A DNA stretch of 64,000 bases from Planctomycetota bacterium (lineage in GTDB: Bacteria; Planctomycetota; Phycisphaerae; Phycisphaerales; UBA1924): assembly GCA_033763975.1 (NCBI GenBank), contig JANRJM010000002.1:124001-188000 (forward strand), in the 5' to 3' direction. The notes under the pieces are model-generated. The model did no database searches, was not told the origin of the DNA, and saw only the letters and a program-made list of their open reading frames with translations. The position numbers were made by a program, and so were the translations under genes. Shown one piece after another: positions 1 to 64,000 of this stretch (the stretch's first letter is position 1; every line of letters begins with the position of its first letter).

Positions 1-1020
1 GCACGGGCGCGCGTGGAGCACGCGGGGGGCGTGCTCGAGCCGGAGATCACGCGCGCGGAGTTCGAGGAGCTGATCGCGCCGCTCGTGGAGCGGACGATCG
101 AGTCGTGCCGGCGGACGCTGCTGCAGGCGTCGGGCGAGCTGGACGGCGCGCCCGTGGACGCGGTCGTGCTCGTGGGCGGGAGTTCGCGACTCCCGCTGGT
201 GCGCCGGCGGGTGCAGGAGTTCTTCGGGATCGAGCCGTACACCGCGCTGGACCCCGAGCAGGTCGTGGCGCTCGGGGCCGCGGTGCAGGCGCAGATCCTC
301 TCGGGCGCGCGGCGCGACGCGCTGCTGCTGGACGTGATCCCGCTGTCCTTGGGCATCGAGACCGCCGGCGGGGGCGTGGCGAAGATCATCATGCAGAACG
401 CGACGATCCCCGCCGTCGCCACCGAGATGTTCTCGACGCAGGTCGACGGGCAGACGGCGATCCGCCTGACGGTGGTGCAGGGCGAGCGCGAGATGGCGGC
501 GGACTGTCGCACGCTGGGCGAGTTTCACCTGCGGGGCATCCCGCCGATGCCCGCCGGGCTCGCGCAGGTCGAGGTCAAGTTCCTCGTCGACGCCAACGGC
601 GTGCTGCACGTCTCGGCGCGCGAGCGGCGGTCCGGCAAGGCGGCGTCGCTGCAGGTGATCCCCACGCACGGGCTCTCGGCCGGCGAGATCGAACGCATCG
701 AGCGCGAGAGCCTGGCGCACGCGCGCGAGGACATGACCCGCCGGCGCGTGGCCGACCTGGTCGCCGCCGCACGGCTGGACGTCGGGTGGATCGGGGCTTC
801 GCTCGAGCGTCACCGGGCGGCCCTGGACCCCGCCTACGCCGCGGATCTCGACGCGCGCCTCGCCGGCGTGCGGGCCCTCATCGCCTCGGGCGAGCGCGAC
901 TGGCGGGGCGTCGACACCGGGGCGTTCTCGCGCGCCAAAGGCGACCTGGAGCAGGCGAGCCTGCGCCTGCAGGAAGTCGCGATCGCGGCGTCGCTCCGGG
1001 CCGACGCCTCGTCGCCCTGA
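1..1020 (+). CDS. hscA: Hsp70-family chaperone, HscA-like (5' truncated)
   Basis: The reading frame is open from the window edge, so the N-terminus is missing; 339 residues remain. Visible are the end of the ATPase domain with the nucleotide-site motif VGGSSRLP (about residues 57-64), the interdomain linker and start of the substrate-binding domain (LLLDVIPLSLGIE), the beta-sandwich substrate-binding domain and a helical lid. Within the Hsp70 family the segment reading CRTLGEFHLRGIP, followed by ASLQVIPTHGLS, resembles HscA, the chaperone that works with IscU and HscB in Fe-S cluster assembly, more than DnaK; this subfamily call is inference. No isc/hsc partner is visible on the right side, so any would lie upstream. 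Hsp70 membership is secure, HscA versus DnaK paralogue less so. Confidence 0.85.
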   Translation, partial: ARARVEHAGGVLEPEITRAEFEELIAPLVERTIESCRRTLLQASGELDGAPVDAVVLVGGSSRLPLVRRRVQEFFGIEPYTALDPEQVVALGAAVQAQILSGARRDALLLDVIPLSLGIETAGGGVAKIIMQNATIPAVATEMFSTQVDGQTAIRLTVVQGEREMAADCRTLGEFHLRGIPPMPAGLAQVEVKFLVDANGVLHVSARERRSGKAASLQVIPTHGLSAGEIERIERESLAHAREDMTRRRVADLVAAARLDVGWIGASLERHRAALDPAYAADLDARLAGVRALIASGERDWRGVDTGAFSRAKGDLEQASLRLQEVAIAASLRADASSP

Positions 1021-1161
1021 TCGCACGTTCTCGGACGCGTCTCGGGGCCGCGGGCACGCGCGGACGGCCCCGGCGCGGCGCCCTGCGCAGGCTTTGTCCA
1101 AGCCCGCTGGTGTTCTCGCCGATTCCCCGCCTGCAAGCGCGAACACCCGGAGACCCGACGC

Positions 1162-4100
1162 GTGAGACTGATCCTGTGGCTCGCGTGCCTCATGTCGGCG
1201 TGCGTGCCCGCCTGGGCGGGGACGCTGTACGTCCGGACCGTCGGGAACGACGCGAACACCGGGCAGTCGCCCGCCACCGCGGTCCGGACGCTCAACCGGG
1301 CGCTGGCGCTCGCGCAGCCGGGCGACACCATCTACGTGGGTCGGGGGACGTACACCGGCGCGGTCGCGAGCGTGCGGTCCGGAACTCCCACCGCGCGGAT
1401 CCGCGTCGTGGGCGATTATCAGGGCGTCTTCACGGGCGACCCGCGCGGGACGCCCACCATCGACGCGACCGGCGCGGCGACGCTCACCGTCTCGCACAAC
1501 TACATCGACTTCGAACGCATCAACATCCGCCGGGGCACGCGCTGCGTCGTGTGGTCCGGCGTCGACGGCATGCTCCGATCCTGCGTCATCCGCTCCGCAA
1601 CGGATGACGGCGTGCTCGTCACGGGCGGCTCGCTCTCGCTCGTCTCGTGCACCGTCCGCGACGCGGGCGTCGTGGCGACGGGCAACGCCTCCGTGACGCT
1701 GAGTTCGTGCACGCTGCGCGACATCCCCGGCGGGGCGGTGCTCTCGCAGACCACCGGGGCCGTCCGCGTGGAGCAGTGCACGCTGCAGAACAACCCGGGC
1801 TGGGGGATCACCGCCGAATCGGGAAGCGTCACCGTGGTCAACACGCTCTTCCGCCCGGGCGGGGGGGGGATGCTCGTGGGGCGCATCGGGGTTGCGGGCC
1901 CGACGGTGACGGCGTGGAACAACACGCTGGTGTCGCAGGCGAGCGCGGGCGTGCGGGTGCAGAGCGGCTCGGCGACGGTGCGCAACTCGATCTTCTACAC
2001 CTCGACGCGCGGGCTGGACCTCGACGGGGGCGCACTCACGCACTCGCACAACCTGTTCTTCGGCAACACGACCGACCACGAGGGCACATCCGCGCAGACG
2101 ACCGATGTCTTCGCCGATCCCCGGTTCATCAACCCCTCGTCGAACTGGAACATCCAGAGCACGTCGCCCGCCATCGACGTGGGCATGAACGGCGCGACGA
2201 TCACGACCGTGGACCGGCGCGGGCAGCCGCGCCCGCGCGGGCCGGCGTTCGACATCGGCGCGTACGAGGTGACCGGCCCTTCGGCGACGATCCCGTACTT
2301 CACCGACTTCGAGGCCGCGTCTACGCCGGGGCCCGAATGGACGAGCACCACGACCGCCTCGAGCGCGACACTCACCCGCTTCGCGGGAGCCCACGGGAAC
2401 ACCTCGCTGAGCCTGCGCCTCTCGACCGTGGCCGGACGCGACTACACGCTTATCTTCGACGCCTGCATGCTCGACAGCTGGGACGGCGTGAGCACGACCG
2501 TCGGCCCCGACGTGTTCTTCGTGAATGTCGACGGCGAGGAGGTATGGCGCGCCACGTACGCCTTCCCCACGCACTACGGGCGCTCCGCGAACGCCTATTC
2601 CTGGCCAGACGTGCCCGAGGTCTGGGGCCAGAACCTGGTCGCGTACCAGTGGGAAGACGCGATCTTCCGGCGCGTTGTCATCGAGTTCACCGCGGAAACA
2701 ACCTCCACCTTCATCTCGTTCGGCGCCTCGAACCTCCAGGGCCTCAACGACGAATCCTGGGGCATCGACAACGTACGGGTGGTGCAGTCCTCGCAGGCAG
2801 CGCCGTACCTGCCCGCGTACATCGAGAGCGGGCGATTCCGCGGGTTCGGCTTCGCCGTGTCATCCGGGCAGTCCGCGGGGCTGGCGTTCGGCGACATCGA
2901 CGCCAACCTGTGGCCCGGGGTCATGCTCACCGGGGGCGCCACGACGCGCCTGCTCTCGAACACGAACGGCACGTTCGTGCCCCTTGCGGTGCCCGCATTC
3001 TCGGCCCAGGGCGCGTTCGCCGATCTGAACGCGGACGGGCACCTCGATTTCGCCGGGCTCGTGAACGGGCAGCCCCGCGCGGTAATCAACAACGGTTCGG
3101 GGACGCTCGACACGTCGTCGCTGCTCACGGTGCCGGGCCAGAGCGGGGCCGAGGGGCTCGTGGCCGCGGATCTCAACGCCGACGGGCTCTGCGATGTCGC
3201 CATCCTCGGACCCAGCGGGAATCTCGCGCTGCTCGCCTCGCGCGACGCGAACGGCGTCGTCACGTTCACGCCCGCGCCCGCGATGCTCCCCGGAGGAGCG
3301 CCCAACGCCGGCGACGGCGACTCGGTCTCCTCCGCCGATGTCAACGCCGACGGCTTCCCCGATTTCTTCTATCACTACAACGGCGGACGGCTGTTCCTGT
3401 CGGACGGCGCGGGTGGATACGTCGGCGCGGCCTTGCCCGGGGGCGTCGCCACCGGCGGGGCGCACAAGATGGGGTCCGCCTGGGTCGACTACGACAACGA
3501 TGGCGACCTCGACCTGTTCGTGGCCCGACGGCAGCGCGGCGCCACGCCATACCTCTTCCGCAACACGGGCGGGTCCTTCGCGAACGTCGCGTCGACGGCG
3601 GGCCTCACGACCACGGCCGGCGTCGTCGGCTGCGCGTTCGGCGACTTCGACAACGACGGAGACCAGGACCTGTTCCTGACCGCGGCCAACGGGCAGGGCG
3701 AGCTGTACGGCAACGGCGGCGCGCCGACGTGGACCTTCACCCGCGACGATCTGCAGGGCGTCTCGACCCGCACGCGCGCGGGCGGGTGCGCCTTCGTTGA
3801 CATCGATCTCGATGGCAACCTCGATCTCGCGGTGTCGGGCGAACTTGCCACCAACACCACGCTCCTCTTCTCGAACCAGCTCGCCAGCACGCGGTACCTG
3901 CTCGTGCGCGTCCTGGGACGCGGGCCCGGCGGCATCAACCACGCGGGCGCGGGCACCCGCGTGGAACTCTGGAACGAGGACAACACCGCGTTCATCGCGC
4001 GGCGCGACATCGGCGTCGCGTCCGGGCATGCCGGCCAGCTCCCGCTCGTCGCCCACTTCGGCGGCGTCAACCCGGCGGCGACCTACACCCTCCGCGTGTA

Positions 4101-4257
4101 CGCCCCGCGACGCGTGTACACCACGCAGGTGACCCCCGCCCTGGCCGAGACTTCGACGGGCGCACAGACCATCGCGCAGTTCTACACGTTCGACGAATCG
4201 GCGTTCGCGCCGGCCCTCAGGGTCACGCGATGGCGGGAGCACTCGCCCGAGGAGTAG
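1162..4257 (+). CDS. Secreted beta-helix / FG-GAP / ASPIC-UnbV repeat protein
   Basis: A 1031-residue exported protein starting at GTG with a clear signal peptide (residues 1-19, cleavage after AWAG). Residues about 20-370 read like a right-handed parallel beta-helix of the DUF1565/pectate-lyase-like kind, with repeated turns ending in VRDAGV, TLQNNPGW and similar. Residues about 375-545 look like a jelly-roll module. Residues about 560-890 hold at least six FG-GAP/VCBS-type calcium loops, for example DLNADGHLDF, DYDNDGDLDLF and DFDNDGDQDLF. The C-terminus (about 895-1000) resembles an ASPIC/UnbV domain. Such proteins in planctomycetes are surface or secreted adhesion or carbohydrate-binding proteins; no catalytic residues can be assigned. 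It stands alone, convergent with pgeF. Confidence 0.85.
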   Translation: MRLILWLACLMSACVPAWAGTLYVRTVGNDANTGQSPATAVRTLNRALALAQPGDTIYVGRGTYTGAVASVRSGTPTARIRVVGDYQGVFTGDPRGTPTIDATGAATLTVSHNYIDFERINIRRGTRCVVWSGVDGMLRSCVIRSATDDGVLVTGGSLSLVSCTVRDAGVVATGNASVTLSSCTLRDIPGGAVLSQTTGAVRVEQCTLQNNPGWGITAESGSVTVVNTLFRPGGGGMLVGRIGVAGPTVTAWNNTLVSQASAGVRVQSGSATVRNSIFYTSTRGLDLDGGALTHSHNLFFGNTTDHEGTSAQTTDVFADPRFINPSSNWNIQSTSPAIDVGMNGATITTVDRRGQPRPRGPAFDIGAYEVTGPSATIPYFTDFEAASTPGPEWTSTTTASSATLTRFAGAHGNTSLSLRLSTVAGRDYTLIFDACMLDSWDGVSTTVGPDVFFVNVDGEEVWRATYAFPTHYGRSANAYSWPDVPEVWGQNLVAYQWEDAIFRRVVIEFTAETTSTFISFGASNLQGLNDESWGIDNVRVVQSSQAAPYLPAYIESGRFRGFGFAVSSGQSAGLAFGDIDANLWPGVMLTGGATTRLLSNTNGTFVPLAVPAFSAQGAFADLNADGHLDFAGLVNGQPRAVINNGSGTLDTSSLLTVPGQSGAEGLVAADLNADGLCDVAILGPSGNLALLASRDANGVVTFTPAPAMLPGGAPNAGDGDSVSSADVNADGFPDFFYHYNGGRLFLSDGAGGYVGAALPGGVATGGAHKMGSAWVDYDNDGDLDLFVARRQRGATPYLFRNTGGSFANVASTAGLTTTAGVVGCAFGDFDNDGDQDLFLTAANGQGELYGNGGAPTWTFTRDDLQGVSTRTRAGGCAFVDIDLDGNLDLAVSGELATNTTLLFSNQLASTRYLLVRVLGRGPGGINHAGAGTRVELWNEDNTAFIARRDIGVASGHAGQLPLVAHFGGVNPAATYTLRVYAPRRVYTTQVTPALAETSTGAQTIAQFYTFDESAFAPALRVTRWREHSPEE

Positions 4258-4266
4258 CGCCGCCCC

Positions 4267-5067
4267 TCACCGCGGCCCCACGAGCCCCACCATCCGCCCC
4301 GTCACGCCCTTGTCGCGCCGGTGCGAGAAGAACCGCGCGGGTTCGCCCGCCGTGCACCCGGGGAGCACGTCGAGTTCGGATACGCCCGCGCGCGCGAGCT
4401 GCGTGCGCAACGCGGCCTTCAGGTCCACGTCGCCCTTGCCGCCCGCGCGCTCGCGCACCGGCGCGTCGGGGCCGAAGACGCGCCGGAACTCCGCGAGCAC
4501 CTCGGGGCCGACCTCGAACTCGTCCGGGCCGATGCACGGGCCGATCGCGCCGATGATGCTCGTCGCGCCGAGCGCGTGCATCGCCCGCACCGCCTCGGAC
4601 GCGACACCCGCGACCACGCCCCGCCACCCCGCGTGCACCGCCGCGACCACGCGCCCGTCCTCGCTCGCGAGCAGCACCGGCGCACAATCCGCCACGCGCA
4701 CCGCGAGGACGCGCGCGGGGTCGTCGGTCACGAGCGCGTCGGCCTTGAAGTCCAGCGCGCCCTGCGTCCCCGCGTCGCGCGACGGATCGCCCGCGCGGAA
4801 GACCTGCGCCCGCGCGCCGTGCACCTGGTACGTCTGCACCACCTCGCGCCCCGCCGCCCCGACCTCGACCAGCACCCGCCGGAAGTTCTCGGCGATGTTC
4901 GACGTCGGGTCGCGGTCCTCGCCGGCCAGGTCCATCGGATTGCCGAAGTTCAGCGACGCGAAGACGCCCGCCGAGACGCCCCCGACGCGCGTCGTGAACG
5001 CGTGCGGCACGGCGCGCGCCGCGAGGCGCTCGGATCGCAGCACGCCCGGGCGCACGCTACCCGACAT
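4267..5067 (-). CDS. pgeF: PgeF/YfiH laccase-domain purine nucleoside phosphorylase
   Basis: 266 residues, full length for the YfiH/PgeF (LACC1-like) family, which handles purine nucleosides (adenosine deaminase and phosphorylase activities) and in E. coli also edits misincorporated residues in peptidoglycan precursors. The zinc-site motifs are present: QVHG (VVQTYQVHG), the VRVADCAPV segment with the catalytic Cys, and VHAGWRG with the ligand His. GPCIGPDEFEVG and FFSHRRDKGVTGRM near the C-terminus are also family hallmarks. The ATG overlaps the end of tdh by 11 bases (ATGTCGGGTAG), so the two genes are very probably one translationally coupled unit. Ends 9 bases from the convergent secreted protein gene. 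Confidence 0.93.
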   Translation of the reverse strand: MSGSVRPGVLRSERLAARAVPHAFTTRVGGVSAGVFASLNFGNPMDLAGEDRDPTSNIAENFRRVLVEVGAAGREVVQTYQVHGARAQVFRAGDPSRDAGTQGALDFKADALVTDDPARVLAVRVADCAPVLLASEDGRVVAAVHAGWRGVVAGVASEAVRAMHALGATSIIGAIGPCIGPDEFEVGPEVLAEFRRVFGPDAPVRERAGGKGDVDLKAALRTQLARAGVSELDVLPGCTAGEPARFFSHRRDKGVTGRMVGLVGPR

Positions 5068-6163
5068 GCATGACGACCTTGATCCCCTCGCCCGAGATCA
5101 TCGTCTCGTGCGCTTTCTCGAACTGTTCCAGCGGGAACTCGTGCGTGATGATCTCGTCCAGCTCCAGCTTGCCGCTGAGCAGCAGTTCTTCCATCTGGTA
5201 CCAGGTCTCGAACATCTTGCGCCCGTTGATCCCCAGCACGGTGCAGCCCTTGAAGATCACCAGGCGGTTCATGTCGAACCGGATCGGGCCCTTGAAGAGC
5301 CCCAGCAGCGCGGCGGTGCCGCCGTTGCGCAGCCCCTCGAGCCCCTGCGACAGGGCGGCCTCGGCGCCGCTCATCTCCAGCAGCACGTCGGCCCCCTCGC
5401 CCCGGCAGGACCTGCGGACCTCGCTAATCCACGCGTCGTCGCGCGGGTCGAAGGCCTCGACCGCGCCCAGCTTCTTCGCCAGCGCACGCCGGCGCGGGTC
5501 GATGTCGGTCGCGAAGATCCGCCCGGCGCCGGCGGCCTTGGCCACCGTCACCGCCATGAGCCCGATGATGCCCGTGCCCGTCACGAGCACGCTCTTGGCC
5601 GACACGTTCGCCGCCATCACGGTGTGCACCGCGTTGCCCAGGGGATCGAGCACCGCCGCCACGCGATCGGGGATCGACTCGTGCACGGGCCACACGTTGT
5701 CCTCGGGCACGACCACGAACTCCGCGAAGCACCCGTCGCGGTCGATGCCGATGATCTTGGTATCGCTGGCGATGTGCGCGTTGCCGGTGCGGCTGTTGTA
5801 GTCCTTCCACGCGGTGACGTGCCCCTCGGCGCTCACGCGCAGCCCGGGGCGGTACTTCGTCGCGGCGCTGCCGACGCGCTCGATGGTGCCCACGAACTCG
5901 TGCCCGGTGACGATGCCCACCGGGATGCGACCCGACGCCCACGCGTCCCACTCCCAGATGTGCCGGTCCGTGCCGCAGATCCCGACCTTGCGCACGCGGA
6001 TGAGCACATCGCGCGGGCCGGGCTCGGGGCGGGGGTGATCGGGGATGAACTTGAGGCCCTGGCCGGCGTGGTGCTTGATGAGCGCGCGCATGGTGGTGTC
6101 TGGCCGCGAAACGTGGACCTCGATCGGTGCTGGCACGGGCGCGACCAACGGCTGGGTCTTCAT
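5057..6163 (-). CDS. tdh: L-threonine 3-dehydrogenase-like zinc alcohol dehydrogenase without structural-zinc cysteines
   Basis: A 368-residue medium-chain dehydrogenase closely matching L-threonine 3-dehydrogenase (L-threonine to 2-amino-3-ketobutyrate with NAD+). The catalytic zinc site is intact: Cys63 in GICGTDRH and His88-Glu89 in TGHEFVG. The Rossmann nucleotide site is VTGTGIIGLMA (about 184-194), and NGRKMFETWYQMEEL near the C-terminus is typical of Tdh. The structural-zinc lobe aligns without gaps to E. coli Tdh, but the four cysteine ligands are replaced by Ala118, Asp121, Ser124 and Ala132. The ATG at 6163 adds 24 residues over the usual start; an ATG at 6091 (MRALIKHH) is the alternative and fits family length better. 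No kbl is adjacent. Confidence 0.9.
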   Translation of the reverse strand: MKTQPLVAPVPAPIEVHVSRPDTTMRALIKHHAGQGLKFIPDHPRPEPGPRDVLIRVRKVGICGTDRHIWEWDAWASGRIPVGIVTGHEFVGTIERVGSAATKYRPGLRVSAEGHVTAWKDYNSRTGNAHIASDTKIIGIDRDGCFAEFVVVPEDNVWPVHESIPDRVAAVLDPLGNAVHTVMAANVSAKSVLVTGTGIIGLMAVTVAKAAGAGRIFATDIDPRRRALAKKLGAVEAFDPRDDAWISEVRRSCRGEGADVLLEMSGAEAALSQGLEGLRNGGTAALLGLFKGPIRFDMNRLVIFKGCTVLGINGRKMFETWYQMEELLLSGKLELDEIITHEFPLEQFEKAHETMISGEGIKVVMHVG

Positions 6164-6344
6164 GTCCGGTGTGCTCCCGACGGGCCCCGGGCACCCCGTG
6201 CCCGCTGCGGGATTGTTGCCCGCCCGCGCCGCGCGGGGTTGGGCGGCCACAGACCCGCGATCCGCCCCCGCCGGCCACCCGCCGGGCGCAAACCCTTCAC
6301 ACGCGCCGGTTGCCAGAATCACGAGTGGCGGTACCTTGATACGT

Positions 6345-7489
6345 ATGCGGCACGCACCCACCACCCTCGCCCTGGCAGCCGCCCTGTCTCGGGCGTGGTG
6401 GCCGCGCCCGCGGCGGGGCAGACGTTCGATCTGATTGGGTACCCGGACTCGGATCGCGTCGGGCGCGTGTACGCGCTGTCCGACGACGGCCAAGTAGCTG
6501 CCGGCCAACTCTCGGTTTCCGGCGCGGGATTCACCTGGACGCGCGGTGGGGGTCTGAACGCTTTCGGCCTGCTCCCGGGCATGCCGGGCACGTCGCGGGC
6601 GCTCGCGATCTCCGGGGACGCCCTGTACGTCGGCGGGTTCGACGGGACGCAGGCATATCGCTACCGCGTGGGCAACGCAGCGTTGCAGATGCTCGGGTTC
6701 CTGCCCGGGTACGCGACGACGCAGACGATGGATCTCAGCGGCGACGGGTCGATCGCGGTCGGGCGTGCGACGCCGTTCGGCAGCGACGCCGTCGGCCAGG
6801 CGTTCCGATGGACGGAAAGCACCGGGCTTGTCGGGCTGGGCTTCGCGCGGCCGGACCACTTCTACAGCGAGGCCGCGGCGATCTCGCGTGACGGCACGAC
6901 GATTGTCGGGCATGGGCGAGGGAGCGCGGGCCGCAACGAGGCGTTCGTGTGGACCTCGACCCTCGGCATGCAGCCGTTGCCGGGGCTGGACGCGTCCAAC
7001 GACGCGCAGGCGTTCGGCGTCAACTTCGACGGCAGCATTATCGTGGGCAACGCGAGTCCCGGTCCTTTCGAGCAGGTCGCGACCATGTGGATGAACGGCG
7101 TGCCGACGTCGCTGGGCCTCGCGCCGGGATCCATCCGAAGTCGGGCCTACGGCGTGAGCGATGCGGGCACGGTTGTTGTGGGCCAACTCGACGGTGGTGG
7201 GCAGACAGCGGCGATCTGGACGCCCGATCGCGGCATGGAGCGGCTGAGCGACTACCTCGCGTTCCACGGCGTGCAGGTGCCGGCGGGGGTCAATCTGCTC
7301 ACGGCAACCGCGGTATCGGCGGATGGGATGACCATCGTCGGGTACACCGGCCTGCCGGGTCAGGTCCGCGACGGGTTTGTGGCCACCATCCCCGCGCCCG
7401 GTGTTCTTTGCGCTTTCTTCATCGGCTTCGTCGCATCTTCTCGGCGGCTGGTGGCACACACACGGAAACTTCGTGTCTCGTGCCACTGA
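6345..7489 (+). CDS. Secreted HAF-repeat protein with PEP-CTERM-like tail; signal peptide frameshifted
   Basis: About 370 residues of repeated HAF-type units, seen as alternating phrases such as ALSDDGQVAAGQ, DLSGDGSIAVGR, AISRDGTTIVGH and AVSADGMTIVGY, consistent with an extracellular repeat protein. Near the end IPAPG is followed by a hydrophobic stretch and RR, a planctomycete variant of the PEP-CTERM sorting signal. The ATG at 6345 begins a good signal peptide (MRHAPTTLALAAAL) in one frame, but the mature protein (SGVVAAPAAGQTFDLI onward) continues in the frame one base earlier; restoring one base near 6387 joins them. Otherwise translation would need GTG at 6395 or 6398 and lose the signal peptide. 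About 13 extra residues after the Arg pair overlap a palindromic element. Confidence 0.75.
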
Positions 7490-7511
7490 CTTCCGTCTGC
7501 GGAAGTCAGTG
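7484..7511. terminator. 12-bp perfect inverted repeat between convergent genes
   Basis: CACTGACTTCCG and its exact complement CGGAAGTCAGTG are separated by the tetraloop TCTG. It overlaps the stop codon of the HAF protein and lies between it and convergent nuoF. No T-tract follows on either strand, so it may be a bidirectional terminator or a REP-like repeat; the hairpin is certain, its role is not. Confidence 0.5.
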
Positions 7512-7533
7512 CGTGCCGGGATGACCATGCACA

Positions 7534-7548
7534 GGGCCTGAAAGGCCC
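7534..7548. terminator. Short GC-rich hairpin downstream of nuoF
   Basis: GGGCCT, loop GAA, AGGCCC. It lies about 60 bases past the nuoF stop in the same convergent intergenic region as the longer palindrome. No T-run is seen, so terminator function is tentative. Confidence 0.35.
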
Positions 7549-7608
7549 CGTCCCGGAGCAACCCCCGCCCCGAGCCGCGTGTTCTGACGAACGAGGAAAC
7601 CCGGCCGC

Positions 7609-9111
7609 CTACGCCTTCGCGCCGCCCGCGACGGCACGCTTGGCGTCGGCGCCGATGCTCACCTTGACGGCGACGAACGTGGGCTTCACCTTCTTCTCGA
7701 ACTCGCTCCAGTACTTGTTCATGATCGTGCGGACGGCCCAGTTGTTGCCGTCCGCCAGGCCGCAGATCGTCGTCCCGGGCATGCTCCCCATACTCGTGGC
7801 GATCTCCAGCGCGAGGTCGAGGTCCTTGGTCTTGGCGTTGCCTTCCTCGATGCGGCACATGAGCTGGTAAAGCCACCCGCTGCCCTCGCGGCACGGGGTG
7901 CACTGCCCGCAGGACTCGTGCTTGAAGAACCGGGCGATGTTCCGCGCCACGCCCACCATGTCGGTGTCCTCGTCGAACACCGTCGGGCAGGCGGTGCCCA
8001 GGCCCAGCACGTTGTACTTGCGACCGATGTCGAAGTCCATCTCGGCGTCGTACTGGTCGGGGCCGAGGATGCCCATCGAGACCCCGCCCGCGATCGCGCC
8101 CTTGAACTTCTTGCCGGCGCGGATCCCGCCGCAGAGCTCCTCGACGATGACGCGCAGCGGCGTGCCGAGCTCGAGCTCGAAGACGCCCGGGCGGTTGACG
8201 TGCCCCGAGACGCCCATGAGCTTGGTGCCGAACGAGCCGGGGGTGTTCGCGCCCAGCGAGCTGGGCGTGCCGTGCTTCGTGAACCACTCGCCCCCGAACT
8301 CGATGATGCTGGGGAGGTGGGCGAGGGTCTCGACGTTGTTGATGATGGTGGGCTTGCCGAAGAGGCCCTTGACGGCGGGGAAGGGGGGCTTGATGCGGGG
8401 CCAGCCGCGCTTGCCCTCGAGGGCTTCGAGCAGGCCGGTCTCCTCGCCGCAGATGTACGCGCCCGCGCCGCGGTGGACGTGGCACTCGACCTTCCAGGGC
8501 CCGCCGCGCGCGGTGTCGGCGCCGCCCATGAGGCCGTTGCCGCCGAAGACGCCGTGCGCGTACGCCTCCTTGATGGCCTCTTCGAGCACGTGGGCCTGGT
8601 GGTGGTACTCGCCCCGGATGAAGATGTACGCGCGGCTGATGCGGCAGGCGTAGCAGCAGATCGCGATGCCCTCGAGCATGAGGTGGGGGTCAAAGTCCAT
8701 CAGCAGGCGGTCTTTGAACGTGCCCGGCTCGCTCTCGTCGGCGTTGATGGCCAGGTACCGCACGCCCGGGTCGGCCTCGCGCCCCTGGTCGTCGGTGCCG
8801 AGCTTGGGCAGGAACGTCCACTTGAGGCCGGTGGGGAACCCGGCCCCGCCCCGCCCGCGCAGCACGCTCTTCTTGACCTCCTCGGTGACGGCGTCGGGCT
8901 TCAGCGTGAGGGCCTTGCGGAGCCCGACGTAGCCGCCGGTGCGGACGAACTCGTCGTAGCCGACGATGTGCCGGTCCTTGGGGTCGGCGTAGGGCCACGA
9001 CGGGATGCGCTTGGTGAGGATGGGCCCGCCGCCGTGGGCGAGCGCGTCGAGGCGGGGGTTGACCTTGCCGGAGGGGGTGGACGTGGTGAGGCCGCTGGGG
9101 TGGAAGGGCAT
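7609..9111 (-). CDS. nuoF: NADH-quinone oxidoreductase subunit F-like (NuoF)
   Basis: 500 residues of the NuoF/HoxF family, the flavoprotein that takes electrons from NADH in respiratory complex I. The FMN/NADH region has LRGRGGAGFPTG and AGAYICGEETGLLEALEG. The N3-type [4Fe-4S] site is CGQCTPCREG at about residue 400 with the fourth Cys in TTICGLADG. It is longer than the usual 430-450 residues because of an N-terminal extension and a basic Ala/Lys-rich tail. No NuoE, NuoG or other complex I gene is adjacent, so it could equally serve a different NADH-linked dehydrogenase. A TACACT hexamer lies 7 bases before the ATG with no Shine-Dalgarno sequence. Confidence 0.92.
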   Translation of the reverse strand: MPFHPSGLTTSTPSGKVNPRLDALAHGGGPILTKRIPSWPYADPKDRHIVGYDEFVRTGGYVGLRKALTLKPDAVTEEVKKSVLRGRGGAGFPTGLKWTFLPKLGTDDQGREADPGVRYLAINADESEPGTFKDRLLMDFDPHLMLEGIAICCYACRISRAYIFIRGEYHHQAHVLEEAIKEAYAHGVFGGNGLMGGADTARGGPWKVECHVHRGAGAYICGEETGLLEALEGKRGWPRIKPPFPAVKGLFGKPTIINNVETLAHLPSIIEFGGEWFTKHGTPSSLGANTPGSFGTKLMGVSGHVNRPGVFELELGTPLRVIVEELCGGIRAGKKFKGAIAGGVSMGILGPDQYDAEMDFDIGRKYNVLGLGTACPTVFDEDTDMVGVARNIARFFKHESCGQCTPCREGSGWLYQLMCRIEEGNAKTKDLDLALEIATSMGSMPGTTICGLADGNNWAVRTIMNKYWSEFEKKVKPTFVAVKVSIGADAKRAVAGGAKA

Positions 9112-9118
9112 GCGCGGG

Positions 9119-9124
9119 AGTGTA
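9119..9124 (-). promoter_or_regulatory. Candidate -10 element of nuoF (leaderless)
   Basis: TACACT on the minus strand, with 7 bases to the nuoF ATG. Initiation about 7 bases downstream of a -10 hexamer would place the RNA 5' end at the start codon. No convincing -35 was found. Confidence 0.5.
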
Positions 9125-9170
9125 GGAAACGGCGGGGCGAAGACGTGGGCCCCCCGGGATGCCCGGGTGC

Positions 9171-9213
9171 AAAAACGCCACGCCGCCGGATGGGAGTGGG
9201 TCATCCGGCGGCG
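9171..9213 (-). terminator. Rho-independent terminator of the PEP-CTERM gene
   Basis: A perfect 12-bp stem (CGCCGCCGGATG with CATCCGGCGGCG, positions 9181-9192 and 9202-9213) with a 9-base loop. Read on the minus strand it is followed by TGGCG and a run of five T (9175-9171). It lies about 50 bases past the stop codon of the minus-strand PEP-CTERM gene. Confidence 0.8.
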
Positions 9214-9265
9214 CAGGCGGTGTCTGCCGAGACGTCCTGTCTGGCGTTGGTGAGACGGGGTGTGT

Positions 9266-9967
9266 TCAGCGGGTGCGGCGTCGGGCCGAGACGCACACGA
9301 GGCCAAGCCCGGCGAGCACGGTGGCTCCGGGCGCGGGCACGGGGATCAACTGGTCCTGGTGCTGGCCGCTGCGAAGCCCGAGCAGCGACGCGGGGGCGTG
9401 CGAACCGCCGATGGCGCCGAAGAGCGAGGAGAGGTGCGTGAGCACGCCCGACGAGAGGTTTGAGCCGTCGGACTTGGTCGCGCGGAAGTCGCCGTCGAAG
9501 ACGCTGAGGTTGAAGCCGGGGGCTTCGGGATCAAAGTCCACCACGATCTCCCACACGGCGAGCTGGAAGGCGGTGGCGAGGTCGTTGCTGGTCGAGGTCG
9601 AGAGCTGCGCGCCGTTGGAGAAGGCGTAGAGGTCGTTGATGGCGAGGGCCGCGTCGGCGCCCATCGGAGACGAGCCGGGGAGCATCGCGACGTCTACCAC
9701 TTCGTACGAGCGGGTGTTGGACGTGACGTGCTGGGCGAGATCGGTGCAGAAGGTGATCCAGTCGCCGTTGAGGGCGGCCGGGCCGTCGGAGAGCCGGTGC
9801 TTGAGCTGGCCGGCGAACACGGCGCCCGTGAGGTCGGGGCTGGTGATGCGGACGTTGCTGCCCCGCTGCGTGCCCGTGAAGCGGACGTCGATCGTCGAGG
9901 CGCCCGCCGCGCCCGCGAGGGCGAGCGAGGCAAGAAGGGCGGCGGGAATCAGGCGGGTCGTCTTCAT
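9266..9967 (-). CDS. PEP-CTERM protein with possible Cys-Gln thioester (TQxA-like) domain
   Basis: 233 residues: signal peptide at 1-23 (cleavage after GASA-type region AAGAS), a beta-rich extracellular domain, and a C-terminal sorting tail VPAPG (about 210-214) plus hydrophobic helix and SARRRTR. WITFCTDL places Cys74 and AFQLAVWEIVVDFD places Gln135 in the arrangement seen in Gram-positive thioester domains (TED/TQxA), where Cys and Gln side chains form an internal thioester used for covalent attachment to host ligands. That assignment rests on local motif resemblance only. A strong terminator follows the gene. Divergent from dnaE across 267 bases. Confidence 0.8.
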   Translation of the reverse strand: MKTTRLIPAALLASLALAGAAGASTIDVRFTGTQRGSNVRITSPDLTGAVFAGQLKHRLSDGPAALNGDWITFCTDLAQHVTSNTRSYEVVDVAMLPGSSPMGADAALAINDLYAFSNGAQLSTSTSNDLATAFQLAVWEIVVDFDPEAPGFNLSVFDGDFRATKSDGSNLSSGVLTHLSSLFGAIGGSHAPASLLGLRSGQHQDQLIPVPAPGATVLAGLGLVCVSARRRTR

Positions 9968-10153
9968 CTCTCGATCTCCTCTTGGTCCCGGCGGCGAGCC
10001 GGGTGATGTCGGCGGTCGAGATGAACGTGACACGCGACGGGACGAACGCCAGCGAAGGGCGCCCGCCGGGACGCCCGGGTGCGCGGGTGTGCGGCCCGTG
10101 CGGAGGGCGCGGGGGCCGCGCCGTGATTTGCGGACGTACGAGGCCGGAACGAT

Positions 10154-10190
10154 GCACAGGCGGGACGCCCGTGCCACCCAGACTGAGAAG
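10154..10190 (-). repeat. Interspersed palindromic repeat, copy in the dnaE upstream region
   Basis: On the minus strand this reads CAGTCTGGGTGGCACGGGCG followed by TCCCGCCTGTGC. The same core recurs at 19805-19862 and 47868-47900. The half GCACGGGCG / CGCCTGTGC can fold into a short hairpin. It looks like a REP-type intergenic repeat. Confidence 0.6.
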
Positions 10191-10234
10191 AGCACGCGCG
10201 ACGCGGCGGATACGCTGAGGCACACGGAGGTCGC

Positions 10235-13200
10235 ATGGGGCAGGATCGGGCCAGGCCGGGCGAGTTCACGCACCTGCACCTGCACACCGAGTACTCGCTG
10301 CTCGACGGCGGGAACCAGGTCGAGAAGCTCGTCGCGCGCGTGGCCGAACTGGGCATGAAGGCGTGCGCGATCACCGACCACGGCAACCTCTTCGGCACGG
10401 CCGCGTTCTACCTGGCCTGCAAGGACAAGGGCATCAAGCCCATCCTGGGGTGCGAGGCCTACGTCACCCCGCCGGGCAAGCCCCGCACCGACCGCACGTA
10501 CAGCGGCGGGGGCGAGGGCGGGTTCCACCTGGTGCTGCTCGCCGAGACCAACGAAGGCTGGCGCAACCTGCTGGTGCTCGCGAGCGAGGCGTACCTCACC
10601 GGCTTCTACTACAAGCCCCGCATCGATCGAGAACTGCTCGAGGTGCACAGCGCCGGGCTCATCGCCATCAACGGGCACCTGGGCAGCGAGATCGGCGACC
10701 ATCTCCTCGCGTACCACCGTTCGCGCGATGAGAAGTACTGGGCCCTCGCGCGCGAGTCGGCCGAGTGGCACGCGCGGGTCTTCAACCGCGCGGGTTCGCC
10801 GCCCCGCTTCTTCGTCGAACTCCAGCACCACATCCCCGAGCAGAACGCGATCAACCCGCACCTGATCCGCCTGGCGCGCGAGATCGGCGCGCCCCTGGTG
10901 TGCGACAACGACGCGCACTTCCTGAAGGCCGACGATCACGACGCGCACGACACGCTCATCTGCATCAGCACGGGCAAGGGCAAGGAAGACACCAACCGCC
11001 TGCGCTACCCGCGCGACCTGTACGTCAAGTCTCCCGCCGAGATGGAGGCGATGTTCGAGGCCTACGCCGACGCCGGGCGCGAGGCGCTGGACAACGCCGC
11101 GTCGATCGCCGACCGCTGCGCCGTCGACCTCCCGCTGGGCGCCAACAACTCGCCCGCGGTGCAGATCGACGTGCCCGGCCCCGGCACCCTGCCCGACCCC
11201 GCCGACCCGGCCTTCGCCGGCGACCTCACCGCGTGGTACAAGGCCTACTGCGCCGCGTTCGAGCTGCGCCCCTTCACCACCGCCCCGACCCCCGAGCAGA
11301 CGGCCAAGGCCAACGCCGACTGCGACGCCGCGCTCCGCATGCTCGCCGAGGCCGGCTTCCGCTGGCGCTACGGGCACGCCCCGGGCGCCGACGAGAAGTC
11401 CCAGCGCCTGGAGCGCGAGCTGGGCATCCTCGCGGGCAAGAAGATCTCCGCCTACTTCCTCATCGTCTGGGACTTCGTCAACTGGGGACGCCAGCGCGCC
11501 ATCCCCGCCAACGCCCGTGGCTCGGGCGTCGGCACCATGGTCGGCTACGTGCTGGGCCTCTCCAACGCCTGCCCCGTGCAGTACGGCCTGCTCTTCGAAC
11601 GCTTCACCGACCCCGACCGCAGCGAGTACCCCGATATCGATATCGACCTGTGCCAGGACGGCCGGGCCGCGGTGATTGATTACGTGCGGCGCAAGTACGG
11701 GCACGTCGCGCAGATCATCACCTTCGGCACGCTCAAGGCCCGCGCCGCCATCCGCGATGTCGGACGCGTGCTCGAGATCCCGCTGCCCGATGTCGACCGC
11801 GTCGCCAAGCTCGTGCCCGAGCAGCTCAACATCACCATCGAGGAGGCGCTGGAGAAAGAGCCCGAGCTGCGCCGTCTCGCGGCGAGCGAGCCCCGCTTCC
11901 AGCGGCTGCTCGACAACGCCGTCCAGCTCGAGGGGCACACGCGCCACGCGGGCGTCCACGCCGCGGGCGTCATCGTCGCCACCCGCCCGCTGCACGAGAT
12001 CGTCCCGCTCTACAAGCAGCCCGGCACCGAGGGGCTCGACGCGATCATCACGCAGTGGGACGGCCCGACGTGCGAGAAGATGGGCCTGCTGAAGATGGAC
12101 TTCCTGGGCCTGCGCACGCTCAGCGTCATCGAGCGCGCCAAGGCGCTGATCCGCGCGACGATTGCGGAAGAGGATGTGTGGGCCGGGGTCGGTCGACGCC
12201 CCACGGACGGCGGGCCGCACCCCCTCGACCTCGACCGCCTCGCCTACGACGACCAGCGCGTCTTCGAGCTCTTCCGCCGGGGCGAAACCACCGGCATCTT
12301 CCAGTTCGAATCCGGCGGGATGCGCCGGCTGCTGGTCGAGATGAAGCCCGACCGCCTCGAGGACCTCATCGCCGCCAACGCGCTCTTCCGACCGGGCCCG
12401 ATGGACCTCATCCCCGACTACAACCGGCGCAAGCACGGCACCGAGCCCGTGCCGCAGGTCCACGACATCGTCGACGCGTTCACGCGCGAGACCTACGGCG
12501 TCATGGTCTACCAGGAGCAGGTCATGCAGATCGTGCACGGCCTGGGCGGGATCTCCCTGCGCGACGCCTACACCCTCATCAAGAACATCAGCAAGAAGAA
12601 GGAAGACAAGATCGCCAAGGAGCGCCCCAAGTTCGTCAAGGGCGCGCAGGCCCACGGGCTCTCCGAAAAGAACGCCGAGGACCTCTTCGAACTCATCCTG
12701 AAGTTCGCCGGCTACGGCTTCAACAAGAGCCACAGCACGGGCTACGCCATCGTCGCGTACCAGACGGCGTACCTGAAGACCTACTTCCCCGCGCAGTACA
12801 TGGCCGCGTTCCTCACGTACGAGAGCCAGGCCAACAAGGTGAGCGAGTGGATCCCGTACCTCGACGACTGCCGTCGCACGCGCGTCGTCGACCCCGCCTC
12901 GGGCGTCACGATCCGCACGGGGATCGAGGTGAAGCCCCCGGACATCAATCTCTCGCAGGCGGATTTCACGGTCGTGCGCGCCGAGGCGGACGGGCACCCG
13001 CACATCCGCTTCGGGCTCAAGGCCCTCAAGGGCGCGGGCGACAAGGCGATCGAGGCGATCATCCGCGAGCGCGAGCGGGGCGGGGTGTTCACGAGCCTGT
13101 TCGACTTCTGCGAGCGCCTGCCCCCGGGCGTGCTCACGCGCCCGACGATCGAGAGCCTGGTGCGCAGCGGCGCGTTCGACGCGATCCACGGGCGCCCGCA

Positions 13201-14122
13201 GCGGGCCGCGGTGATCGCGACCATCGACCAGGCGCTGGGGGCGGGCGCGAACATCGCGGCCGACAAGGCCGCCGGGCAGGGCGGGCTGTTCTTCGGCCCG
13301 GCCGACGCCCCCGCGAAGCGTGCGGGCGTGACCCCGCCGCTGGCGCGCGTGGAGCCATGGTCCGAGGCCGAAACGCTCCGACAGGAAAAGGAAGCGCTGG
13401 GCTTCTACGTGAGCAGCCACCCGCTGGAGCGCTGGCGCGCGTGGGGGCAGGTGTTCGCGACCAGCACGACCGCGGGGCTGAAGGACCTGCCGCAGGACGC
13501 GCGCGTCGTGCTGTACGCCATGGTGCAGTCGGTGCGGACGATCGTCGTGCGCAACGGGCGCTCGGCGGGTCAGAAGATGGGCATCGTGACCGTCGAAGAC
13601 CTCTCGGGCTCGTGCGACAGCGTGCTCTTCACCGACGCGTTCGTGCGCTACGGGCACCTGGCCGAGGCCGAGAAGGTCGTCTTCGTGCTCGGACGCCTCG
13701 ACCACTCGCGGGGTGATGCGCAGGTGATCGTGGATCGCCTGGTGCCGATCGACGGCGTGCCGGTCGACGCGGGGCGCCTGCGCCTGTTCGTCGACGAGGT
13801 CCGCCTGAACGGCCAGGCCGAGGCCGCCGTCTCGCGCCTCGCCGAGATCGTCCGCGGCGGCGCCGCGACCGCCCCGCCCGCCGCCGAATCGCTGAAGGAG
13901 CCCGGCGGGCCGGCGCTCTTCGGGGTCGAGATCGTCATCGGCACCGAGCACCAGGTCGCCACGCTCGCCGCCGACGCGCGCCTCCGCGTCGCGCTCGCGC
14001 CCGACATGCTCCCGCAGTTCGAGGCCGCCCTCGGCCCGGGAATGGTCAAGGTCGCCGGCACCACCATCGAGAAGCCCGAGAACCCCAAACCCCGCTGGAA
14101 GAACCGGCGCGACGAGGACTAG
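10235..14122 (+). CDS. dnaE: DNA polymerase III subunit alpha
   Basis: 1295 residues, DnaE1-type replicative polymerase of the C family. The N-terminal PHP domain begins with HLHLHTEYSLLDGG and AITDHGNLFG. The palm carries PDIDIDLCQDGR with two catalytic aspartates, and the third is in LKMDFLGLRTL. The finger region GIFQFESGGMRRLL, the PYLDD region, the helix-hairpin-helix segment and a C-terminal OB fold (VVLYAMVQSVRTIV) follow in order. The start is ATG at 10235 with GGAGG six bases upstream, and a TACGCT hexamer lies further upstream. It is followed after 2 bases by the M28 peptidase gene, suggesting cotranscription. Apparent long frames on the opposite strand are compositional shadows. 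Confidence 0.97.
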   Translation: MGQDRARPGEFTHLHLHTEYSLLDGGNQVEKLVARVAELGMKACAITDHGNLFGTAAFYLACKDKGIKPILGCEAYVTPPGKPRTDRTYSGGGEGGFHLVLLAETNEGWRNLLVLASEAYLTGFYYKPRIDRELLEVHSAGLIAINGHLGSEIGDHLLAYHRSRDEKYWALARESAEWHARVFNRAGSPPRFFVELQHHIPEQNAINPHLIRLAREIGAPLVCDNDAHFLKADDHDAHDTLICISTGKGKEDTNRLRYPRDLYVKSPAEMEAMFEAYADAGREALDNAASIADRCAVDLPLGANNSPAVQIDVPGPGTLPDPADPAFAGDLTAWYKAYCAAFELRPFTTAPTPEQTAKANADCDAALRMLAEAGFRWRYGHAPGADEKSQRLERELGILAGKKISAYFLIVWDFVNWGRQRAIPANARGSGVGTMVGYVLGLSNACPVQYGLLFERFTDPDRSEYPDIDIDLCQDGRAAVIDYVRRKYGHVAQIITFGTLKARAAIRDVGRVLEIPLPDVDRVAKLVPEQLNITIEEALEKEPELRRLAASEPRFQRLLDNAVQLEGHTRHAGVHAAGVIVATRPLHEIVPLYKQPGTEGLDAIITQWDGPTCEKMGLLKMDFLGLRTLSVIERAKALIRATIAEEDVWAGVGRRPTDGGPHPLDLDRLAYDDQRVFELFRRGETTGIFQFESGGMRRLLVEMKPDRLEDLIAANALFRPGPMDLIPDYNRRKHGTEPVPQVHDIVDAFTRETYGVMVYQEQVMQIVHGLGGISLRDAYTLIKNISKKKEDKIAKERPKFVKGAQAHGLSEKNAEDLFELILKFAGYGFNKSHSTGYAIVAYQTAYLKTYFPAQYMAAFLTYESQANKVSEWIPYLDDCRRTRVVDPASGVTIRTGIEVKPPDINLSQADFTVVRAEADGHPHIRFGLKALKGAGDKAIEAIIRERERGGVFTSLFDFCERLPPGVLTRPTIESLVRSGAFDAIHGRPQRAAVIATIDQALGAGANIAADKAAGQGGLFFGPADAPAKRAGVTPPLARVEPWSEAETLRQEKEALGFYVSSHPLERWRAWGQVFATSTTAGLKDLPQDARVVLYAMVQSVRTIVVRNGRSAGQKMGIVTVEDLSGSCDSVLFTDAFVRYGHLAEAEKVVFVLGRLDHSRGDAQVIVDRLVPIDGVPVDAGRLRLFVDEVRLNGQAEAAVSRLAEIVRGGAATAPPAAESLKEPGGPALFGVEIVIGTEHQVATLAADARLRVALAPDMLPQFEAALGPGMVKVAGTTIEKPENPKPRWKNRRDED

Positions 14123-14124
14123 TC

Positions 14125-15240
14125 ATGCGCACACTCGCCCAGTTCGCTCTCGCCGCCGCGTGCGGCACGTGCGCCCTCGCGGCGCCGGTCGCCCCCGCGC
14201 CGCCCGTCCCGCCCGCCGAGGCCGTCACCCCCGACGCCCAGCGCCCCACCGTCGAACGCGACCGCCTCGTCGAGTTCATCAAGGCCCTGCCCCAAGCCCG
14301 CAGCCCCATGGGCGATCAGGCGCACCAGGATGGCCTGCGCCGGGCCGAAGCCCTCGTCCGCGACCGCCTCGTCGCACTCGGCCTGACCCCGGTCGAGCAG
14401 CCCTTCCCCTGGCGCCCGAGGCCGACGCGCCCCACCCAGACGCCCGGCGAGGCCGTGCCCGCCGCCCCGCCCGAGCCGGCCCCCGAACAGACGTGGCACA
14501 ACTACATCGTCGAGTTTCCCGGCACCGATCTCGCGGACGAGGTACTCGTGCTGGGCGCGCACTTCGACGCCGTGCCGAACTCGCCGGGCGCCGACGACAA
14601 CGCGACCGGGGCCGCGGCCCTCATGGAACTGGCGCGCGTACTCAAAGACGTACCCCGCCGGCGCACGCTGCGCCTGTGCTTCTTCAACCTCGAGGAAGTC
14701 GGGCTCGTGGGCAGCCGCGCGTACGTGCAGTCGCTCTCGCCCGCGGAGCGCGCCCGCGTCGTGGGGATGGTGAGCCTCGAGATGCTCGGGTACTACAGCG
14801 ACAAGCCGGGCAGCCAGCAGAGCCCGATCCCGCCCATCGAGGGCGTGTGGGACCCGCCCACGGTCGGCGACACGATCGCCGTGGTCGGCCTGGCGCGCGA
14901 CCGCGCGTTCAGCCAGCCGCTCATGGCCGCGATGCGCGACGCCGAGCCCGCGCTCAAGATCACGCCGGTGGACTTCCTGCCCGTGCCCGTCCCCGACATG
15001 ATGCGCTCCGACCACGCGCCGTTCGTGCACTCCGGGCTGGCGGGCTTCATGCTCACCGACACCGCGAACTTCCGCAACCCGCACTACCACACGCCCGGCG
15101 ACACGCTCGACACCCTCGACCTGGCGCGGTACGAACTCGTCGTGCGCGCCCTCGCGGGCGCGGCCACATCGCTCGGCAACGCCGAGTCCTGGAAGCCCGC
15201 ACCCGCCGAAGCCCCGCCCCCGGGCGTGCGCGGCCGCTGA
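14125..15240 (+). CDS. Exported M28-family zinc aminopeptidase
   Basis: 371 residues with a signal peptide (residues 1-20). M28 peptidases use two zinc ions to release N-terminal amino acids. The expected ligands are visible: His146 in LGAHFDAV, Asp157/158 in SPGADDNATG, the catalytic pair Glu190-Glu191 in FFNLEEVG, a later Asp in MMRSDHAPF and a His in NPHYHTPGDT. A Pro-rich insert (about residues 95-122) interrupts the N-terminal part. It starts 2 bases after dnaE and 10 bases before the sigma-like gene, all on the same strand. Confidence 0.9.
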   Translation: MRTLAQFALAAACGTCALAAPVAPAPPVPPAEAVTPDAQRPTVERDRLVEFIKALPQARSPMGDQAHQDGLRRAEALVRDRLVALGLTPVEQPFPWRPRPTRPTQTPGEAVPAAPPEPAPEQTWHNYIVEFPGTDLADEVLVLGAHFDAVPNSPGADDNATGAAALMELARVLKDVPRRRTLRLCFFNLEEVGLVGSRAYVQSLSPAERARVVGMVSLEMLGYYSDKPGSQQSPIPPIEGVWDPPTVGDTIAVVGLARDRAFSQPLMAAMRDAEPALKITPVDFLPVPVPDMMRSDHAPFVHSGLAGFMLTDTANFRNPHYHTPGDTLDTLDLARYELVVRALAGAATSLGNAESWKPAPAEAPPPGVRGR

Positions 15241-15250
15241 TCACCCCCGC

Positions 15251-16900
15251 GTGCCCCCGATCCCGCGTCAGCCCTGCGCCGCGCTGCTGGAACTCGAGTC
15301 GCAGGTGCGCTTCGCCCCGCGCGAGGCGCGTCGGCGCCTCATCGAGAACGCCGAGACGCTCTGCACCACGCTCGAGCCCCTCGCCCCGTGCTCGCACGCG
15401 CGCCTCGTCGAGGGCGTCACGGGCTTCCGCCCCGACGGGCACGACGACCGCCCGCTCGACGGGCGCGAGGTCGTCGCGGGGCTGGGCGCGTTCGTCGAGC
15501 GCCAGTGCCACGCCGCCCGCATGCTCGCCTCCGAGGCGCCCGGCGCGCTCGACGTCCCGGCGCTGCTGGCGCGCTGGTCGATCAGCCGCGCCACCCTCGG
15601 GCGTCTGCGCCGCCAGGGGCTGCCGGCCCGGCGCGTGCTCGACGCGCACGGGCGCTCGCGCGCCGTCTTCATGCCGCACGTCGTGGAATCCTTCGAAGCG
15701 CGGCACGGGGCGCTGCTCGCGCGGGCCGGGGCCTACGAGCGGATCTCCCCGCCCGAGGCGGCCCGGCTGCTACGGCGCGCCGCCCGCTACCACCGGCTGC
15801 TCGGGTGGTCGCGCACGCGCATCGCCAGGCACCTGAGCCTGCGCACCGGGCGCAGCGTCGAGGGGATCCGCGCGTTGCTCCTCCGCGGCGCGGGCGAGGT
15901 GTTCCGGGGCGTCGCGCGCTTGTCCGCGCGCGAGCGGGCGCTCCTCTTCCGGGCCGCCCGTCTGGGGATCGATCTCGGCACGCTCGCGCGTCGTGTGCAG
16001 CGTTCGCGCGCGTCGGTGCGCCACGCCATCAACGTCGAGCGCGCCCGGCGCCTGCGCGAACTCGCCTCGTCCGGCGCGCTCGCGCACGCCGATCACGCGC
16101 CCGCCCGCCCGACGCGCGACACCGCCGATCCGCTCGCCCTGCCGGGCGTCGGCGCCGACCTGGGCGCGGGGGGGCAGGCGCCCCTGGCCGATGTCCTCGC
16201 GCTCGCCGCCGATCGCACGCCCGCGCGCCCGTCGCTCGAACGAGCCCGGGGGCTGGCGCTGCAGTTCCTGCGCGCCCGGGCGGCGGGGGCGATCGCCCCG
16301 CTCGACGACGACCACCCGCGCGCGGAGGCGCTGGACGCGATCGAGACGGACCTGCGCTGGGCCGCCCGGCTCAAGGCCGAACTCGTGCGGGGCGAACTCA
16401 CGCTGATCGTCCGCGTGCTGGATGCGCGGCTTCCCGGGGGGCTCGCGTCGCTCCCGGTCGCGTCGATGCAGCGCGTGCTGCTCGAGGCCATCGACGCCGC
16501 CGCCGCGGGGGTCGACGCCTTCGACCCGGGGCGCGGCGGGCGCCTGGCCGGGCCGGTGGGCCTCGCGGTGGATCGCGTGGGCGTGCGCTGGGCGCGGGGT
16601 GTGCACGCCGCCCCGCAGCGCGCCCGCCCCGTGCTGGGCCCCGACGTGCGCCTGCCCGATTGGACCCGCGCGCTCTGCCCGTGGCAGCGCTGGCTCGAAC
16701 CCCCCGCGCGCGTGCGCGACTGGGCGCTTGGCGCGCCCGCCAACGATCCGCACGCCGCGTTCCTGCGCGCCCGCTTCGGCTGGAGCGGGCCGCCCCGCAC
16801 GCTGCGCGCGCTCTGCGCGGAACTCGGCATCCGCCCCACCCGCGCGCCGATCCTCGAATCCGAGGCCCTGCGGCACGCGGCACGCGCCGGCACGCGCTGA
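15251..16900 (+). CDS. Degenerate planctomycete-type sigma-70-like protein with N-terminal HTH modules
   Basis: 549 residues, GTG start. The layout recalls planctomycete sigma-70 factors that carry several DNA-binding modules before the core regions. Helix-turn-helix-like segments are at about 104-130 (LLARWSISRATLGRLRRQGL), 166-192 (LGWSRTRIARHLSLRTGRS) and 219-250 (IDLGTLARRVQRSRASVRHA). A region-2-like stretch at about 371-447 includes GELTLIVRVLDARLPGGL and GVDAFDPGRGGRL, but the aromatic residues normally used for promoter melting are missing. The C-terminal TLRALCAELGIRPTRAPILE matches the region-4 helix pattern. It may be a diverged sigma factor or a sigma-derived regulator. It is extremely rich in Arg and Ala. 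Confidence 0.6.
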   Translation: MPPIPRQPCAALLELESQVRFAPREARRRLIENAETLCTTLEPLAPCSHARLVEGVTGFRPDGHDDRPLDGREVVAGLGAFVERQCHAARMLASEAPGALDVPALLARWSISRATLGRLRRQGLPARRVLDAHGRSRAVFMPHVVESFEARHGALLARAGAYERISPPEAARLLRRAARYHRLLGWSRTRIARHLSLRTGRSVEGIRALLLRGAGEVFRGVARLSARERALLFRAARLGIDLGTLARRVQRSRASVRHAINVERARRLRELASSGALAHADHAPARPTRDTADPLALPGVGADLGAGGQAPLADVLALAADRTPARPSLERARGLALQFLRARAAGAIAPLDDDHPRAEALDAIETDLRWAARLKAELVRGELTLIVRVLDARLPGGLASLPVASMQRVLLEAIDAAAAGVDAFDPGRGGRLAGPVGLAVDRVGVRWARGVHAAPQRARPVLGPDVRLPDWTRALCPWQRWLEPPARVRDWALGAPANDPHAAFLRARFGWSGPPRTLRALCAELGIRPTRAPILESEALRHAARAGTR

Positions 16901-16917
16901 CCGCGCGACCCGCCCGA

Positions 16918-16923
16918 TACGCT
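16918..16923 (+). promoter_or_regulatory. Candidate -10 element of gatB (leaderless)
   Basis: TACGCT, 6 bases before the gatB ATG and with no Shine-Dalgarno sequence between them. Confidence 0.45.
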
Positions 16924-16929
16924 TCGTCC

Positions 16930-18531
16930 ATGACCGCCCCGCAGATCGTGTCGAGCACGCTCGTCGTCGGCATGGAAGTCCACGTCGAGCTCAGCACCCG
17001 TCGCAAGATGTTCTCGGGCGCCCCCAGCCCCGCCGCCGCCGGCGGGCAGGGCTTCGGCGAGCACGACGCCCCGCCCAACTCGCTGCTCGACCCCGTGGTC
17101 CTGGGTCTGCCGGGCGCGCTCCCCGTGATGAACCGCGCGGCGGTCGAGATGTCCATGCTCGTCGGGCTCGCGCTGAACTGCTCCATCGGCCGCCGCCCCG
17201 TCTGGGACCGCAAGAGCTACTTCTACCCCGACATGCCCAAGGCCTACCAGATCAGCCAGTACCAACTGCCCCTGTGCTTCGACGGCAGCTTCGACCTCCC
17301 CGCGCCCGACGAGCGGGGCTTTCCCGACCCCGCCCGCCCCGGCGCCCGCATCGGCATCATCCGCGCGCACCTCGAGGAAGACGCCGGCAAACTCCTGCAC
17401 GACGCGCCCGGCGGCGGGGCGATCGACTTCTCCATCCTCGACCTCAACCGCGCGGGCACGCCCCTGCTCGAGATCGTCACGCACCCGGACTTCCGCAGCG
17501 CCGAGCAGTGCGTGCTCTTCGCCAAGCTCCTCCGCGCCACCTGCCGCCTGCTGGGCGTCACCGAGGGCGACATGCAGCGCGGGCACATGCGCTTCGAGCC
17601 GAACATCAACTGCGTCCTCGCGCTCGCCGACGGGCGCGAGGTCCGCACGCCCATCGTCGAGGTCAAGAATCTCAACTCGTTCCGCTCGCTCAAGGGCGCC
17701 ATCGAGTTCGAGCACGCCGAGCAGCCCCGGCGCTGGCTCGCCGACCGGCGCGAGATGGGCCCGGGCGCCAAGGTCACCCGCGGCTGGGACGACGCCCGCG
17801 CCGTCACCTTCCCGCAGCGCGAGAAGGAAGACGCCCACGACTACCGCTACTTCCCCGACCCCGATCTCCCCCCCGTCGCCATCGACGACGACTGGCGCGA
17901 GCGCGTGCGCCTCCGCGTCCCCGAACTCCCCGCGGCACGCCTGCGCCGCTACACCACCGACGCCAACCTCCCCGCCAAGGAAGCCTTCGCGCTCATCGAC
18001 GAGCCCGACACCTGCCGCTTCTACGAAGACGCCGTCGACGCGCTTGTCGCCCTCGACATCGAACGCTCCCGCGCCGGCAAGCTCGCGGCCAACTGGGTGC
18101 TCGGCGCCTGCGCCAAGCGCGCCAACGAACGCGGCGGGCACGCCCACGACGTCGGCCTCTCGCCCGCGTGCCTCGCGGGTATCGCCAAACTCCGCGAGGA
18201 CGCACGCCTGAGCAACCAGGGCGCCGACGAACTCTTCACCACGCTCTGCGACCTCGCCGCCCACGAACGCGACCCGCGCGAGGCCCTCGCGCTCGCCGAG
18301 CGCGTCGCGGCCGAACGCGCACTGCTCATCGTCCGCGACGACGCCGCCCTGGGCCGCTGGATCGAGCAGGTCTTCGCGGCCAATCCCAAGGTCGTCGATG
18401 ATGTGCGGGGCGGCAAGGTCGCCGCCGCCGGACGCCTCGTGGGCGAGGTCATGAAACTCGCCGGCGGCACCGCCGACGCCAAGGGCGTGCGAGAGGAGAT
18501 CCTCCGCCGCCTCGGGCAGAACCCCGGCTAG
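16930..18531 (+). CDS. gatB: Aspartyl/glutamyl-tRNA amidotransferase subunit B
   Basis: 533 residues; the family is usually about 480. GatB is the kinase/tRNA-binding subunit of GatCAB, which amidates Glu-tRNA(Gln) and Asp-tRNA(Asn). Family hallmarks are VVGMEVHVELSTRRKMFSG at the N-terminus, DRKSYFYPDMPKAYQISQY, EEDAGKLLHD, DLNRAGTPLLEIVT, RFEPNINCV, EVKNLNSFRSL and DYRYFPDPDLPP, followed by the helical and YqeY-like C-terminal domains. The gatA and gatC partners are not adjacent. The start at 16930 is preceded by TACGCT at 16918 without a ribosome-binding site. Confidence 0.96.
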   Translation: MTAPQIVSSTLVVGMEVHVELSTRRKMFSGAPSPAAAGGQGFGEHDAPPNSLLDPVVLGLPGALPVMNRAAVEMSMLVGLALNCSIGRRPVWDRKSYFYPDMPKAYQISQYQLPLCFDGSFDLPAPDERGFPDPARPGARIGIIRAHLEEDAGKLLHDAPGGGAIDFSILDLNRAGTPLLEIVTHPDFRSAEQCVLFAKLLRATCRLLGVTEGDMQRGHMRFEPNINCVLALADGREVRTPIVEVKNLNSFRSLKGAIEFEHAEQPRRWLADRREMGPGAKVTRGWDDARAVTFPQREKEDAHDYRYFPDPDLPPVAIDDDWRERVRLRVPELPAARLRRYTTDANLPAKEAFALIDEPDTCRFYEDAVDALVALDIERSRAGKLAANWVLGACAKRANERGGHAHDVGLSPACLAGIAKLREDARLSNQGADELFTTLCDLAAHERDPREALALAERVAAERALLIVRDDAALGRWIEQVFAANPKVVDDVRGGKVAAAGRLVGEVMKLAGGTADAKGVREEILRRLGQNPG

Positions 18532-18636
18532 CCGGCTGCGGGGGCTCGCAACACCCGGTGCCCGGACCTCCGGATGGGGCGTGGCATGGCCCCCGGGCCG
18601 CGCCCCCTATCGTGAGGGTTCCTCCGGGAGCCTTGC

Positions 18637-19794
18637 ATGCGCGCGATCGTGACCGGTCAGATCGGGATGGACAAGAAGCCCTACCTCGACGGGGCCGCAC
18701 GCTTCGCCGGGCAGCAGGGCGAGTCGCTCCAGGTCTTCCACGTCGGCGACATCATGTACAAGGAAGCGCCCGACGTCCGCCCGGGCAAGATCCTGGATCT
18801 CCCCATCTCGCGCCTGAACTCGCTGCGCCGCGCCGCGTTCAAGGACGTCATCTCCGAAGGACGCGACGTCCCCAACATGATCGTGAACACGCACGCCACG
18901 TTCCGCTGGCGGCACGGCCTGTTCGCCGCCTTCGACTACGACCAGATCTCCAAGCTCCAGCCCGACCTCTTCATCTGCCTCGTCGACAACATCGAGGTGG
19001 TGCACCACCGACTCCACGCCGACCACGAGATCGACGCCACGCTCAAGGACTGCATGGTCTGGCGCGAGGAAGAGATCCTCGCGACCGAGCTCATGAGCAA
19101 GACGATCCCCGACAGCCGCTTCTACATCATGGCGCGCGGGCGTCACTCCCCCACCACGCGCACGCTCTTCCGCCTGGTCTGCCGCCCGGGCATGCGCAAG
19201 GTGTACCCGAGCTTCCCGATGAGCCACGTCGTCGACATGCCCGAGGTGCTCGCCGAGATCGACGCCTTCCGCGCCCAGCTCGCCGAGCACTTCATCACCT
19301 TCGACCCCGGCGATGTCGACGAGAAGCTCCTGCTCGAACGCGCCATCGCCGCCAGCAAGGACGGCAAGGACTACCTCGACGTCGCGCCCCATGCCTTCGG
19401 CGGGGCCATCCCCGCCTCCGGCGCCCCCGGCGGCCCGGCACGCCCCATCCGCGTGCGCGTCCGCGAGGTCCTCGACATCGCCGGCGACATCGACGGCCAG
19501 ATCTACATGCGCGACTTCAAGCTCATCGACCAGGCCGACATGATCGTCAGCTACATCCCCGAGATCCCCACCGCCGGCGGGAAAGAGTTCCCCGGCCTCT
19601 CCAGCGGCGTCGAACGCGAGCTCCACCACGCCTTCGAGCACACCAAGGAAGTCTTCGTCGTCTGGAAGCCCCGCAAGTCGCCCAGCCCGTTCATCACCGA
19701 GACCGCCACCCGCATCTTCAAGAGCACCGAAGAGGCCCTCGCTTACTTCGAGGCCAACGGCTACTTCGGCGAACGCAACCTGTTCGGGCACTGA
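18637..19794 (+). CDS. Archaeal-type adenylate-kinase-like protein fused to a nucleoside-deoxyribosyltransferase-like domain
   Basis: 385 residues. Residues 1 to about 175 resemble archaeal adenylate kinase (AdkA): IVTGQIGMDKK at the P-loop position, FHVGDIMYKEA, NMIVNTHATFRW, LQPDLFICLVDN and a basic lid-like helix. The P-loop is altered: GxxGxxK (Gly7, Gly10, Lys13) is followed by Lys-Pro instead of Thr/Ser. Residues about 275-385 contain LIDQADMIVSYIPEIP, SSGVERELHHAFEHTKEVFV and KSTEEALAYFEANGYF, which recall nucleoside 2-deoxyribosyltransferase-like folds. The function is probably nucleotide handling but substrate and reaction are unknown. It is a single gene with a TATCGT hexamer at about 18609-18614 and GGGAG upstream of the ATG. 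Confidence 0.6.
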   Translation: MRAIVTGQIGMDKKPYLDGAARFAGQQGESLQVFHVGDIMYKEAPDVRPGKILDLPISRLNSLRRAAFKDVISEGRDVPNMIVNTHATFRWRHGLFAAFDYDQISKLQPDLFICLVDNIEVVHHRLHADHEIDATLKDCMVWREEEILATELMSKTIPDSRFYIMARGRHSPTTRTLFRLVCRPGMRKVYPSFPMSHVVDMPEVLAEIDAFRAQLAEHFITFDPGDVDEKLLLERAIAASKDGKDYLDVAPHAFGGAIPASGAPGGPARPIRVRVREVLDIAGDIDGQIYMRDFKLIDQADMIVSYIPEIPTAGGKEFPGLSSGVERELHHAFEHTKEVFVVWKPRKSPSPFITETATRIFKSTEEALAYFEANGYFGERNLFGH

Positions 19795-19804
19795 CGCCGT
19801 TTCT

Positions 19805-19862
19805 CCAGTCTGGGTGGTACAGGCGTCTGTCTGAGAGGCACCGGCGTCCCGCCTGTGTTCGT
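19805..19862 (+). repeat. Interspersed palindromic repeat, double copy
   Basis: Contains CAGTCTGGGTGGTACAGGCG followed by a second half-unit, GGCACCGGCGTCCCGCCTGT. The sequence is shared with 10154-10190 (opposite strand) and 47868-47900. It fills most of the 140-base gap between the kinase-like gene and the DUF4870 gene. Confidence 0.6.
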
Positions 19863-19934
19863 CTCGCGATGCCAGCAACAATCCCGGCAGGAATCTGAAA
19901 CCGCCGACCCCGCTCGCCCAATCAAGCCCATGGC

Positions 19935-20342
19935 ATGAGCGCGAGCCCCGCCAGCATGGACCCGCACACCTCCCATCCCGGCGCCGACCCCCTCTACGAC
20001 CCTCACGCCTCCAGCGATGAGCGCACCTACGCCACGCTCACGCACCTCTCGCTCCTCACCTCGCTCTTCTTCGTCCCCGTCCTCGTCGGGCTCGTCATGT
20101 GGCTCGCCCGCCGAAATCAGTCGCCGTTCATCGACGACCACGGCAAGGAATCGCTGAACTTCCAGATCTCCCTCGTCATCTACATGATCGGGGCGTTCGC
20201 GCTGGCGGCCCTCACGTGCGTCGGCATCGTGCTCGTCCCCGTGGTCTACGTCCTCGGGCTCGTCGGCATGGTCTTGGCGGCCCAGGCCGCCAGCAATGGC
20301 AAGTACTACCGCTACCCCGCGTGTATCCGGTTCGTCGGTTGA
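19935..20342 (+). CDS. DUF4870 family small membrane protein
   Basis: 135 residues matching the DUF4870/Tic20-like family of small integral membrane proteins of unknown function. Family features are YATLTHLSLLTSLF at about residue 31, a first helix, the polar loop NQSPFIDDHGKESLNFQIS, and two further helices ending at about residue 122. The N-terminus is Pro- and Asp-rich and probably cytoplasmic. The upstream ATG at 19930 is followed at once by a stop, so 19935 is the start. It lies just upstream of the feo promoter but seems to be a separate unit. Confidence 0.85.
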   Translation: MSASPASMDPHTSHPGADPLYDPHASSDERTYATLTHLSLLTSLFFVPVLVGLVMWLARRNQSPFIDDHGKESLNFQISLVIYMIGAFALAALTCVGIVLVPVVYVLGLVGMVLAAQAASNGKYYRYPACIRFVG

Positions 20343-20397
20343 GCCCGACCTCTCCCGCGTCGGGTCCGCCCGCGGCCAATTCATGACCCGCAGGTCA

Positions 20398-20426
20398 TTG
20401 AAACCGAATCTCAACTGCACTATTCT
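20398..20426 (+). promoter_or_regulatory. feo promoter with overlapping Fur-like palindrome
   Basis: TTGAAA (20398-20403), a 17-base spacer and TATTCT (20421-20426) form a well-spaced sigma-70 promoter. The 17-base imperfect palindrome TTGAAACCGAATCTCAA (20398-20414) covers the -35 hexamer and resembles Fur-family operators. This suggests iron-repressed transcription of feoAB. A small hairpin GGGCG-TTT-CGCCC (20434-20446) and AGGAGG (20453-20458) follow in the leader. Confidence 0.6.
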
Positions 20427-20462
20427 CCGGCAGCGGGCGTTTCGCCCATCGCAGGAGGCTTC

Positions 20463-20852
20463 ATGGCGGTTGCGGACGCGGATTGCGAGCACGTTGGTGG
20501 CGAGACCGCCCTTCCCGGGCCTGTACCGCAGGCCGTAGCGCAGGCCCAGCCGCCCGCCGCGCCGCCGGCACGCGACCTGCGCCCGCCGCTCGCGCTGACG
20601 GACATGGCGGCGGGGCAGACCGGCGCCGTGTGCGAGCACTGCATGGACCCGGCCGACGCGACGCTGCTGCGCGCGATGGGCCTGCGTCCCAACGCCACGA
20701 TCCGCGTGTGTCGCACGGGCGAGCCGACGATCGTCGAGGTGTACCCAAGCCGCCCGGGCGAGGGCTCGCAGTGTGCCCGGGCCGACTGTCGGTGTCGCCT
20801 GGGTCTGGCGTGGGTGCTGGCAAGCCGCGTGAAGGTGCGGGCGGACGCGTGA
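20463..20852 (+). CDS. feoA: Ferrous iron transport protein A, cysteine-rich variant
   Basis: 129 residues. The FeoA SH3-like domain spans about 40-127 (PLALTDMAAGQTGAV, LLRAMGLRPNATIRV) and is preceded by a Pro/Ala-rich extension. FeoA assists FeoB in Fe(II) import. The family is normally poor in cysteine, but here seven are present: Cys8, a CxxC pair at 57/60, Cys83, and Cys104, 109 and 111 (CARADCRC). They could bind iron or zinc; this is inference. AGGAGG lies five bases before the ATG, and feoB begins 5 bases after the stop, so the two are cotranscribed. Confidence 0.88.
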   Translation: MAVADADCEHVGGETALPGPVPQAVAQAQPPAAPPARDLRPPLALTDMAAGQTGAVCEHCMDPADATLLRAMGLRPNATIRVCRTGEPTIVEVYPSRPGEGSQCARADCRCRLGLAWVLASRVKVRADA

Positions 20853-20857
20853 CGTGC

Positions 20858-22891
20858 ATGCGGCCTGAGGCGTCGGGCGGGCCGATCACGCCGCGCGACG
20901 AGCGGGGCATTCGCCGCGTCGCGCTCATCGGCAACCCCAACACCGGCAAGACGACGCTCTTCAACCGTCTCTGCGGCCTGCGCCACAAGACGGGCAACTT
21001 CCCGGGCACCACGCAGGAAGCGCGGCTGGGATTCGCCCGGAACGGCCCCGACACGATCGAGATCATCGATCTCCCGGGCATCTACTCGCTCGAACTCGAG
21101 CAGTCCGAGGCCGAGATCGCCCGGCGCGTGCTCGCCGGCACGCTGGCGCCCCCGGGGCAAGTCGCCGCCGCTCCGGACGTGGCGTGTGTGATCGTCGACG
21201 CGACGAACCTGGAGCGCAACCTCGCGCTCGTCGGCGAGACGCTCCGCCGCCGCCTGCCCACCGTCGTCGTGCTGAACATGATGGACCTGGCGGCCCGGCG
21301 CGGGCTGCGTGTGGATGGAGCCGCGCTGGCGCTCCGCCTGGGGTGCCCGGTCATCACGACCAACGCACGCACCGGCGCGGGCGTGGTGGAACTGCTCGGC
21401 GCGCTCGGGCGCGCCACGGTGCCGAACGTCACGCCCCCCGGCACGCGCGACGGGCTGGAATCCTGGGCCGAGGACCTCTGCCACGCCGTCGCGTCGTCGG
21501 GCGTCGCCGCGCGCCGGACGGGCTGGACGGACCGGCTGGACCGCGTGTTCACACACCCGGTGCTGGGGCTGCTGGTGTTCGCCGGGGTGATGGTCGGGCT
21601 CTTCTGGGCGATCTTCAGCCTCGCCCAGCTGCCGATGACGCTCATCGAGGACGTCTTCGGCGCACTGGCCGGCTGGATCGAGGCGACGCTGCCCGACGGC
21701 ATCCTCCGCGAGTTCCTCGCGGGGGGCGTGGTGTCTGGACTGGCGGGCGTGCTGGTCTTCCTCCCGCAGATCTGCCTGCTGATGTTCCTCATCTCCGTGC
21801 TCGAGGACACGGGGTACCTCGCCCGCGCGGCGTTCGTGATGAACCGGTTCCTCGCGCCCTTCGGGCTCTCGGGGCACGCGTTCATGCCCCTGCTCTCCAG
21901 CCACGCGTGCGCGATCCCGGGGATCATGGCGTGCCGGGCCATTCCCGACCGGCGCGAGCGCCTCGCGGCGATCCTGTGCGCGCCGTTCATGAGTTGCTCG
22001 GCCCGGATCCCCGTGTACGTGCTGTTGACGGTCGTCCTGTTCCCGGGTCGCCCGCTCACACAGGCCCTCGCGTTCGTCGGGTGTTACGCGCTGGGGATCA
22101 TCGCGGGCCTGGCCAGCGCGCTCCTGGCCCGGCGGACGGTGCTGCGCGGCGCATCGCGCCCGATGGCGCTGGAACTGCCGACGTACAAGGCGCCCTCCCT
22201 CTGGACGGCGCTGGTCACGACCTACGACCGCGCGTGGATGTTCCTCAAGAACGCGGGGACGAACATCCTGGCGATCTGCATCGTGCTCTGGTGGCTCAGC
22301 GCCTACCCGCACGTCGACCCGCCCGAGGCGGTCACGAGCATCCGCGTCGTCACGCGCGTCGCGCCCGACGACCAGTTGATCGAGCACGCCCCGACGCCCG
22401 GGGGAGACGCACGCACCCAGACCGCGGCGGCGTGGCGGGCCGAGGCCGACGCCCTCGAATCGCGCCACGCGCTCGCGCACTCGTTCGCCGGCCGCCTGGG
22501 ACGCCTCACCCAGCCGGTCTTCGAGCCCCTGGGCTTTGACTGGAAACTCACCGTGGGCGTGCTCACGAGTTTCGCCGCCCGCGAGGTCTTCGTGGGCACC
22601 ATGGCCGTGGTCGTGACCGGGCACGACGACGCCGAGGACGAGGGCGTGCTCACCGCGCTCGCCACCGCGACGCGCGACGACGGCGTGACGCGCATCTTCA
22701 CCCCGCCCGTCAGTTGGGCCCTGCTCGTCTACTACGTCCTCGCGATGCAGTGCCTGCCCACCCTGGCGGTCACCGCGCGCGAGAGCGGCGGGACGAAGTG
22801 GGCCCTGCTCCAGCTCGGCTGGATGTCCGTGCTCGCCTGGGCCCTGGCCGCGGTCGCGTTCGCCCTCGCCGGCGGGTACGGTTCGGCGTGA
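20858..22891 (+). CDS. feoB: Ferrous iron transporter B
   Basis: 677 residues. The N-terminal G domain shows G1 GNPNTGKT, the switch region GNFPGTTQ, G3 DLPG and G4 NMMD, followed by the helical GDI-like region. The membrane part carries two Gate motifs; the second includes SSHACAIPGIMACRAIP and FMSCSARIPVYVLL with conserved cysteines, and the C-terminal helices include TSFAAREVFVGTMAV. It imports Fe(II) across the inner membrane using nucleotide-dependent gating. ATG at 20858 is 5 bases after the feoA stop. The stop overlaps the GTG of the next small gene (GTGA), coupling it to feoB. Confidence 0.97.
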   Translation: MRPEASGGPITPRDERGIRRVALIGNPNTGKTTLFNRLCGLRHKTGNFPGTTQEARLGFARNGPDTIEIIDLPGIYSLELEQSEAEIARRVLAGTLAPPGQVAAAPDVACVIVDATNLERNLALVGETLRRRLPTVVVLNMMDLAARRGLRVDGAALALRLGCPVITTNARTGAGVVELLGALGRATVPNVTPPGTRDGLESWAEDLCHAVASSGVAARRTGWTDRLDRVFTHPVLGLLVFAGVMVGLFWAIFSLAQLPMTLIEDVFGALAGWIEATLPDGILREFLAGGVVSGLAGVLVFLPQICLLMFLISVLEDTGYLARAAFVMNRFLAPFGLSGHAFMPLLSSHACAIPGIMACRAIPDRRERLAAILCAPFMSCSARIPVYVLLTVVLFPGRPLTQALAFVGCYALGIIAGLASALLARRTVLRGASRPMALELPTYKAPSLWTALVTTYDRAWMFLKNAGTNILAICIVLWWLSAYPHVDPPEAVTSIRVVTRVAPDDQLIEHAPTPGGDARTQTAAAWRAEADALESRHALAHSFAGRLGRLTQPVFEPLGFDWKLTVGVLTSFAAREVFVGTMAVVVTGHDDAEDEGVLTALATATRDDGVTRIFTPPVSWALLVYYVLAMQCLPTLAVTARESGGTKWALLQLGWMSVLAWALAAVAFALAGGYGSA

Positions 22892-23082
22892 GCCTGCCCA
22901 TCGGCGACTGGCAGTTCTGGGTGGTCACCGTGCTCGCCCTGCTGGGGGCCGCGTTCGTGCTGCGCGAAGTCCTCCCCGCCCGCATCAACCCGCTCAAGCG
23001 ACGCCGGGGCGAAAAGAAGACCACGCTCACCATCGAGGGCAAGACGCCCGGCCCCTCGCGCGACAGGTCAGGCGCCCGCTGA
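22888..23082 (+). CDS. Small single-pass membrane protein coupled to feoB
   Basis: 64 residues starting at GTG within the feoB stop (GTGA). One transmembrane helix (WQFWVVTVLALLGAAFVL, about residues 8-25) is followed by a basic cytoplasmic tail (NPLKRRRGEKKTTLTIEG). Position and size match the small FeoB-associated membrane proteins found after feoB in many bacteria, but the cysteine cluster of that family is absent. Translational coupling suggests a role with FeoB. The 3' end overlaps the convergent DAHP synthase gene by 15 bases. Confidence 0.7.
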   Translation: MSLPIGDWQFWVVTVLALLGAAFVLREVLPARINPLKRRRGEKKTTLTIEGKTPGPSRDRSGAR

Positions 23083-24510
23083 GCCCGCCCCGTTCGGCGC
23101 GCGCAGGCGGCGTGCGAGCAGGAAGGCCATCTCGAGCGCCTGCTGGTAGTTGAGGCGCGGGTCGCACGCGCTCAGGTAGTTCGTCGACAGGTCTGATTCC
23201 GTCACGCCGCTCGCCCCGCCGATGCACTCGGTCACGTCCTCGCCAGTGAGTTCGAAGTGCACGCCCCCCAGGCGCATGCCCTGCGAGGCGAAGACGTCCG
23301 CCGTTTCTTCGAGCTCGCGCAGGATCGCGTCGAACGAGCGCGTCTTGATCCCCCCGGGCGTCACCACGCCGTTCGCGTGCATGGGGTCGCACATCCACAG
23401 CGCCCGGCGCCCGGCGCCGCGCACCGCCTCGATCAGCCCGGGCAGCACCCGCCCCGGCGCCCCCGCGCCCAGGCGCGTGATCAGCACGAGCTTGCCCGCC
23501 TCGTTCGCCGGGTTCAGCCGCTCGACCAGCGCGAGCACTTCCGCGGGCGTGGACTTCGGCCCGAGCTTTACACCCACCGGGTTGCGCACGCCCCGGAAGA
23601 ACTCCACGTGTGCGCCCTCCAGCGCGCGCGTCCGCTCGCCGATCCAGGGCAGGTGCGTCGTGAGGCAGTAGTACCCCTCGCGCCGCGGCACGGTCCGCGT
23701 CTGCGACGACTCGTAGGGCAAACTCAGCCCCTCGTGGCTCGCGAAGAACTCCACGCGCGTCAGGTCGTGGATCTCCTTTTCGCCCAGCGCCTCCATGAAG
23801 CGCAGCCCGTCGGCCAGGCTCGCGGTCATCCGCTCGTACTCCGCGCGCACCTCCGGCGACAGCGTCGCCCGCCGGAAGAACGACAGGTCCCAGTACTCCG
23901 GGTGGTGCAGGTCGGCGAACCCGCCCTCCACCAGCGCGCGGATGAAGTTCAGCGTGAGCGCCGCGTGCTGGTACGCGCGGCTCAGCAGCGCCGGGTCGGG
24001 CGTGCGCGCCTCGGGCGTGAACTCCGCCCGGTTGAAGAGGTCGCCGAAGTAGCTCGGCAGCGTCACGCCCCCGCGCGTCTCGACCAGGCTCGAGCGGGGC
24101 TTGGCGTACTGCCCCGCGAACCGCCCGACGCGCGTCACCGGGCGCTTCCCCGCGTGCACCAGCACCAGCGACATCTGCAGCAGGATCTTCAGCTTGTTCG
24201 TGATGAGCTGCGGGCGACAATCGTCCAGCGTCTCGGCGCAATCACCCCCTTGCAGCACGAACCGCTTGCCCGCCTCGGCCTCGGCCAGCTCGCGCCGCAG
24301 ACGCTCGATCTCCCAGCTCGTCACCAGCGGCGGCAACGCCCCCAGGCGCGACACCTCGCGCGCCAGCGCGCCCTCGTCCGGGTACGTCGGCGTCCCGCCC
24401 TGCGGGCGCGCACGCCACGAGTCGGGCGTCCAGTCGGGCGGGGGCACGGGGTTGGCGTCGGGGGTGCGCACGGGTCGGGAGTCTAGATCGGCCAACGAAA
24501 TGCGCCGCAT
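23068..24510 (-). CDS. aroF: Class II 3-deoxy-7-phosphoheptulonate synthase
   Basis: 480 residues of the type II (plant/mycobacterial) DAHP synthase family, which condenses phosphoenolpyruvate and erythrose 4-phosphate at the first step of the shikimate pathway. Diagnostic segments are LQGGDCAETLDD, VGRFAGQYAKPRS, HLPWIGERTRAL, VGVKLGPKSTP, LITRLGAG, WMCDPMHANG and HFELTGEDVTECIGG. The metal-binding Cys, His, Glu and Asp residues appear intact. The ATG at 24510 (MRRISLADL) is chosen because it starts the conserved N-terminal region; no strong ribosome-binding site precedes it. The gene stands alone among the shikimate genes. Confidence 0.95.
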   Translation of the reverse strand: MRRISLADLDSRPVRTPDANPVPPPDWTPDSWRARPQGGTPTYPDEGALAREVSRLGALPPLVTSWEIERLRRELAEAEAGKRFVLQGGDCAETLDDCRPQLITNKLKILLQMSLVLVHAGKRPVTRVGRFAGQYAKPRSSLVETRGGVTLPSYFGDLFNRAEFTPEARTPDPALLSRAYQHAALTLNFIRALVEGGFADLHHPEYWDLSFFRRATLSPEVRAEYERMTASLADGLRFMEALGEKEIHDLTRVEFFASHEGLSLPYESSQTRTVPRREGYYCLTTHLPWIGERTRALEGAHVEFFRGVRNPVGVKLGPKSTPAEVLALVERLNPANEAGKLVLITRLGAGAPGRVLPGLIEAVRGAGRRALWMCDPMHANGVVTPGGIKTRSFDAILRELEETADVFASQGMRLGGVHFELTGEDVTECIGGASGVTESDLSTNYLSACDPRLNYQQALEMAFLLARRLRAPNGAGSAGA

Positions 24511-24625
24511 GCGCTCAACCGGAGTCTTCCCGGTGCCGATGGGTGGTGCGCACGGGTGGTTATCGCCGGTAGGCAGCAGCGCCCGCCGCCCACGCCGTTG
24601 TCCGTCCGAAGACCAGGAGCCTCGC

Positions 24626-24943
24626 ATGCCCCCGACCACCCGCCGCTCGAACACCCGTACCCGTCGCACCACCGCCCGTCGCACCACGACCCGCGGCACG
24701 ACGACGCGCAACACGACGACCCGCAACACGACGGCCCGCGCGACGACCCGCAACACCACCACCCGCAACACCACGACCCGCGGCACCACCGCCCGCACGA
24801 CGGCCCGCGGCACGACCACCTCGCCCCGCGCCACCCGCTCGACCACCACGCGCGCCACCTCGACCCGCACCAACACCCGCCCGACGACCATCTCCGGCTT
24901 CACCCGCACGACGACCCGGCGCATCGCCCGGGCCGCGGCCTGA
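24626..24943 (+). CDS. Threonine/arginine-rich pentapeptide-repeat-like protein
   Basis: A 105-residue protein made almost wholly of Thr and Arg, with a loose five-residue period (TTTRN, TTTRG, TTARA; for example TTTRGTTTRNTTTRNTTARA). It has no Asp, Glu or Lys, so it is strongly cationic. There is no signal peptide or hydrophobic stretch, and no family is recognised. It looks real: AGGAG lies 7 bases before the ATG and a perfect rho-independent terminator follows 32 bases after the stop. The simplest idea is a nucleic-acid-binding, protamine- or histone-H1-like protein, but that is a guess from composition. The DNA shows a matching 15-base period. Confidence 0.65.
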   Translation: MPPTTRRSNTRTRRTTARRTTTRGTTTRNTTTRNTTARATTRNTTTRNTTTRGTTARTTARGTTTSPRATRSTTTRATSTRTNTRPTTISGFTRTTTRRIARAAA

Positions 24944-24975
24944 GGCCCCCCGAACGCACGGCACGGACGCCGTCA

Positions 24976-25015
24976 GACGACCCCGCTCTGTGATGGCGGG
25001 GTCGTCCTGCGTTTT
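24976..25015 (+). terminator. Rho-independent terminator after the Thr/Arg-rich gene
   Basis: An 11-bp perfect stem (GACGACCCCGC with GCGGGGTCGTC), 9-base loop, then CTGCG and TTTT. Orientation and T-run fit termination of the plus-strand gene; it may also serve as a boundary to the convergent PQQ-like gene. Confidence 0.85.
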
Positions 25016-25026
25016 GGGCCCGCCGG

Positions 25027-28000
25027 TCACCGCGCCGGCGCGTCGAGCACGATCGTGCCCGCCCCCTGCCCGATCAGGATCTTCCCGTCGATCGTCAGAA
25101 GCGCCGAGGGCACGTCGAACACCCGCACCCGCTCGACGCCCAGCACCTTGCCCGTGGTCGACGACAGCAGCAGCACCCGCGCCAGATCGCTCGACCCGGG
25201 CGAGAACGCGTCGCCCGGCACGTCCAGCGTCACCAGCACGTCGCGCCCCAGCGCCGCGGGCATCAGCCGGCTCTCGCGCAGCGAATCCGCCCCCACCAGC
25301 GCCCCCTGCTGATCCACGATCCGCACGCCCTCCGCTCCCGCCAGCACCAGGCGGCCGTTGACCACCCCAGCGCTCACCGGCAGCGACAGGCGGCTGTGCG
25401 AATCCTCGCCCATCGGCAGCGGGTTCGGATCGAACACCCCGCTCCCCGCCTCGCCCCGGCGCAGACGCATGTCCGCGTCGAGCACCAGCAGCGCCGACCC
25501 CGCCTGCCACCCCGCGACCGACGTCTGCCCGAGGTTCCCCGCCGCCGTCCACTTCACCTCGCCCGTCGCGGGCGAGAACCGCAGCAGCGCGTCGCTCGTC
25601 GCCAGCAGCGCGTCGCCCCCGTCCAGCGGGCGGATCCAGCGCGGGTGGTCCCCCAGCCGCGACGCCGGCAGCGAGGCGCGAGGCTCGCCCGTGCGCGCGT
25701 CCACCGAGATCACCGCCGTCTCCTGCGTCCGTCCGTCGTCCGACGCGCGCAGCCCCGCGATGATCACCGTGTCGCCCGCGTGCGCGACCTCGAACACCGG
25801 GCTCATCGGCAGCACCGACCCCCACAACGCCTCGCCCGTCGCCACGTCGATCGTCGCCGCGGCGCCCGACCGACGCACGATCGTCACCGTCCGCCCGTCC
25901 GTGCTCACGACCAGGTCCGCCGGCCCGGCGTCGCCGTCGAGCGGCGTGGGCATTGCCGGCGCTTCGGGCAGCCCCGCGGGCCCGCGCAGCACGCCCCCCA
26001 ACTCACGCGACTTCCACGCCGTTCTGCCGTCGACCCCGATCCGCTCCAGCCAGCCGCCCCCCGCGCCGGGCCAGTGCAGCAGCGCCGCGTCGGGCGTCAG
26101 CAGGATCGGCGATGGCTCCGCCTCGCTCTCCCGACGCCACACCGCCGACAACTCGCCCGTGCACGCGTTCACGCCCCACAGTTCCACGCGCCCCTCGCCC
26201 ACCAGCAGCACGCAGTCCGTCGCCAGCCCGGGCGCTTGCGTGAACAATGGTGTCCGCGGGTCCAGCCCTTCGATGAACCGCTCCGCCCGTACCTGCGTCC
26301 CCAGCAACGCCGGCCAATCGCGCGACGCGAGCGCCGTTCGCAGCGCCTCGGCCGCGGCCCCCGCCGAGACCTCGCCCGCGGGCGTCGTCACCCGCACGCC
26401 CGGAAAGTTCAGCGCCACCCGGCGCATCTCGCGGTATAGACCGCCCCGCAAAGCCGGCGTCTCGGGCCCGGCGACGAGCGCGTTGGCCAGCGCCCCCACC
26501 ACCGGCTCCAGGCCCGGGCGCCCCAGGTCCCGCGCCAGTTCCGCCGCCGCCAGCCCCGCGCCCACGGCCCGGCGGGCCCGCTCGTCGCGCCCGTCGCGCG
26601 CGTGGGCCTCCGCCGCCCGGCGCCACAGGTCCGGCGCCATCGACGACCCCGGATAGCGCGACGCGATGCCGGCCAGTTGGTCCGCGCCCGCGTCCTGGGG
26701 CAGGGCGTCCGCCGCGAGGCGCGCTTCCTCGTCGAACGCCGCGTACGCGCCCGGGCCCGACCGTCGCAGCAGCGCCGCCAGTCGCGCCGCCGCCACGTCG
26801 CCCGCCGCATCGCCGGCGTACTCGGCCTCTTCCAGCGCCGCCGCGGCCAGCGCGGGGTCCAGCAGGATGCGCTGGTACGCGTCCACGCCCGCGTCGGGTC
26901 GGTTCTGCACGTCCGCCAGCCACGCCGTCTCGAGCAGCACCCGCGCCGCGTCGCGCGGCGCGTCCGCCGCCCGCGCCAGGCGTGCCAGGATCTCGCCCAG
27001 CACCGCGGCGTCGGTGATCGGGGGCGTGCCGAGCGGGTCGGCCGGGCGCGACGGCTGGCTCCACGCCGCCCGCGCCCGCCGGATCATCGCGAGCAGCAGT
27101 TCGGTGAGCTGCGTGCGGGCGGGCGTCGACGCCTCGTCCGCCCCGCGCGCCTCGAGCAGCGCGAGCACCCGGTCGGCCAGCGGCGCGACTTCGCCCCCGC
27201 GCCCGGCGCGGTCCACCAGTTCGATGTACGTGAGCAGCGGCGCCGGATCCGCCGGCGACTGCGCCACCCGGCGCTCCAGCAGCGCCCGCGCGTGCTCCCA
27301 CGCGACGTACGTGTGGATCGACGTCGCGTCGAGCGCCAGCACGTGCGCGCCCCCGCCGTCCTCCCCCGCCACCGCGAGCATCGACCCCGTCGCCGGCATC
27401 GCCAGGCGTCGCGCCTCCGACGGGCGCGCGGGGTCGATCACCGCCACACCGTCGGCCAACGGCACGTACACCAGCGGCCCGAACGTCACCACCCGCCCCA
27501 CGGGCACCTGCCCGCGGAACTCCTGCGACAGACGGATGCTCCCCTCCGCCAGCGCCTCGCGCGCCACGAACACCACCCGCGTGGGCGTCACGCACGCGAG
27601 TTGATCGCCCGCGATCAGCACGTAGCGCGGTTCGCCCAGCGGGGCCGCGTCACGCTGCGCCCGCAGCGCGCCGGTCGCCGCGTCCAGTTCGACGACGCTC
27701 CCGCGCCCGGGCTCCACGTAGAACAGCGACCCGCCGCTCAGCGCGGGCGCGTTCGACTCGTGCGCGGGGACGGGCGCGGTGGGGCGGAACCCCATCGCGT
27801 CCTGCGCCCGCGGCGGGGCGAGCGTGCGCACCCACCGGGGCCGCCCCGTCGCCGCCTCGAACGCCCCGATCACGCCCATCTCATCACCCCGGTACACGAT
27901 CCCCTCGTGCACCACCGTCAGGTCAGGGCGCGACGAGAGCCGCCCCCAGGGGTTCGTGCCGACGCTGCCCAGCAGGCGGACCCACTTCGGGCGCCCGGTG

Positions 28001-29235
28001 TACAGATCGAGCCCGACCAGGTGCGTGCGGTTGAGGCGCACCGTCGGCCCCGACTCGCGGAACGCCAGGATCGCCGTGTCCGCGTCGACCACGACGCCCC
28101 CCCGCACGCTCGACTGCTCCAGGCGCCCGTCGATGTCCCCGACGGCGACCTCCCACAGCGAGCGTCCGTCCCGCACGTCCAGGCCCACGACTTGCCGGTC
28201 GGGGCGCTGCACGGGCTGATCAGGCCCGGCGTTGTGCGCCACCACCACGCCCCCGCCCACGCCCGGGAAGCCGAGGTCGGCGCCCTGCGCCCCGCCGAAC
28301 GTCATCGAGTTCATGCGGTCGAACCCGGCGCGCGACCGCGACCGCCCCGGCGAGCCCAAGGGCGTGCTCCACAAAGGGGTCAGCGTGACCGCGTCCAGGC
28401 CCCGCACGCCCCGCCCGTCGTTCACGAACACGCTCCGCCCGGAAACGACCGGCGCCCACGCCGCCAACCCGGCGACCTCCGGCTCGTCGGTGACGGGCGC
28501 GAGGCGCACGGACCGCAGCGGGATGGTGGGGAGTTGGGCCGCGTCGATGGGCGGGCCCGCGTCGAGGATGGTGCGCGCCGGCCGCGCGAGTTCCGGCACG
28601 CCCGCCTCGTCGCCCCCGGGCGCGGGCGCCCCCACGCCCCCTTCGCGTGCCCACCGCGCCGCCCACGCGGCGACGCCCTCACGCTCCACACGCGCGGCGA
28701 TCGCCAACGCCAGACGCGCCGCGTCGGCGGCGTTCGCGCCGGTGCGGTCCGGATGGTCCTCGCCCTGCTCGAGCATCAGCCGGGCGCTCTCGAACCGCCC
28801 GGATTCCAGTTCCAACTGCGCCAGACGCAGCATCGCCTCGAACCCCGAGGGCGTCAGCAGGTGCGTCCGCTCCACGCGCGCCAGATCGCCCGATTGGAGC
28901 AACTCCGCCGCCCGCGGCCCTTCCTGCGCGCGGTATCGCGCCAGCAGCTCGGGCCGCCGCACCAGCAGCGTGTGCACCACCCGTCGCACCGGCACGTACA
29001 GGTCCGCGTCGCCCTCGACCGGGAGCAGACGCTCGCCCTCGTTCTCCAGCACCTGCTGGAGCACGCGGAGCCCCTCGGGCGTGTTCCCGCCCGCGTCGAG
29101 TTCCAGGACCCGCACCAGCGCGTCCGCCGCGGTCACCGAATCGTCGGGGTTGACGGCCCTGGCCCGCTGCGCAAACGCCTCGGGCGCGACCAGGGCGAGC
29201 GGGGCGAGCAACGACAGGGCCACTATCGGACGCAT
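25027..29235 (-). CDS. Large exported PQQ-like beta-propeller protein with helical repeats
   Basis: 1402 residues with a signal peptide (1-22, ending APEAFAQ). Order: helical TPR-like region (about 35-225), a first set of PQQ-like blades (about 235-640, with GLDAVTLTPLWS, GLDVRDGRSLWEV, AFEAATGRPRWVRT and ELDAATGALRAQ), a second helical region (about 660-960) and a second propeller (about 1000-1400, with TIDVATGEALWGS, SVDARTGEPRAS and RFSPATGEVKWTA). The catalytic residues of PQQ dehydrogenases are not evident, so this is probably a structural or interaction propeller of the kind common in planctomycetes, placed in the periplasm. Function unknown. Confidence 0.85.
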   Translation of the reverse strand: MRPIVALSLLAPLALVAPEAFAQRARAVNPDDSVTAADALVRVLELDAGGNTPEGLRVLQQVLENEGERLLPVEGDADLYVPVRRVVHTLLVRRPELLARYRAQEGPRAAELLQSGDLARVERTHLLTPSGFEAMLRLAQLELESGRFESARLMLEQGEDHPDRTGANAADAARLALAIAARVEREGVAAWAARWAREGGVGAPAPGGDEAGVPELARPARTILDAGPPIDAAQLPTIPLRSVRLAPVTDEPEVAGLAAWAPVVSGRSVFVNDGRGVRGLDAVTLTPLWSTPLGSPGRSRSRAGFDRMNSMTFGGAQGADLGFPGVGGGVVVAHNAGPDQPVQRPDRQVVGLDVRDGRSLWEVAVGDIDGRLEQSSVRGGVVVDADTAILAFRESGPTVRLNRTHLVGLDLYTGRPKWVRLLGSVGTNPWGRLSSRPDLTVVHEGIVYRGDEMGVIGAFEAATGRPRWVRTLAPPRAQDAMGFRPTAPVPAHESNAPALSGGSLFYVEPGRGSVVELDAATGALRAQRDAAPLGEPRYVLIAGDQLACVTPTRVVFVAREALAEGSIRLSQEFRGQVPVGRVVTFGPLVYVPLADGVAVIDPARPSEARRLAMPATGSMLAVAGEDGGGAHVLALDATSIHTYVAWEHARALLERRVAQSPADPAPLLTYIELVDRAGRGGEVAPLADRVLALLEARGADEASTPARTQLTELLLAMIRRARAAWSQPSRPADPLGTPPITDAAVLGEILARLARAADAPRDAARVLLETAWLADVQNRPDAGVDAYQRILLDPALAAAALEEAEYAGDAAGDVAAARLAALLRRSGPGAYAAFDEEARLAADALPQDAGADQLAGIASRYPGSSMAPDLWRRAAEAHARDGRDERARRAVGAGLAAAELARDLGRPGLEPVVGALANALVAGPETPALRGGLYREMRRVALNFPGVRVTTPAGEVSAGAAAEALRTALASRDWPALLGTQVRAERFIEGLDPRTPLFTQAPGLATDCVLLVGEGRVELWGVNACTGELSAVWRRESEAEPSPILLTPDAALLHWPGAGGGWLERIGVDGRTAWKSRELGGVLRGPAGLPEAPAMPTPLDGDAGPADLVVSTDGRTVTIVRRSGAAATIDVATGEALWGSVLPMSPVFEVAHAGDTVIIAGLRASDDGRTQETAVISVDARTGEPRASLPASRLGDHPRWIRPLDGGDALLATSDALLRFSPATGEVKWTAAGNLGQTSVAGWQAGSALLVLDADMRLRRGEAGSGVFDPNPLPMGEDSHSRLSLPVSAGVVNGRLVLAGAEGVRIVDQQGALVGADSLRESRLMPAALGRDVLVTLDVPGDAFSPGSSDLARVLLLSSTTGKVLGVERVRVFDVPSALLTIDGKILIGQGAGTIVLDAPAR

Positions 29236-29420
29236 CGAACCTCCGACCGTCCATACGCCCCGCGCCGCGCGCCGGTGCGCTCGGACTTGGCAGCATCGGC
29301 GGTTTCATCCGGATCTTTCACACGAACCCGACGGGACGCAGCATTGTTCACGTGCTCTTCGCCCCGTGCACGCATCGGCTCAACATGCCCGGGCTCTCCG
29401 CCGATGCCTGCGTCCAGCGC

Positions 29421-29897
29421 ATGTCCACTCTCCGAGCGAGCGCAACGTTCCCGCTCCGGGCCGCACGAGCCTGTTCCGCGTGGCGGGTGCGTCCGCTCCA
29501 CGAGACACTCTCCGAGCCGGCGCGCTGCGTCCGCGTCACCTCGCTGCTCGTGGGCACGGCGTGCATGAGCCTGGCCGACCTCTACATGACGCTCCTCTTC
29601 GCCACGCACGTGGGCATGCTCGAATCAAACCCCGTCGCCCGCATGGTCATGGCCCACGATTCGCCCGCCCTCGTCGTGCTCTGGAAGGTCGCGCTGACGG
29701 TGTTCGGCGTGGGCGTGCTGTTCTACTCGCGGCGCAAGCGACACGCCGAGATCGCCACCTGGCTCGTCTTCGCGGTCCTCTGCGGGCTCATGGCCCACTG
29801 GCTGCTCTTCACCGAGGCCGCCCGCGAGGCCGGCGCCGACTACCACCTCATCGCGATGAGCGGCGACGCCCGCTGGGTCGAGTTCCCCGCCGACTGA
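29421..29897 (+). CDS. Three-helix membrane protein, DUF5658-like
   Basis: About 158 residues with three transmembrane helices: VTSLLVGTACMSLADLYMTL, ALVVLWKVALTVFGVGVLFY and IATWLVFAVLCGLMAHWLLF. The sequence ADLYMTLLF...ESNPVARMVM and a charged RRKRHAE loop recall the DUF5658 family. The start is uncertain: in-frame alternatives are GTG at 29352 and ATG at 29385, and none has a ribosome-binding site. A TACACT promoter for the next gene begins directly after the stop. Function unknown. Confidence 0.7.
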   Translation: MSTLRASATFPLRAARACSAWRVRPLHETLSEPARCVRVTSLLVGTACMSLADLYMTLLFATHVGMLESNPVARMVMAHDSPALVVLWKVALTVFGVGVLFYSRRKRHAEIATWLVFAVLCGLMAHWLLFTEAAREAGADYHLIAMSGDARWVEFPAD

Positions 29898-29898
29898 G

Positions 29899-29904
29899 TA
29901 CACT
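29899..29904 (+). promoter_or_regulatory. Candidate -10 element of the LEA-type lipoprotein gene (leaderless)
   Basis: TACACT, 6 bases before the ATG at 29911, with no ribosome-binding site in between. Confidence 0.5.
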
Positions 29905-29910
29905 GGCGCG

Positions 29911-30408
29911 ATGCCGCCGACCCAACCCGCTCTCGCCGCCGCACTCGCCGCGGCGACCATCGCGTCCCTCGTCGGCCTGAGCACGGGCCTGACGGGCTGC
30001 TCCTCGGGCGCTCCACCCCGCACGCAGGTGCTCGGGGCCGCGCCGGGCGAACGCACGCCCGAAGGCGCGCAGGTCGTCTTCGAGGTCGCCGCCACCAACC
30101 CCAACCGCGAGGCCCTGCACCTGCGCGACGTGCGGTACGAGGTCTGGAGCGGGGGCACCCGCGTCTTCGAGGGCGAACGCTCCGCCGAGGCCACCCTCCC
30201 GGGCTACGCCACGCGCAGCGTCTTCCTGCCCGCGGGCATCCCCGCGCGCACCGGCCTCGCGCCCGGCGCCCCGCTGCGTATCACCGGCGAGATCACGTAT
30301 CGCCCGCTGGGGGTCATCCGCCAGACCCTCGAAGAATCCGGCTGGCCCGCGCTCACCTCGTCGTTCGAAGGCGAGGCCACGCCCGCGCCGAGCGCGCCCC
30401 CGCAATAG
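29911..30408 (+). CDS. LEA type 2 (WHy-like) lipoprotein
   Basis: 165 residues. The N-terminal signal ends in a lipobox (LTGC, Cys at about 30), so the protein should be lipid-anchored in the envelope. The domain from about 48 to 150 has the pattern VVFEVAATNPNREALHLRDV, VRYEVWSGG and RITGEITYRP, matching LEA_2/WHy domains. These are beta-sandwich domains linked to desiccation or membrane stress, although their molecular role is unclear. The C-terminus is Ala/Pro-rich. TACACT lies 6 bases before the ATG. Confidence 0.8.
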   Translation: MPPTQPALAAALAAATIASLVGLSTGLTGCSSGAPPRTQVLGAAPGERTPEGAQVVFEVAATNPNREALHLRDVRYEVWSGGTRVFEGERSAEATLPGYATRSVFLPAGIPARTGLAPGAPLRITGEITYRPLGVIRQTLEESGWPALTSSFEGEATPAPSAPPQ

Positions 30409-30435
30409 CGCCGCGCCGGGGCGATTCGTGCGCGG

Positions 30436-31578
30436 CTAGATCGTCGTCAGGATGTCGCGGTCCATCGTGCTCACCCGGGCGTCGAAGCCTTCCAGCGCCA
30501 GCCTCTCGCGCAGCCGCGGCAGGAACCCGCGCTCCGTGCTCGTGTGCCCGCCCAGGATCACGCTCATCCCCGCGTGCAGCGCGCCCAGCACGTCGTGGTG
30601 CGCCATCTCGCCGGTCACGAACACCTCGCACCCCTGGCGGGCCGCCTCCCGGCTGTGCGACCCCCCCGCCCCGCACACCACGCCCACACGCGACACCACG
30701 CGGTCCTGGTCCGGGTCCGCCAGCGCGAACCGCACGAACGGCCTGCGGATGAACGCCTTCAGCCGCTCCGCCAGTTCGCGCACCGTCGCCGGACGATCCA
30801 ACTGCAGCCGCCGCCCAGCCCCCACGTTCCGGCGCGGCTGGCGCACCAGTTCGTACACGTCGATCGCGGGCTCCTCGTACGGGTGGAAACGCCGCAGCGT
30901 CTCGAGCGCCAGCGCCAGCGCCGCCCGCGAGCACACCATCTCCAGCCGCACTTCCGCCACTTCCTCGCGCCGACCCGGGATCCCCGTGGCTGGGTGCGTG
31001 CCCTCGCCGCCCAGGTACGTCCCGGCGCCGGGCGTCGTGAACGAGCACAGCGTGTACTGCCCGATGATCCCCGCGCCCGCCGACGCCAGCGCGTCGCGCA
31101 CGCCCTCCACGCTCGCCGCGGGCACGAACGTCACGATCTTCAGTTCCTGCGTCGGGGCTTCCCGCGCGTGGGGCACGAGCGCCCGGCAATCGCCCAGGAT
31201 CTTCCCCGGCTGCGTGCTCCCCGACAGCCCCTCGCACAGCCAGTCCGTCATGCCCCCCGACGCCGCGTCCAGCGACGTGTGGGGCGCGTACACCGCCAGC
31301 CCCGCCTCGATCGCGCGTAGCAACACCCGCTGGCGGGGCGTCGCGTCGGTGATGCGCGTGAGGGGCTCCCAGATCGGCGGGTGATACGCCACGACCGCGC
31401 CGGCCCGCATTTCCACCGCCTCGCGCAGCACGCGCTCGGTGAGGTCGATCGTGAGCAGCACCGGCCCGGACAGGTCCCGCGCCGAATCGCCCACCAGCAG
31501 CCCCACCTTGTCCCACTCCGCCGCCTGCCCCAGCGGGGCCAGCCGCTCCATAGCGCGCACCAGGTCGCCGACCTTCAT
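30436..31578 (-). CDS. Nif3-like dinuclear metal centre protein
   Basis: 380 residues, the long (YqfO-type) form of the NIF3 family with a central PII-like insertion. Metal-site motifs are VVAYHPPIWEPL and VYAPHTSLDAASGGM in the N-terminal half, and FVTGEMAHHDVLGAL with GGHTSTERGFLPRL in the C-terminal half; the inserted domain is at about 125-240 (KIVTFVPAASVEGVRDALA, HPYEEPAIDVYEL). Family members form hexameric rings with two metal ions per subunit and are often annotated as GTP cyclohydrolase I type 2, although the physiological reaction is unsettled. GGGAGG lies four bases before the ATG. Confidence 0.93.
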   Translation of the reverse strand: MKVGDLVRAMERLAPLGQAAEWDKVGLLVGDSARDLSGPVLLTIDLTERVLREAVEMRAGAVVAYHPPIWEPLTRITDATPRQRVLLRAIEAGLAVYAPHTSLDAASGGMTDWLCEGLSGSTQPGKILGDCRALVPHAREAPTQELKIVTFVPAASVEGVRDALASAGAGIIGQYTLCSFTTPGAGTYLGGEGTHPATGIPGRREEVAEVRLEMVCSRAALALALETLRRFHPYEEPAIDVYELVRQPRRNVGAGRRLQLDRPATVRELAERLKAFIRRPFVRFALADPDQDRVVSRVGVVCGAGGSHSREAARQGCEVFVTGEMAHHDVLGALHAGMSVILGGHTSTERGFLPRLRERLALEGFDARVSTMDRDILTTI

Positions 31579-31639
31579 GCAACCTCCCGTGGGCCGTCGC
31601 CCGCGGCGTATTGTTGGCAGCGCGCCGACGCGCACACCG

Positions 31640-32623
31640 ATGAGCGAACCAATCACCCGGCGCGCGCCCGCCAAAGTCAACCTGGCGCTCTCGCTCGGCC
31701 CGCCCGAGCCCGCCCACGCGCCCCGCCCCGGCTGGCACCCCATCTGCACGTGGGTCGCCTGCATCGACCTCTGGGACGACGTCACCGTCACGCCCCTGGC
31801 GCCCGGCGCCCCGCGCGCGTTCGCCGTCTCCTGGGCCCCCGACGCGCTCCGCCCCACGCCCATCGACTGGCCCCCGGAGGCCGACCTCGCCCGGCGCGCC
31901 CACGACCTGCTCGAGGCCCACCTCGGGCGTCCGCTCGCCGCCCGCGTCGAGGTGCGCAAGCGCATCCCCGTCGGCGCGGGGCTGGGCGGGGGCTCGTCCG
32001 ACGCCGCCGCCACGCTGCTGGCGCTGCGCACGCTCTTCGTCCCGGACCTGCCGGTCGAGACGCTCGCGGGCATCGGCGCGCAGCTCGGGTCCGACGTCGC
32101 GTTCTTCATCGATCCGCACCCGCAGGCCCCGCCCGCGCCGGCGATCGTCGAGGGCTTTGGCGAGCGGGTGGAACGGGTGGAGCGCGCCGAGGGCGACGTG
32201 GTGCTCGTCGTGCCGCCGTACCCGTGCGCCACGGGCGCCGTCTACCGCGCGTTCGACGAGGTCATCGCCCAGGCAGACCAGGAGCGCCGCCAGGAGTGGG
32301 AACTCATGCACGCCTCGGGGGGCGGGCGTCCGCCCCAGCCGCACCACCTGCGCGCCGATCTCGTGCGGGCGCGTCTGGCCCGCTCGGCCGACGGGCTGGA
32401 CGGGCGCCAGCTCTTCAACGACCTCACCCCCGCCGCCTGCCGCGTGGAACCCCGCCTGGCGCCCCTTCTGCGGGATCTCTCCCGGGCGACGCGCCTCGAC
32501 GCCCACCTGACCGGGAGCGGAAGTTGCGTGTTCATCCAGACCTCCCGCCCCGCCAAGACGATGGAACAGGTGCGCCGGGCGGCCCCTGCCGACTGCGCCG
32601 TGCAGGCGCACCGTCTCGTCTAG
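31640..32623 (+). CDS. ispE: 4-(cytidine 5'-diphospho)-2-C-methyl-D-erythritol kinase
   Basis: 327 residues of the GHMP kinase superfamily. IspE phosphorylates CDP-methylerythritol in the MEP isoprenoid pathway. Motifs in order are RAPAKVNLALSLG (substrate site), PVGAGLGGGSSDAAATL (ATP-binding loop), QLGSDVAFFI, FNDLTPAACRVEP and LTGSGSCVFI. It has a longer spacer between the last two conserved blocks than typical. The start is ATG at 31640; no good ribosome-binding site is seen. No other MEP-pathway gene is in the window. Confidence 0.94.
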   Translation: MSEPITRRAPAKVNLALSLGPPEPAHAPRPGWHPICTWVACIDLWDDVTVTPLAPGAPRAFAVSWAPDALRPTPIDWPPEADLARRAHDLLEAHLGRPLAARVEVRKRIPVGAGLGGGSSDAAATLLALRTLFVPDLPVETLAGIGAQLGSDVAFFIDPHPQAPPAPAIVEGFGERVERVERAEGDVVLVVPPYPCATGAVYRAFDEVIAQADQERRQEWELMHASGGGRPPQPHHLRADLVRARLARSADGLDGRQLFNDLTPAACRVEPRLAPLLRDLSRATRLDAHLTGSGSCVFIQTSRPAKTMEQVRRAAPADCAVQAHRLV

Positions 32624-32648
32624 CCCGTCCGCCGTCGGGGGCGCCGAG

Positions 32649-32670
32649 TACACTCGGGACCCGTGGGAGG
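32649..32670 (+). promoter_or_regulatory. Promoter -10 and Shine-Dalgarno of the ROK kinase gene
   Basis: TACACT (32649-32654) followed by GGGAGG (32665-32670), six bases before the ATG. Unlike several neighbours this gene has a short leader with a clear ribosome-binding site. Confidence 0.5.
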
Positions 32671-32676
32671 AGTCGC

Positions 32677-33654
32677 ATGCCGCCAGCCAAGCCGTTCGTG
32701 GGGGTTGATCTCGGGGGCACGAACATCCAGTTCGGCGTGGTGTCGCACGACTTGAAGCTGATCGGCGAGGCCAAGCGCAAGACCAAGGCCGAGGAAAAAC
32801 TCGAGGGCGTCCTGGGCCGCATCGAGGCCGGCATCGCCGAGGCCTGCGCGGACGCGGGCGTGAGCCCGGGGGCGATCGGGGGCGTGGGGATCGGCGCGCC
32901 CGGCGCGGTCGACCCGACGCGCGGGCTCGTGCTCGAGGCCGTCAACCTCCGCTGGGACAACGTCCCCCTGGCCGACCTGCTCGCCAAGCGTCTCAAGACC
33001 AAGGTCTTTCTCGACAACGACGTGAACGTCGCGGTCTTCGGCGAGAACAAGCTGGGCGCCGGCAAGAACGCGCGCGACCTGCTGGGCGTCTGGCTCGGCA
33101 CGGGCGTCGGGGGCGGGCTCATCCTCAACGGCGCGCTCTACTACGGGCACTTCTGGACCGCCGGCGAGATCGGGCACACCATCCTGCTGCCCAACATGCC
33201 CCGGGGCGTGCGCACGCTCGAGCAGCACTGCTCGCGCACCGCCATCGTCGAGCGCCTCGCCGCGCTCCTGCGCTCCAACCAGAAGTCGCGCCTCACCGCC
33301 GAGATCGGCGACGACTACACCAAGATCCGCTCGCGCACGCTCGCCCGCCACTACCACGAGGGCGACCGCGAGGACGCGCTCGTTATCGAGGTCGCCGACG
33401 CCGCCGCCGACCTGCTGGGACAGGCCATCGGCAGCGTCGTCACGCTGCTCAGCCTCCCGCGCGTCGTGCTCGGGGGCGGGCTCACCGAGGCCCTGGGCAT
33501 GCCCTTCGTCGAGCGCGTCCAGACCGTCGCGCGCGAGGTCGCCTTCCCCGACGCGTGCAAGAAGGTCGAGGTCGTCCCCAGCATGCTCGAAGACACCGCC
33601 GGCGTGTACGGCGCCGCCATGATCGCGATGGAGCGGGCCGGCGTGCTCAAGTAG
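32677..33654 (+). CDS. ROK-family sugar kinase (probable glucokinase)
   Basis: 325 residues. ROK kinases phosphorylate glucose or related sugars with ATP. Present are the phosphate-1 loop GVDLGGTNIQFG, GIGAPGAVDP, catalytic Asp115 in FLDNDVNVAVFGE, the GTGVGGGLILNG loop and the sugar-contacting TAGEIGH. The family zinc motif CxCGxxGCxE after that His is not retained: the aligned segment reads RTLEQHCSR, keeping only His157 and Cys175. The enzyme is therefore probably zinc-independent or differs in substrate. No sugar transporter or regulator is next to it. Confidence 0.88.
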   Translation: MPPAKPFVGVDLGGTNIQFGVVSHDLKLIGEAKRKTKAEEKLEGVLGRIEAGIAEACADAGVSPGAIGGVGIGAPGAVDPTRGLVLEAVNLRWDNVPLADLLAKRLKTKVFLDNDVNVAVFGENKLGAGKNARDLLGVWLGTGVGGGLILNGALYYGHFWTAGEIGHTILLPNMPRGVRTLEQHCSRTAIVERLAALLRSNQKSRLTAEIGDDYTKIRSRTLARHYHEGDREDALVIEVADAAADLLGQAIGSVVTLLSLPRVVLGGGLTEALGMPFVERVQTVAREVAFPDACKKVEVVPSMLEDTAGVYGAAMIAMERAGVLK

Positions 33655-33668
33655 CCCGCCGCGGGCGT

Positions 33669-34001
33669 TCAGGCCACCGCCGAGCGCCGCTTGCTCATGA
33701 TGCCCACGCGGTACGCGCCCTGCCCGTCGGGCTCGCAGCGCACCACGATCCCCGTCTGCCTGGGCCACATCGGCGACTCGGGCACCAGCGAGACGCTCGA
33801 CCCCGGCATCACCGGCGCCGGGCTGCGCACGCCGATCCCCGTCCACGACGCGTCCAGCACCTCGACACGCGAGAGCGTGCCGGGCCCGGGCCCGTCGCTG
33901 AAGACCGCCATCGCCCCGCCGTTCATCGTGCGACGCGGCGTCTTGCGCCGGTCAGATTCGAGCTTCATCGGGCAGGCGTCGTCGGTGTGCAGCGTGAGCA
34001 T
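33669..34001 (-). CDS. PilZ-domain protein (putative c-di-GMP receptor)
   Basis: 110 residues consisting of a single PilZ-like domain. Both c-di-GMP signature elements can be seen: RxxxR at Arg19-Arg23 (RRKTPR) and DxSxxG at 50-55 (DASWTG), followed by beta strands ending GQGAYRVGIMSKR. PilZ proteins change partner behaviour when they bind c-di-GMP, often in motility or surface polysaccharide control. The ATG at 34001 gives a compact domain. Convergent with the ROK kinase at 15 bases. Confidence 0.82.
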   Translation of the reverse strand: MLTLHTDDACPMKLESDRRKTPRRTMNGGAMAVFSDGPGPGTLSRVEVLDASWTGIGVRSPAPVMPGSSVSLVPESPMWPRQTGIVVRCEPDGQGAYRVGIMSKRRSAVA

Positions 34002-34106
34002 GCAGGAGTCCCCCGGGCCGCCCCGGCACGAGGCGTCGCCGGTGGATCTATCGGACGCGTTCCGACGAGACTTCACTCCCGTCTCACCCGTGCCCGGCCC
34101 GCCCTC

Positions 34107-34127
34107 GCCCTCCCCCCGCGGGAGGGC
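34107..34127 (-). terminator. GC-rich hairpin downstream of the HIT gene
   Basis: GCCCTCC, loop CCCCGCG, GGAGGGC, beginning 8 bases past the HIT stop codon on the minus strand. No T-run follows, so termination is only possible. Confidence 0.35.
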
Positions 34128-34135
34128 CCCCTCGG

Positions 34136-34702
34136 TCAGGACGCCGACCCGGGCCCGCCATCCCCCGCCGCCGCCCTGAACCGGGCGTACATCGCCTCCA
34201 GCGACGACGGGATGACCCGCACCCGCCCCACCACCGTCATGAAGTTCACGTCCCCGCCCCAGCGGGGCACGAGGTGCGCGTGCAGGTGCTGTGGCACACC
34301 CGCCCCCGCCGCCCGACCCTGGTTCACCCCGATGTTGATCCCCTGGGGCTCCAGCGCCCGCTGCAGCACCGCCGCGGCCCGGTCGACCAGCCTCCACAAC
34401 TCCGCCCGCTGCGCGGGCTCGTAGTCCAGCAGCGTCGGGCGCGGGTCGCCCAGCGCGACGAGCAAGTGCCCGTTCGCGTACGGGTAGCGGTTCAGCAGGA
34501 TCATCCCGTGCTCGGTCCGCACGATGACGAAGTGCCGCTCGTCGTGCTCGGGCGACCGCCAGTAGTCGAGCAAAAACGAGCCCGAGCTCGGCCCGGGCGG
34601 GCCGGAGCGCTTCTCCGCTTCGTCCATCGCCGCGAGATAGTCCATCCGCCACGGCGCGTGGATCGACGGCGGGCCCAGAGATGCCGAGTCGTCGTCGGGC
34701 AT
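34136..34702 (-). CDS. HIT-family nucleotide hydrolase/transferase (Ap4A phosphorylase-like)
   Basis: 188 residues. The histidine triad HLHAHLVPRW (His139, 141 and 143) marks the active site of HIT proteins, which split or transfer nucleotidyl groups from substrates such as Ap4A. ILLNRYPYANGHLLVALG and GINIGVNQGRAAGAGVPQH are typical of the bacterial branch related to Ap4A phosphorylase. The ATG at 34702 is preferred because TACCAT lies 6 bases upstream and an upstream in-frame start would remove the promoter. Divergent from pepA. Confidence 0.92.
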   Translation of the reverse strand: MPDDDSASLGPPSIHAPWRMDYLAAMDEAEKRSGPPGPSSGSFLLDYWRSPEHDERHFVIVRTEHGMILLNRYPYANGHLLVALGDPRPTLLDYEPAQRAELWRLVDRAAAVLQRALEPQGINIGVNQGRAAGAGVPQHLHAHLVPRWGGDVNFMTVVGRVRVIPSSLEAMYARFRAAAGDGGPGSAS

Positions 34703-34708
34703 GGCGCG

Positions 34709-34745
34709 ATGGTACCCGCTCCGGGCGCCCCGCCGGTTGTACACT
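34709..34745. promoter_or_regulatory. Back-to-back -10 elements for HIT and pepA
   Basis: Minus strand: TACCAT (34709-34714), 6 bases before the HIT ATG, which would give a leaderless message. Plus strand: TACACT (34740-34745) serving pepA, with AGGAG at 34762-34766 before its ATG. The two face away from each other in a 72-base intergenic region. Confidence 0.5.
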
Positions 34746-34774
34746 CGCACGCCTCATCCACAGGAGATCCCCCG

Positions 34775-36289
34775 ATGTTCGACGCGGTGTCGCTGAAGTC
34801 GTCCAAGCGCGCGAGCGCCCCCGAGTGTGTCGTGTTCGGCGTCTTCGGCGAGAAGGGCGCGGCCCTCCCGCTCGACAGCGCCAGCCGCGCCCGCGCCGCC
34901 GGGCTCGGCGTCGCCGACGACATCGCCAAGGCGCTCAAGCGCCCGGAAGCCACCGGCGACGTGGGTTCCACCGTCGAGGTCTTCTCCGCCGCCAAGGGTG
35001 CGCCGGCGCGCGTGCTGGTCGTCGGCCTGGGCGACAAAGCGACGTTCACCGCGTCGCGCCTGCGCGACGCCGTCGCCGGCGCCGCACGCCGCCTCTCGGT
35101 CGTCAAGGCCTCCACCGTCGCGTTCGAGCTCGGGGGGCCGCTCTCCAGCACCGACATCGACGGGTACCGCTCGGGCCTCTGCACCGGCGAGGCCCTGGGC
35201 CTGCTCGCCTGGTGGTGCGATGAGTTCCGCGGCAAGGGCACCACCGCGCCCAAGCGACCCGCCCTCGCCGTCGTCGCCGAGGGCCCGTTCGCCGACGGCG
35301 TCGCCTTCGGCCTGCGACTCGCCGAATCCGCCAACCTCGCCCGCACCCTCAGCCAGACCCCGCCCAACGTCGCGACCCCCGCCTGGATGGCCGCCCAGGC
35401 CAAAAAGGTCGCCCGCCTCGCCGGGCTCTCGATCTCCGTCATCGAGGGCGACGCCCTCGAACGCGAGAAGATGGAAGGCCTCATCAACGTCGGCAAGGCC
35501 AGCGAGAACAAGCCCTGCCTCATCCGCCTCGAGTACGCCCCCAAGGGCGCCTCCGCCAAGCGCCCCCTCGTGCTCGTCGGCAAGACCATGACCTACGACA
35601 CCGGCGGGCTCTCGCTCAAGGTCAACAACGGCATGGTCGGCATGAAGCGCGACAAGGACGGCGGGTGCGCCGTCCTGGGCGCCATGCACGCCATCGGCTC
35701 GTTCGTCCGCCCCAAGCGCCGCGTCATCGCCTACATGCCCGCGGCCGAAAACTCCCTCTCCGACGAGGCCTACCGCCCCGACGACGTCCTGCGCTTCCGC
35801 AACGGCGTCACCGCCGAGGTCACCAACACCGATGCCGAAGGACGCCTCGTCCTCGCCGACGCCCTCTGCTACACCTGCGAGAAGGACAAGCCCGCCGCCA
35901 TCGTCGACCTCGCGACCCTCACCGGGGGCGTCATCGTCGCCCTGGGCAGCACCTACGCCGGCATGTTCTGCGAGGACGACGCGCTCCGCGACGCCGTCCA
36001 GCAGGCCGCCGACGCCAGCGGCGAGCGCGTCTGGCGCCTGCCCATGCACGCCGAGTACCGCGAGATGATGAAGAGCCCCGTCGCCGACATCGTCAACAGC
36101 AACCCCAACCGCAAGGCCCACCCCATCCAGGGCGCCGCGTTCCTCTCGTACTTCGTCGACGAAAAGATCCCCTGGTGCCACCTCGACATCGCGGGCGTCC
36201 ACGTCGCCGAGAAGAACGCCGGCATGTACATCGAAGGCCCCACCGGCTGGGGCGTACGCCTGCTCGCCGAACTCGCGGAGAACTTCTAA
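34775..36289 (+). CDS. pepA: M17 leucyl aminopeptidase
   Basis: 504 residues. The N-terminal macrodomain-like part (1 to about 170) is followed by the catalytic domain. Metal and active-site segments are VGKTMTYDTGGLSLK (Lys and Asp ligands), MKRDKDGGCAVLGAM, the M17 signature NTDAEGRLVLADAL, ATLTGGVIVALG and the C-terminal WCHLDIAGV. M17 enzymes are hexameric, cytosolic, two-metal aminopeptidases releasing N-terminal Leu and other residues. TACACT and AGGAG precede the ATG. Confidence 0.95.
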   Translation: MFDAVSLKSSKRASAPECVVFGVFGEKGAALPLDSASRARAAGLGVADDIAKALKRPEATGDVGSTVEVFSAAKGAPARVLVVGLGDKATFTASRLRDAVAGAARRLSVVKASTVAFELGGPLSSTDIDGYRSGLCTGEALGLLAWWCDEFRGKGTTAPKRPALAVVAEGPFADGVAFGLRLAESANLARTLSQTPPNVATPAWMAAQAKKVARLAGLSISVIEGDALEREKMEGLINVGKASENKPCLIRLEYAPKGASAKRPLVLVGKTMTYDTGGLSLKVNNGMVGMKRDKDGGCAVLGAMHAIGSFVRPKRRVIAYMPAAENSLSDEAYRPDDVLRFRNGVTAEVTNTDAEGRLVLADALCYTCEKDKPAAIVDLATLTGGVIVALGSTYAGMFCEDDALRDAVQQAADASGERVWRLPMHAEYREMMKSPVADIVNSNPNRKAHPIQGAAFLSYFVDEKIPWCHLDIAGVHVAEKNAGMYIEGPTGWGVRLLAELAENF

Positions 36290-36317
36290 CCCCGGCCCGT
36301 GCCTGTAAGGGCGCGTC

Positions 36318-37445
36318 GTGATCAAGTACATCGGCTCCAAGCGCACGCTGCTCCCCGCGATCCTGCGCGAGGTTGCGCGCGTGCCGGGCGCCCGCACCGT
36401 GCTCGATCTCTTTTCCGGCACGTCGCGCGTCGGGCACGCCCTGAAGCGCGCGGGCTACCGCGTGTTCGCCAACGACCACAACGCCTACGCCGCCACGCTC
36501 GCCTGCTGCTATGTGCAGGCCGACGCCGAGGACGTCCTCGCCGACGCCTCGCGTCTCGTCGCGGAGTTCAACGCGCTGCCCGGCGCGCCCGGCTACTTCA
36601 CGAGCACCTTCTGCGAGCAGTCACGCTACATCCGCCCGAAGAACGGCGAACGCATCGACGCCATCCGCGAGGCGATCGCGCGCAAGGCGCTCCCGCCGGA
36701 CCTCGAGGCCGTCGTGCTCACCTCGCTCATGGAGGCCGCCGACCGCGTGGACTCGACCACGGGCGTGCAGATGGCGTACCTCAAGGGCTGGTCGGCGCGC
36801 TCGGGCAACGACCTCGAACTGCGCGTGCCCGACGTGCTCCCCCGCGCGGCGCACGGCAAGGGCAACGCGGCGTGCCTCGACGCGCTCGACGCGGCCCGCG
36901 CGTACGACGCCGACATCGCCTACATCGACCCGCCGTACAACCAGCACTCGTACCTCGGCAACTACCACGTGTGGGAATCGCTCGTCCGCTGGGACAAGCC
37001 GTGCGTCTACGGCGTCGCGTGCAAGCGCACCGACGTCCGCGAGCGGCGCAGCCCGTTCAACTCCCGGCGCGCCGGCCCCGCCGCCCTGCGCACGCTCCTC
37101 GACGCCGTCCGCGCGCCGACGCTCATCATCTCGTGCAGCAACGAGGGGTACCTCTCGCGCGACGACATGCACGCCATGCTCGCCCCGCTCCGCCCGCAGA
37201 GCACCATCACCACCATCGAGGTCGACTACAAGCGCTACGTGGGCGCGCAGATCGGCATCCACAACCCCAAGGGCGAGAAGGTCGGCGCCGTCAGCCACCT
37301 GCGCAACACCGAGTTCCTGGTCGTCGTGCGCCCCGCGCCCGACGCTCAGCGCGAGCCCGCCGCCCCCGCCCCACCGACCGACCGCCCGCCCGCCCGCAGG
37401 CACAGCCCCGGCGCGGGCACCGCCCTGCGCCCGATGTCCGGGTGA
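36318..37445 (+). CDS. Solitary D12-class adenine-specific DNA methyltransferase
   Basis: 375 residues, GTG start, with a TAAGGG-type ribosome-binding site close upstream. MIKYIGSKR at the N-terminus and LDLFSGTSRVG (about 29-39) form the S-adenosylmethionine site of the D12/Dam-like class; the catalytic DPPY is at 204-207 (YIDPPYNQHSY). Such enzymes methylate adenine at N6 in a short DNA site. No restriction endonuclease or specificity gene is near, so it is probably an orphan methyltransferase. The tail after about residue 340 is a Pro/Ala/Arg-rich extension whose last 100 bases overlap the convergent phosphodiesterase gene. Confidence 0.88.
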   Translation: MIKYIGSKRTLLPAILREVARVPGARTVLDLFSGTSRVGHALKRAGYRVFANDHNAYAATLACCYVQADAEDVLADASRLVAEFNALPGAPGYFTSTFCEQSRYIRPKNGERIDAIREAIARKALPPDLEAVVLTSLMEAADRVDSTTGVQMAYLKGWSARSGNDLELRVPDVLPRAAHGKGNAACLDALDAARAYDADIAYIDPPYNQHSYLGNYHVWESLVRWDKPCVYGVACKRTDVRERRSPFNSRRAGPAALRTLLDAVRAPTLIISCSNEGYLSRDDMHAMLAPLRPQSTITTIEVDYKRYVGAQIGIHNPKGEKVGAVSHLRNTEFLVVVRPAPDAQREPAAPAPPTDRPPARRHSPGAGTALRPMSG

Positions 37446-38458
37446 TCGGTGAAGAACCCGTCGACGCCCGCCTCCACGTACGCGATCGCCTCGCCGAGCG
37501 GGTCGCCCTTCAGGTTCGCCGGCAGGAACTCGTCCTCGGCCCGCAGCGTCCACACGTGCACCACCAGCCCATGCGCGTGCGCCTCGCGCACGAACGCCGT
37601 CGGCGATAACAGGTTCTCCGACGCGTCGCGTGCGATCACGTACTGCTTGCTCGCCCCCACGCCGTCCGCGTAGGTGCGGATGAACGCCAGCCCCTCGGGC
37701 GTCGCGAGGTCGGCGTACGTGCGCGGGTCGCCATACACCACAAAGTCGTACGGGCGGCTGCCTTCGCCCGCGTTCAGCAACTGCACCAAGCGCAGCTCCG
37801 TCATCCCATTCAGCCGGCGCAGGGGCCCTACCTCGAAGCACTGGACGAAGCACGCCGCCCGCGTATCCATGTACCCGTTCGCGTGCAGCACATCGACCAG
37901 CGTCCGCTCCATGGGCAGGCCGATCGATTCGTGGTAGGTCGGGTGCTTCATCTCCGGGTAGATGCCGATCGTCCGCCCGCGCTCGCGCTCCAGCCGGCGG
38001 ACGAGATCGATCACTTCCTGCAGCGTCGGCACCGAGAACCGCCCGTCGTACGCCGTGTTCGCCGGCCGGGTGCGCGGGATCCGCTCCCTCGCGCGCAGCG
38101 TGCGCAGCTCGGCCAGCGTGAAGTCCTCGGTGAACCACCCGCTGACCGGCTTGCCGTCGATGACCTTGGTCGTCGCGCGCCCCGCGAACTCCGGGCGCGA
38201 GGCGACGTCCGTCGTCTCGCCGATCTCGCTCTCGTGGCGGCAAACCAGCACGCCGTCCCGCGTCATCACCAAATCGGGCTCGATGTAATCCGCGCCTTGG
38301 TTAATCGCCAGTTCGTACGCCGCCAGCGTGTGCTCGGGGCGATACCCCGACGCCCCGCGGTGGGCGATCACGATCGGCTGCGCCCGCGCGGGCCACGCGC
38401 AGAAGGCCGCCCCCGCGCAGACCGCCAGCCCGACCAGCAGTGTCCCCAGCCTTGGCAT
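37346..38458 (-). CDS. glpQ: Exported glycerophosphodiester phosphodiesterase
   Basis: 370 residues with a signal peptide (1-26, AWPARAQ). GDPD proteins hydrolyse glycerophosphodiesters to glycerol 3-phosphate plus alcohol using a metal. Catalytic motifs are IAHRGASGYRPEHT (His-Arg and Glu), DYIEPDLVMTRDGVLVCRHE (acidic ligands and second His), IYPEMKHP, and VHVWTLRAEDEF. The long form with extra loops matches periplasmic GlpQ. The C-terminal tail (after GFFTDHPDIG) is low-complexity and overlaps the convergent methyltransferase gene by 100 bases. Confidence 0.93.
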   Translation of the reverse strand: MPRLGTLLVGLAVCAGAAFCAWPARAQPIVIAHRGASGYRPEHTLAAYELAINQGADYIEPDLVMTRDGVLVCRHESEIGETTDVASRPEFAGRATTKVIDGKPVSGWFTEDFTLAELRTLRARERIPRTRPANTAYDGRFSVPTLQEVIDLVRRLERERGRTIGIYPEMKHPTYHESIGLPMERTLVDVLHANGYMDTRAACFVQCFEVGPLRRLNGMTELRLVQLLNAGEGSRPYDFVVYGDPRTYADLATPEGLAFIRTYADGVGASKQYVIARDASENLLSPTAFVREAHAHGLVVHVWTLRAEDEFLPANLKGDPLGEAIAYVEAGVDGFFTDHPDIGRRAVPAPGLCLRAGGRSVGGAGAAGSR

Positions 38459-38511
38459 GACCGCCTCCGCGCGACGGGCCGCCGCGCCGCACCCGGCCCG
38501 CGCCCCACTAA

Positions 38512-38585
38512 CGACCCCGGCAGGATTCGAACCTGCGACCCCCGCGTTCGAAGCACGGTGCTCTATCCAACTGAGCTACAGGGCC
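38512..38585 (-). tRNA. tRNA-Arg (anticodon TCG)
   Basis: A 74-base cloverleaf on the minus strand. The acceptor stem pairs GGCCCTG with CGGGGTC (two G-U pairs), the D-stem is GCTC/GAGC, the anticodon stem CCGTG/CGCGG encloses loop CTTCGAA with anticodon TCG (reads CGA), and the T-arm is GCAGG-TTCGAAT-CCTGC. Discriminator G; CCA is not encoded. Confidence 0.97.
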
Positions 38586-38646
38586 TGGACAAAGAGCGTA
38601 CGCGCGCCGCCCCGGCGCTTCGGCACGCCGCGGCTTCCCAACTCCC

Positions 38647-38702
38647 GCACTTTGGGTACTTCCGCACTCCGGAACTTCGGAACTCCTGCACTCCGGAACT
38701 TC
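38647..38702. repeat. Short direct repeats abutting a stop codon
   Basis: GCACTCCGGAACTTC occurs at 38664-38678 and 38688-38702, a 24-base period, with a diverged third unit at 38647-38662. The last copy ends at the base next to the stop codon of the minus-strand outer-membrane gene. Confidence 0.7.
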
Positions 38703-39563
38703 CTAGAAGATGAACCGCACCCCCACGCCGACGGCGAAGTCGAGCTCGGCACGCTCGTCCAGCTCGTTCCACAGCGGGAACTGCGCCATGAGCTCGAACG
38801 CGAAGTCGCGCCCCTCGTACATCAGCCCGGGCGACCAGCGCAGCTCCACGTCGCCGTTGGTCTCGTAGATGCCGTTCACCTCCGCCGTCACGTACCACGC
38901 CCCGCGTGAGTCCGCCGTGAACCGCGTCGGAAAGATCCGGTACAGGTACGCGCTGTTGAACAGCAGCGCGTCGTCCGGGCCCTCGCCCCCGTAGTTGTCC
39001 GCGGCGCTCCCGTCGGTGTTCAGGTGGTAGATGAGGTCCTGGTTGAACCCGTGGCGCCCGCGCACCATCGTCACCACGCCGCCCACGAACGGGTGCGCCT
39101 GGAACGTGTCCTCGAACGCAAACTCCACGCCCCCGAACACCGCCGCCCGCACGGTGTTGATCCCGCCCGTGTCGCGCTGGTACACCCGCCACTTCGCCCA
39201 CACCGACAGGTCGTCCACCCCGAAGCTCGACTCATCGCCCGCCGCGTCGCGCTCCTCGGTGTGCGTGAGGGGCACGTCGAGATAGACCGCCCACCCGCGG
39301 TCCACCCCGTACGCGATGCTCGTCATCGCCTCGAGCCTCGTGGTCTCGTCCACGCCCGACGCCGGGTTCGTGCCGTACTCGTACCAGTGGAACTGCTCGC
39401 GCAGCACGATCGTTCCCGGCGCGGGCATCGTCGCGGCGTGCGTGTACATCGCCTCCTGTGCGCGCGCGTCGACCGCGCCCAGCAGCCCGCCCGCGCACGC
39501 GGCGCCGAGCACCAGTCCCCGCGCCGCGGCTCCCCGCCGCGGGGCGCTGACGCCCCCGCTCAT
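38703..39563 (-). CDS. Putative outer-membrane beta-barrel protein
   Basis: 286 residues with a signal peptide (about 1-35, ending AVDARAQ). The rest is alternating hydrophobic/polar strands, for example GWAVYLDVPLTHT, WAKWRVYQRDT, AAVFGGVEFAFEDTF, AWYVTAEVNGIYE and AELDFAVGVGVRFIF, ending in Phe like outer-membrane barrels. It resembles transporter-like outer-membrane proteins of the porin/alginate export kind. Its ATG overlaps the stop of the heavy-metal-associated lipoprotein gene (ATGA), so it is coupled to it and likely shares its job in metal handling. Confidence 0.72.
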   Translation of the reverse strand: MSGGVSAPRRGAAARGLVLGAACAGGLLGAVDARAQEAMYTHAATMPAPGTIVLREQFHWYEYGTNPASGVDETTRLEAMTSIAYGVDRGWAVYLDVPLTHTEERDAAGDESSFGVDDLSVWAKWRVYQRDTGGINTVRAAVFGGVEFAFEDTFQAHPFVGGVVTMVRGRHGFNQDLIYHLNTDGSAADNYGGEGPDDALLFNSAYLYRIFPTRFTADSRGAWYVTAEVNGIYETNGDVELRWSPGLMYEGRDFAFELMAQFPLWNELDERAELDFAVGVGVRFIF

Positions 39564-39988
39564 TGCGGCACCACCTTCACCAGCGTGAACCCCGCGTCCG
39601 CCACCCACTCCCGAAGGTCGTAGGGCGAGGGCTTCGCTCTCCCACCTTCAAATCCCACCAGCACCGTCCCCGCCCCCAGATCGATCACCGCGGTCGAGAT
39701 CGACCGCTTGCGCGCCAGCAGCCGGTCGATGTTCGTCGCGCACAGCGGGCACCCCATGCCGTTCACGTAGAGCAGCGCCCCGTCCGAGGACAGGGGCTCC
39801 TTCGACTCCACCGCGCGCACGTCCGCCTCGGTCACCTGATGGAAGACCGGGTTCTCCTCCGTCGCCCCCTCGCCCCCCGATGCGCCGCCCGTCGACGCGC
39901 ACCCGAGGCACATCCACCCGACCGCGCCCGCCATCACCATCGCCACCACCCGCGCGGCGTTCGCCGCGTGAACACGCGAGATACCCAT
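39560..39988 (-). CDS. Heavy-metal-associated (HMA) domain lipoprotein
   Basis: 142 residues. The signal sequence ends in a lipobox (CLGC, Cys30). A HMA-like domain occupies about 70-142 with the metal motif GMGCPLCATNID (Cys80 and Cys83) and the terminal strand DAGFTLVKV, typical of copper chaperones and P-type ATPase metal domains. A linker rich in Gly/Ser/Glu separates anchor and domain. AAGGAG lies eight bases before the ATG at 39988. It is the middle gene of a three-gene unit between a Cys-rich exported protein and an outer-membrane protein, so a periplasmic metal-binding role is likely; copper is a guess. Confidence 0.8.
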   Translation of the reverse strand: MGISRVHAANAARVVAMVMAGAVGWMCLGCASTGGASGGEGATEENPVFHQVTEADVRAVESKEPLSSDGALLYVNGMGCPLCATNIDRLLARKRSISTAVIDLGAGTVLVGFEGGRAKPSPYDLREWVADAGFTLVKVVPQ

Positions 39989-40115
39989 GACAATCGCTCC
40001 TTCCGCCGCGAACCAGTCGCGGCGTTCATCAACCCGACCTGTGACTGTCAATGTCGAACACCAGGACGCCTCTGCCCGGCCCGCGCGCAGTGCCCGCGCG
40101 CCGCCGCCCGCGCCG

Positions 40116-40556
40116 CTATGTCCGCCAGACGCACAGCCGGTGGGAAGATTCCAGGCCCATCAGCCCCGGGCACACCGCCCGGCGCGCCCAGCCCGCACCG
40201 GGACCGCTCGCCTCGGGCAGCGCCATCGCCACGCCCACCGCAGCGGGGAACAGCCTCGCCACCGGCTCGCCCCCCGACGCCGGGGCCTGGCTGCGCACCG
40301 GGTGACGCGGCCCGGTCGGACACCGGCACCCGCACCGGTCGTTCTCCGCCTCCGCCCTGGCCTGGCCCGCGCGGCCGACGCCCGAGCATCCGTCCCCGCT
40401 GAGCGGGCAGCAGCAACAGCACGACGACCCCGACGGGGCCTCGCCCGCGCACACGCCGCCCGGTTCGTGCCCCGTCCCGCGGCCCGTTCCCACCCCACCC
40501 CAGAGCGCGGACGCCCCCGCGAACACCAGCACCAGGATCGCGACGAGCACGCGCAT
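40116..40556 (-). CDS. Exported cysteine-cluster protein, first gene of putative metal operon
   Basis: 146 residues with a signal peptide (MRVLVAILVLVFAGASALWG). It has twelve cysteines, including a run of five at 46-50 (SSCCCCCPLSGDGC) and a CGCRC cluster at 75-79. A second hydrophobic stretch (RLFPAAVGVAMALP) follows. No family is recognised. The cysteine clusters and its place directly upstream of a HMA lipoprotein on the same strand suggest metal binding or sensing in the envelope. The 127-base gap to the next gene contains TTGACA (40051-40046, minus strand), so the downstream pair may also have its own promoter. Confidence 0.6.
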   Translation of the reverse strand: MRVLVAILVLVFAGASALWGGVGTGRGTGHEPGGVCAGEAPSGSSCCCCCPLSGDGCSGVGRAGQARAEAENDRCGCRCPTGPRHPVRSQAPASGGEPVARLFPAAVGVAMALPEASGPGAGWARRAVCPGLMGLESSHRLCVWRT

Positions 40557-40608
40557 CCCGGCATTGTGCGCCCCGGCGTCGCACCGGTCAACCCGCCGCC
40601 ACACCCGA

Positions 40609-40614
40609 TATCCT
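40609..40614 (+). promoter_or_regulatory. Candidate -10 element of a zinc-ribbon membrane protein gene (leaderless)
   Basis: TATCCT, 6 bases before the GTG at 40621, and no ribosome-binding site. Confidence 0.45.
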
Positions 40615-40620
40615 CCGCCC

Positions 40621-41427
40621 GTGGACGTTCCATCGACGCCCCCGGACGGGCCAACCACGCCCCCGCTCCCCGCCCCGACGGGCCAGGTCGTGTGCCGTCG
40701 CTGCGGCTTCAGCCTCGCCGGGCTGCACCCCACCCTCCCGTGCCCCGAGTGCGCCCTGCCGATCGAACGCTCGCTCCGCGGGGCGCGCCTCGCCGACGCG
40801 TCGCCCGAGTACCTCGCCTGGACGTCGCGCGGCGCGCTGCTCGTCTTCTGGGCGGGGATCGCCGTGTTCTTCGTCGTCGTCGCCGAGCTCTCCATCCTCA
40901 TCTCGCGCGAGTTCGACGCCACGTTCCCCCGCTGGGTGGACTTTGCCGGCGCAATCGTCGACATCTCGCTCGACATCCTGAACATCATCGGCTGGTGGTG
41001 GCTGAGCGCGCCCGACCCCGCGTACGAACACTCCGAGCCCGCCACCGGCCTGCGCCGCTTCCTGCGCGCCACGCTCGGCGCGCTCCTGCTCGTCAGCATC
41101 TTCGACATCGTCCGGACAACCAGCCCCACGAGCTTCGACCCGGCGTTCGAGGACATCAGCGAGATCGCCTGGTTCGTCTTCGGGGCCGTCTCCTACTTCC
41201 CCTCCATGCTCTACCTCAAGCGCCTCGCGCTGCGCGTCCCCGACGAGCGTCTCGCCCGCCTGTGCGCCCGCATGGTCTGGCTGGGCCCGCTGCTCATGAC
41301 GGTCGGCATCATCGTGCTGTTCCTCGGGCCCGTCGCCGCCCTCATCATCATGCTCGTGGTGCAGTGGCGCATCTACCGGCACCTGCGCGCCGCGCTGCTC
41401 GAGGCCCGCGCCGCCACGCCCGCCTAG
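40621..41427 (+). CDS. Zinc-ribbon multi-pass membrane protein
   Basis: 268 residues from GTG at 40621. An N-terminal Pro-rich stretch is followed by a zinc-ribbon-like motif (CRRCGFSLAGLHPTLPCPEC), then about six transmembrane helices, among them LLVFWAGIAVFFVVVAELSI, LNIIGWWWL, LRATLGALLLVSIFDI and MTVGIIVLFLGPVAALIIML. Proteins with this ribbon-plus-helices plan are common in Phycisphaerae and unassigned. A shorter relative is encoded at 44662-45090. TATCCT sits 6 bases before the start. Confidence 0.7.
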   Translation: MDVPSTPPDGPTTPPLPAPTGQVVCRRCGFSLAGLHPTLPCPECALPIERSLRGARLADASPEYLAWTSRGALLVFWAGIAVFFVVVAELSILISREFDATFPRWVDFAGAIVDISLDILNIIGWWWLSAPDPAYEHSEPATGLRRFLRATLGALLLVSIFDIVRTTSPTSFDPAFEDISEIAWFVFGAVSYFPSMLYLKRLALRVPDERLARLCARMVWLGPLLMTVGIIVLFLGPVAALIIMLVVQWRIYRHLRAALLEARAATPA

Positions 41428-41448
41428 CCGCCCGGAACACCCCCGCGA

Positions 41449-42465
41449 TCAGTCCTTGTCGGCCGCCGTCCACCCGTACGTCACGTACCGGTTCTCGAAC
41501 GAGCCGTCGTCGTACAGGTCGACCAGCCCGTAGCCCGGCTCGCACTCCTGGTACGGGCCCTTCCACCACCCGCCGCTCACTGCGCCGTTGCAGAAGTACG
41601 TCACGCCCAGGTAGTCCACGCGGTCCACCAGGTGGATGTGCCCGCTCAGGCACACCTTGACGTTCGGGTGCTTCCGGAAGAGGTCCTTGATGCGGCGCGC
41701 GTCCGTATGCATCCACGCGCCGGGGATCTTCCAGTCCCCGCTCGTCTCATTGTCGCCGTCGAACATCGCGCACGCGCAGATGATCGGGATGTGCGAGAGC
41801 ACCAGCACCGGCGTGCCCGCGGGCGTGTCGCGCAGCGTCGTCTCCAGCCACGCGAACTGCTCGTCGTCCAGGCGTGCCGTGTACGAGTGCCCGCTCGTGT
41901 CCGGGAAGGTGCTGTCGAGCAGCACGAACCGCCACCCGTTCCTGTCGAAGTGCCGGTACGGCGCGGGCAGCCCGTACGCGTCCAGCGCCCACTTCTTGCC
42001 CCACAGCGCCTCGCTCCCGGTGGTCTTGCTCTTGTCCTTCTTCCAGCCCCACACGTCGTGGTTGCCGACGCACGACTCCACCGGCGCCGAGCACTCGCTC
42101 GACAGCACGCTCGTCCAGGCCTTGCGCAGCACGTCCCCGCGCTCGCGCGTGTTGCCCATCACGTCCATCACGTTGTCGCCGCCTGCCAGCACCAGGTCGA
42201 TCGTCCCGTGCGACGACTGCGCGTGGCGCAGGCACGCCGCCATTCCCTCCATGCCCTTGCGCTCCGGCTGCACGTGCGTGTCCGTCAGGTGCGCGATCCG
42301 CAGCACCCGCCGACGCTCCGCCCCGCGCGGCACGATCGCCCGGGCCACCCCGGGCAGGCCCATCGCCCCCAAACCCGCGGCCAGCCCCGCCACGCCCAGG
42401 CCCGCCATCCCCATCCCCGCGAGAACTTCCCGACGCGTCGCGCCCGCCTGTGCCGTGGTGTTCAT
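41449..42465 (-). CDS. Tat-exported metallophosphoesterase
   Basis: 338 residues. The N-terminus carries a twin-arginine signal (TRREVLAGMGMAGLGVAG). The calcineurin-like domain follows with HLTDTHV, AGGDNVMD, VGNHDVWG, LSHIPIICAC and SGHIHLVD, giving all ligands of the two-metal centre. Substrate is unknown; related exported enzymes act on phosphate esters or nucleotides. TACACC, close to the window's -10 consensus, lies 7 bases before the ATG. Divergent from the alkaline-phosphatase-type gene at 42641. Confidence 0.92.
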   Translation of the reverse strand: MNTTAQAGATRREVLAGMGMAGLGVAGLAAGLGAMGLPGVARAIVPRGAERRRVLRIAHLTDTHVQPERKGMEGMAACLRHAQSSHGTIDLVLAGGDNVMDVMGNTRERGDVLRKAWTSVLSSECSAPVESCVGNHDVWGWKKDKSKTTGSEALWGKKWALDAYGLPAPYRHFDRNGWRFVLLDSTFPDTSGHSYTARLDDEQFAWLETTLRDTPAGTPVLVLSHIPIICACAMFDGDNETSGDWKIPGAWMHTDARRIKDLFRKHPNVKVCLSGHIHLVDRVDYLGVTYFCNGAVSGGWWKGPYQECEPGYGLVDLYDDGSFENRYVTYGWTAADKD

Positions 42466-42640
42466 GCGCGCCGGTGTACCGGCGCCCCGCGCCCGACGCA
42501 ACCGCCCGACGCCCGCACGACCGCCCGTGCGCGCAGAATTGAGGACATCTTCACATTCCGGGCCGCCCCGTCGCGCTCCCGCAGGTATCGTGGACACCGT
42601 CTCCCACCCCGCGAGTTCACCGAACACCCGGACCCACGCC

Positions 42641-44275
42641 ATGCGCACCGCCAACCGCCTCGCCGTCCTCGCCGCCCCGCTCCTGCTCGCCGCCACGAGC
42701 ACGCACGCCGAGCCCGCCGCGCCGGGCGTGACGCACGTGCTGGTCATCGGCATCGACGGCCTGTCGCCCGAGGGCATCGAGATCTCCGACACGCCCCACA
42801 TGCGCCAACTCATCCGCGCCGGCTCGTGGACCATCAACGCCCGCGCCGTCCTGCCCACCTCCAGCGGCGCGAACTGGGCGTCGATGATCACCGGCGCCAC
42901 CCCGCCCCAGCACGGCGTCACGAGCAACGAGTGGGCGCACGACGCCCGCACGATCGAGCCCGCCGACGTCGGGCCCGAGGGCATCTTCCCGACGATCTTC
43001 GGGCGCGTGAAGGCCGCCCACCCCGACGCCCGCATCGCCGCCATCTACGAGTGGGGCGGGTTCTCGCCCCTGTGCGAGAAGAAGCCGCTCACGCTCGACC
43101 GGCACTGCTCCTCGCCCGAGCAGGTCGCCGACACCGCCCTCGCGTGGTTCGCCGAAGGCGCGCCGACGCTGACCTTCCTGCACCTGGACCACGTGGACAT
43201 CACCGGGCACGAGCAGGGCTGGTCGAGCGCGCCGTACATCCAGGCCGTCGAACGCGCCGACGCCATCATCGGACGCCTCATCTCGGGCCTGCGCACGCAC
43301 AACCTGCTGGAGTCCACGGCCATCATCGTCACGTCGGACCACGGCGGGATCGGCAACGGGCACGGCGGCGAGAGCATGGCCGAACTCGAGATCCCCTGGA
43401 TCATCAGCGGGCCGGGGATCGCCCAGGGCCGGCGGATCCTCGCGCCGGTGAACACCGAGGACACCGCGGCGACCGTCGCGATGCTGCTGGGCTCGACGCT
43501 GACGCCCGCCGCCACGGGCCGCCCCGTGAAGGCCGCCCTCGCGTCGTACCAGGGCCCGGACGTCGTCGCGTCCCCGCTCGTCCAGCGTCCCAAGCTGGGC
43601 CTCCCGCCCGGGCTGCACACCACCGGCACCATCACCATCCCGCTCTCGACGCGCGACGCGGACGTGGAGATCCGCTACACGACGGACGGCACGCCCGTGA
43701 CGCACCAGTCGCCTCTTTACGCCGCCCCCGTCTCGCTGTCGAAGAACGGCACGCTGCGCGCCCGCGCGTACGCGAAGGGCGGCGAGAGCGCCGAGGCGAT
43801 CGGCACGTACCGCGTGATCGCGCCCGACGCGCCCGGCGGCGTGCGGTTCGAGCGCTGCGCCTTCCCCGCCACGCTCGGCGAACTCCGCTCGATCCCGGAC
43901 TTCTCGCGCCTCACGCCCGCCGAGACCGGCGTCGTGCCCGAGATCATGCTCACCGAGGTTCTCCGCCGCCCCGTGGTCGCCGCCGCTCGATTCCGCGGGC
44001 AGATCACCATCCCCGAGTCCGGCACGTGGACGTTCGGGGTCTCGTCCGACGACGGCGTGCGCGTCTCGGTCCGCGGGCAGGTCGTGTGCGAGGACGAAGG
44101 CCGCCACGGCCCGCGCCTGCGCAGCGGCAAGACCACCCTCGCCGCCGGCACGTACGACATCGTCGTCGAATGGTTCAACGGCGGGGGCGGGGCGGCCCTG
44201 GATGTCTACTGGGCCGGCCCGGGCGTGCCCTTCCAGATCATCCCCACCGCCGCCCTCACCCCGCCCAAGGACTGA
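42641..44275 (+). CDS. Exported alkaline-phosphatase-superfamily phosphodiesterase with PA14 domain
   Basis: 544 residues with a signal peptide (1-23, THAE). The catalytic domain (about 30-290) has VIGIDGLSPEG, a nucleophile region PTSSGANWASMITG in which Ser replaces the usual Thr of nucleotide pyrophosphatases, DHVDITGHE and VTSDHGGIGNGHGG, all metal sites. Residues about 325-400 match a chitobiase-type C-terminal module (IRYTTDGTPVTHQSPLYAAP). The C-terminus (about 440-540) is a PA14-like carbohydrate-binding module (GTWTFGVSSDDGVRV). The combination suggests a phosphodiesterase targeted to surface glycan. A TATCGT hexamer lies about 50 bases upstream. Confidence 0.9.
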   Translation: MRTANRLAVLAAPLLLAATSTHAEPAAPGVTHVLVIGIDGLSPEGIEISDTPHMRQLIRAGSWTINARAVLPTSSGANWASMITGATPPQHGVTSNEWAHDARTIEPADVGPEGIFPTIFGRVKAAHPDARIAAIYEWGGFSPLCEKKPLTLDRHCSSPEQVADTALAWFAEGAPTLTFLHLDHVDITGHEQGWSSAPYIQAVERADAIIGRLISGLRTHNLLESTAIIVTSDHGGIGNGHGGESMAELEIPWIISGPGIAQGRRILAPVNTEDTAATVAMLLGSTLTPAATGRPVKAALASYQGPDVVASPLVQRPKLGLPPGLHTTGTITIPLSTRDADVEIRYTTDGTPVTHQSPLYAAPVSLSKNGTLRARAYAKGGESAEAIGTYRVIAPDAPGGVRFERCAFPATLGELRSIPDFSRLTPAETGVVPEIMLTEVLRRPVVAAARFRGQITIPESGTWTFGVSSDDGVRVSVRGQVVCEDEGRHGPRLRSGKTTLAAGTYDIVVEWFNGGGGAALDVYWAGPGVPFQIIPTAALTPPKD

Positions 44276-44328
44276 CCGCCGCACGCGCGGCCCGCGCGGC
44301 CCCCCGAACCCGCGGGCCACCGCGCCAG

Positions 44329-44334
44329 TACGAT
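44329..44334 (+). promoter_or_regulatory. Candidate -10 element of a small membrane protein gene (leaderless)
   Basis: TACGAT, 6 bases before the GTG at 44341; no ribosome-binding site. Confidence 0.45.
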
Positions 44335-44340
44335 CTTCGC

Positions 44341-44655
44341 GTGATCCGCGTCACGACCATCCGCACGTGGTCCGGCGGCCCCGGCTCGCCGGGTCCGAAC
44401 GGCCCGCGCCCGTCGAGGTCGTCGCGTCTCGCGGCCACCGTGCTCCTGTCGCTCTTCGCGGGCGCGCTCCTGCTGCTCCTTCTGCCGCTCGTGCTGATCG
44501 CGCTGGTCGTGGGCGGGGTGTTCGTCGCGGGCGCGTATCTCGCGGGCGTGCTGATGCGCCCGCGCGTGGCCGGGCCCGCGCCCGTGCCGCGACACGACGG
44601 CGAGGGGCGCGAGAACGTCCGCGTCCTGACGCCCCGCGCGGACGCCGGGGAGTAG
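44341..44655 (+). CDS. Small membrane protein of unknown function
   Basis: 104 residues from GTG. After a Pro/Gly/Ser-rich start, a long hydrophobic block (about 30-70: LLSLFAGALLLLLLPLVLIA, then VGGVFVAGAYLAGVLM) forms one or two transmembrane helices. A basic, polar tail ends the protein. No family recognised. It is followed after 6 bases by the zinc-ribbon gene at 44662 and probably cotranscribed with it. Confidence 0.6.
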   Translation: MIRVTTIRTWSGGPGSPGPNGPRPSRSSRLAATVLLSLFAGALLLLLLPLVLIALVVGGVFVAGAYLAGVLMRPRVAGPAPVPRHDGEGRENVRVLTPRADAGE

Positions 44656-44661
44656 CCGCCC

Positions 44662-45090
44662 GTGCCGCGCTGCCCGACCTGCGACTACGACCTGTCAGGG
44701 CTGCTGAACGAGCAGACGGGCATCGCCGTGTGCCCGGAGTGCAACGCGGCGTGGTCCGACACGCTCGAGAAGGGCCTGGTCGCGTGGCCCGGGTGGGGAG
44801 CGCTGCTGCTCCGCGCCACGATCATCCCCGGCGCGTTCTGGGCGCTCACGCTCATCCTGCACGGGATCGGCTCGGCGTCCGGCCCGTCGATGTGGCGGAC
44901 CGCCGCGTGGGCCCTGACGTTCACGCCCTTCCTGGCCGGCTGCGTGGCGTCCATCTTCCTCGCGCGTCACTATGTGCAGGCCCCGCGCGTGCGCCGCCCG
45001 CACGGGGGGCTCATCTTCGGCGTCTGCATCGGCGTCGTCGTCTCGCTCGAAGCGATGGGCCTGCTGCTCGTGCGCCTCATCGCGATCTAG
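44662..45090 (+). CDS. Small zinc-ribbon membrane protein
   Basis: 142 residues, GTG start, 6 bases after the preceding small membrane gene. The N-terminal zinc-ribbon motif CPTCDYDLSGL...VCPEC (residues 4-27) is followed by three transmembrane helices (ALLLRATIIPGAFWALTLIL, AWALTFTPFLAGCVASIFLA and FGVCIGVVVSLEAMGLLLVR). The plan matches the larger protein at 40621-41427, pointing to a local family. Function unknown. Confidence 0.7.
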   Translation: MPRCPTCDYDLSGLLNEQTGIAVCPECNAAWSDTLEKGLVAWPGWGALLLRATIIPGAFWALTLILHGIGSASGPSMWRTAAWALTFTPFLAGCVASIFLARHYVQAPRVRRPHGGLIFGVCIGVVVSLEAMGLLLVRLIAI

Positions 45091-45098
45091 CGGGCGCC

Positions 45099-46244
45099 TC
45101 AGCCCATGCGGGGCAGGCTCGCGACGTGCAGCGTCTGCGTCGGGAAGGCGAAGTTCACCCGCATCTCGCCCAGGCGCCGGACGAGCTCGAGGTTGATCGC
45201 CTGCTGCATGTCCATGTACTTGTTGTAGTCGGGATCGAGCATCCAGTACACGACCTCGTAGTCGAGCGACGACGCGCCGAAGCCCTGGAAGTGCGCCCGG
45301 TCGAAGCGCACGCCCGACTGCGCCGAGATGATCTCGCGCACGGCGCGCGAGATCGCCTCGAGCGTCTCGGGGGGCGTCCCGTACTCGACCCCGAACTTGA
45401 ACACCACCCGGCGCTCGCGCATGCGCTTGTAGTTCTGGATGCGGCTGCTCAGCAGGTCGGTGTTCGTGAAGATGAGCTGCTCGCCCGAGAGCGCGCGCAC
45501 GCGCGTCGTCTTGATCCCGATCTCTTCGACCGTGCCCATCTGCTGCCCGACGATGATGAAATCGCCCACCTCGAAGGGCTTGTCGAACGTGATCGACAGC
45601 GACCCGAAGACGTCGCCCAGGATGCTCTGCGTCGCGAGCGCCACCGCCAGCCCGCCGATGCCCAGCCCCGCGACCAAGGCCGTGACGTTCACCCCGAGGT
45701 TGTCGAGCGCCAGCAGCGTGATGACCGAGTACACCGCGAGCAGCACCAGGAACCGCACGGCGGCCATCGACGCCTTCACCTGGCGCTCGCCGACGTCCAC
45801 GCCCTCGCCCGCGCGCCGGCGCATGAACCACACCAGCCCCCAGTCCACCGCCGCCGTCGCCCAGATCACCGCCTGCACGCCCACCAGCAGCACCACCAGC
45901 GCCTCGGCCCCCTCCTGCGCGATGCCCGACAGCTCCAGCCCCAGCACGCCCACCCGCACCGAGATCGCCAGCACGAGCGTGATGCTCGTGCGCACCGCGA
46001 TCTGGCGCAGCAGCTCCCACACGGGCGAGAACTTCCGCTCGGCGGCCTTGCGCGCCCGCGCCACGAGCACGCCCCGCACCACCAGCAGCACCAGGAACAT
46101 GCCCGCCGCGACCAGCCCCGCGACGAGCCATGCCGCCGCCGTGTTCCCCAGGAACGTGCGCGCTGTCAGCACCGGCGCCACGTCGCCCAGCACCTCCGCC
46201 GCATGCTCGTACAGGCCCGTCACATCCGCCGTCGCGCCGCTCAT
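45099..46244 (-). CDS. mscS: MscS-type mechanosensitive channel
   Basis: 381 residues. Several N-terminal helices are followed by the MscS pore helix and beta domain: ALVAGLGIGGLAVALATQSI, LGDVFGSLSITFDKPFEVGD, FIIVGQQMGTVEEIGIKTTR and a C-terminal alpha/beta domain (VVFKFGVEYGTPPETLEAIS). Such channels open on membrane tension and release solutes during osmotic downshift. The extra N-terminal helices compared with E. coli MscS are usual for the YbdG/YnaI-like branch. GGGGAG precedes the ATG. Convergent with the zinc-ribbon gene, 8 bases apart. Confidence 0.93.
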   Translation of the reverse strand: MSGATADVTGLYEHAAEVLGDVAPVLTARTFLGNTAAAWLVAGLVAAGMFLVLLVVRGVLVARARKAAERKFSPVWELLRQIAVRTSITLVLAISVRVGVLGLELSGIAQEGAEALVVLLVGVQAVIWATAAVDWGLVWFMRRRAGEGVDVGERQVKASMAAVRFLVLLAVYSVITLLALDNLGVNVTALVAGLGIGGLAVALATQSILGDVFGSLSITFDKPFEVGDFIIVGQQMGTVEEIGIKTTRVRALSGEQLIFTNTDLLSSRIQNYKRMRERRVVFKFGVEYGTPPETLEAISRAVREIISAQSGVRFDRAHFQGFGASSLDYEVVYWMLDPDYNKYMDMQQAINLELVRRLGEMRVNFAFPTQTLHVASLPRMG

Positions 46245-46325
46245 GCCACATCTCCCCGGCGCCGCCGTGCGCGGCGTGCGTCCGCCCCTCGCGGGTCTTT
46301 CATCCTTGCCGCCCCGTTCGCTCGA

Positions 46326-47408
46326 TCAAGCCCCGGGGCGGGGCCCCGCGACGGGCGCCAGGTCGTCGGGAGAAAGGGGCGTGTCGGCGTCGACGTCGCG
46401 CGCCAGCGAGCGCCCGATGGTGCCCCGCAGGTCGCGCGCGGGCACGCCCGTACCGGGGCGCTTCACCGTGAGGTCCGCGCCGGTCAGCACGTGCCCGGCG
46501 CGCAGCGCCCGCGTCGTCGTCAGGCTCTGGCGCGACACACGCCGCACGTCCTCCTCGCACACCAGCACGCGCTTGCGTGCCGGCTGCAGCTCGATCGTGT
46601 CCGAGGGCCCGTCGCCGCCGCGCCGCCGCGCCGCCGCGCAGTACGCGCCGAACGCCTCGGGTTCCAGCGATGCGCGGTGATCGGGCCCGGGCGCGCGCCG
46701 GTCGTAGGTCATGTGCTTCTCGAGCACGCACGCCCCGTGCGCCACCGCCGCCAGCGCGCTCTCGCCCGCGTCGGGCGTGTGGTCGCTGTACCCGGTCGGC
46801 AGCCCCAGCGCTTCGCGCAGCGCGAGCACCCCGCCGAACTCCGCGTCCTCGAAGCGCGTGGGGTAGCTGCTCACGCACTGCATCACCGCGAGGCGGCCCG
46901 ACGCGTCGGCCAGCCACGACACGCCCTCGCGCACCTCCTCGAGCGTGCTCGCCCCGGTGCTCACCACCAGCGGGCGCCCGGTCGAGGCGAGCGCTTCGAG
47001 CAGCGGGCGGTTCACGATGTCCGGGCTCGCGCTCTTGAACGCGTCCCAGGCGATCGCCGCCGTCGGCGCCACGTGCTCGACGCTGAACACGCTCACGATC
47101 GCGTGCACGCCTAGCCGGTGCGCCTCCGCGGCGCACGCCGCCAGATCGTCGAGCGAGAGTTCCAGCCGGCGCAGCATCTCCAGCGGGTCGGTCTCGCCGG
47201 CGGCTCGCTGGTACGCCGCCAGTTTCGCGGCCTTGCTCATCAGCCGGTCGGCCTCGAAGTACTGGAACTTCACCGCGTCGGCCCCGGCCTTTGCCGCCAG
47301 CCGCGTCAGCTCCACCGCGCGCGCCGCGTCCCCGTCGTGATTGACGCCGATCTCGGCGATCACGTACACGGGCGCGCCAGTCCCGATCTCGCGGTCGCCG
47401 ATCCTCAC
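46326..47408 (-). CDS. neuB: NeuB-family nonulosonic acid synthase
   Basis: 360 residues. The enzyme condenses phosphoenolpyruvate with an N-acetylated hexose to make a sialic-, pseudaminic- or legionaminic-type acid. The TIM-barrel domain shows VYVIAEIGVNHDGD, AGADAVKFQYFEADRL, VVSTGASTLEEV, MQCVSSYPT, LPTGYSDHTPD and VLEKHMTYDRRAPGPDHR; a C-terminal SAF (antifreeze-like) domain spans about 290-350 (RALRAGHVLTGADLTVKRPG). The start GTG overlaps the stop of the upstream CMP-sugar synthetase gene (GTGA). The exact sugar cannot be read from sequence. Confidence 0.92.
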   Translation of the reverse strand: MRIGDREIGTGAPVYVIAEIGVNHDGDAARAVELTRLAAKAGADAVKFQYFEADRLMSKAAKLAAYQRAAGETDPLEMLRRLELSLDDLAACAAEAHRLGVHAIVSVFSVEHVAPTAAIAWDAFKSASPDIVNRPLLEALASTGRPLVVSTGASTLEEVREGVSWLADASGRLAVMQCVSSYPTRFEDAEFGGVLALREALGLPTGYSDHTPDAGESALAAVAHGACVLEKHMTYDRRAPGPDHRASLEPEAFGAYCAAARRRGGDGPSDTIELQPARKRVLVCEEDVRRVSRQSLTTTRALRAGHVLTGADLTVKRPGTGVPARDLRGTIGRSLARDVDADTPLSPDDLAPVAGPRPGA

Positions 47409-48175
47409 GCCCGCCCCCGCAGCAGCGCGTCGGCCACCAGCACGTCCACTTCCGCGTCGATGTCCACCACGCTCCCCTCCTCGTTCACGATGCCACGCCG
47501 ATCGACCCCGAAGAACGCGTGCGGCCCGGGCGGCGCGCCCGCCCCGAGCATCAGCGCACGCCACGTCAGCGCGATCACCCCGCCGTCGGGCACGAACGCG
47601 GGCGGCAGGTCTTGGCGGCGGAACACGCCGTGGTTCAGCACGTCGCCCTCCCAGGGGCCCACGCGCCCGGCGTCATCCAGCCGCGCCGTCCACCACGGGT
47701 GGTGCTTGCCCACGCGCTGGTAGCTCTGCACGCTGTCGCACCCGCTGGCGTCGAGCAGCGCGAGCGCGCGATCCGTGAGTTCGGGCGGACGCACCGGCAC
47801 GTTCGCGTAGAGGATCGCGAGCGGCGTGCTCTGCGTCACGCCGCGGCCTGTTTCCTCGTGCGCCTCGGCATGGGTGGCACAGGCGTCCGGCCTGTGCTCG
47901 CGCGCCCACGCCGCCGCGTGCCTCGCCGCGTCGTCGACCCGCGCCGTGTCGCTCGCCAGGTCGGCGGGGCGCTCCGCGACTTCCGCGCCCATCGACCGCG
48001 CCACGTCCATCGCGCGCGGGTCGTCGGTCGAGACGATGACCCGCGACACGCGGGCCGAACGCTGCGCGTGCAGGATCGTCCACGCGATGCAGGGCCTGCC
48101 CGCGACGTCGCGCACGTTCTTCCCGGGCACGCCCTTGCTGCCCGCGCGCGCGAGGATGATCGCCCATGCGCTCAT
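47405..48175 (-). CDS. neuA: CMP-nonulosonate cytidylyltransferase-like protein with repeat-derived insert
   Basis: 256 residues of the NeuA/PseF/KdsB nucleotidyltransferase family, activating the nonulosonic acid with CTP. The N-terminal loop AIILARAGSKGVPGKNVRDV, VSTDDPRAMDVARSMGAEV, and the C-terminal VDIDAEVDVLVADALL are family features. An insert of about 25 residues (from EHRPDACATHAEAHEETGRG) sits where the family has a short loop before LAILYANVPVRP; its DNA contains the interspersed palindromic repeat of this window. The ATG overlaps the stop of the DUF115 gene (ATGA). Confidence 0.87.
   Translation of the reverse strand: MSAWAIILARAGSKGVPGKNVRDVAGRPCIAWTILHAQRSARVSRVIVSTDDPRAMDVARSMGAEVAERPADLASDTARVDDAARHAAAWAREHRPDACATHAEAHEETGRGVTQSTPLAILYANVPVRPPELTDRALALLDASGCDSVQSYQRVGKHHPWWTARLDDAGRVGPWEGDVLNHGVFRRQDLPPAFVPDGGVIALTWRALMLGAGAPPGPHAFFGVDRRGIVNEEGSVVDIDAEVDVLVADALLRGRA
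47868..47900 (+). repeat. Interspersed palindromic repeat inside the neuA-like gene
   Basis: TGGGTGGCACAGGCGTCCGG followed by CCTGTGC; GCACAGGC and GCCTGTGC form an 8-bp stem with a 5-base loop. The same core occurs intergenically at 10154-10190 and 19805-19862. Here it is read in frame on the other strand as part of a protein insert. Confidence 0.65.
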
Positions 48176-51100
48176 GCCACGCCCCCGGCCTGCGCCAGCG
48201 CCGCGGCGTCGGCGTGCTCGTCCTCGCGCACGTCGACCGCCCGCACGACGCGCCGCGACCACGCGAGCCGTGCCGCGACGCTCGGCGGCAGGGGCAGCGG
48301 CTCGACGCGAGCGCCCGGCCTCGCCTCGCGGGGCGGCTCGATCACGCACGCGCCCGCGCCCAGCAGCCCCCGGTTGTAGAAGCTCTCCATCTCGTCGAGC
48401 ACCTCGTCGCGCTTCTCGATCGCCGGCACCACCCACCACGGGCCGCCCTCGGCGCCTGCGTCGTCGCCCGGCGAGTCGCCCTCGCGGCGTTGCCTCGCAC
48501 GCTCGCACAGCGACCGCACGCCCTCGCGCACCGCGTGCAGCCCCCGCTCGCCCGTCAGCGCCTCGTAGGTCTCCTCCGTGTCGGCCACGCCCTCGACCCA
48601 CACGACGTCCGCCAGGCGCAGCGCGCGCCGGTCGGCGTGCCCCACGCCCGCCAGGCGCGTGCGCACGCACACGGCGCTCGCGCCGAACGCCCCCGCCGCG
48701 GCGGCGAACTCGGTGACGCCCGGCACTTCGAGCGCGTCGCAGCCCTCGCCCGCGAGCGTGACCGTCGGGTGATCGCCCGCGGCGATCTGCTCGCGCAGCG
48801 CCGCGAGCACGACCGGCCGGTTCATGGCGCGCGACATCGGCACCGTGATCGCTTCGGCGGGCCCTTCGGCGTGCAGCCCCGCCCGGCTTGTGGCGTCGAC
48901 GATCGTCCGCGCGTCGGCGGCAACCCAGTCGATCCCCGCGAGCGCGCCCCGCAGGCGCTCGCGCTGGCGGGGCGTGTCGGGGATGAGCCGCACGAGCGCG
49001 TCGCGCAGCGCGGGCTCGACCTCCACGCACACGGGCTTGGAGATCGGGTCGGCCTGCGGGGCGATGGGGTGGTAGCCCAGGATCGCGCCGATGGTCGCGG
49101 CGCTCCCGCCGACGCGCGCCAGTTCCTCGACCAGCGGTCGCGCCAGCAGCACGCCGCACAGGCCGGGGGCGGCGGGCGCGAAGGTCATGGGGTGCGCGTC
49201 GGGGCGTTCGTCGTGGCGCTCGACGAGCGCATCGGTGAGCGCGGGGTCGGTGAGCGCCCAATCGGCCCCGAGCACGACGCCGGCGGTGGCGTCGAGGCGC
49301 GCCATCTCGCGCGCCATCGTGTGGGGCGCCAGGCACTCGTCCGCCGCGCTCAGGTTCCCCCGCCCGCCGCGCCACGCGGGGCGCGACCACGCCCGCCCGG
49401 CGCCCACCCACCCGGCGCGGGCGGCGTCGCGCGGGTCGGCGTGCGCGAACTCGAGACGCAGCCCGGCGGGGGGCGTGCCGGCCAGGCGGCGCGCCGTGTC
49501 GGTGTCGTCCGCGATCAGCGCCACGCCCGCCAGCCGCACGCACCGCGCGAGGCGCGCCAGCAGCAGGCGCAGCGGGTTCATCCCGGGCGCGAACTCCGCC
49601 GACAGATCGCGGGGCAGGCCCAGCCCGCTGCGCTGCGCATCCACCCGCACGAACGCCCAGGCCCGCGCCCGCTCGTGCCGCCCCCTGCCGGGGGTGCTGT
49701 CGTCCGCGCCGGGGGCGGGCGCCGCGGCGTGCTCGCGCGTCCGCAGCGGGCCACCCGCGAGCGCCACGAGCGCGTCGTCGAGCATGCCCGTCACCAGCCC
49801 GGCCGCGTCGCCCAGCCACTCGACGTTCTTGAGGTCGCGCTCGATCTCGCGCTTCTGGCGCGCGACGCCCGTCAGCCCTTCCGCGGCGATCGCGCGGTCC
49901 GCGCGGTATCGATTCAGTTGACCCGCCTGGTTCACGTGCTGCACGAGCCAGTGCGCCGGGCTCGCCGCGGCACGCGTGCCGATGTCGTGCACGCGCCCGA
50001 TGAGCGCGTTGACGCGTGCCTGGTCGGCGTGGCGCTCCAGCATCTCGCGCAGCACGCCCGTCGCCTCGCGGGCCAGGTCGCCCACGCGCCCGCTCTCGCG
50101 GCGCAGCTCGCGCAGCCGCCCCGCGACGCGCTCCAGCCGCTCGGCGCGCGCGCGTGCATCCGCCACGCCCGGCGCCGGCAGCGCGAGCGCACCCGCCGGG
50201 CCGGCGCCGGCGTGCTGTTCCAAGGCTTCGGCGAGGGTCATGGTCGTCGTGTGGAGCTTGCGCACGCCCCCCTCGGTGGCGTCGATCACGCGGAGGCCCT
50301 TCGCCGCGTCGCGCCCGAAGTCACGCTCGAACTGCACGAGGTACGTCGACATCTGCTCGTCGGTGTAGATCGTCCGCCCGTGCACGTCCTCCGCCCGGCG
50401 CAGCAGGCTGCGCATCCGTGCGATCCGCTGCCACTCCAGCATCTCCAGCGTGTTGACCTCGCTGAGCTCGCCCCCCCACACGGCGTGGATCGCGGCCCCG
50501 GGCGCGTAGTACTGGCCGTCGCTGAACCCCAGGTCCTGCCCGATCAGCACCACCGGATCACACCCCAGGTGGCGCGCCAGGTAGTACGCCAGATGCGCGA
50601 CCGTCGCGCCCGGCGGCAGGCGCCCCATGTCGCGCGCCAGCCCCGCCCCCAGGATCTGATCCAGCACCTCGTCGCCCGCGCAGCGGATCGCCCCCGGGAA
50701 CGCCTGCAGGATCGCCGGGTTCGCCTTGGGCTCGGCCACCAGCGTCACGCCCTCGACTTCCGCCGGCGTCAGCCCCTCGTAGAACCGGCGGCTCATCTCG
50801 TGGTAGTCCAGCGCCGTCACGAAGTGCGGGCGGATGCCCCGGGCCAACAGCGTCTTCAGCACCGTCTGCACCGCGATGATCACCACCCGGTCGCGCACGC
50901 CAGGCCTGGCCAGCAGTTCCACGTTGCGGCGCAGGCTCGGCCCCGCCGCCACCACCACCGCCGCCCGGCCCGCCGCGGCCCCGGCGAGGTCCGCCACGCC
51001 CGGCCCGCCCGCGTACCACCGCAGGTTCTGCAGCAGGTTCCGCACCGTGACGTCGACCTGCACGAGCGTCGTGACGACGTTCGTGCGCACCGCCTTCATC

Positions 51101-51678
51101 ACCTGCGTCAGGCTGGCCGAGAATCGCTCGCGCGACACGCCCAGGCGCGCCGCGCTCGCCGGGTGGGCCAGCAGCTTCAGCCCCGAGCCCACCACCGCTT
51201 CCATGCCCTGCAACGCCGAGGCGATCGCGCCGGTGTCGTGCTCGTCGGCCAGCAGCACGACGTTCCCGCGGAAGACGCCCGTGAAATCCTCGCGCGAGAG
51301 CACGGCCCGCAGCAACGCCGCGTCGGGCTCGAACACGATCACCGCGCCATGGCGCCCGTACCGCTCGGCGAGCGCCCGCACATGGTGCCCCAGCCCGAAC
51401 CCCAGCACCGCCGTCGCCGCGTGCGCCACGACATCGACCTGGGCCGCGAGCTTCGCGCCCTCCTCGCGCGGGCCCCGGCGGCTGGCCAACTGACGCACCA
51501 CCCCGGCCGCGTCGCGCACCCATCCGGTGAGCCCGGCGTCGGGCGCCATCTCCAGCGACGCGCTCCCCGCCGCCACCGCGTCGGGGGCGGCCCGCACCAT
51601 CTCCGCGGCCCGGGCGCTCCGCGCGCCCAGCGCCCGCAGGTTCGCCTCCAGCACGCGATTGTCCGGCGCCTTCGTCAC
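48172..51678 (-). CDS. DUF115/Maf-type glycosylation protein fused to nucleotidyltransferase-like and degenerate radical-SAM-like domains
   Basis: 1168 residues, GTG start with GGGGGAC upstream. Residues about 80-480 match DUF115 (Maf/MptE-like): VLGFGLGHHV, VVVAAGPSLRRNVELL (245-249 is AGPSL), FVTALDYHE, VAEPKANPAIL and VVLIGQDLGFSDGQYYAPG. Maf proteins move nonulosonic acids onto flagellin. Residues about 660-880 resemble SpsF-like nucleotidyltransferases (NPLRLLLARLARCVRLAGVA, VVLGADWALTDPAL, PGLCGVLLARPL). Residues about 910-1120 look like a radical-SAM barrel (VTLAGEGCDALEVPG, EVLDEMESFYNRGLLGAGA) in which the CxxxCxxC cluster is missing. First gene of a coupled operon with neuA and neuB. 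Confidence 0.8.
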   Translation of the reverse strand: MTKAPDNRVLEANLRALGARSARAAEMVRAAPDAVAAGSASLEMAPDAGLTGWVRDAAGVVRQLASRRGPREEGAKLAAQVDVVAHAATAVLGFGLGHHVRALAERYGRHGAVIVFEPDAALLRAVLSREDFTGVFRGNVVLLADEHDTGAIASALQGMEAVVGSGLKLLAHPASAARLGVSRERFSASLTQVMKAVRTNVVTTLVQVDVTVRNLLQNLRWYAGGPGVADLAGAAAGRAAVVVAAGPSLRRNVELLARPGVRDRVVIIAVQTVLKTLLARGIRPHFVTALDYHEMSRRFYEGLTPAEVEGVTLVAEPKANPAILQAFPGAIRCAGDEVLDQILGAGLARDMGRLPPGATVAHLAYYLARHLGCDPVVLIGQDLGFSDGQYYAPGAAIHAVWGGELSEVNTLEMLEWQRIARMRSLLRRAEDVHGRTIYTDEQMSTYLVQFERDFGRDAAKGLRVIDATEGGVRKLHTTTMTLAEALEQHAGAGPAGALALPAPGVADARARAERLERVAGRLRELRRESGRVGDLAREATGVLREMLERHADQARVNALIGRVHDIGTRAAASPAHWLVQHVNQAGQLNRYRADRAIAAEGLTGVARQKREIERDLKNVEWLGDAAGLVTGMLDDALVALAGGPLRTREHAAAPAPGADDSTPGRGRHERARAWAFVRVDAQRSGLGLPRDLSAEFAPGMNPLRLLLARLARCVRLAGVALIADDTDTARRLAGTPPAGLRLEFAHADPRDAARAGWVGAGRAWSRPAWRGGRGNLSAADECLAPHTMAREMARLDATAGVVLGADWALTDPALTDALVERHDERPDAHPMTFAPAAPGLCGVLLARPLVEELARVGGSAATIGAILGYHPIAPQADPISKPVCVEVEPALRDALVRLIPDTPRQRERLRGALAGIDWVAADARTIVDATSRAGLHAEGPAEAITVPMSRAMNRPVVLAALREQIAAGDHPTVTLAGEGCDALEVPGVTEFAAAAGAFGASAVCVRTRLAGVGHADRRALRLADVVWVEGVADTEETYEALTGERGLHAVREGVRSLCERARQRREGDSPGDDAGAEGGPWWVVPAIEKRDEVLDEMESFYNRGLLGAGACVIEPPREARPGARVEPLPLPPSVAARLAWSRRVVRAVDVREDEHADAAALAQAGGVA

Positions 51679-51769
51679 TCGTCCCCCTGGCGCGCCGTGC
51701 GCCCGATGCCCGCAACCTTCACCGATCGCAATCCTTACAATCGACCGGGGCGGCCCGCACCCTCAAATC

Positions 51770-52450
51770 ATGACCACGCCACCCCTCCACACGACGCTCC
51801 CCGCAACGCTCGCGCAGGCCTCCAACCCGCTGATCGTGCAAGATCCCCCCGCGCTCCCGCGCGGGCCGCTGCTCGAGCGCGCCCTGCTCGAGAACCCCTG
51901 GCCGCTGCTGCTGCTGCTGCTCGCCGGCGCGTTCGCGTCGTGGTACATCCTCAACCAGCGGGGGCAACTGCGCCGGGCGAACATCGTCGCGCTGGCGCTG
52001 GCGGTGCTCGGCGCGGGCGTGTTCGTGCTGGCGCGCGCGGTGGAAACCCCGCGTGAGGCCGTCGCGTCGCGCACGCGGGCGCTGGTCGACGCTGTCGCCC
52101 GCGCGGATATCCCCGCGGCCCGGGAGATCCTCACGCCCGACGCGGTGATGTACTGGTGGGTGAATCCCGACGGGCTGCCCTTCGACCTGATCCTCGACCG
52201 CATCGAGTCGGACTTCAGCACGGGGGGTCGGTACCGCGTGGCCGAGCACACCGTGCTCGCGGTGCAGGCCTCGCTCGAATCTCCCGCCGCCGCCCGCGTG
52301 CAGGTGAAAGTCCGCGTCACCGCGGCCGACAGCCAGTTCCCCGTCATCTCCTGGTGGCGTCTCGACTACGTGCGCGACGGGAACGCCTGGCGGGTCGACG
52401 CCCTGCAGCCGATCGCCATCACCGGCATCCCCAACGCCTCCGGGCGATAG
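51770..52450 (+). CDS. Membrane-anchored NTF2-like domain protein
   Basis: 226 residues. Two transmembrane helices near the N-terminus (WPLLLLLLAGAFASWYIL and IVALALAVLGAGVFVLA) are followed by a soluble domain (about 90-220) with the shape of a SnoaL/NTF2-like fold: LVDAVARADIPAAREILTPD, FDLILDRIESDF and ISWWRLDYVRDGNAWRVDAL. No catalytic residues can be named. TACAAT lies at about 51736-51741, a plausible promoter. Function unknown. Confidence 0.75.
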   Translation: MTTPPLHTTLPATLAQASNPLIVQDPPALPRGPLLERALLENPWPLLLLLLAGAFASWYILNQRGQLRRANIVALALAVLGAGVFVLARAVETPREAVASRTRALVDAVARADIPAAREILTPDAVMYWWVNPDGLPFDLILDRIESDFSTGGRYRVAEHTVLAVQASLESPAAARVQVKVRVTAADSQFPVISWWRLDYVRDGNAWRVDALQPIAITGIPNASGR

Positions 52451-52473
52451 CCCCCGCGCACCGATACTCCCGT

Positions 52474-53787
52474 GTGCGCGTTCTCTGCTTCCTCCAGCCC
52501 GGCACGAACTCCCGCTCCATCTTCCAGGGGCTCATCCGGGGCTTCGCGCGCGCCGGGCACGAGCCGCTGGTGCTGGAACTCGAACCCCTCTTCAAGGCCC
52601 GGGCCCAGCCGGGGGCCGATCCGGCGCGCCTGGCGACGCTCGCCGCGGCCGAACTCGCGCGACTCTGCCGCGAACACCGGCCGGACGCCTCGATCGCCAT
52701 GTGGGGCAACGCGCTCACGACGTTCGCGGGCTCGCTGCGCGAGGGCGTACCCGTGTCGGCCTTCGACATCCTCGACCTCCCGCACATCTGCTACTGGCTC
52801 GACGCCCCGCACTGGGCCTCGCAGAGCACCTGGCTCCCGTTCTTCCGCCACCCGATGCTCCGGGCCCCGCGCCTCACGCACGTCATCAACAACGCCGCCA
52901 CCGCGCGCGAGATGACCGACATCCTGGGCTTCGGGCCCACGCACGCGCTTCCCTACGCCATCGACGACGAGACGTTCCGCCCCTTCCCCGAGCGCCGCGA
53001 CCACGACCTGGCCGTGTCCGTCGGCCCGGGCGACCCGGACCCGACCCCCGCCGAACTTGCCGCGCTCGGCGACGACCAGCCGGACATGCCCGCGCTGCGG
53101 GCGGCCCGCGCCGCGCTCGCCCTTGCGCGCCTCGCGCGGGCCGGGGGCGTCGTCGGCGCGGCGATGCCCCTGCTCGAGCCGCTCGCCCGCGCACACGCCG
53201 CCTCGCCCGCCATGCCGCTGCTCGACCGCCTGCACGCCCTGGCGGCCCGCGACGAATCGCTCGCGCCCCTCGCCCGGGCGCTCGTCGGCGACCCGGCGGC
53301 GTTCGCCACCGCCGCCGCCATCATCCGCGAAAGCCGCGCCTTCGAGCGCGCCTTCACCGTCTGCTGGCTCGCCCGACGCTGCTCGGTGCTCGCCTTCGGC
53401 GCGATGTCGCCCGCGTGGCCCTTCGGCGGCACGCGCCTGGGCGAGGTGCCCTTCGAGGACATGCCCCGGCACTACTGCCGCGCCACCGCCGCGCTGAACG
53501 TCATGCGCTGGCAGGACGAGGTCGGGATCAACCTGAAGCCCTACGAGTCAGCCGCGGCTGGCGTGCCGTGCCTTATCGGCGAGCGCCTCGGCCTCGACGC
53601 GCACTTCGAACCCGGGCGCGAGATCCTGCCCTTCACCTCGCCGCCCCACGCGCTCGACCTGCTGCGGACGCTCCGCGACTCGCCCGCGGAACGCGAGGCT
53701 ATCGCCGCCAACGCCCGGGCGCGCGTGCAACGCGACCACACCTGGCGGACCCGCGCGGAGCAACTGCTGGCGCTCGTGCACCGCTGA
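52474..53787 (+). CDS. Glycosyltransferase, CgeB/DUF3880-like
   Basis: 437 residues, GTG start. The N-terminal half has the Rossmann-type segments VLCFLQPGTNSRSIFQGLIR and PDASIAMWGNAL, then DLPHICYWLDAPHW. The C-terminal half carries a nucleotide-sugar site: YCRATAALNVMRWQDEVGIN, LKPYESAAAGVPCLIGERLG and EREAIAANARARVQRDHTW, typical of GT-B glycosyltransferases of the CgeB-like group. It starts 23 bases after the NTF2-like gene. Likely part of surface-glycan assembly given neighbouring nonulosonate and fucose genes. Confidence 0.82.
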   Translation: MRVLCFLQPGTNSRSIFQGLIRGFARAGHEPLVLELEPLFKARAQPGADPARLATLAAAELARLCREHRPDASIAMWGNALTTFAGSLREGVPVSAFDILDLPHICYWLDAPHWASQSTWLPFFRHPMLRAPRLTHVINNAATAREMTDILGFGPTHALPYAIDDETFRPFPERRDHDLAVSVGPGDPDPTPAELAALGDDQPDMPALRAARAALALARLARAGGVVGAAMPLLEPLARAHAASPAMPLLDRLHALAARDESLAPLARALVGDPAAFATAAAIIRESRAFERAFTVCWLARRCSVLAFGAMSPAWPFGGTRLGEVPFEDMPRHYCRATAALNVMRWQDEVGINLKPYESAAAGVPCLIGERLGLDAHFEPGREILPFTSPPHALDLLRTLRDSPAEREAIAANARARVQRDHTWRTRAEQLLALVHR

Positions 53788-53812
53788 GCCCGCACGCCCC
53801 GATACCGCTTTA

Positions 53813-53836
53813 CTCGATGCCTCGATGCCTCGATGC
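53813..53836 (+). repeat. CTCGATGC tandem repeat
   Basis: Three perfect copies of the 8-mer CTCGATGC, beginning 25 bases after the glycosyltransferase stop, followed by decayed copies. Confidence 0.85.
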
Positions 53837-53890
53837 CGCGTGCCTTGATGCCTTCTTCTCTTCCGCCTCGCTTCGCGCCTTTTCCCTCCC

Positions 53891-53938
53891 TGTCTCGCTG
53901 TCTCGCTGTCTCGCTGTCGTGCTGTCTCGCTGTCTCGC
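53891..53938 (+). repeat. TGTCTCGC tandem repeat abutting a stop codon
   Basis: Six 8-base units, five exact TGTCTCGC and one TGTCGTGC, ending 2 bases before the stop codon of the minus-strand dciA-like gene. Together with the preceding 8-mer array it fills the 153-base convergent gap. Confidence 0.9.
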
Positions 53939-53940
53939 CC

Positions 53941-54291
53941 CTACTTCCTGACCTCCATCTTCACCCGCCGCAGCGTCGTCGAGCATCGCGCGCGGAGGGC
54001 GTCGAGCCCGCCGCTGCGCAGCCAGACCTCGAGTTCGTACCGTGTCGCGGCGTCGCGCACGCGCACGCACAGGATGCCGCCGGGCGTGAGTTTCTCGACC
54101 CACGACGCGCTTTCGAGCGTCGGCGGCACGAGTTCGGCCCAGGCCCCGTCCATCCCGCCCCGCGCCCGGGCCGCCTTCACCAGGTCCTTGGTCAGCGCCT
54201 CGACGGTGGCCTTGAGCGAGCGGTCGACGGGCTTCGCCACCCGGAACTTCCGGAGCGTCTTGACCTGAGCCGCGGGGTCTTTGCCGATCAC
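53941..54291 (-). CDS. dciA: DciA-like (DUF721) replicative helicase-loader protein
   Basis: 116 residues from GTG at 54291. A basic N-terminal helical part ([20 protein letters not shown]) is followed by the DUF721 core: [40 protein letters not shown] and [12 protein letters not shown]. DciA assists loading of the DnaB helicase in bacteria that lack DnaC/DnaI. TAGCAT lies 5 bases before the GTG, which supports this start over longer upstream frames; no ribosome-binding site. Divergent from the GDP-fucose synthase gene. Confidence 0.75.
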
Positions 54292-54394
54292 GCGCGATGC
54301 TACGCCGTGGGCGTCCCGCGGCCGCTGTCGCGAGACGGGGCCCGCCCCGTCGCCATCCACCCCGCCCCGGGCCCGTCCCCGTACCATCCCCGCC

Positions 54395-55366
54395 ATGCCA
54401 ACCGACCTCTCGTCCAAGCGGATCATCCTGACCGGCGGCGCCGGGTTTCTCGGGCGCCACGTCGTCGATCGCCTCCGCGCCCGGGGCGTGCCCGACGCCA
54501 ACATCTTCATCCCCCGGCGCAAGCACTTCGACCTCACCGACATGGCCAGCGTGCAGTCGCTCTACCGCACCGCGTTCAAGGGGGCGAAGGCCGACGTCGT
54601 CATCCACCTCGCGGCCGAAGTCGGCGGCATCGGCGCCAACCGCGCCAACCCCGGGCGGTACTTCTACGCCAACATGGCCATGGCCCTGCACCTCATCGAG
54701 CAGGCGCGCCTCGACGGGCTCGTCGAGCGCGACGGACGCTTCATCCAGGTCGGCACCATCTGCGCTTACCCGAAGTTCACGCCCGTTCCGTTCAAGGAAG
54801 ACGACCTCTGGAACGGCTACCCGGAAGAGACCAACGCGCCGTACGGCGTCGCCAAGAAGGCCGCGTGGCAGATGCTCGACGCGTACAAGCTCCAGTACGC
54901 CATGAAGTCGTCGTACGTGCTGCCCGTGAACCTCTACGGCCCGTACGACAACTTCGACCTCCACTCTTCGCACGTCATACCGGCGCTCATCCGCAAGTGC
55001 GTCGAGGCCCAGGCCCGGGGCGACAAGGAGATCGTCTGCTGGGGCACGGGGGCGGCCAGCCGCGAGTTCCTGTACGTCGACGACGCCGCCGAGGGCATCC
55101 TCCGGGCCGCCGAAGTCATGGACGACCCCACGCCCATCAACCTGGGCGCGGGCTTCGAGATCACGATCAAGAGCCTCGTCGAACTCATCGTGAAACTGAC
55201 CGGGTTCGCCGGCAAGATCACCTGGGACCCGACCAAGCCCGATGGCCAGCCGCGGCGTCAACTCAGCGTCGACAAGGCCGCCGACCTCCTCGGCTGGCGG
55301 GCCGCCATGCCCTTCGAGGAAGGGCTGAAGCGGACGATCGAGTGGTACCGGTCGCACACGGCGTGA
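54395..55366 (+). CDS. fcl: GDP-L-fucose synthase
   Basis: 323 residues, extended short-chain dehydrogenase fold. It converts GDP-4-keto-6-deoxymannose to GDP-L-fucose with NADPH. Motifs: [15 protein letters not shown] (cofactor), [25 protein letters not shown] (the family Cys is kept, although GSSC becomes GTIC), YGVAKKA (Tyr and Lys of the active site), [10 protein letters not shown] and [10 protein letters not shown]. The partner GDP-mannose 4,6-dehydratase is not in the window. TACCAT lies 7 bases before the ATG. Confidence 0.94.
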
Positions 55367-55458
55367 CCTTCGCCGCGTGCGCGGGTCGCCCGGGCACGCG
55401 GCCCTCGCCGGGCCTTCGGTCGGATACAGCCCGAGGTCCCGGCGTCCGATGTCGGAGC

Positions 55459-55938
55459 GTGCGCCGACGTTCCGCCCACCCCGCGTTCACGCTCCTCGAG
55501 CTTGTGGTCGTCGTGGTCGTGCTCGGCCTCATCGTCGCCATCGCGATCCCCAGGGTGTCCCGGGGCGCCGAGAACGCGATGCTCCGACGGCTGCACGCGG
55601 ACACGATCGCCCTGCAGACCGCGATCGACCTGTACGCCGCCGAGCACGACGGACGGTCTCCGGCCTTTGACCCGGACGGCAACATCGACACCGACCACGG
55701 TGCAATCGCCGCCAGGCTGACGGGCAGAACCGACGCCCGCGGCAACCTCACGCCCGCCGGCCGGTTCGGGTCGTACCTGCGTTCCGTCCCGCAGAACCCG
55801 TACACGGTGTGCCCGTCCATCCGGATCGACGGCACGACCACGCCGCAGGACTGCTCGTGGCGTCTGGACACCGCGAAGAACACGGTCCGGTCCGATCACA
55901 CGAACAGCCCGCTCGACGATCTGCACAGCGGGCACTGA
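55459..55938 (+). CDS. Type II secretion / type IV pilin-like pseudopilin
   Basis: 159 residues from GTG at 55459. A short basic leader (RRRSAHPA) precedes the prepilin peptidase site and helix FTLLELVVVVVVLGLIVAIA, with the conserved Glu at position 5 after Phe. The globular part resembles GspG-like pseudopilins (AIDLYAAEHDGRSPAF, YLRSVPQNPYT). It would be cleaved and assembled into a secretion pseudopilus or similar fibre, but no other secretion gene is near. The ribosome-binding site is poor. Confidence 0.85.
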   Translation: MRRRSAHPAFTLLELVVVVVVLGLIVAIAIPRVSRGAENAMLRRLHADTIALQTAIDLYAAEHDGRSPAFDPDGNIDTDHGAIAARLTGRTDARGNLTPAGRFGSYLRSVPQNPYTVCPSIRIDGTTTPQDCSWRLDTAKNTVRSDHTNSPLDDLHSGH

Positions 55939-55990
55939 TCCGTTCGGCTGCGCGCGAACTTCCTCCCCCGGGGTGCCGATAATCCCCGAC

Positions 55991-57286
55991 GTGCCCGCCC
56001 CGACCCGTCCAGCCCGACGCGTGCTCCTGCTGAACCAGGCGTTCCACCCGGACGTTGTCGCCACGGCCCAGATGGGCAAGGACCTGGCCGACGAGCTCTC
56101 GCGGCGCGGGCACCAGGTCATGGCCATCGCGAGCCGCTCGATCTACGGGCGGTCCGGCGCGGTGCTCCCGCGCCGGGAGGCGATCGAGGTGCCGGGGGGG
56201 CTGCCGATCGGCGTGCACCGGGTCGGCGCGAGTCTCTTCGGCAAGGCCGGGTACGCCGCCCGCATCGCCGACTTCGCGCTGTTCTACCTGCTCGCGCTGA
56301 TCAAGGCCCTGACCCTGCCCCGGGCGGACGTGGTGATCTGCTACACGACCCCGCCGTTCATCGCGCTGGTGGGGCTCATCTGCCGCGTGCTCCGCGGCTC
56401 GCGCGCCATCTACTGGGTCATGGACCTGTACCCCGACCTTCCGGTCGCGTGCGGCGTGATGAAGCCCGCCGCCCTCCCCACCCGCCTGTTCGAGAGACTC
56501 AACCGGTTCCTGCTGCGGCGCAGCGACGTGGACGTCGTGCTCGGGCGCTGCATGCGCGATCGCGTGCTCGCCAAGGGCGTGCCGGAATCCAAGGTCCGCC
56601 TGATCCCTGTCTGGGCCGATCTCGCCGGGGTCGAGCCCGTGGCGCACGAGGCCAACCCGTACCGGGCCCGGTGGGCGCCCGGCGGCGAGTTGGTGGTCAT
56701 GTACTCGGGCAACTTCGGCATCGGGCACGACGCCACGACCATCCTGGGCGCGATGGAACGCCTGCGCGCCGAGGCGGGCCTGCGGTTCGTCTTCGTGGGG
56801 GGCGGCAAGCGCCGGGCCGAGGTCGAGTCGTTCATCCGCGAGAAGGGACTGACCAACGCCGCGTGGCACGACTACCAGCCGCGCGAGCAGCTCGGGGCGT
56901 CGCTCTCCGCGGGCGACATCCACCTGATCTCGCTGCGCGAGGGGGTCGAGGGGATCATGGTGCCGAGCAAGCTGTTCGGGATCATGGCGGTGGGACGGGC
57001 GTCGATCTTCGTGGGCAACACGTCGAGCGAGATCGCCCGGGTGCTGAGCGAGAGCGACGCGGGCGTGACCGTGCGCGAGGGCGACGCCGACGGGCTCGCG
57101 CGGGCGATCCTCGCCCTGCGTGACGACGCGGCCCGGCGGCGGGCGATGGGCGACAACGCGCGCCGGGCGATCAGCGGTCGGTACGACCGCGAGACCGCCT
57201 GCCGCGCTTGGGTCGAACTGATCGAATCAGTAGGAGCGCAGCCGGACGCGGCCGGGGCGCGGGGCGGCGTGACCAACGCCGCGTGA
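55991..57286 (+). CDS. Glycosyltransferase family 4 (WbuB-like)
   Basis: 431 residues from GTG at 55991 (an in-frame GTG at 55973 would overlap the promoter). GT-B fold: N-terminal VLLLNQAFHPDVVATAQMGK, then DVVICYTTPPFIALVGLI, YWVMDLYPDLPVA, the C-terminal domain with MYSGNFGIGHDATTIL, RFVFVGGGKRRAEVE, ISLREGVEGIMVPSKLFGIM and GDADGLARAILALRDD. Similar proteins transfer 6-deoxy or amino sugars in O-antigen-type pathways. GATAAT lies 7 bases before the start. Confidence 0.9.
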   Translation: MPAPTRPARRVLLLNQAFHPDVVATAQMGKDLADELSRRGHQVMAIASRSIYGRSGAVLPRREAIEVPGGLPIGVHRVGASLFGKAGYAARIADFALFYLLALIKALTLPRADVVICYTTPPFIALVGLICRVLRGSRAIYWVMDLYPDLPVACGVMKPAALPTRLFERLNRFLLRRSDVDVVLGRCMRDRVLAKGVPESKVRLIPVWADLAGVEPVAHEANPYRARWAPGGELVVMYSGNFGIGHDATTILGAMERLRAEAGLRFVFVGGGKRRAEVESFIREKGLTNAAWHDYQPREQLGASLSAGDIHLISLREGVEGIMVPSKLFGIMAVGRASIFVGNTSSEIARVLSESDAGVTVREGDADGLARAILALRDDAARRRAMGDNARRAISGRYDRETACRAWVELIESVGAQPDAAGARGGVTNAA

Positions 57287-57322
57287 GGCGGGCGCGCCGA
57301 CGCGGCGCGGAGTGGAGTTCGC

Positions 57323-58255
57323 ATGACGATCGCACCGGACGTACGGGCTTCAGCGGCGGGTCGCGCGTTCGCGTCGTCGGGGTCGGCCTTCGAGCTCGAG
57401 CCCACGCTGGCGGGCAGCGCCGCCAGCGGGTACGAGTTCCTCGTGCTCACCCCGCCCGGACGCACGCTCAAGAAGTACGTCTTCATCCAGGACGAGACCG
57501 ACTACCTGCCCAAGGTGCTCGACAAGTACCTGCGCGAGTTCGCCGACAGCACCGCGGGCGTCAACATCCAGGGCAACAACCAGGGCAAGCGCACGATGGT
57601 CGAAACCGCGCGCGACCTGCTGAAGGTCTACGGCCCGGTCTACTTCGGCTACAAGGCCGCGCGGATGGTCTTCAACAAGGTGCGCGCGAAGATCGTCAAC
57701 GGCGTGCTCGGCAGCACGCGCCGGTGCTACTCGGTTGAGGCCGTCGCGCGCAAGTACGGCGTGCCCGTCGACCGCACGGACGACGTGAACAGCGAGGCGT
57801 TCCGGGGGCTGCTGCGCGAGCGGGGCGTGGAGTTCATCGTCTCGATCAGCGGGACGCAGCTCTACCGCAAGGACCTGCGGATGCAGACGCCCTTCGGCAT
57901 CGTGAACTGCCACGGCGCGCTGCTGCCGAAGTACCGCGGGCTGATGCCGAGCTTCTGGACGCTGGCCAACGGCGAGGCGTGGGGCGGCTCGAGCGTGCAC
58001 TACGTCGATCGCAAGCTCGACAACGGGCCGATCGTCGTGCAGAAGCGGTACCGCATCTGGAAGCACGACTCGCTCGAGGACGTGATGGCGCGGAGCAAGG
58101 ACCTCGCGGCCGAGGCCATCATCGAGTGCGTCCGCCTGGTCGAGGCGGGCAGCCCGCCGCTCACGCCCAACCCCGAGGCCGAGCAGAGCCACTTCGCCAT
58201 GCCGACCAAGGACGACGTCGCGCGCTTCCGCCGCAACGGGCACCGGTTCTTCTAG
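57323..58255 (+). CDS. Formyltransferase-family protein (possible sugar N-formyltransferase)
   Basis: 310 residues. The formyltransferase catalytic centre is visible: VNCHGALLPKYRGLMPSFW (Asn and His) and DRKLDNGPIVVQKRY (Asp). The N-terminal 130 residues are unlike methionyl-tRNA formyltransferase and may form an alternative nucleotide or scaffold region; the usual C-terminal tRNA-binding domain is missing. Position 36 bases after a glycosyltransferase suggests formylation of an amino sugar for a surface glycan with 10-formyl-tetrahydrofolate as donor. GGAG at 57310-57313 serves the ATG. Confidence 0.82.
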   Translation: MTIAPDVRASAAGRAFASSGSAFELEPTLAGSAASGYEFLVLTPPGRTLKKYVFIQDETDYLPKVLDKYLREFADSTAGVNIQGNNQGKRTMVETARDLLKVYGPVYFGYKAARMVFNKVRAKIVNGVLGSTRRCYSVEAVARKYGVPVDRTDDVNSEAFRGLLRERGVEFIVSISGTQLYRKDLRMQTPFGIVNCHGALLPKYRGLMPSFWTLANGEAWGGSSVHYVDRKLDNGPIVVQKRYRIWKHDSLEDVMARSKDLAAEAIIECVRLVEAGSPPLTPNPEAEQSHFAMPTKDDVARFRRNGHRFF

Positions 58256-58386
58256 ATCGAGATCAGCACGACAAGACGCTCGTGGTTCTCGACGGCCCAC
58301 CACATCTCCCGACGGGGAGGACGGCGAACGGACCCCTCGCGTGCGCGTCGGGCTCGTAGAGCATCGGGCTCGTACGCCAGTGCCGC

Positions 58387-60390
58387 TCAGCCCTCGAGGT
58401 ACGTGTACCCCTCGAGCCCGTCGTCGTAGTACTTCAGCAGGCTCTTGCCCTCGGAGAGCGTGAGGCGCCCCTGGCGGCACGCGGCCTCGACGTCCTGGCG
58501 CATCGCCTTCTTCAGGTCCGGCACGTCGTACTGCACGTACGCCAGCACTTCCTCGACCGTGTCGCCCTCGATCACCTCGTCGATCTCCCACCCGCCGTGG
58601 TCGTCGAGCGAGATGTGCACGGCGTGAGTGTCGCCGAGCAGGTTGTGCAGGTCGCCCAGAATTTCCTGGTACGCCCCGAGCAGGAACACGCCGAGGTAGT
58701 AAGGCTCGACGCCCGTGACGCCGTCGGCCTCCGCGCCCTTCGCCGGGCGGACGTCGTGGAGTTCCAGGGTCTTCTTGTCGACGCGCTTGTCGACGAAGCG
58801 ATCGACCTTGCCGTCGCTGTCGCAGGTGATGTCGGCGAGGATGCCGCGGCGGGTGGGCTCTTCGTTCAGGCGGTGGATGGGGACGATCGGGAAGAGCTGG
58901 TCGATGGCCCAACTGTCGGGCATGGACTGGAACAACGAGAAGTTGCAGAAGTAGATATCGCTGAGCAGTTCGGGCAGGCCCTCGAACTCGTCCGGGAGTT
59001 CGCCCTTCTTGGAGGCCTTCTCCAGCAGTTTGGCGCAGATGGCCCAGAAGAGCTGCTCGGCCGCCCCGCGCATCGACAGCGACATGTACCCGAGGCTGAA
59101 GAGGCTCATGGCCTCGTCGCGGGCCTGCGTGCTGTCGTGGTAGGTCTCGAGCAGGTTGCGGTCGGTCATGCTGCGGTAGGCATCGAGCAGGTCGAGCACG
59201 GGCTGGGGCGGCTCGGCCTCGGCCTTGATCGCCCCCTCGATCTCGGCGAGGTTCGGGTTGCTCTCGAAGTGGCTGGTGCCCAGGACATCGACGATCAGGA
59301 CCGACGAGTACGCGACCATCGCCCGCCCGGACTCGCTCAGGATCGTCGGGTGCTGCACGCCCGCGCTATCGCAGACGCTCTTGATGCGGTAGACGACGTC
59401 CGCGGCGTACTCCTGGGGCGTGTAGTTGATCGAGCTGGACCACGCGCTCTGCGAGCCGTCGTAGTCCACACCCATCCCGCCCCCGATGTCGAGCATGCTC
59501 AGCCCGGCGCCCATCTCGCGGAGTTCGCAGTAGACGTGGGCCAGCTCGTTGACGGCGTTCTTGAGGACCTTGATGTCGTAGAGCTGGCTGCCCACGTGGC
59601 AGTGCAGCAGGTTCAGGCAGTCGAGCATCCCGTGGGCTTTCAGGTACTCCACGGCCTTGAGGCACTCGGACACGAAGAGCCCGAACTTGCTGCGGACGCC
59701 CGCCGACCCCTCCCAGCGCCCCGCGCCGCGGGCGGAGAGCTTCACGCGCAGGCCGATCCGCGGACGCACGCCGTAGGCCTTCGCGTGCTTCACGATGAGC
59801 TCGAGCTCGCTGAACTTCTCGACGACGGGGATGATGTTGCGCCCGAGCTTGGTGGCGAGGGTGACGGTCTCGATGAACTCGTCGTCCTTGAACCCGTTGC
59901 AGATGATCGGCATGCCGTTGGTGCCCGGCCCGCCGGCGGAGGCGGAGAGGCCCAGGACGGCGAGGAGTTCGGGCTTGCTGCCGGCCTCCAGGCCGAAGTT
60001 GAGTTCTACGGCGAGGCGGGCGATCTGCTCGCAGACGTGGCGCTGCTGGTTGACCTTGATGGGGTAGACGCAGGAGTACCCGCCGGTGTACCCCTGGTCG
60101 TGCATGGCGTCGTCGAAGGCCTTGCGCAGCTCGCGCAGGCGATGGACGAGGATGTCGTTGAAGCGGAGAAGCACGGGGGTGTGGATCCCCCGCTCGTTCA
60201 GGCCCTTGATGACCTCGTAGAGGTCGATCTGGCGGGCGGGGTCCTTCATGGGCATGACGGTGAGGTGCCCGGCGGGATTGACGCCGACGTAGCCCTTGCC
60301 CCAGTCCGGCACGCCATAGAGCGCGCCGGCTTCTTCGGGGGTCCATTGCCCGTGGAGGAACGCGGACCGAGAGTGCGTGATGGCGGCCAT
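58387..60390 (-). CDS. speA: Biosynthetic arginine decarboxylase
   Basis: 667 residues, full length for SpeA, the PLP enzyme that makes agmatine from arginine for polyamine synthesis. Features: YSCVYPIKVNQQRHV with the PLP lysine, NFGLEAGSKPEL, NGFKDDEFIETV, LHCHVGSQLYDI, LDIGGGMGVDYDG, ILSESGRAMVAYSS and VDKKTLELHDV, then a C-terminal helical part. ATG at 60390 has no obvious ribosome-binding site. Agmatine-using enzymes are not adjacent. Confidence 0.96.
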   Translation of the reverse strand: MAAITHSRSAFLHGQWTPEEAGALYGVPDWGKGYVGVNPAGHLTVMPMKDPARQIDLYEVIKGLNERGIHTPVLLRFNDILVHRLRELRKAFDDAMHDQGYTGGYSCVYPIKVNQQRHVCEQIARLAVELNFGLEAGSKPELLAVLGLSASAGGPGTNGMPIICNGFKDDEFIETVTLATKLGRNIIPVVEKFSELELIVKHAKAYGVRPRIGLRVKLSARGAGRWEGSAGVRSKFGLFVSECLKAVEYLKAHGMLDCLNLLHCHVGSQLYDIKVLKNAVNELAHVYCELREMGAGLSMLDIGGGMGVDYDGSQSAWSSSINYTPQEYAADVVYRIKSVCDSAGVQHPTILSESGRAMVAYSSVLIVDVLGTSHFESNPNLAEIEGAIKAEAEPPQPVLDLLDAYRSMTDRNLLETYHDSTQARDEAMSLFSLGYMSLSMRGAAEQLFWAICAKLLEKASKKGELPDEFEGLPELLSDIYFCNFSLFQSMPDSWAIDQLFPIVPIHRLNEEPTRRGILADITCDSDGKVDRFVDKRVDKKTLELHDVRPAKGAEADGVTGVEPYYLGVFLLGAYQEILGDLHNLLGDTHAVHISLDDHGGWEIDEVIEGDTVEEVLAYVQYDVPDLKKAMRQDVEAACRQGRLTLSEGKSLLKYYDDGLEGYTYLEG

Positions 60391-60762
60391 GGGTGGAGAT
60401 TCATCCCCGTCCGACTCACGGCGACGGGCCGGATCGGTGCGGTGCGGTCGGCGAGCGACGGCGGGCCGTCGCGCGAGTGGCTTGACGCTCGGGCGCTTTG
60501 CCGGCGACGGGCGAACAGCGCGCCACGCCTCCGTCGTCCGCCCGGCGCTACGCCGTCGGACGCCACCGATCCGCGCGCACGTCCGGCCTCGCCAAGGGGA
60601 CGCCGCGCGAATGCCACCGCACGAGAAGAATACCGCCCCCGAGCGCGAGAGCAAGGGCGGCACGCCGTCTCCGGCGCTCGCGCGGCCGGGCGCGAGGACA
60701 TCGCCCCCAACGCGCGCGGGTACGATCCGCGGTTCTGACTCCTCTCTTCGTAAGGACGGACC
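60391..60762. other. Divergent intergenic region between speA and fdxA
   Basis: 372 bases without a supported gene. It holds TACGAT (60721-60726), a plausible -10 for fdxA, and TAAGGA (about 60751-60756) as its ribosome-binding site. The rest is GC-rich with no convincing ORF, hairpin or repeat. Confidence 0.5.
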
Positions 60763-61029
60763 ATGCCTCACGTCATCGCCGAACCCTGCATTGCCACCAA
60801 GGACACCTCGTGCGTGGCGGTCTGCCCGGTGGACTGCATCCACCCGACGAAGAACGAGCCGGACTTCGCGACCGCGACGCAGCTCTTCATCGACCCCGAC
60901 ACGTGCATCGATTGCGCCCTCTGCGTGGACGAGTGCCCCGTCAAGGCGATCTTCCAGCAGGAAGACCTGCCCACCGAGTGGAACAAGTTCGTCCAGGTGA
61001 ACCTCGACTACTACAAGAACAAGGGTTGA
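60763..61029 (+). CDS. fdxA: 7Fe ferredoxin (FdxA-type)
   Basis: 88 residues with cysteines at 9, 17, 21, 25, 48, 51, 54 and 58. The spacing (C-x7-C-x3-C and CIDCALCVDECP) matches 7Fe ferredoxins, in which Cys9, 17 and 58 would hold a [3Fe-4S] cluster and Cys21, 48, 51 and 54 a [4Fe-4S] cluster. The extra cysteine at 11 seen in many relatives is absent, which does not affect the ligand set. It is a low-potential electron carrier; partner unknown. TAAGGA precedes the ATG. Confidence 0.93.
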   Translation: MPHVIAEPCIATKDTSCVAVCPVDCIHPTKNEPDFATATQLFIDPDTCIDCALCVDECPVKAIFQQEDLPTEWNKFVQVNLDYYKNKG

Positions 61030-61030
61030 G

Positions 61031-61068
61031 CGGGACGGGTCAGGGGCGCGGCACACCGCCCCGTCCCG
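61031..61068 (+). terminator. Hairpin downstream of fdxA
   Basis: CGGGACGGG (61031-61039) and CCCGTCCCG (61060-61068) form a 9-bp perfect stem starting 1 base after the fdxA stop, with a 20-base loop. There is no T-run. Confidence 0.45.
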
Positions 61069-61124
61069 GGCCGCGCGGGCGTGAACCGGCGCATCGATCC
61101 ACGCCCGCGGGGGTGTGCGCGTCG

Positions 61125-61790
61125 TCACTCGTCGGTGGCGGGGACCGAGGCCTGCACCTGCTGGCCGACGGCCTTGATCTTCGCCTCGTTCTGCAGCATC
61201 GCCGAGGCCATCGCCACCTCGCCCGCGGGGAGGCGGATCATGTCCATCACCGCGAGTCGCTCACGCCGCCCGTCGGCGTGGACGCGGGCGAACTCGATCC
61301 GCACGGCGTTGGCGTCGGGCATCCGCACGACCTGCTCGATCTCGGGCGAGCCCTTCGCGTCGGTCTCGAACGCCCGGAAGACGAGCACACCCTGCTCTTC
61401 GCAGGGCACGCGCATCATCGCGCGCTGCGCGCCGAGGATCGCGGAATCGACCACGCTCGCGGCTTCGTCGCCCTGGAACGACATCGCCCCCACGCCCTCC
61501 ACGACCTTCTTGCCCGCGACGCCCTCGAAGGCGAGGATGAGGCGGCCTTCGCGCGGACGCACGGACATGCTGGCGTAGCCGGTGCTCGAGGCGCCCTCGG
61601 CGGTCACGACCTGGATCTGCCCGTCCCACTCGCCGCGGAGTTGCTCGCGCAGCGACATGGCGTGTTCGGCCCGGGGCGTGCGGGCGGACGCCGGCGTCGT
61701 CACCCCGCAGTCCGATTCCTTGGGCGGCTGGGCCAGGGCGCAGAGCGACGCGGCCAACCCGGCACCGACGACGAGCGAGCGGACGAGCAT
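61125..61790 (-). CDS. Exported protein of unknown function
   Basis: 221 residues with a signal peptide (1-21, LCALAQ). The mature part is beta-rich, with LRGEWDGQIQVVTAEGAS, RPREGRLILAFEGVAGKKVV, and VLVFRAFETDAKGSPEIEQV, reminiscent of DUF1579-like lipocalin-type domains, but the match is weak. A helical, Ala/Gln-rich tail follows. GAGAGGG lies before the ATG at 61790. The 298 bases up to the next gene hold no clear feature beyond a short A-run near 61954. Confidence 0.65.
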   Translation of the reverse strand: MLVRSLVVGAGLAASLCALAQPPKESDCGVTTPASARTPRAEHAMSLREQLRGEWDGQIQVVTAEGASSTGYASMSVRPREGRLILAFEGVAGKKVVEGVGAMSFQGDEAASVVDSAILGAQRAMMRVPCEEQGVLVFRAFETDAKGSPEIEQVVRMPDANAVRIEFARVHADGRRERLAVMDMIRLPAGEVAMASAMLQNEAKIKAVGQQVQASVPATDE

Positions 61791-62088
61791 GGAAACCCTC
61801 TCCCGGCGCCGCCTTGCGGCCGGCGCCCCGTCCACGCGACGACAGGATCGGCCGCTCGCGGGCCGGCACTTCCACGGCGTGCCCCCGGCGCCGAGGTCTC
61901 GGACCGACCAACGCCGCGCCGCCCGCGCATCCCGCGAGCGCGAACGCCCGAAAAAAACCAGCGCCCGAGAAGCACTCCGGCTGATCGCGGCGCCCCGACA
62001 CGGACCCCGCGCTCTCGCCGACCCGGATTGTGTGAAGCCGCAGCCGCCCGGCGTGCCGCACTATTGTTTGCAGAGCAGGGAGCAGCGC

Positions 62089-62328
62089 ATGCACGTCGAC
62101 ACACTCAAGGATGCTCTCGCGGCGGAGCCGTTCGTGCCGTTCGTGCTCCGTTTCGGGAGTGGCAGGACCATCGAAGTCGCGAACCCCGGCCTGGTCGCCG
62201 TCAGCAGCAACGGGCGCTCGGCGTACGTCTTCAACCCCAAGGGCGAAGGCGGGTCATTCGTCGACGTGCTGCTCATCGAAGCGATCGAGTTTCCGCCACC
62301 GCCGCGCCGTCAGCGTCGCGCGGGGTAG
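62089..62328 (+). CDS. Small conserved planctomycete protein
   Basis: 79 residues. The pattern LKDALAAEPFVPFVLRFGSG, TIEVANPGLVAVSSNGRSA and GGSFVDVLLIEAIEF is that of a family of about 80-residue cytosolic proteins found in many copies in planctomycete genomes; this is recognised from memory, and no function is known. AGGGAG lies about 8 bases before the ATG, and TATTGT at about 62062-62067 is a possible -10. Convergent with holA, 4 bases apart. Confidence 0.7.
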   Translation: MHVDTLKDALAAEPFVPFVLRFGSGRTIEVANPGLVAVSSNGRSAYVFNPKGEGGSFVDVLLIEAIEFPPPPRRQRRAG

Positions 62329-62332
62329 GCCC

Positions 62333-63352
62333 TCAACCGGTGCCGAGCGTCTTCGCGAACTCGAGCACGATCATCTCGAGCGTGCGTTCGGGCTCGCCCA
62401 GGCCGCTCTTGGAGCGCGCGTCGCCCCGCACCGCGGCCCGGAAGAGTTCGAGCGCCCGGTCCGGGTCGGTGCGGCGTGCCACGTCACGGATGGCGTCGCC
62501 CGAGGGCCCCCACAGTTTGAGGGGCTTGAGGTCGTCGGGCCTGGCGCCGCTGCGCGTGGCGCGCGACACCGCGTGGACCTTCCGCGCCAGGTCGACGAGC
62601 GCGTACGAGACGAGCTGCGCCGGCTGGCGCGACACGTCGAGCACGTAGCGCACGTGGCGGAGGGCCTCTTCCGGCCCGGCGCGCAGCAGCGTTTCCTGGA
62701 TGCCCCAGACCGCTTCCTCGCGCGAGGCCCCGACGAAGTACGCGACGAGGTCGCTGGTGATGGTGCCACCCCCGCTCGCCGCCGCCAGCTTGCCCAGCTC
62801 GCTGTCAAGCCGCGTCAGGCGCGGGCCCACGCGATCGACCAGGTTGCGGGCGGCGTCGGGGTCGATGGGCGCCTTGTGCTCCTTCTGGGCGCGTCCGATG
62901 ACCCACCGGACCGCGTCGTCCTCGCGGGGCTCGTCGCAGACGCGGATCCACCCGACCCGCTCGATCAACGCGTCGAGCTTGCCCTTCCGCCAGATGTCGG
63001 CCCGGAGCAGCAGGGTCGCCCCGACCTCCGGCTGCTCGGCGACGGACTCGCAGTACCGCTCGAAGAGCGCCCGGGTGTCGTCCTTGATCAGCGACTCGGC
63101 GTTGTCGAGCACGACGAGCTTGTACGACGCGATCAGCCCGAAACTGCGGCATTCGTCCAGGACGTCCGCCGCCGAGCACGAGAGCCCGTCGTAGAGCACC
63201 GTGTCGATGGTGCCGTGGGCCTTGGAAAGCTCGTCGCGGAGTTCCTGCGTGCGGATGTGGCGGAGGAACGACTCCTTGCCGGGCAGGAGGGCGACGCGCG
63301 GCAGCGCGGGTGGCGGCGAGTCGGGTTTCTTGGCCGCGGGCTTCTTCGCCAT
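62333..63352 (-). CDS. holA: DNA polymerase III subunit delta
   Basis: 339 residues, the clamp-loader delta subunit that opens the sliding clamp. The N-terminal domain begins PRVALLPGKESFLRHIRTQE, then YKLVVLDNAESL and GATLLLRADIWRKGKLDALI; the middle has VDRVGPRLTRLDSELGKLAA and ASREEAVWGIQETLLRAGPE, then the C-terminal collar helices (PAQLVSYALVDLARKVHAV). TACCAT lies 8 bases before the ATG. An N-terminal Lys/Ala/Pro extension precedes the domain. Confidence 0.9.
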   Translation of the reverse strand: MAKKPAAKKPDSPPPALPRVALLPGKESFLRHIRTQELRDELSKAHGTIDTVLYDGLSCSAADVLDECRSFGLIASYKLVVLDNAESLIKDDTRALFERYCESVAEQPEVGATLLLRADIWRKGKLDALIERVGWIRVCDEPREDDAVRWVIGRAQKEHKAPIDPDAARNLVDRVGPRLTRLDSELGKLAAASGGGTITSDLVAYFVGASREEAVWGIQETLLRAGPEEALRHVRYVLDVSRQPAQLVSYALVDLARKVHAVSRATRSGARPDDLKPLKLWGPSGDAIRDVARRTDPDRALELFRAAVRGDARSKSGLGEPERTLEMIVLEFAKTLGTG

Positions 63353-63360
63353 GACGCCCG

Positions 63361-63366
63361 ATGGTA
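63361..63366 (-). promoter_or_regulatory. Candidate -10 element of holA
   Basis: TACCAT on the minus strand, 8 bases before the holA ATG; no ribosome-binding site between. Confidence 0.45.
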
Positions 63367-63432
63367 TCGGTTGCCGGGAGCGGCCCGGGTGACAGACGCG
63401 CGGGGGTTCATACGCCCATGCCGCGCGGACGG

Positions 63433-63618
63433 TCAGAATGCCTGACGGGGGCGGAGAAAGCTCCAGAACCCGGGCTTGCGCCGAATGGTCAGCCGCTTCT
63501 TCCACTCGTCGCTGAGCACCAGGGTATAGACCTCGAGCTGCGCGCCCGGCTTCGAGACGAGGCGCCGATCGATGATCATCGGGCGAGGTGTCTGGGGTAC
63601 CGCGGTCTCAGCCGGCAT
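63433..63618 (-). CDS. Small protein of unknown function in a lower-GC region
   Basis: 61 residues, basic (DEWKKRLTIRRKPGFWSFLRPR near the end, cut here into DEWKKRLTIRR and KPGFWSFLRPR). No family recognised. The ATG overlaps the end of the upstream GAF-like gene by 11 bases (ATGCCGGCTGA), which supports coupled translation, and GGAGAT precedes it. Base composition around it is far less GC-rich than the rest of the window. Confidence 0.55.
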   Translation of the reverse strand: MPAETAVPQTPRPMIIDRRLVSKPGAQLEVYTLVLSDEWKKRLTIRRKPGFWSFLRPRQAF

Positions 63619-64000
63619 TTCCGTATCTCCGCTCGATCACGATCCGCATGGCGTCACAGGCAGGCATGACGAACCATTCTACGACGTCAACCATGAAGCA
63701 GTTCTTGAGTTCCGAATCCACAAAAACGATGGCATCTACCTTGCCCTCAGGCGTCTGTATCGGCAAGGCGAGGAAACTCCAGCGAGTCTCGTTCAGCGTT
63801 CGAGCGGCGTCGGGGTCGAACCCCCATTCTGCGATCATCTCCTTCCGGAAGTCCTCGATGGACTCGCCCTGTCTATTCCCGATCTGCGGAGACTGAGTGC
63901 GATACGACAATCCGATAACGCCGCACGCACTGGAGATCCGCTTTCCGACCTCACCGGGATCACCGCCCTCGCCGACGGCATATGGAGTCACGCGCTCCAA
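63608..64000 (-). CDS. GAF-like domain protein (5' end beyond window)
   Basis: 130 residues are visible and the frame is open to the window edge, so the N-terminus is missing. The sequence SACGVIGLSYRTQSPQIGN, then RWSFLALPIQTPEGKVDAIV and FVDSELKNCFMVDVV, has the rhythm of a GAF domain, a small-ligand or signal-sensing fold. The effector or partner is out of view. The region is about 50-55% GC by hand count over two lines, against about 70% elsewhere, suggesting recent acquisition. Coupled to the 61-residue gene that follows. Confidence 0.6.
   Translation of the reverse strand: MERVTPYAVGEGGDPGEVGKRISSACGVIGLSYRTQSPQIGNRQGESIEDFRKEMIAEWGFDPDAARTLNETRWSFLALPIQTPEGKVDAIVFVDSELKNCFMVDVVEWFVMPACDAMRIVIERRYGNAG

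Follow-up and report, generated by a model that had tools for sequence, protein, structure and literature searches.

A two-domain protein of the class Phycisphaerae that pairs an archaeal adenylate kinase-like domain with a DNPH1-like domain is a candidate deoxynucleoside monophosphate N-glycosidase

The 385-residue open reading frame at 18637..19794 of the window, which is the whole 64,000-nucleotide stretch of planctomycete DNA analysed here, codes for a two-domain protein that is retained by most sampled genomes of the class Phycisphaerae and that in several lineages is encoded directly upstream of deoC. Its first half is predicted to adopt the fold of archaeal adenylate kinases (AdkA) and its second half that of the superfamily containing the 2'-deoxynucleoside 5'-phosphate N-hydrolase DNPH1 and the nucleoside 2-deoxyribosyltransferases (NDTs). 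The reading that we favour, and to which we give about an even chance, is that the protein is a 2'-deoxynucleoside 5'-monophosphate (dNMP) N-glycosidase, a hydrolase or possibly a transferase, joined to a repurposed NMP-kinase-fold domain that probably transfers no phosphate. The relevant features are as follows.

18637..19794, + strand: whole gene, 385 amino acids from an ATG start, with AdkA-like and DNPH1/NDT-superfamily domains (open reading frame, homologues, model)
18637..19188, + strand: predicted archaeal-AdkA-like NMP-kinase-fold domain, residues 1-184 (Pfam AAA_17 in 87 of 87 members; structure match)
18655..18678, + strand: altered P-loop G7-Q-I-G-M-D-K13-K14, the canonical form being GxxxxGK[ST] (homologue counts)
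18886..18909, + strand: N84-T-H-A-T-F-R-W91 (alignment with five archaeal kinases, homologue counts)
19012..19074, + strand: lid region and next helix, residues 126-146, with invariant K137-D138 and W142-REEE (homologue counts)
19186..19767, + strand: predicted DNPH1/NDT-superfamily domain, residues 184-377 (structure matches; weak PF05014)
19204..19206, + strand: Tyr190, putative counterpart of human DNPH1 Tyr24 and NDT Tyr7 if there is no gap in the first residues (start offsets)
19513..19515, + strand: Asp293, candidate general acid corresponding to DNPH1 Asp80 (placed from sequence context)
19600..19620, + strand: S322-S-G-V-E-R-E328, with candidate phosphate-binding Ser322 and candidate nucleophile Glu328 (spacing, hhalign, conservation)
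19684..19686, + strand: Ser350, candidate equivalent of DNPH1 Ser128', the partner-subunit phosphate ligand (invariant; putative equivalence)

The motifs that a sequence-only reading of this DNA had quoted (GQIGMDKKP, FHVGDIMYK, THATFRW and LQPDLFICLVDN) are all present in the 385-residue frame, which is flanked on the same strand by gatB 106 bases upstream and by a DUF4870 gene 141 bases downstream. That the frame is a real gene is indicated by a match without an internal stop in all 41 sampled genomes of the order, its own included, 40 of them near full length; the match in the remaining genome (G013) is a C-terminal fragment that spans residues 272-383 only. A Pfam scan of the window protein returned AAA_17 alone (E 1.1e-8, residues 30-131), and the NCBIfam adenylate kinase model PRK04040 scored 26.4 bits, short of its cut-off of 155. 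Four family libraries were scanned (Pfam, NCBIfam, PADLOC and PHROGs), and the protein as a whole is named in none of them; PHROGs gave weak scattered matches only, one of which links a single member to an NDT family (E 0.056). Elsewhere in the window, a 549-residue frame before gatB (15251-16900, + strand) has no Pfam match and looks helix-turn-helix-like by eye, and positions 24600-24940 are of low complexity, with repeated Thr-Thr-Arg or Val-Val motifs in open reading frames of both strands.

When the class was sampled with an 8-row profile, the gene was found in 170 of 198 genomes, as one match in 164 and two matches in six. The 28 genomes without it include three f8 genomes that are 98-99% complete. 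In a phylum sample searched with an 87-row profile, 39 of 392 genomes carry the gene, 38 of them in the class (own genome included) and one outside it. The lone match outside (L045 in G258) comes from a bin of 1020 contigs that is 83% complete; its contig measures 6.6 kb and is possibly misbinned. A contig search found at least 576 relatives. Those ranked best, 80 in number, carry Phycisphaer-, Planctomycet- or uncultured-type titles apart from one Leptolyngbya and one Tepidisphaera. The record titled Leptolyngbya sp. PLA1 (L053, QWIH01000004.1) holds a Phycisphaerales-type gene at 86% identity and its title is probably wrong. One genome (G455) has two divergent family copies, L197 and L198 (608 and 555 bits), either a paralogue or contamination. 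Among the matches listed, seven from family f99 contain one stop codon each; since the open reading frame is 360 residues long in both of those extracted (L201 and L205), this stop seems to fall where the match ends on its C-terminal side. Searches of plasmids, phages and viral contigs, and of the PADLOC library, gave no match to the family, and a phage or defence gene was rejected on these empty searches. We read the gene as a chromosomal core gene that codes for a metabolic enzyme of the class Phycisphaerae.

Residue conservation was counted over 185 distinct homologues, many of them closely related and so not independent, which were drawn from the 238 of 241 loci that have at least 330 residues; two of the three loci left out (L204 and L209) are 100-base placeholders. 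One locus extraction took in 48 of 51 loci. The diverse alignment A2 holds 87 of 88 rows at 47-78% identity (L104 left out) and alignment A3 holds 38 of 39 rows (L131 left out). Over the whole protein 66 positions are near-invariant (identical in at least 184 of 185); this count takes 66 of 67 listed positions and omits P267, which was flagged from gaps in most rows.

Single-sequence folding of the window protein gave an unusable model (pLDDT 35.5), and the 87-row alignment was used instead. The resulting AlphaFold2 model has a mean pLDDT of 93.5 and a pTM of 0.91, with residues 255-262 inside the C-terminal domain as its sole run of three or more residues under pLDDT 50. Top Foldseek chains were realigned with VIA-align 2. 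The single unrelated fold that had been set beforehand as the refuting outcome did not appear; the model instead matches AdkA-like structures over residues 1-184 and deoxyribosyltransferase-like structures over residues 184-377, in agreement with the domain pairing proposed from the sequence. The C-terminal domain had been placed from residue 270, which proved too short, since the structure matches begin at 184-187. In a viral fold library most of the entries returned were unnamed or resembled nucleotide kinases, and those named as NDTs came at ranks 17 and 29 with a TM-score (query) of at most 0.32. As had been anticipated, no described protein with this pairing was found, the search covering open-licence PMC papers.

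The C-terminal domain matches the 2'-deoxyribosyltransferase 7o62 at Z 14.9 (rmsd 2.0, 128 residues aligned) and human DNPH1 9i57 at Z 14.4 (rmsd 2.7, 132 aligned), a gap of less than one Z unit that we treat as a tie. Further matches include DNPH1 (RCL) 4kxl at Z 13.7 and the L. leichmannii NDT 9gn4 at Z 11.6, and the NDT and DNPH1 chains among the rows listed range from Z 11.5 to 14.9. At the level of sequence the match is weak. PF05014 (Nuc_deoxyrib_tr) is weakly matched by 27 of 87 members (E no higher than 1, and 0.0011 at best), by the window protein not at all at E up to 10, and by no protein of its own genome at E 0.001; the C-terminal profile alone, searched against PDB sequences, found neither DNPH1 nor NDT. 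The resemblance to nucleoside 2-deoxyribosyltransferases suggested by the sequence-only reading is borne out by the fold match and the weak PF05014 hits. An hhalign comparison with 11 planctomycete PF05014 proteins was marginal (probability 1.7%, E 0.029, 77 columns), and its weak pairing sets Ser322 opposite the PF05014 Asp and Glu328 opposite the PF05014 Glu.

The candidate catalytic residues are conserved without exception, with Tyr190, Asp293, Ser322, Glu328 and Ser350 each present in 185 of 185 homologues. In DNPH1 the catalytic triad is described as Y24, D80 and E104, with S98 and S128' as phosphate ligands (PMC10603095). The structure alignments start collinearly, model residues 184-187 lying on human DNPH1 18-21 and 184-186 on NDT 1-3; with these constant offsets, and given no gap, residue 190 would fall on DNPH1 Y24 and NDT Y7, the latter being the residue whose mutants are named in two NDT entry titles among the structure matches. 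The spacing of six between Ser322 and Glu328 is that of S98/E104 in DNPH1 and of S97/E103 in MilB. The likeness to DNPH1/Rcl extends over the predicted C-terminal fold, the candidate Tyr, Asp and Glu of the triad, and the Ser that precedes Glu by six residues. In contrast, DNPH1 chains cover only the C-terminal domain, and neither DNPH1's Arg30 nor its LTEHV element is kept here: the Arg30 position (Tyr+6) is Ser in 143 and Thr in 42 of the 185 homologues, and the window protein has no LTEHV (DNPH1 E55-H56), in whose place FDPGDxxE seems to stand.

Two other members of the superfamily, the hydroxymethyl-CMP N-glycosidase MilB and phage DmtZ, likewise act at the nucleotide level. MilB has a phosphate-site Ser as here, and DmtZ is described as having small non-charged residues at this site. 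Unlike the present family, MilB has Phe at the Tyr190 position and is described as using Arg23; a Tyr at this position favours deoxyribose according to section 7 of PMC10603095. The descriptions of MilB and DmtZ drawn on here mention no AdkA-like domain, and they give a dUTPase-like domain as a possible fusion partner of DmtZ. NDTs are described as holding the 5'-OH with Asp or Asn, and the hydrolases characterised so far as acting on monophosphates (both PMC12884076).

The gene neighbourhood also points to deoxynucleotides. In at least 11 of the 170 genomes, from four family-level groups, the gene is followed on its own strand by deoC at a distance of no more than about 240 bases: f9 (G394, G245, G294, G195, G320, G486), f108 (G389, G459, G447), f104 (G336) and f7 (G097), the genomes within one family sharing ancestry and not being independent. 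Two more f108 genomes, G479 and G425, have deoC on the same strand 1.1 and 2.6 kb away. With script-assumed starts, the coding ends of the two genes overlap by 4 bases in L134, L136, L137 and L192. All seven of the DeoC proteins tested scored above the TIGR00126 cut-off, including that of L200, where deoC is about 1 kb from the fusion gene. Among 40 sampled loci plus the window, deoC is the commonest neighbour cluster, with nine loci, one of which (L141) has it 3.3 kb away and on the opposite strand; the family itself and two clusters of frames taken as antisense over the gene were set aside. No broadly conserved neighbour was seen in these 41 loci, and the window's own gatB and DUF4870 genes fall in no cluster of four or more loci, so no inference was drawn from them. 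The loci L133, L134, L136, L137, L192, L194 and L200 have a block common to most of them, with a prfA-like gene upstream in some and then deoC; the same block holds genes that by eye resemble those for anthranilate/aminodeoxychorismate synthase, aminodeoxychorismate lyase, Nif3 and ScpB.

Adjacency to deoC is a feature of a minority of genomes (at least 11 of 170), and in the genome analysed here the DeoC-family genes sit on other contigs. Among the matches listed, deoC went undetected in some genomes that have the fusion gene, such as G027 and G031. As the two genes track each other poorly across genomes, either one occurring alone in some, we use only their adjacency as evidence. DeoC consumes deoxyribose 5-phosphate, the expected product of dNMP hydrolysis. 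Hydrolysis of dNMPs by DmtZ has itself been assayed by coupling to DeoC, as described in PMC12884076.

From these observations we infer that the C-terminal domain would most likely cleave 2'-deoxynucleoside 5'-monophosphates at the N-glycosidic bond, using the retaining mechanism known from its superfamily. Specifically, Glu328, held by Tyr190, would attack C1' while Asp293 protonates the leaving base, the 5'-phosphate would be held by Ser322 and perhaps by Ser350 of a partner subunit, and the resulting deoxyribosyl-5-phosphate enzyme would be resolved by water or by another base. The 2-deoxyribose 5-phosphate so released would pass to DeoC, which is encoded directly downstream in several lineages. 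Both the replacement of the transferase Asp by Ser322 and the adjoining deoC of some lineages suggest dNMPs, rather than nucleosides, as the substrate.

An unlikely alternative, though the best placed of those we weighed, is that the protein is a 2'-deoxyribose-5-phosphate transferase that exchanges the base of a dNMP as phage DmtZ does, in which case hydrolysis would be a side reaction. Pro224 is invariant (185 of 185) and resembles a Pro described as conserved in transferases (PMC12884076), so that base transfer by the C-terminal domain may be possible, and Ser322 favours a 5'-phosphate; DmtZ is described as combining both features in one enzyme. Against this, a deoC directly downstream in several lineages suggests that free deoxyribose 5-phosphate is made, the equivalence of Pro224 to DmtZ Pro57 is putative, and mutation of Pro57 is reported to have abolished neither activity of DmtZ (PMC12884076).

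Our preferred reading of a dNMP N-glycosidase also assigns a non-phosphorylating role to the N-terminal domain. Residues 1-184 match archaeal adenylate kinases 6ln3 at Z 20.9 (rmsd 2.0, 183 aligned) and 6pjw at Z 20.9. The suggestion that this half follows archaeal AdkA closely was right as to the fold and wrong as to closeness, identity being 14-22% in structure-based alignments and PRK04040 staying below its cut-off. What is shared with archaeal AdkA (6ln3, 6pjw, 1nks; Z 16.8-20.9) is this predicted fold, the TH motif and the G37-x-x-M40 segment; unlike AdkA, the family here does not conserve Walker A or the DTH Asp, has unrecognisable lid arginines and is a fusion. The altered P-loop without Thr/Ser after Lys, already remarked on from the sequence, is a fixed family feature, with GxxxxGK[ST] occurring in 0 of 185 homologues. 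Position 12 is Asp or Glu in 181, position 13 is Lys in 181 and Arg in four, and position 14 is Ser or Thr in only three, whereas archaeal AdkA P-loops keep the Thr/Ser (GVGKT, GVGKS and the methanococcal GVGGT). The DTH Asp, which is D-T-H in all five archaeal kinases aligned, is Asn in 184 homologues and Ser in one. No conserved arginine is present at positions 126-136 among the 185 homologues, the commonest being at position 128 in 74; R125 (177 of 185) or K137 and R143 (both 185) could replace a lid arginine, the alignment of the lid being weak. R64, R65 and H86 are present in 185 of 185 homologues and R90 in at least 184. Near-invariant positions number nine of 40 in the AMP-flap region (37-76), 10 of 44 in residues 77-120, nine of 40 in the lid and next helix (121-160) and two of 16 in beta-1 and the P-loop.

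Because the signatures of the ATP side (the Walker A Gly and Thr, the DTH Asp and apparently the lid Arg) are replaced family-wide, this half is most likely non-phosphorylating. We read it as a predicted nucleotide-binding domain whose ATP side is gone, though it may be a diverged kinase that still works. It would keep the adenylate-kinase fold and the conserved nucleotide-monophosphate side and most likely binds or presents a nucleotide or senses nucleotide level. The genome has two other genes above the cut-off of PF00406 (adenylate-kinase family), so the fusion gene is probably not the housekeeping adenylate kinase. These two (C17:214797-215276 and 215700-216176; L274 and L275) are on one strand, separated by about 420 bases.

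It is somewhat less probable still than base transfer, and in our view improbable, that the protein is bifunctional, with a kinase that works on nucleosides or NMPs despite its odd P-loop and a C-terminal domain that edits or recycles the product. The strong conservation of K13, R64, R65, H86, R90, K137 and R143 would suit such an enzyme, and the fold is known to tolerate P-loop changes: three methanococcal kinases aligned carry GGTT, in which the P-loop Lys is missing and the Thr kept, the reverse of the family here. An altered P-loop alone is therefore no proof of lost kinase activity. Weighing on the other side are the absence of GxxxxGK[ST] from every homologue, the near-universal Asn for the DTH Asp, and the lack of a conserved arginine at 126-136, set against the critical lid arginine described for the M. 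igneus adenylate kinase (PMC10883716). The Zobellia galactanivorans HGPRT/adenylate kinase fusion, another natural joining of adenylate kinase to a salvage enzyme, differs in having a phosphoribosyltransferase as partner and in being described as a bifunctional catalyst (PMC7326950).

We give little credence to the idea of an ordinary nucleoside 2-deoxyribosyltransferase with free deoxynucleosides as its substrates. The top C-terminal structure match is the transferase 7o62, tied with DNPH1, and NDTs (PF05014; 7o62, 9gn4, 8qc0) share the predicted fold, the triad candidates and the weak PF05014 hits. The family nevertheless differs from them in its fused kinase-like domain and in the Asp/Asn that holds the 5'-OH, which appears as Ser in 185 of 185 homologues if the weak hhalign pairing is right. 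Least probable is a role in regulation or signalling, with some other nucleotide, such as a dinucleotide, being cleaved or sensed. Two fused nucleotide-binding folds and many near-invariant residues outside the textbook sites leave room for another ligand; against it stand a chromosomal core gene with no defence or mobile context in the searches made and the deoC linkage. Of the two roles first suggested, nucleotide salvage holds and is sharpened to dNMPs by Ser322 and deoC, and signalling found no support.

A broader and more tentative proposal, which we hold at clearly less than even, is that in the Phycisphaerae an adenylate kinase of archaeal type became a module for presenting or sensing nucleotides, and that this module controls the fused dNMP N-glycosidase. 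Acting with DeoC, the protein would then provide a pathway dedicated to clearing certain deoxynucleotides, perhaps modified ones, from the pool and to recovering their carbon. Such a pathway would be the bacterial equivalent of DNPH1 sanitation, present in almost the whole class and equipped with a regulatory domain of its own. Because of the deoC linkage, the claim of dNMP cleavage can be tested directly. Human DNPH1 is called a drug target (PMC10603095), and a distant two-domain bacterial form would on that account help to explain specificity in the superfamily.

Retention of the gene in 170 of 198 class genomes, together with the 66 near-invariant positions, is usually a sign of an important role. 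Ribonucleotide nucleosidases such as Amn and PpnN are known. If the protein does cleave dNMPs, deoxynucleotide editing at the monophosphate level would be a core function of a bacterial class, and the N-terminal half would be a natural example of how a kinase fold can come to serve as a partner domain.
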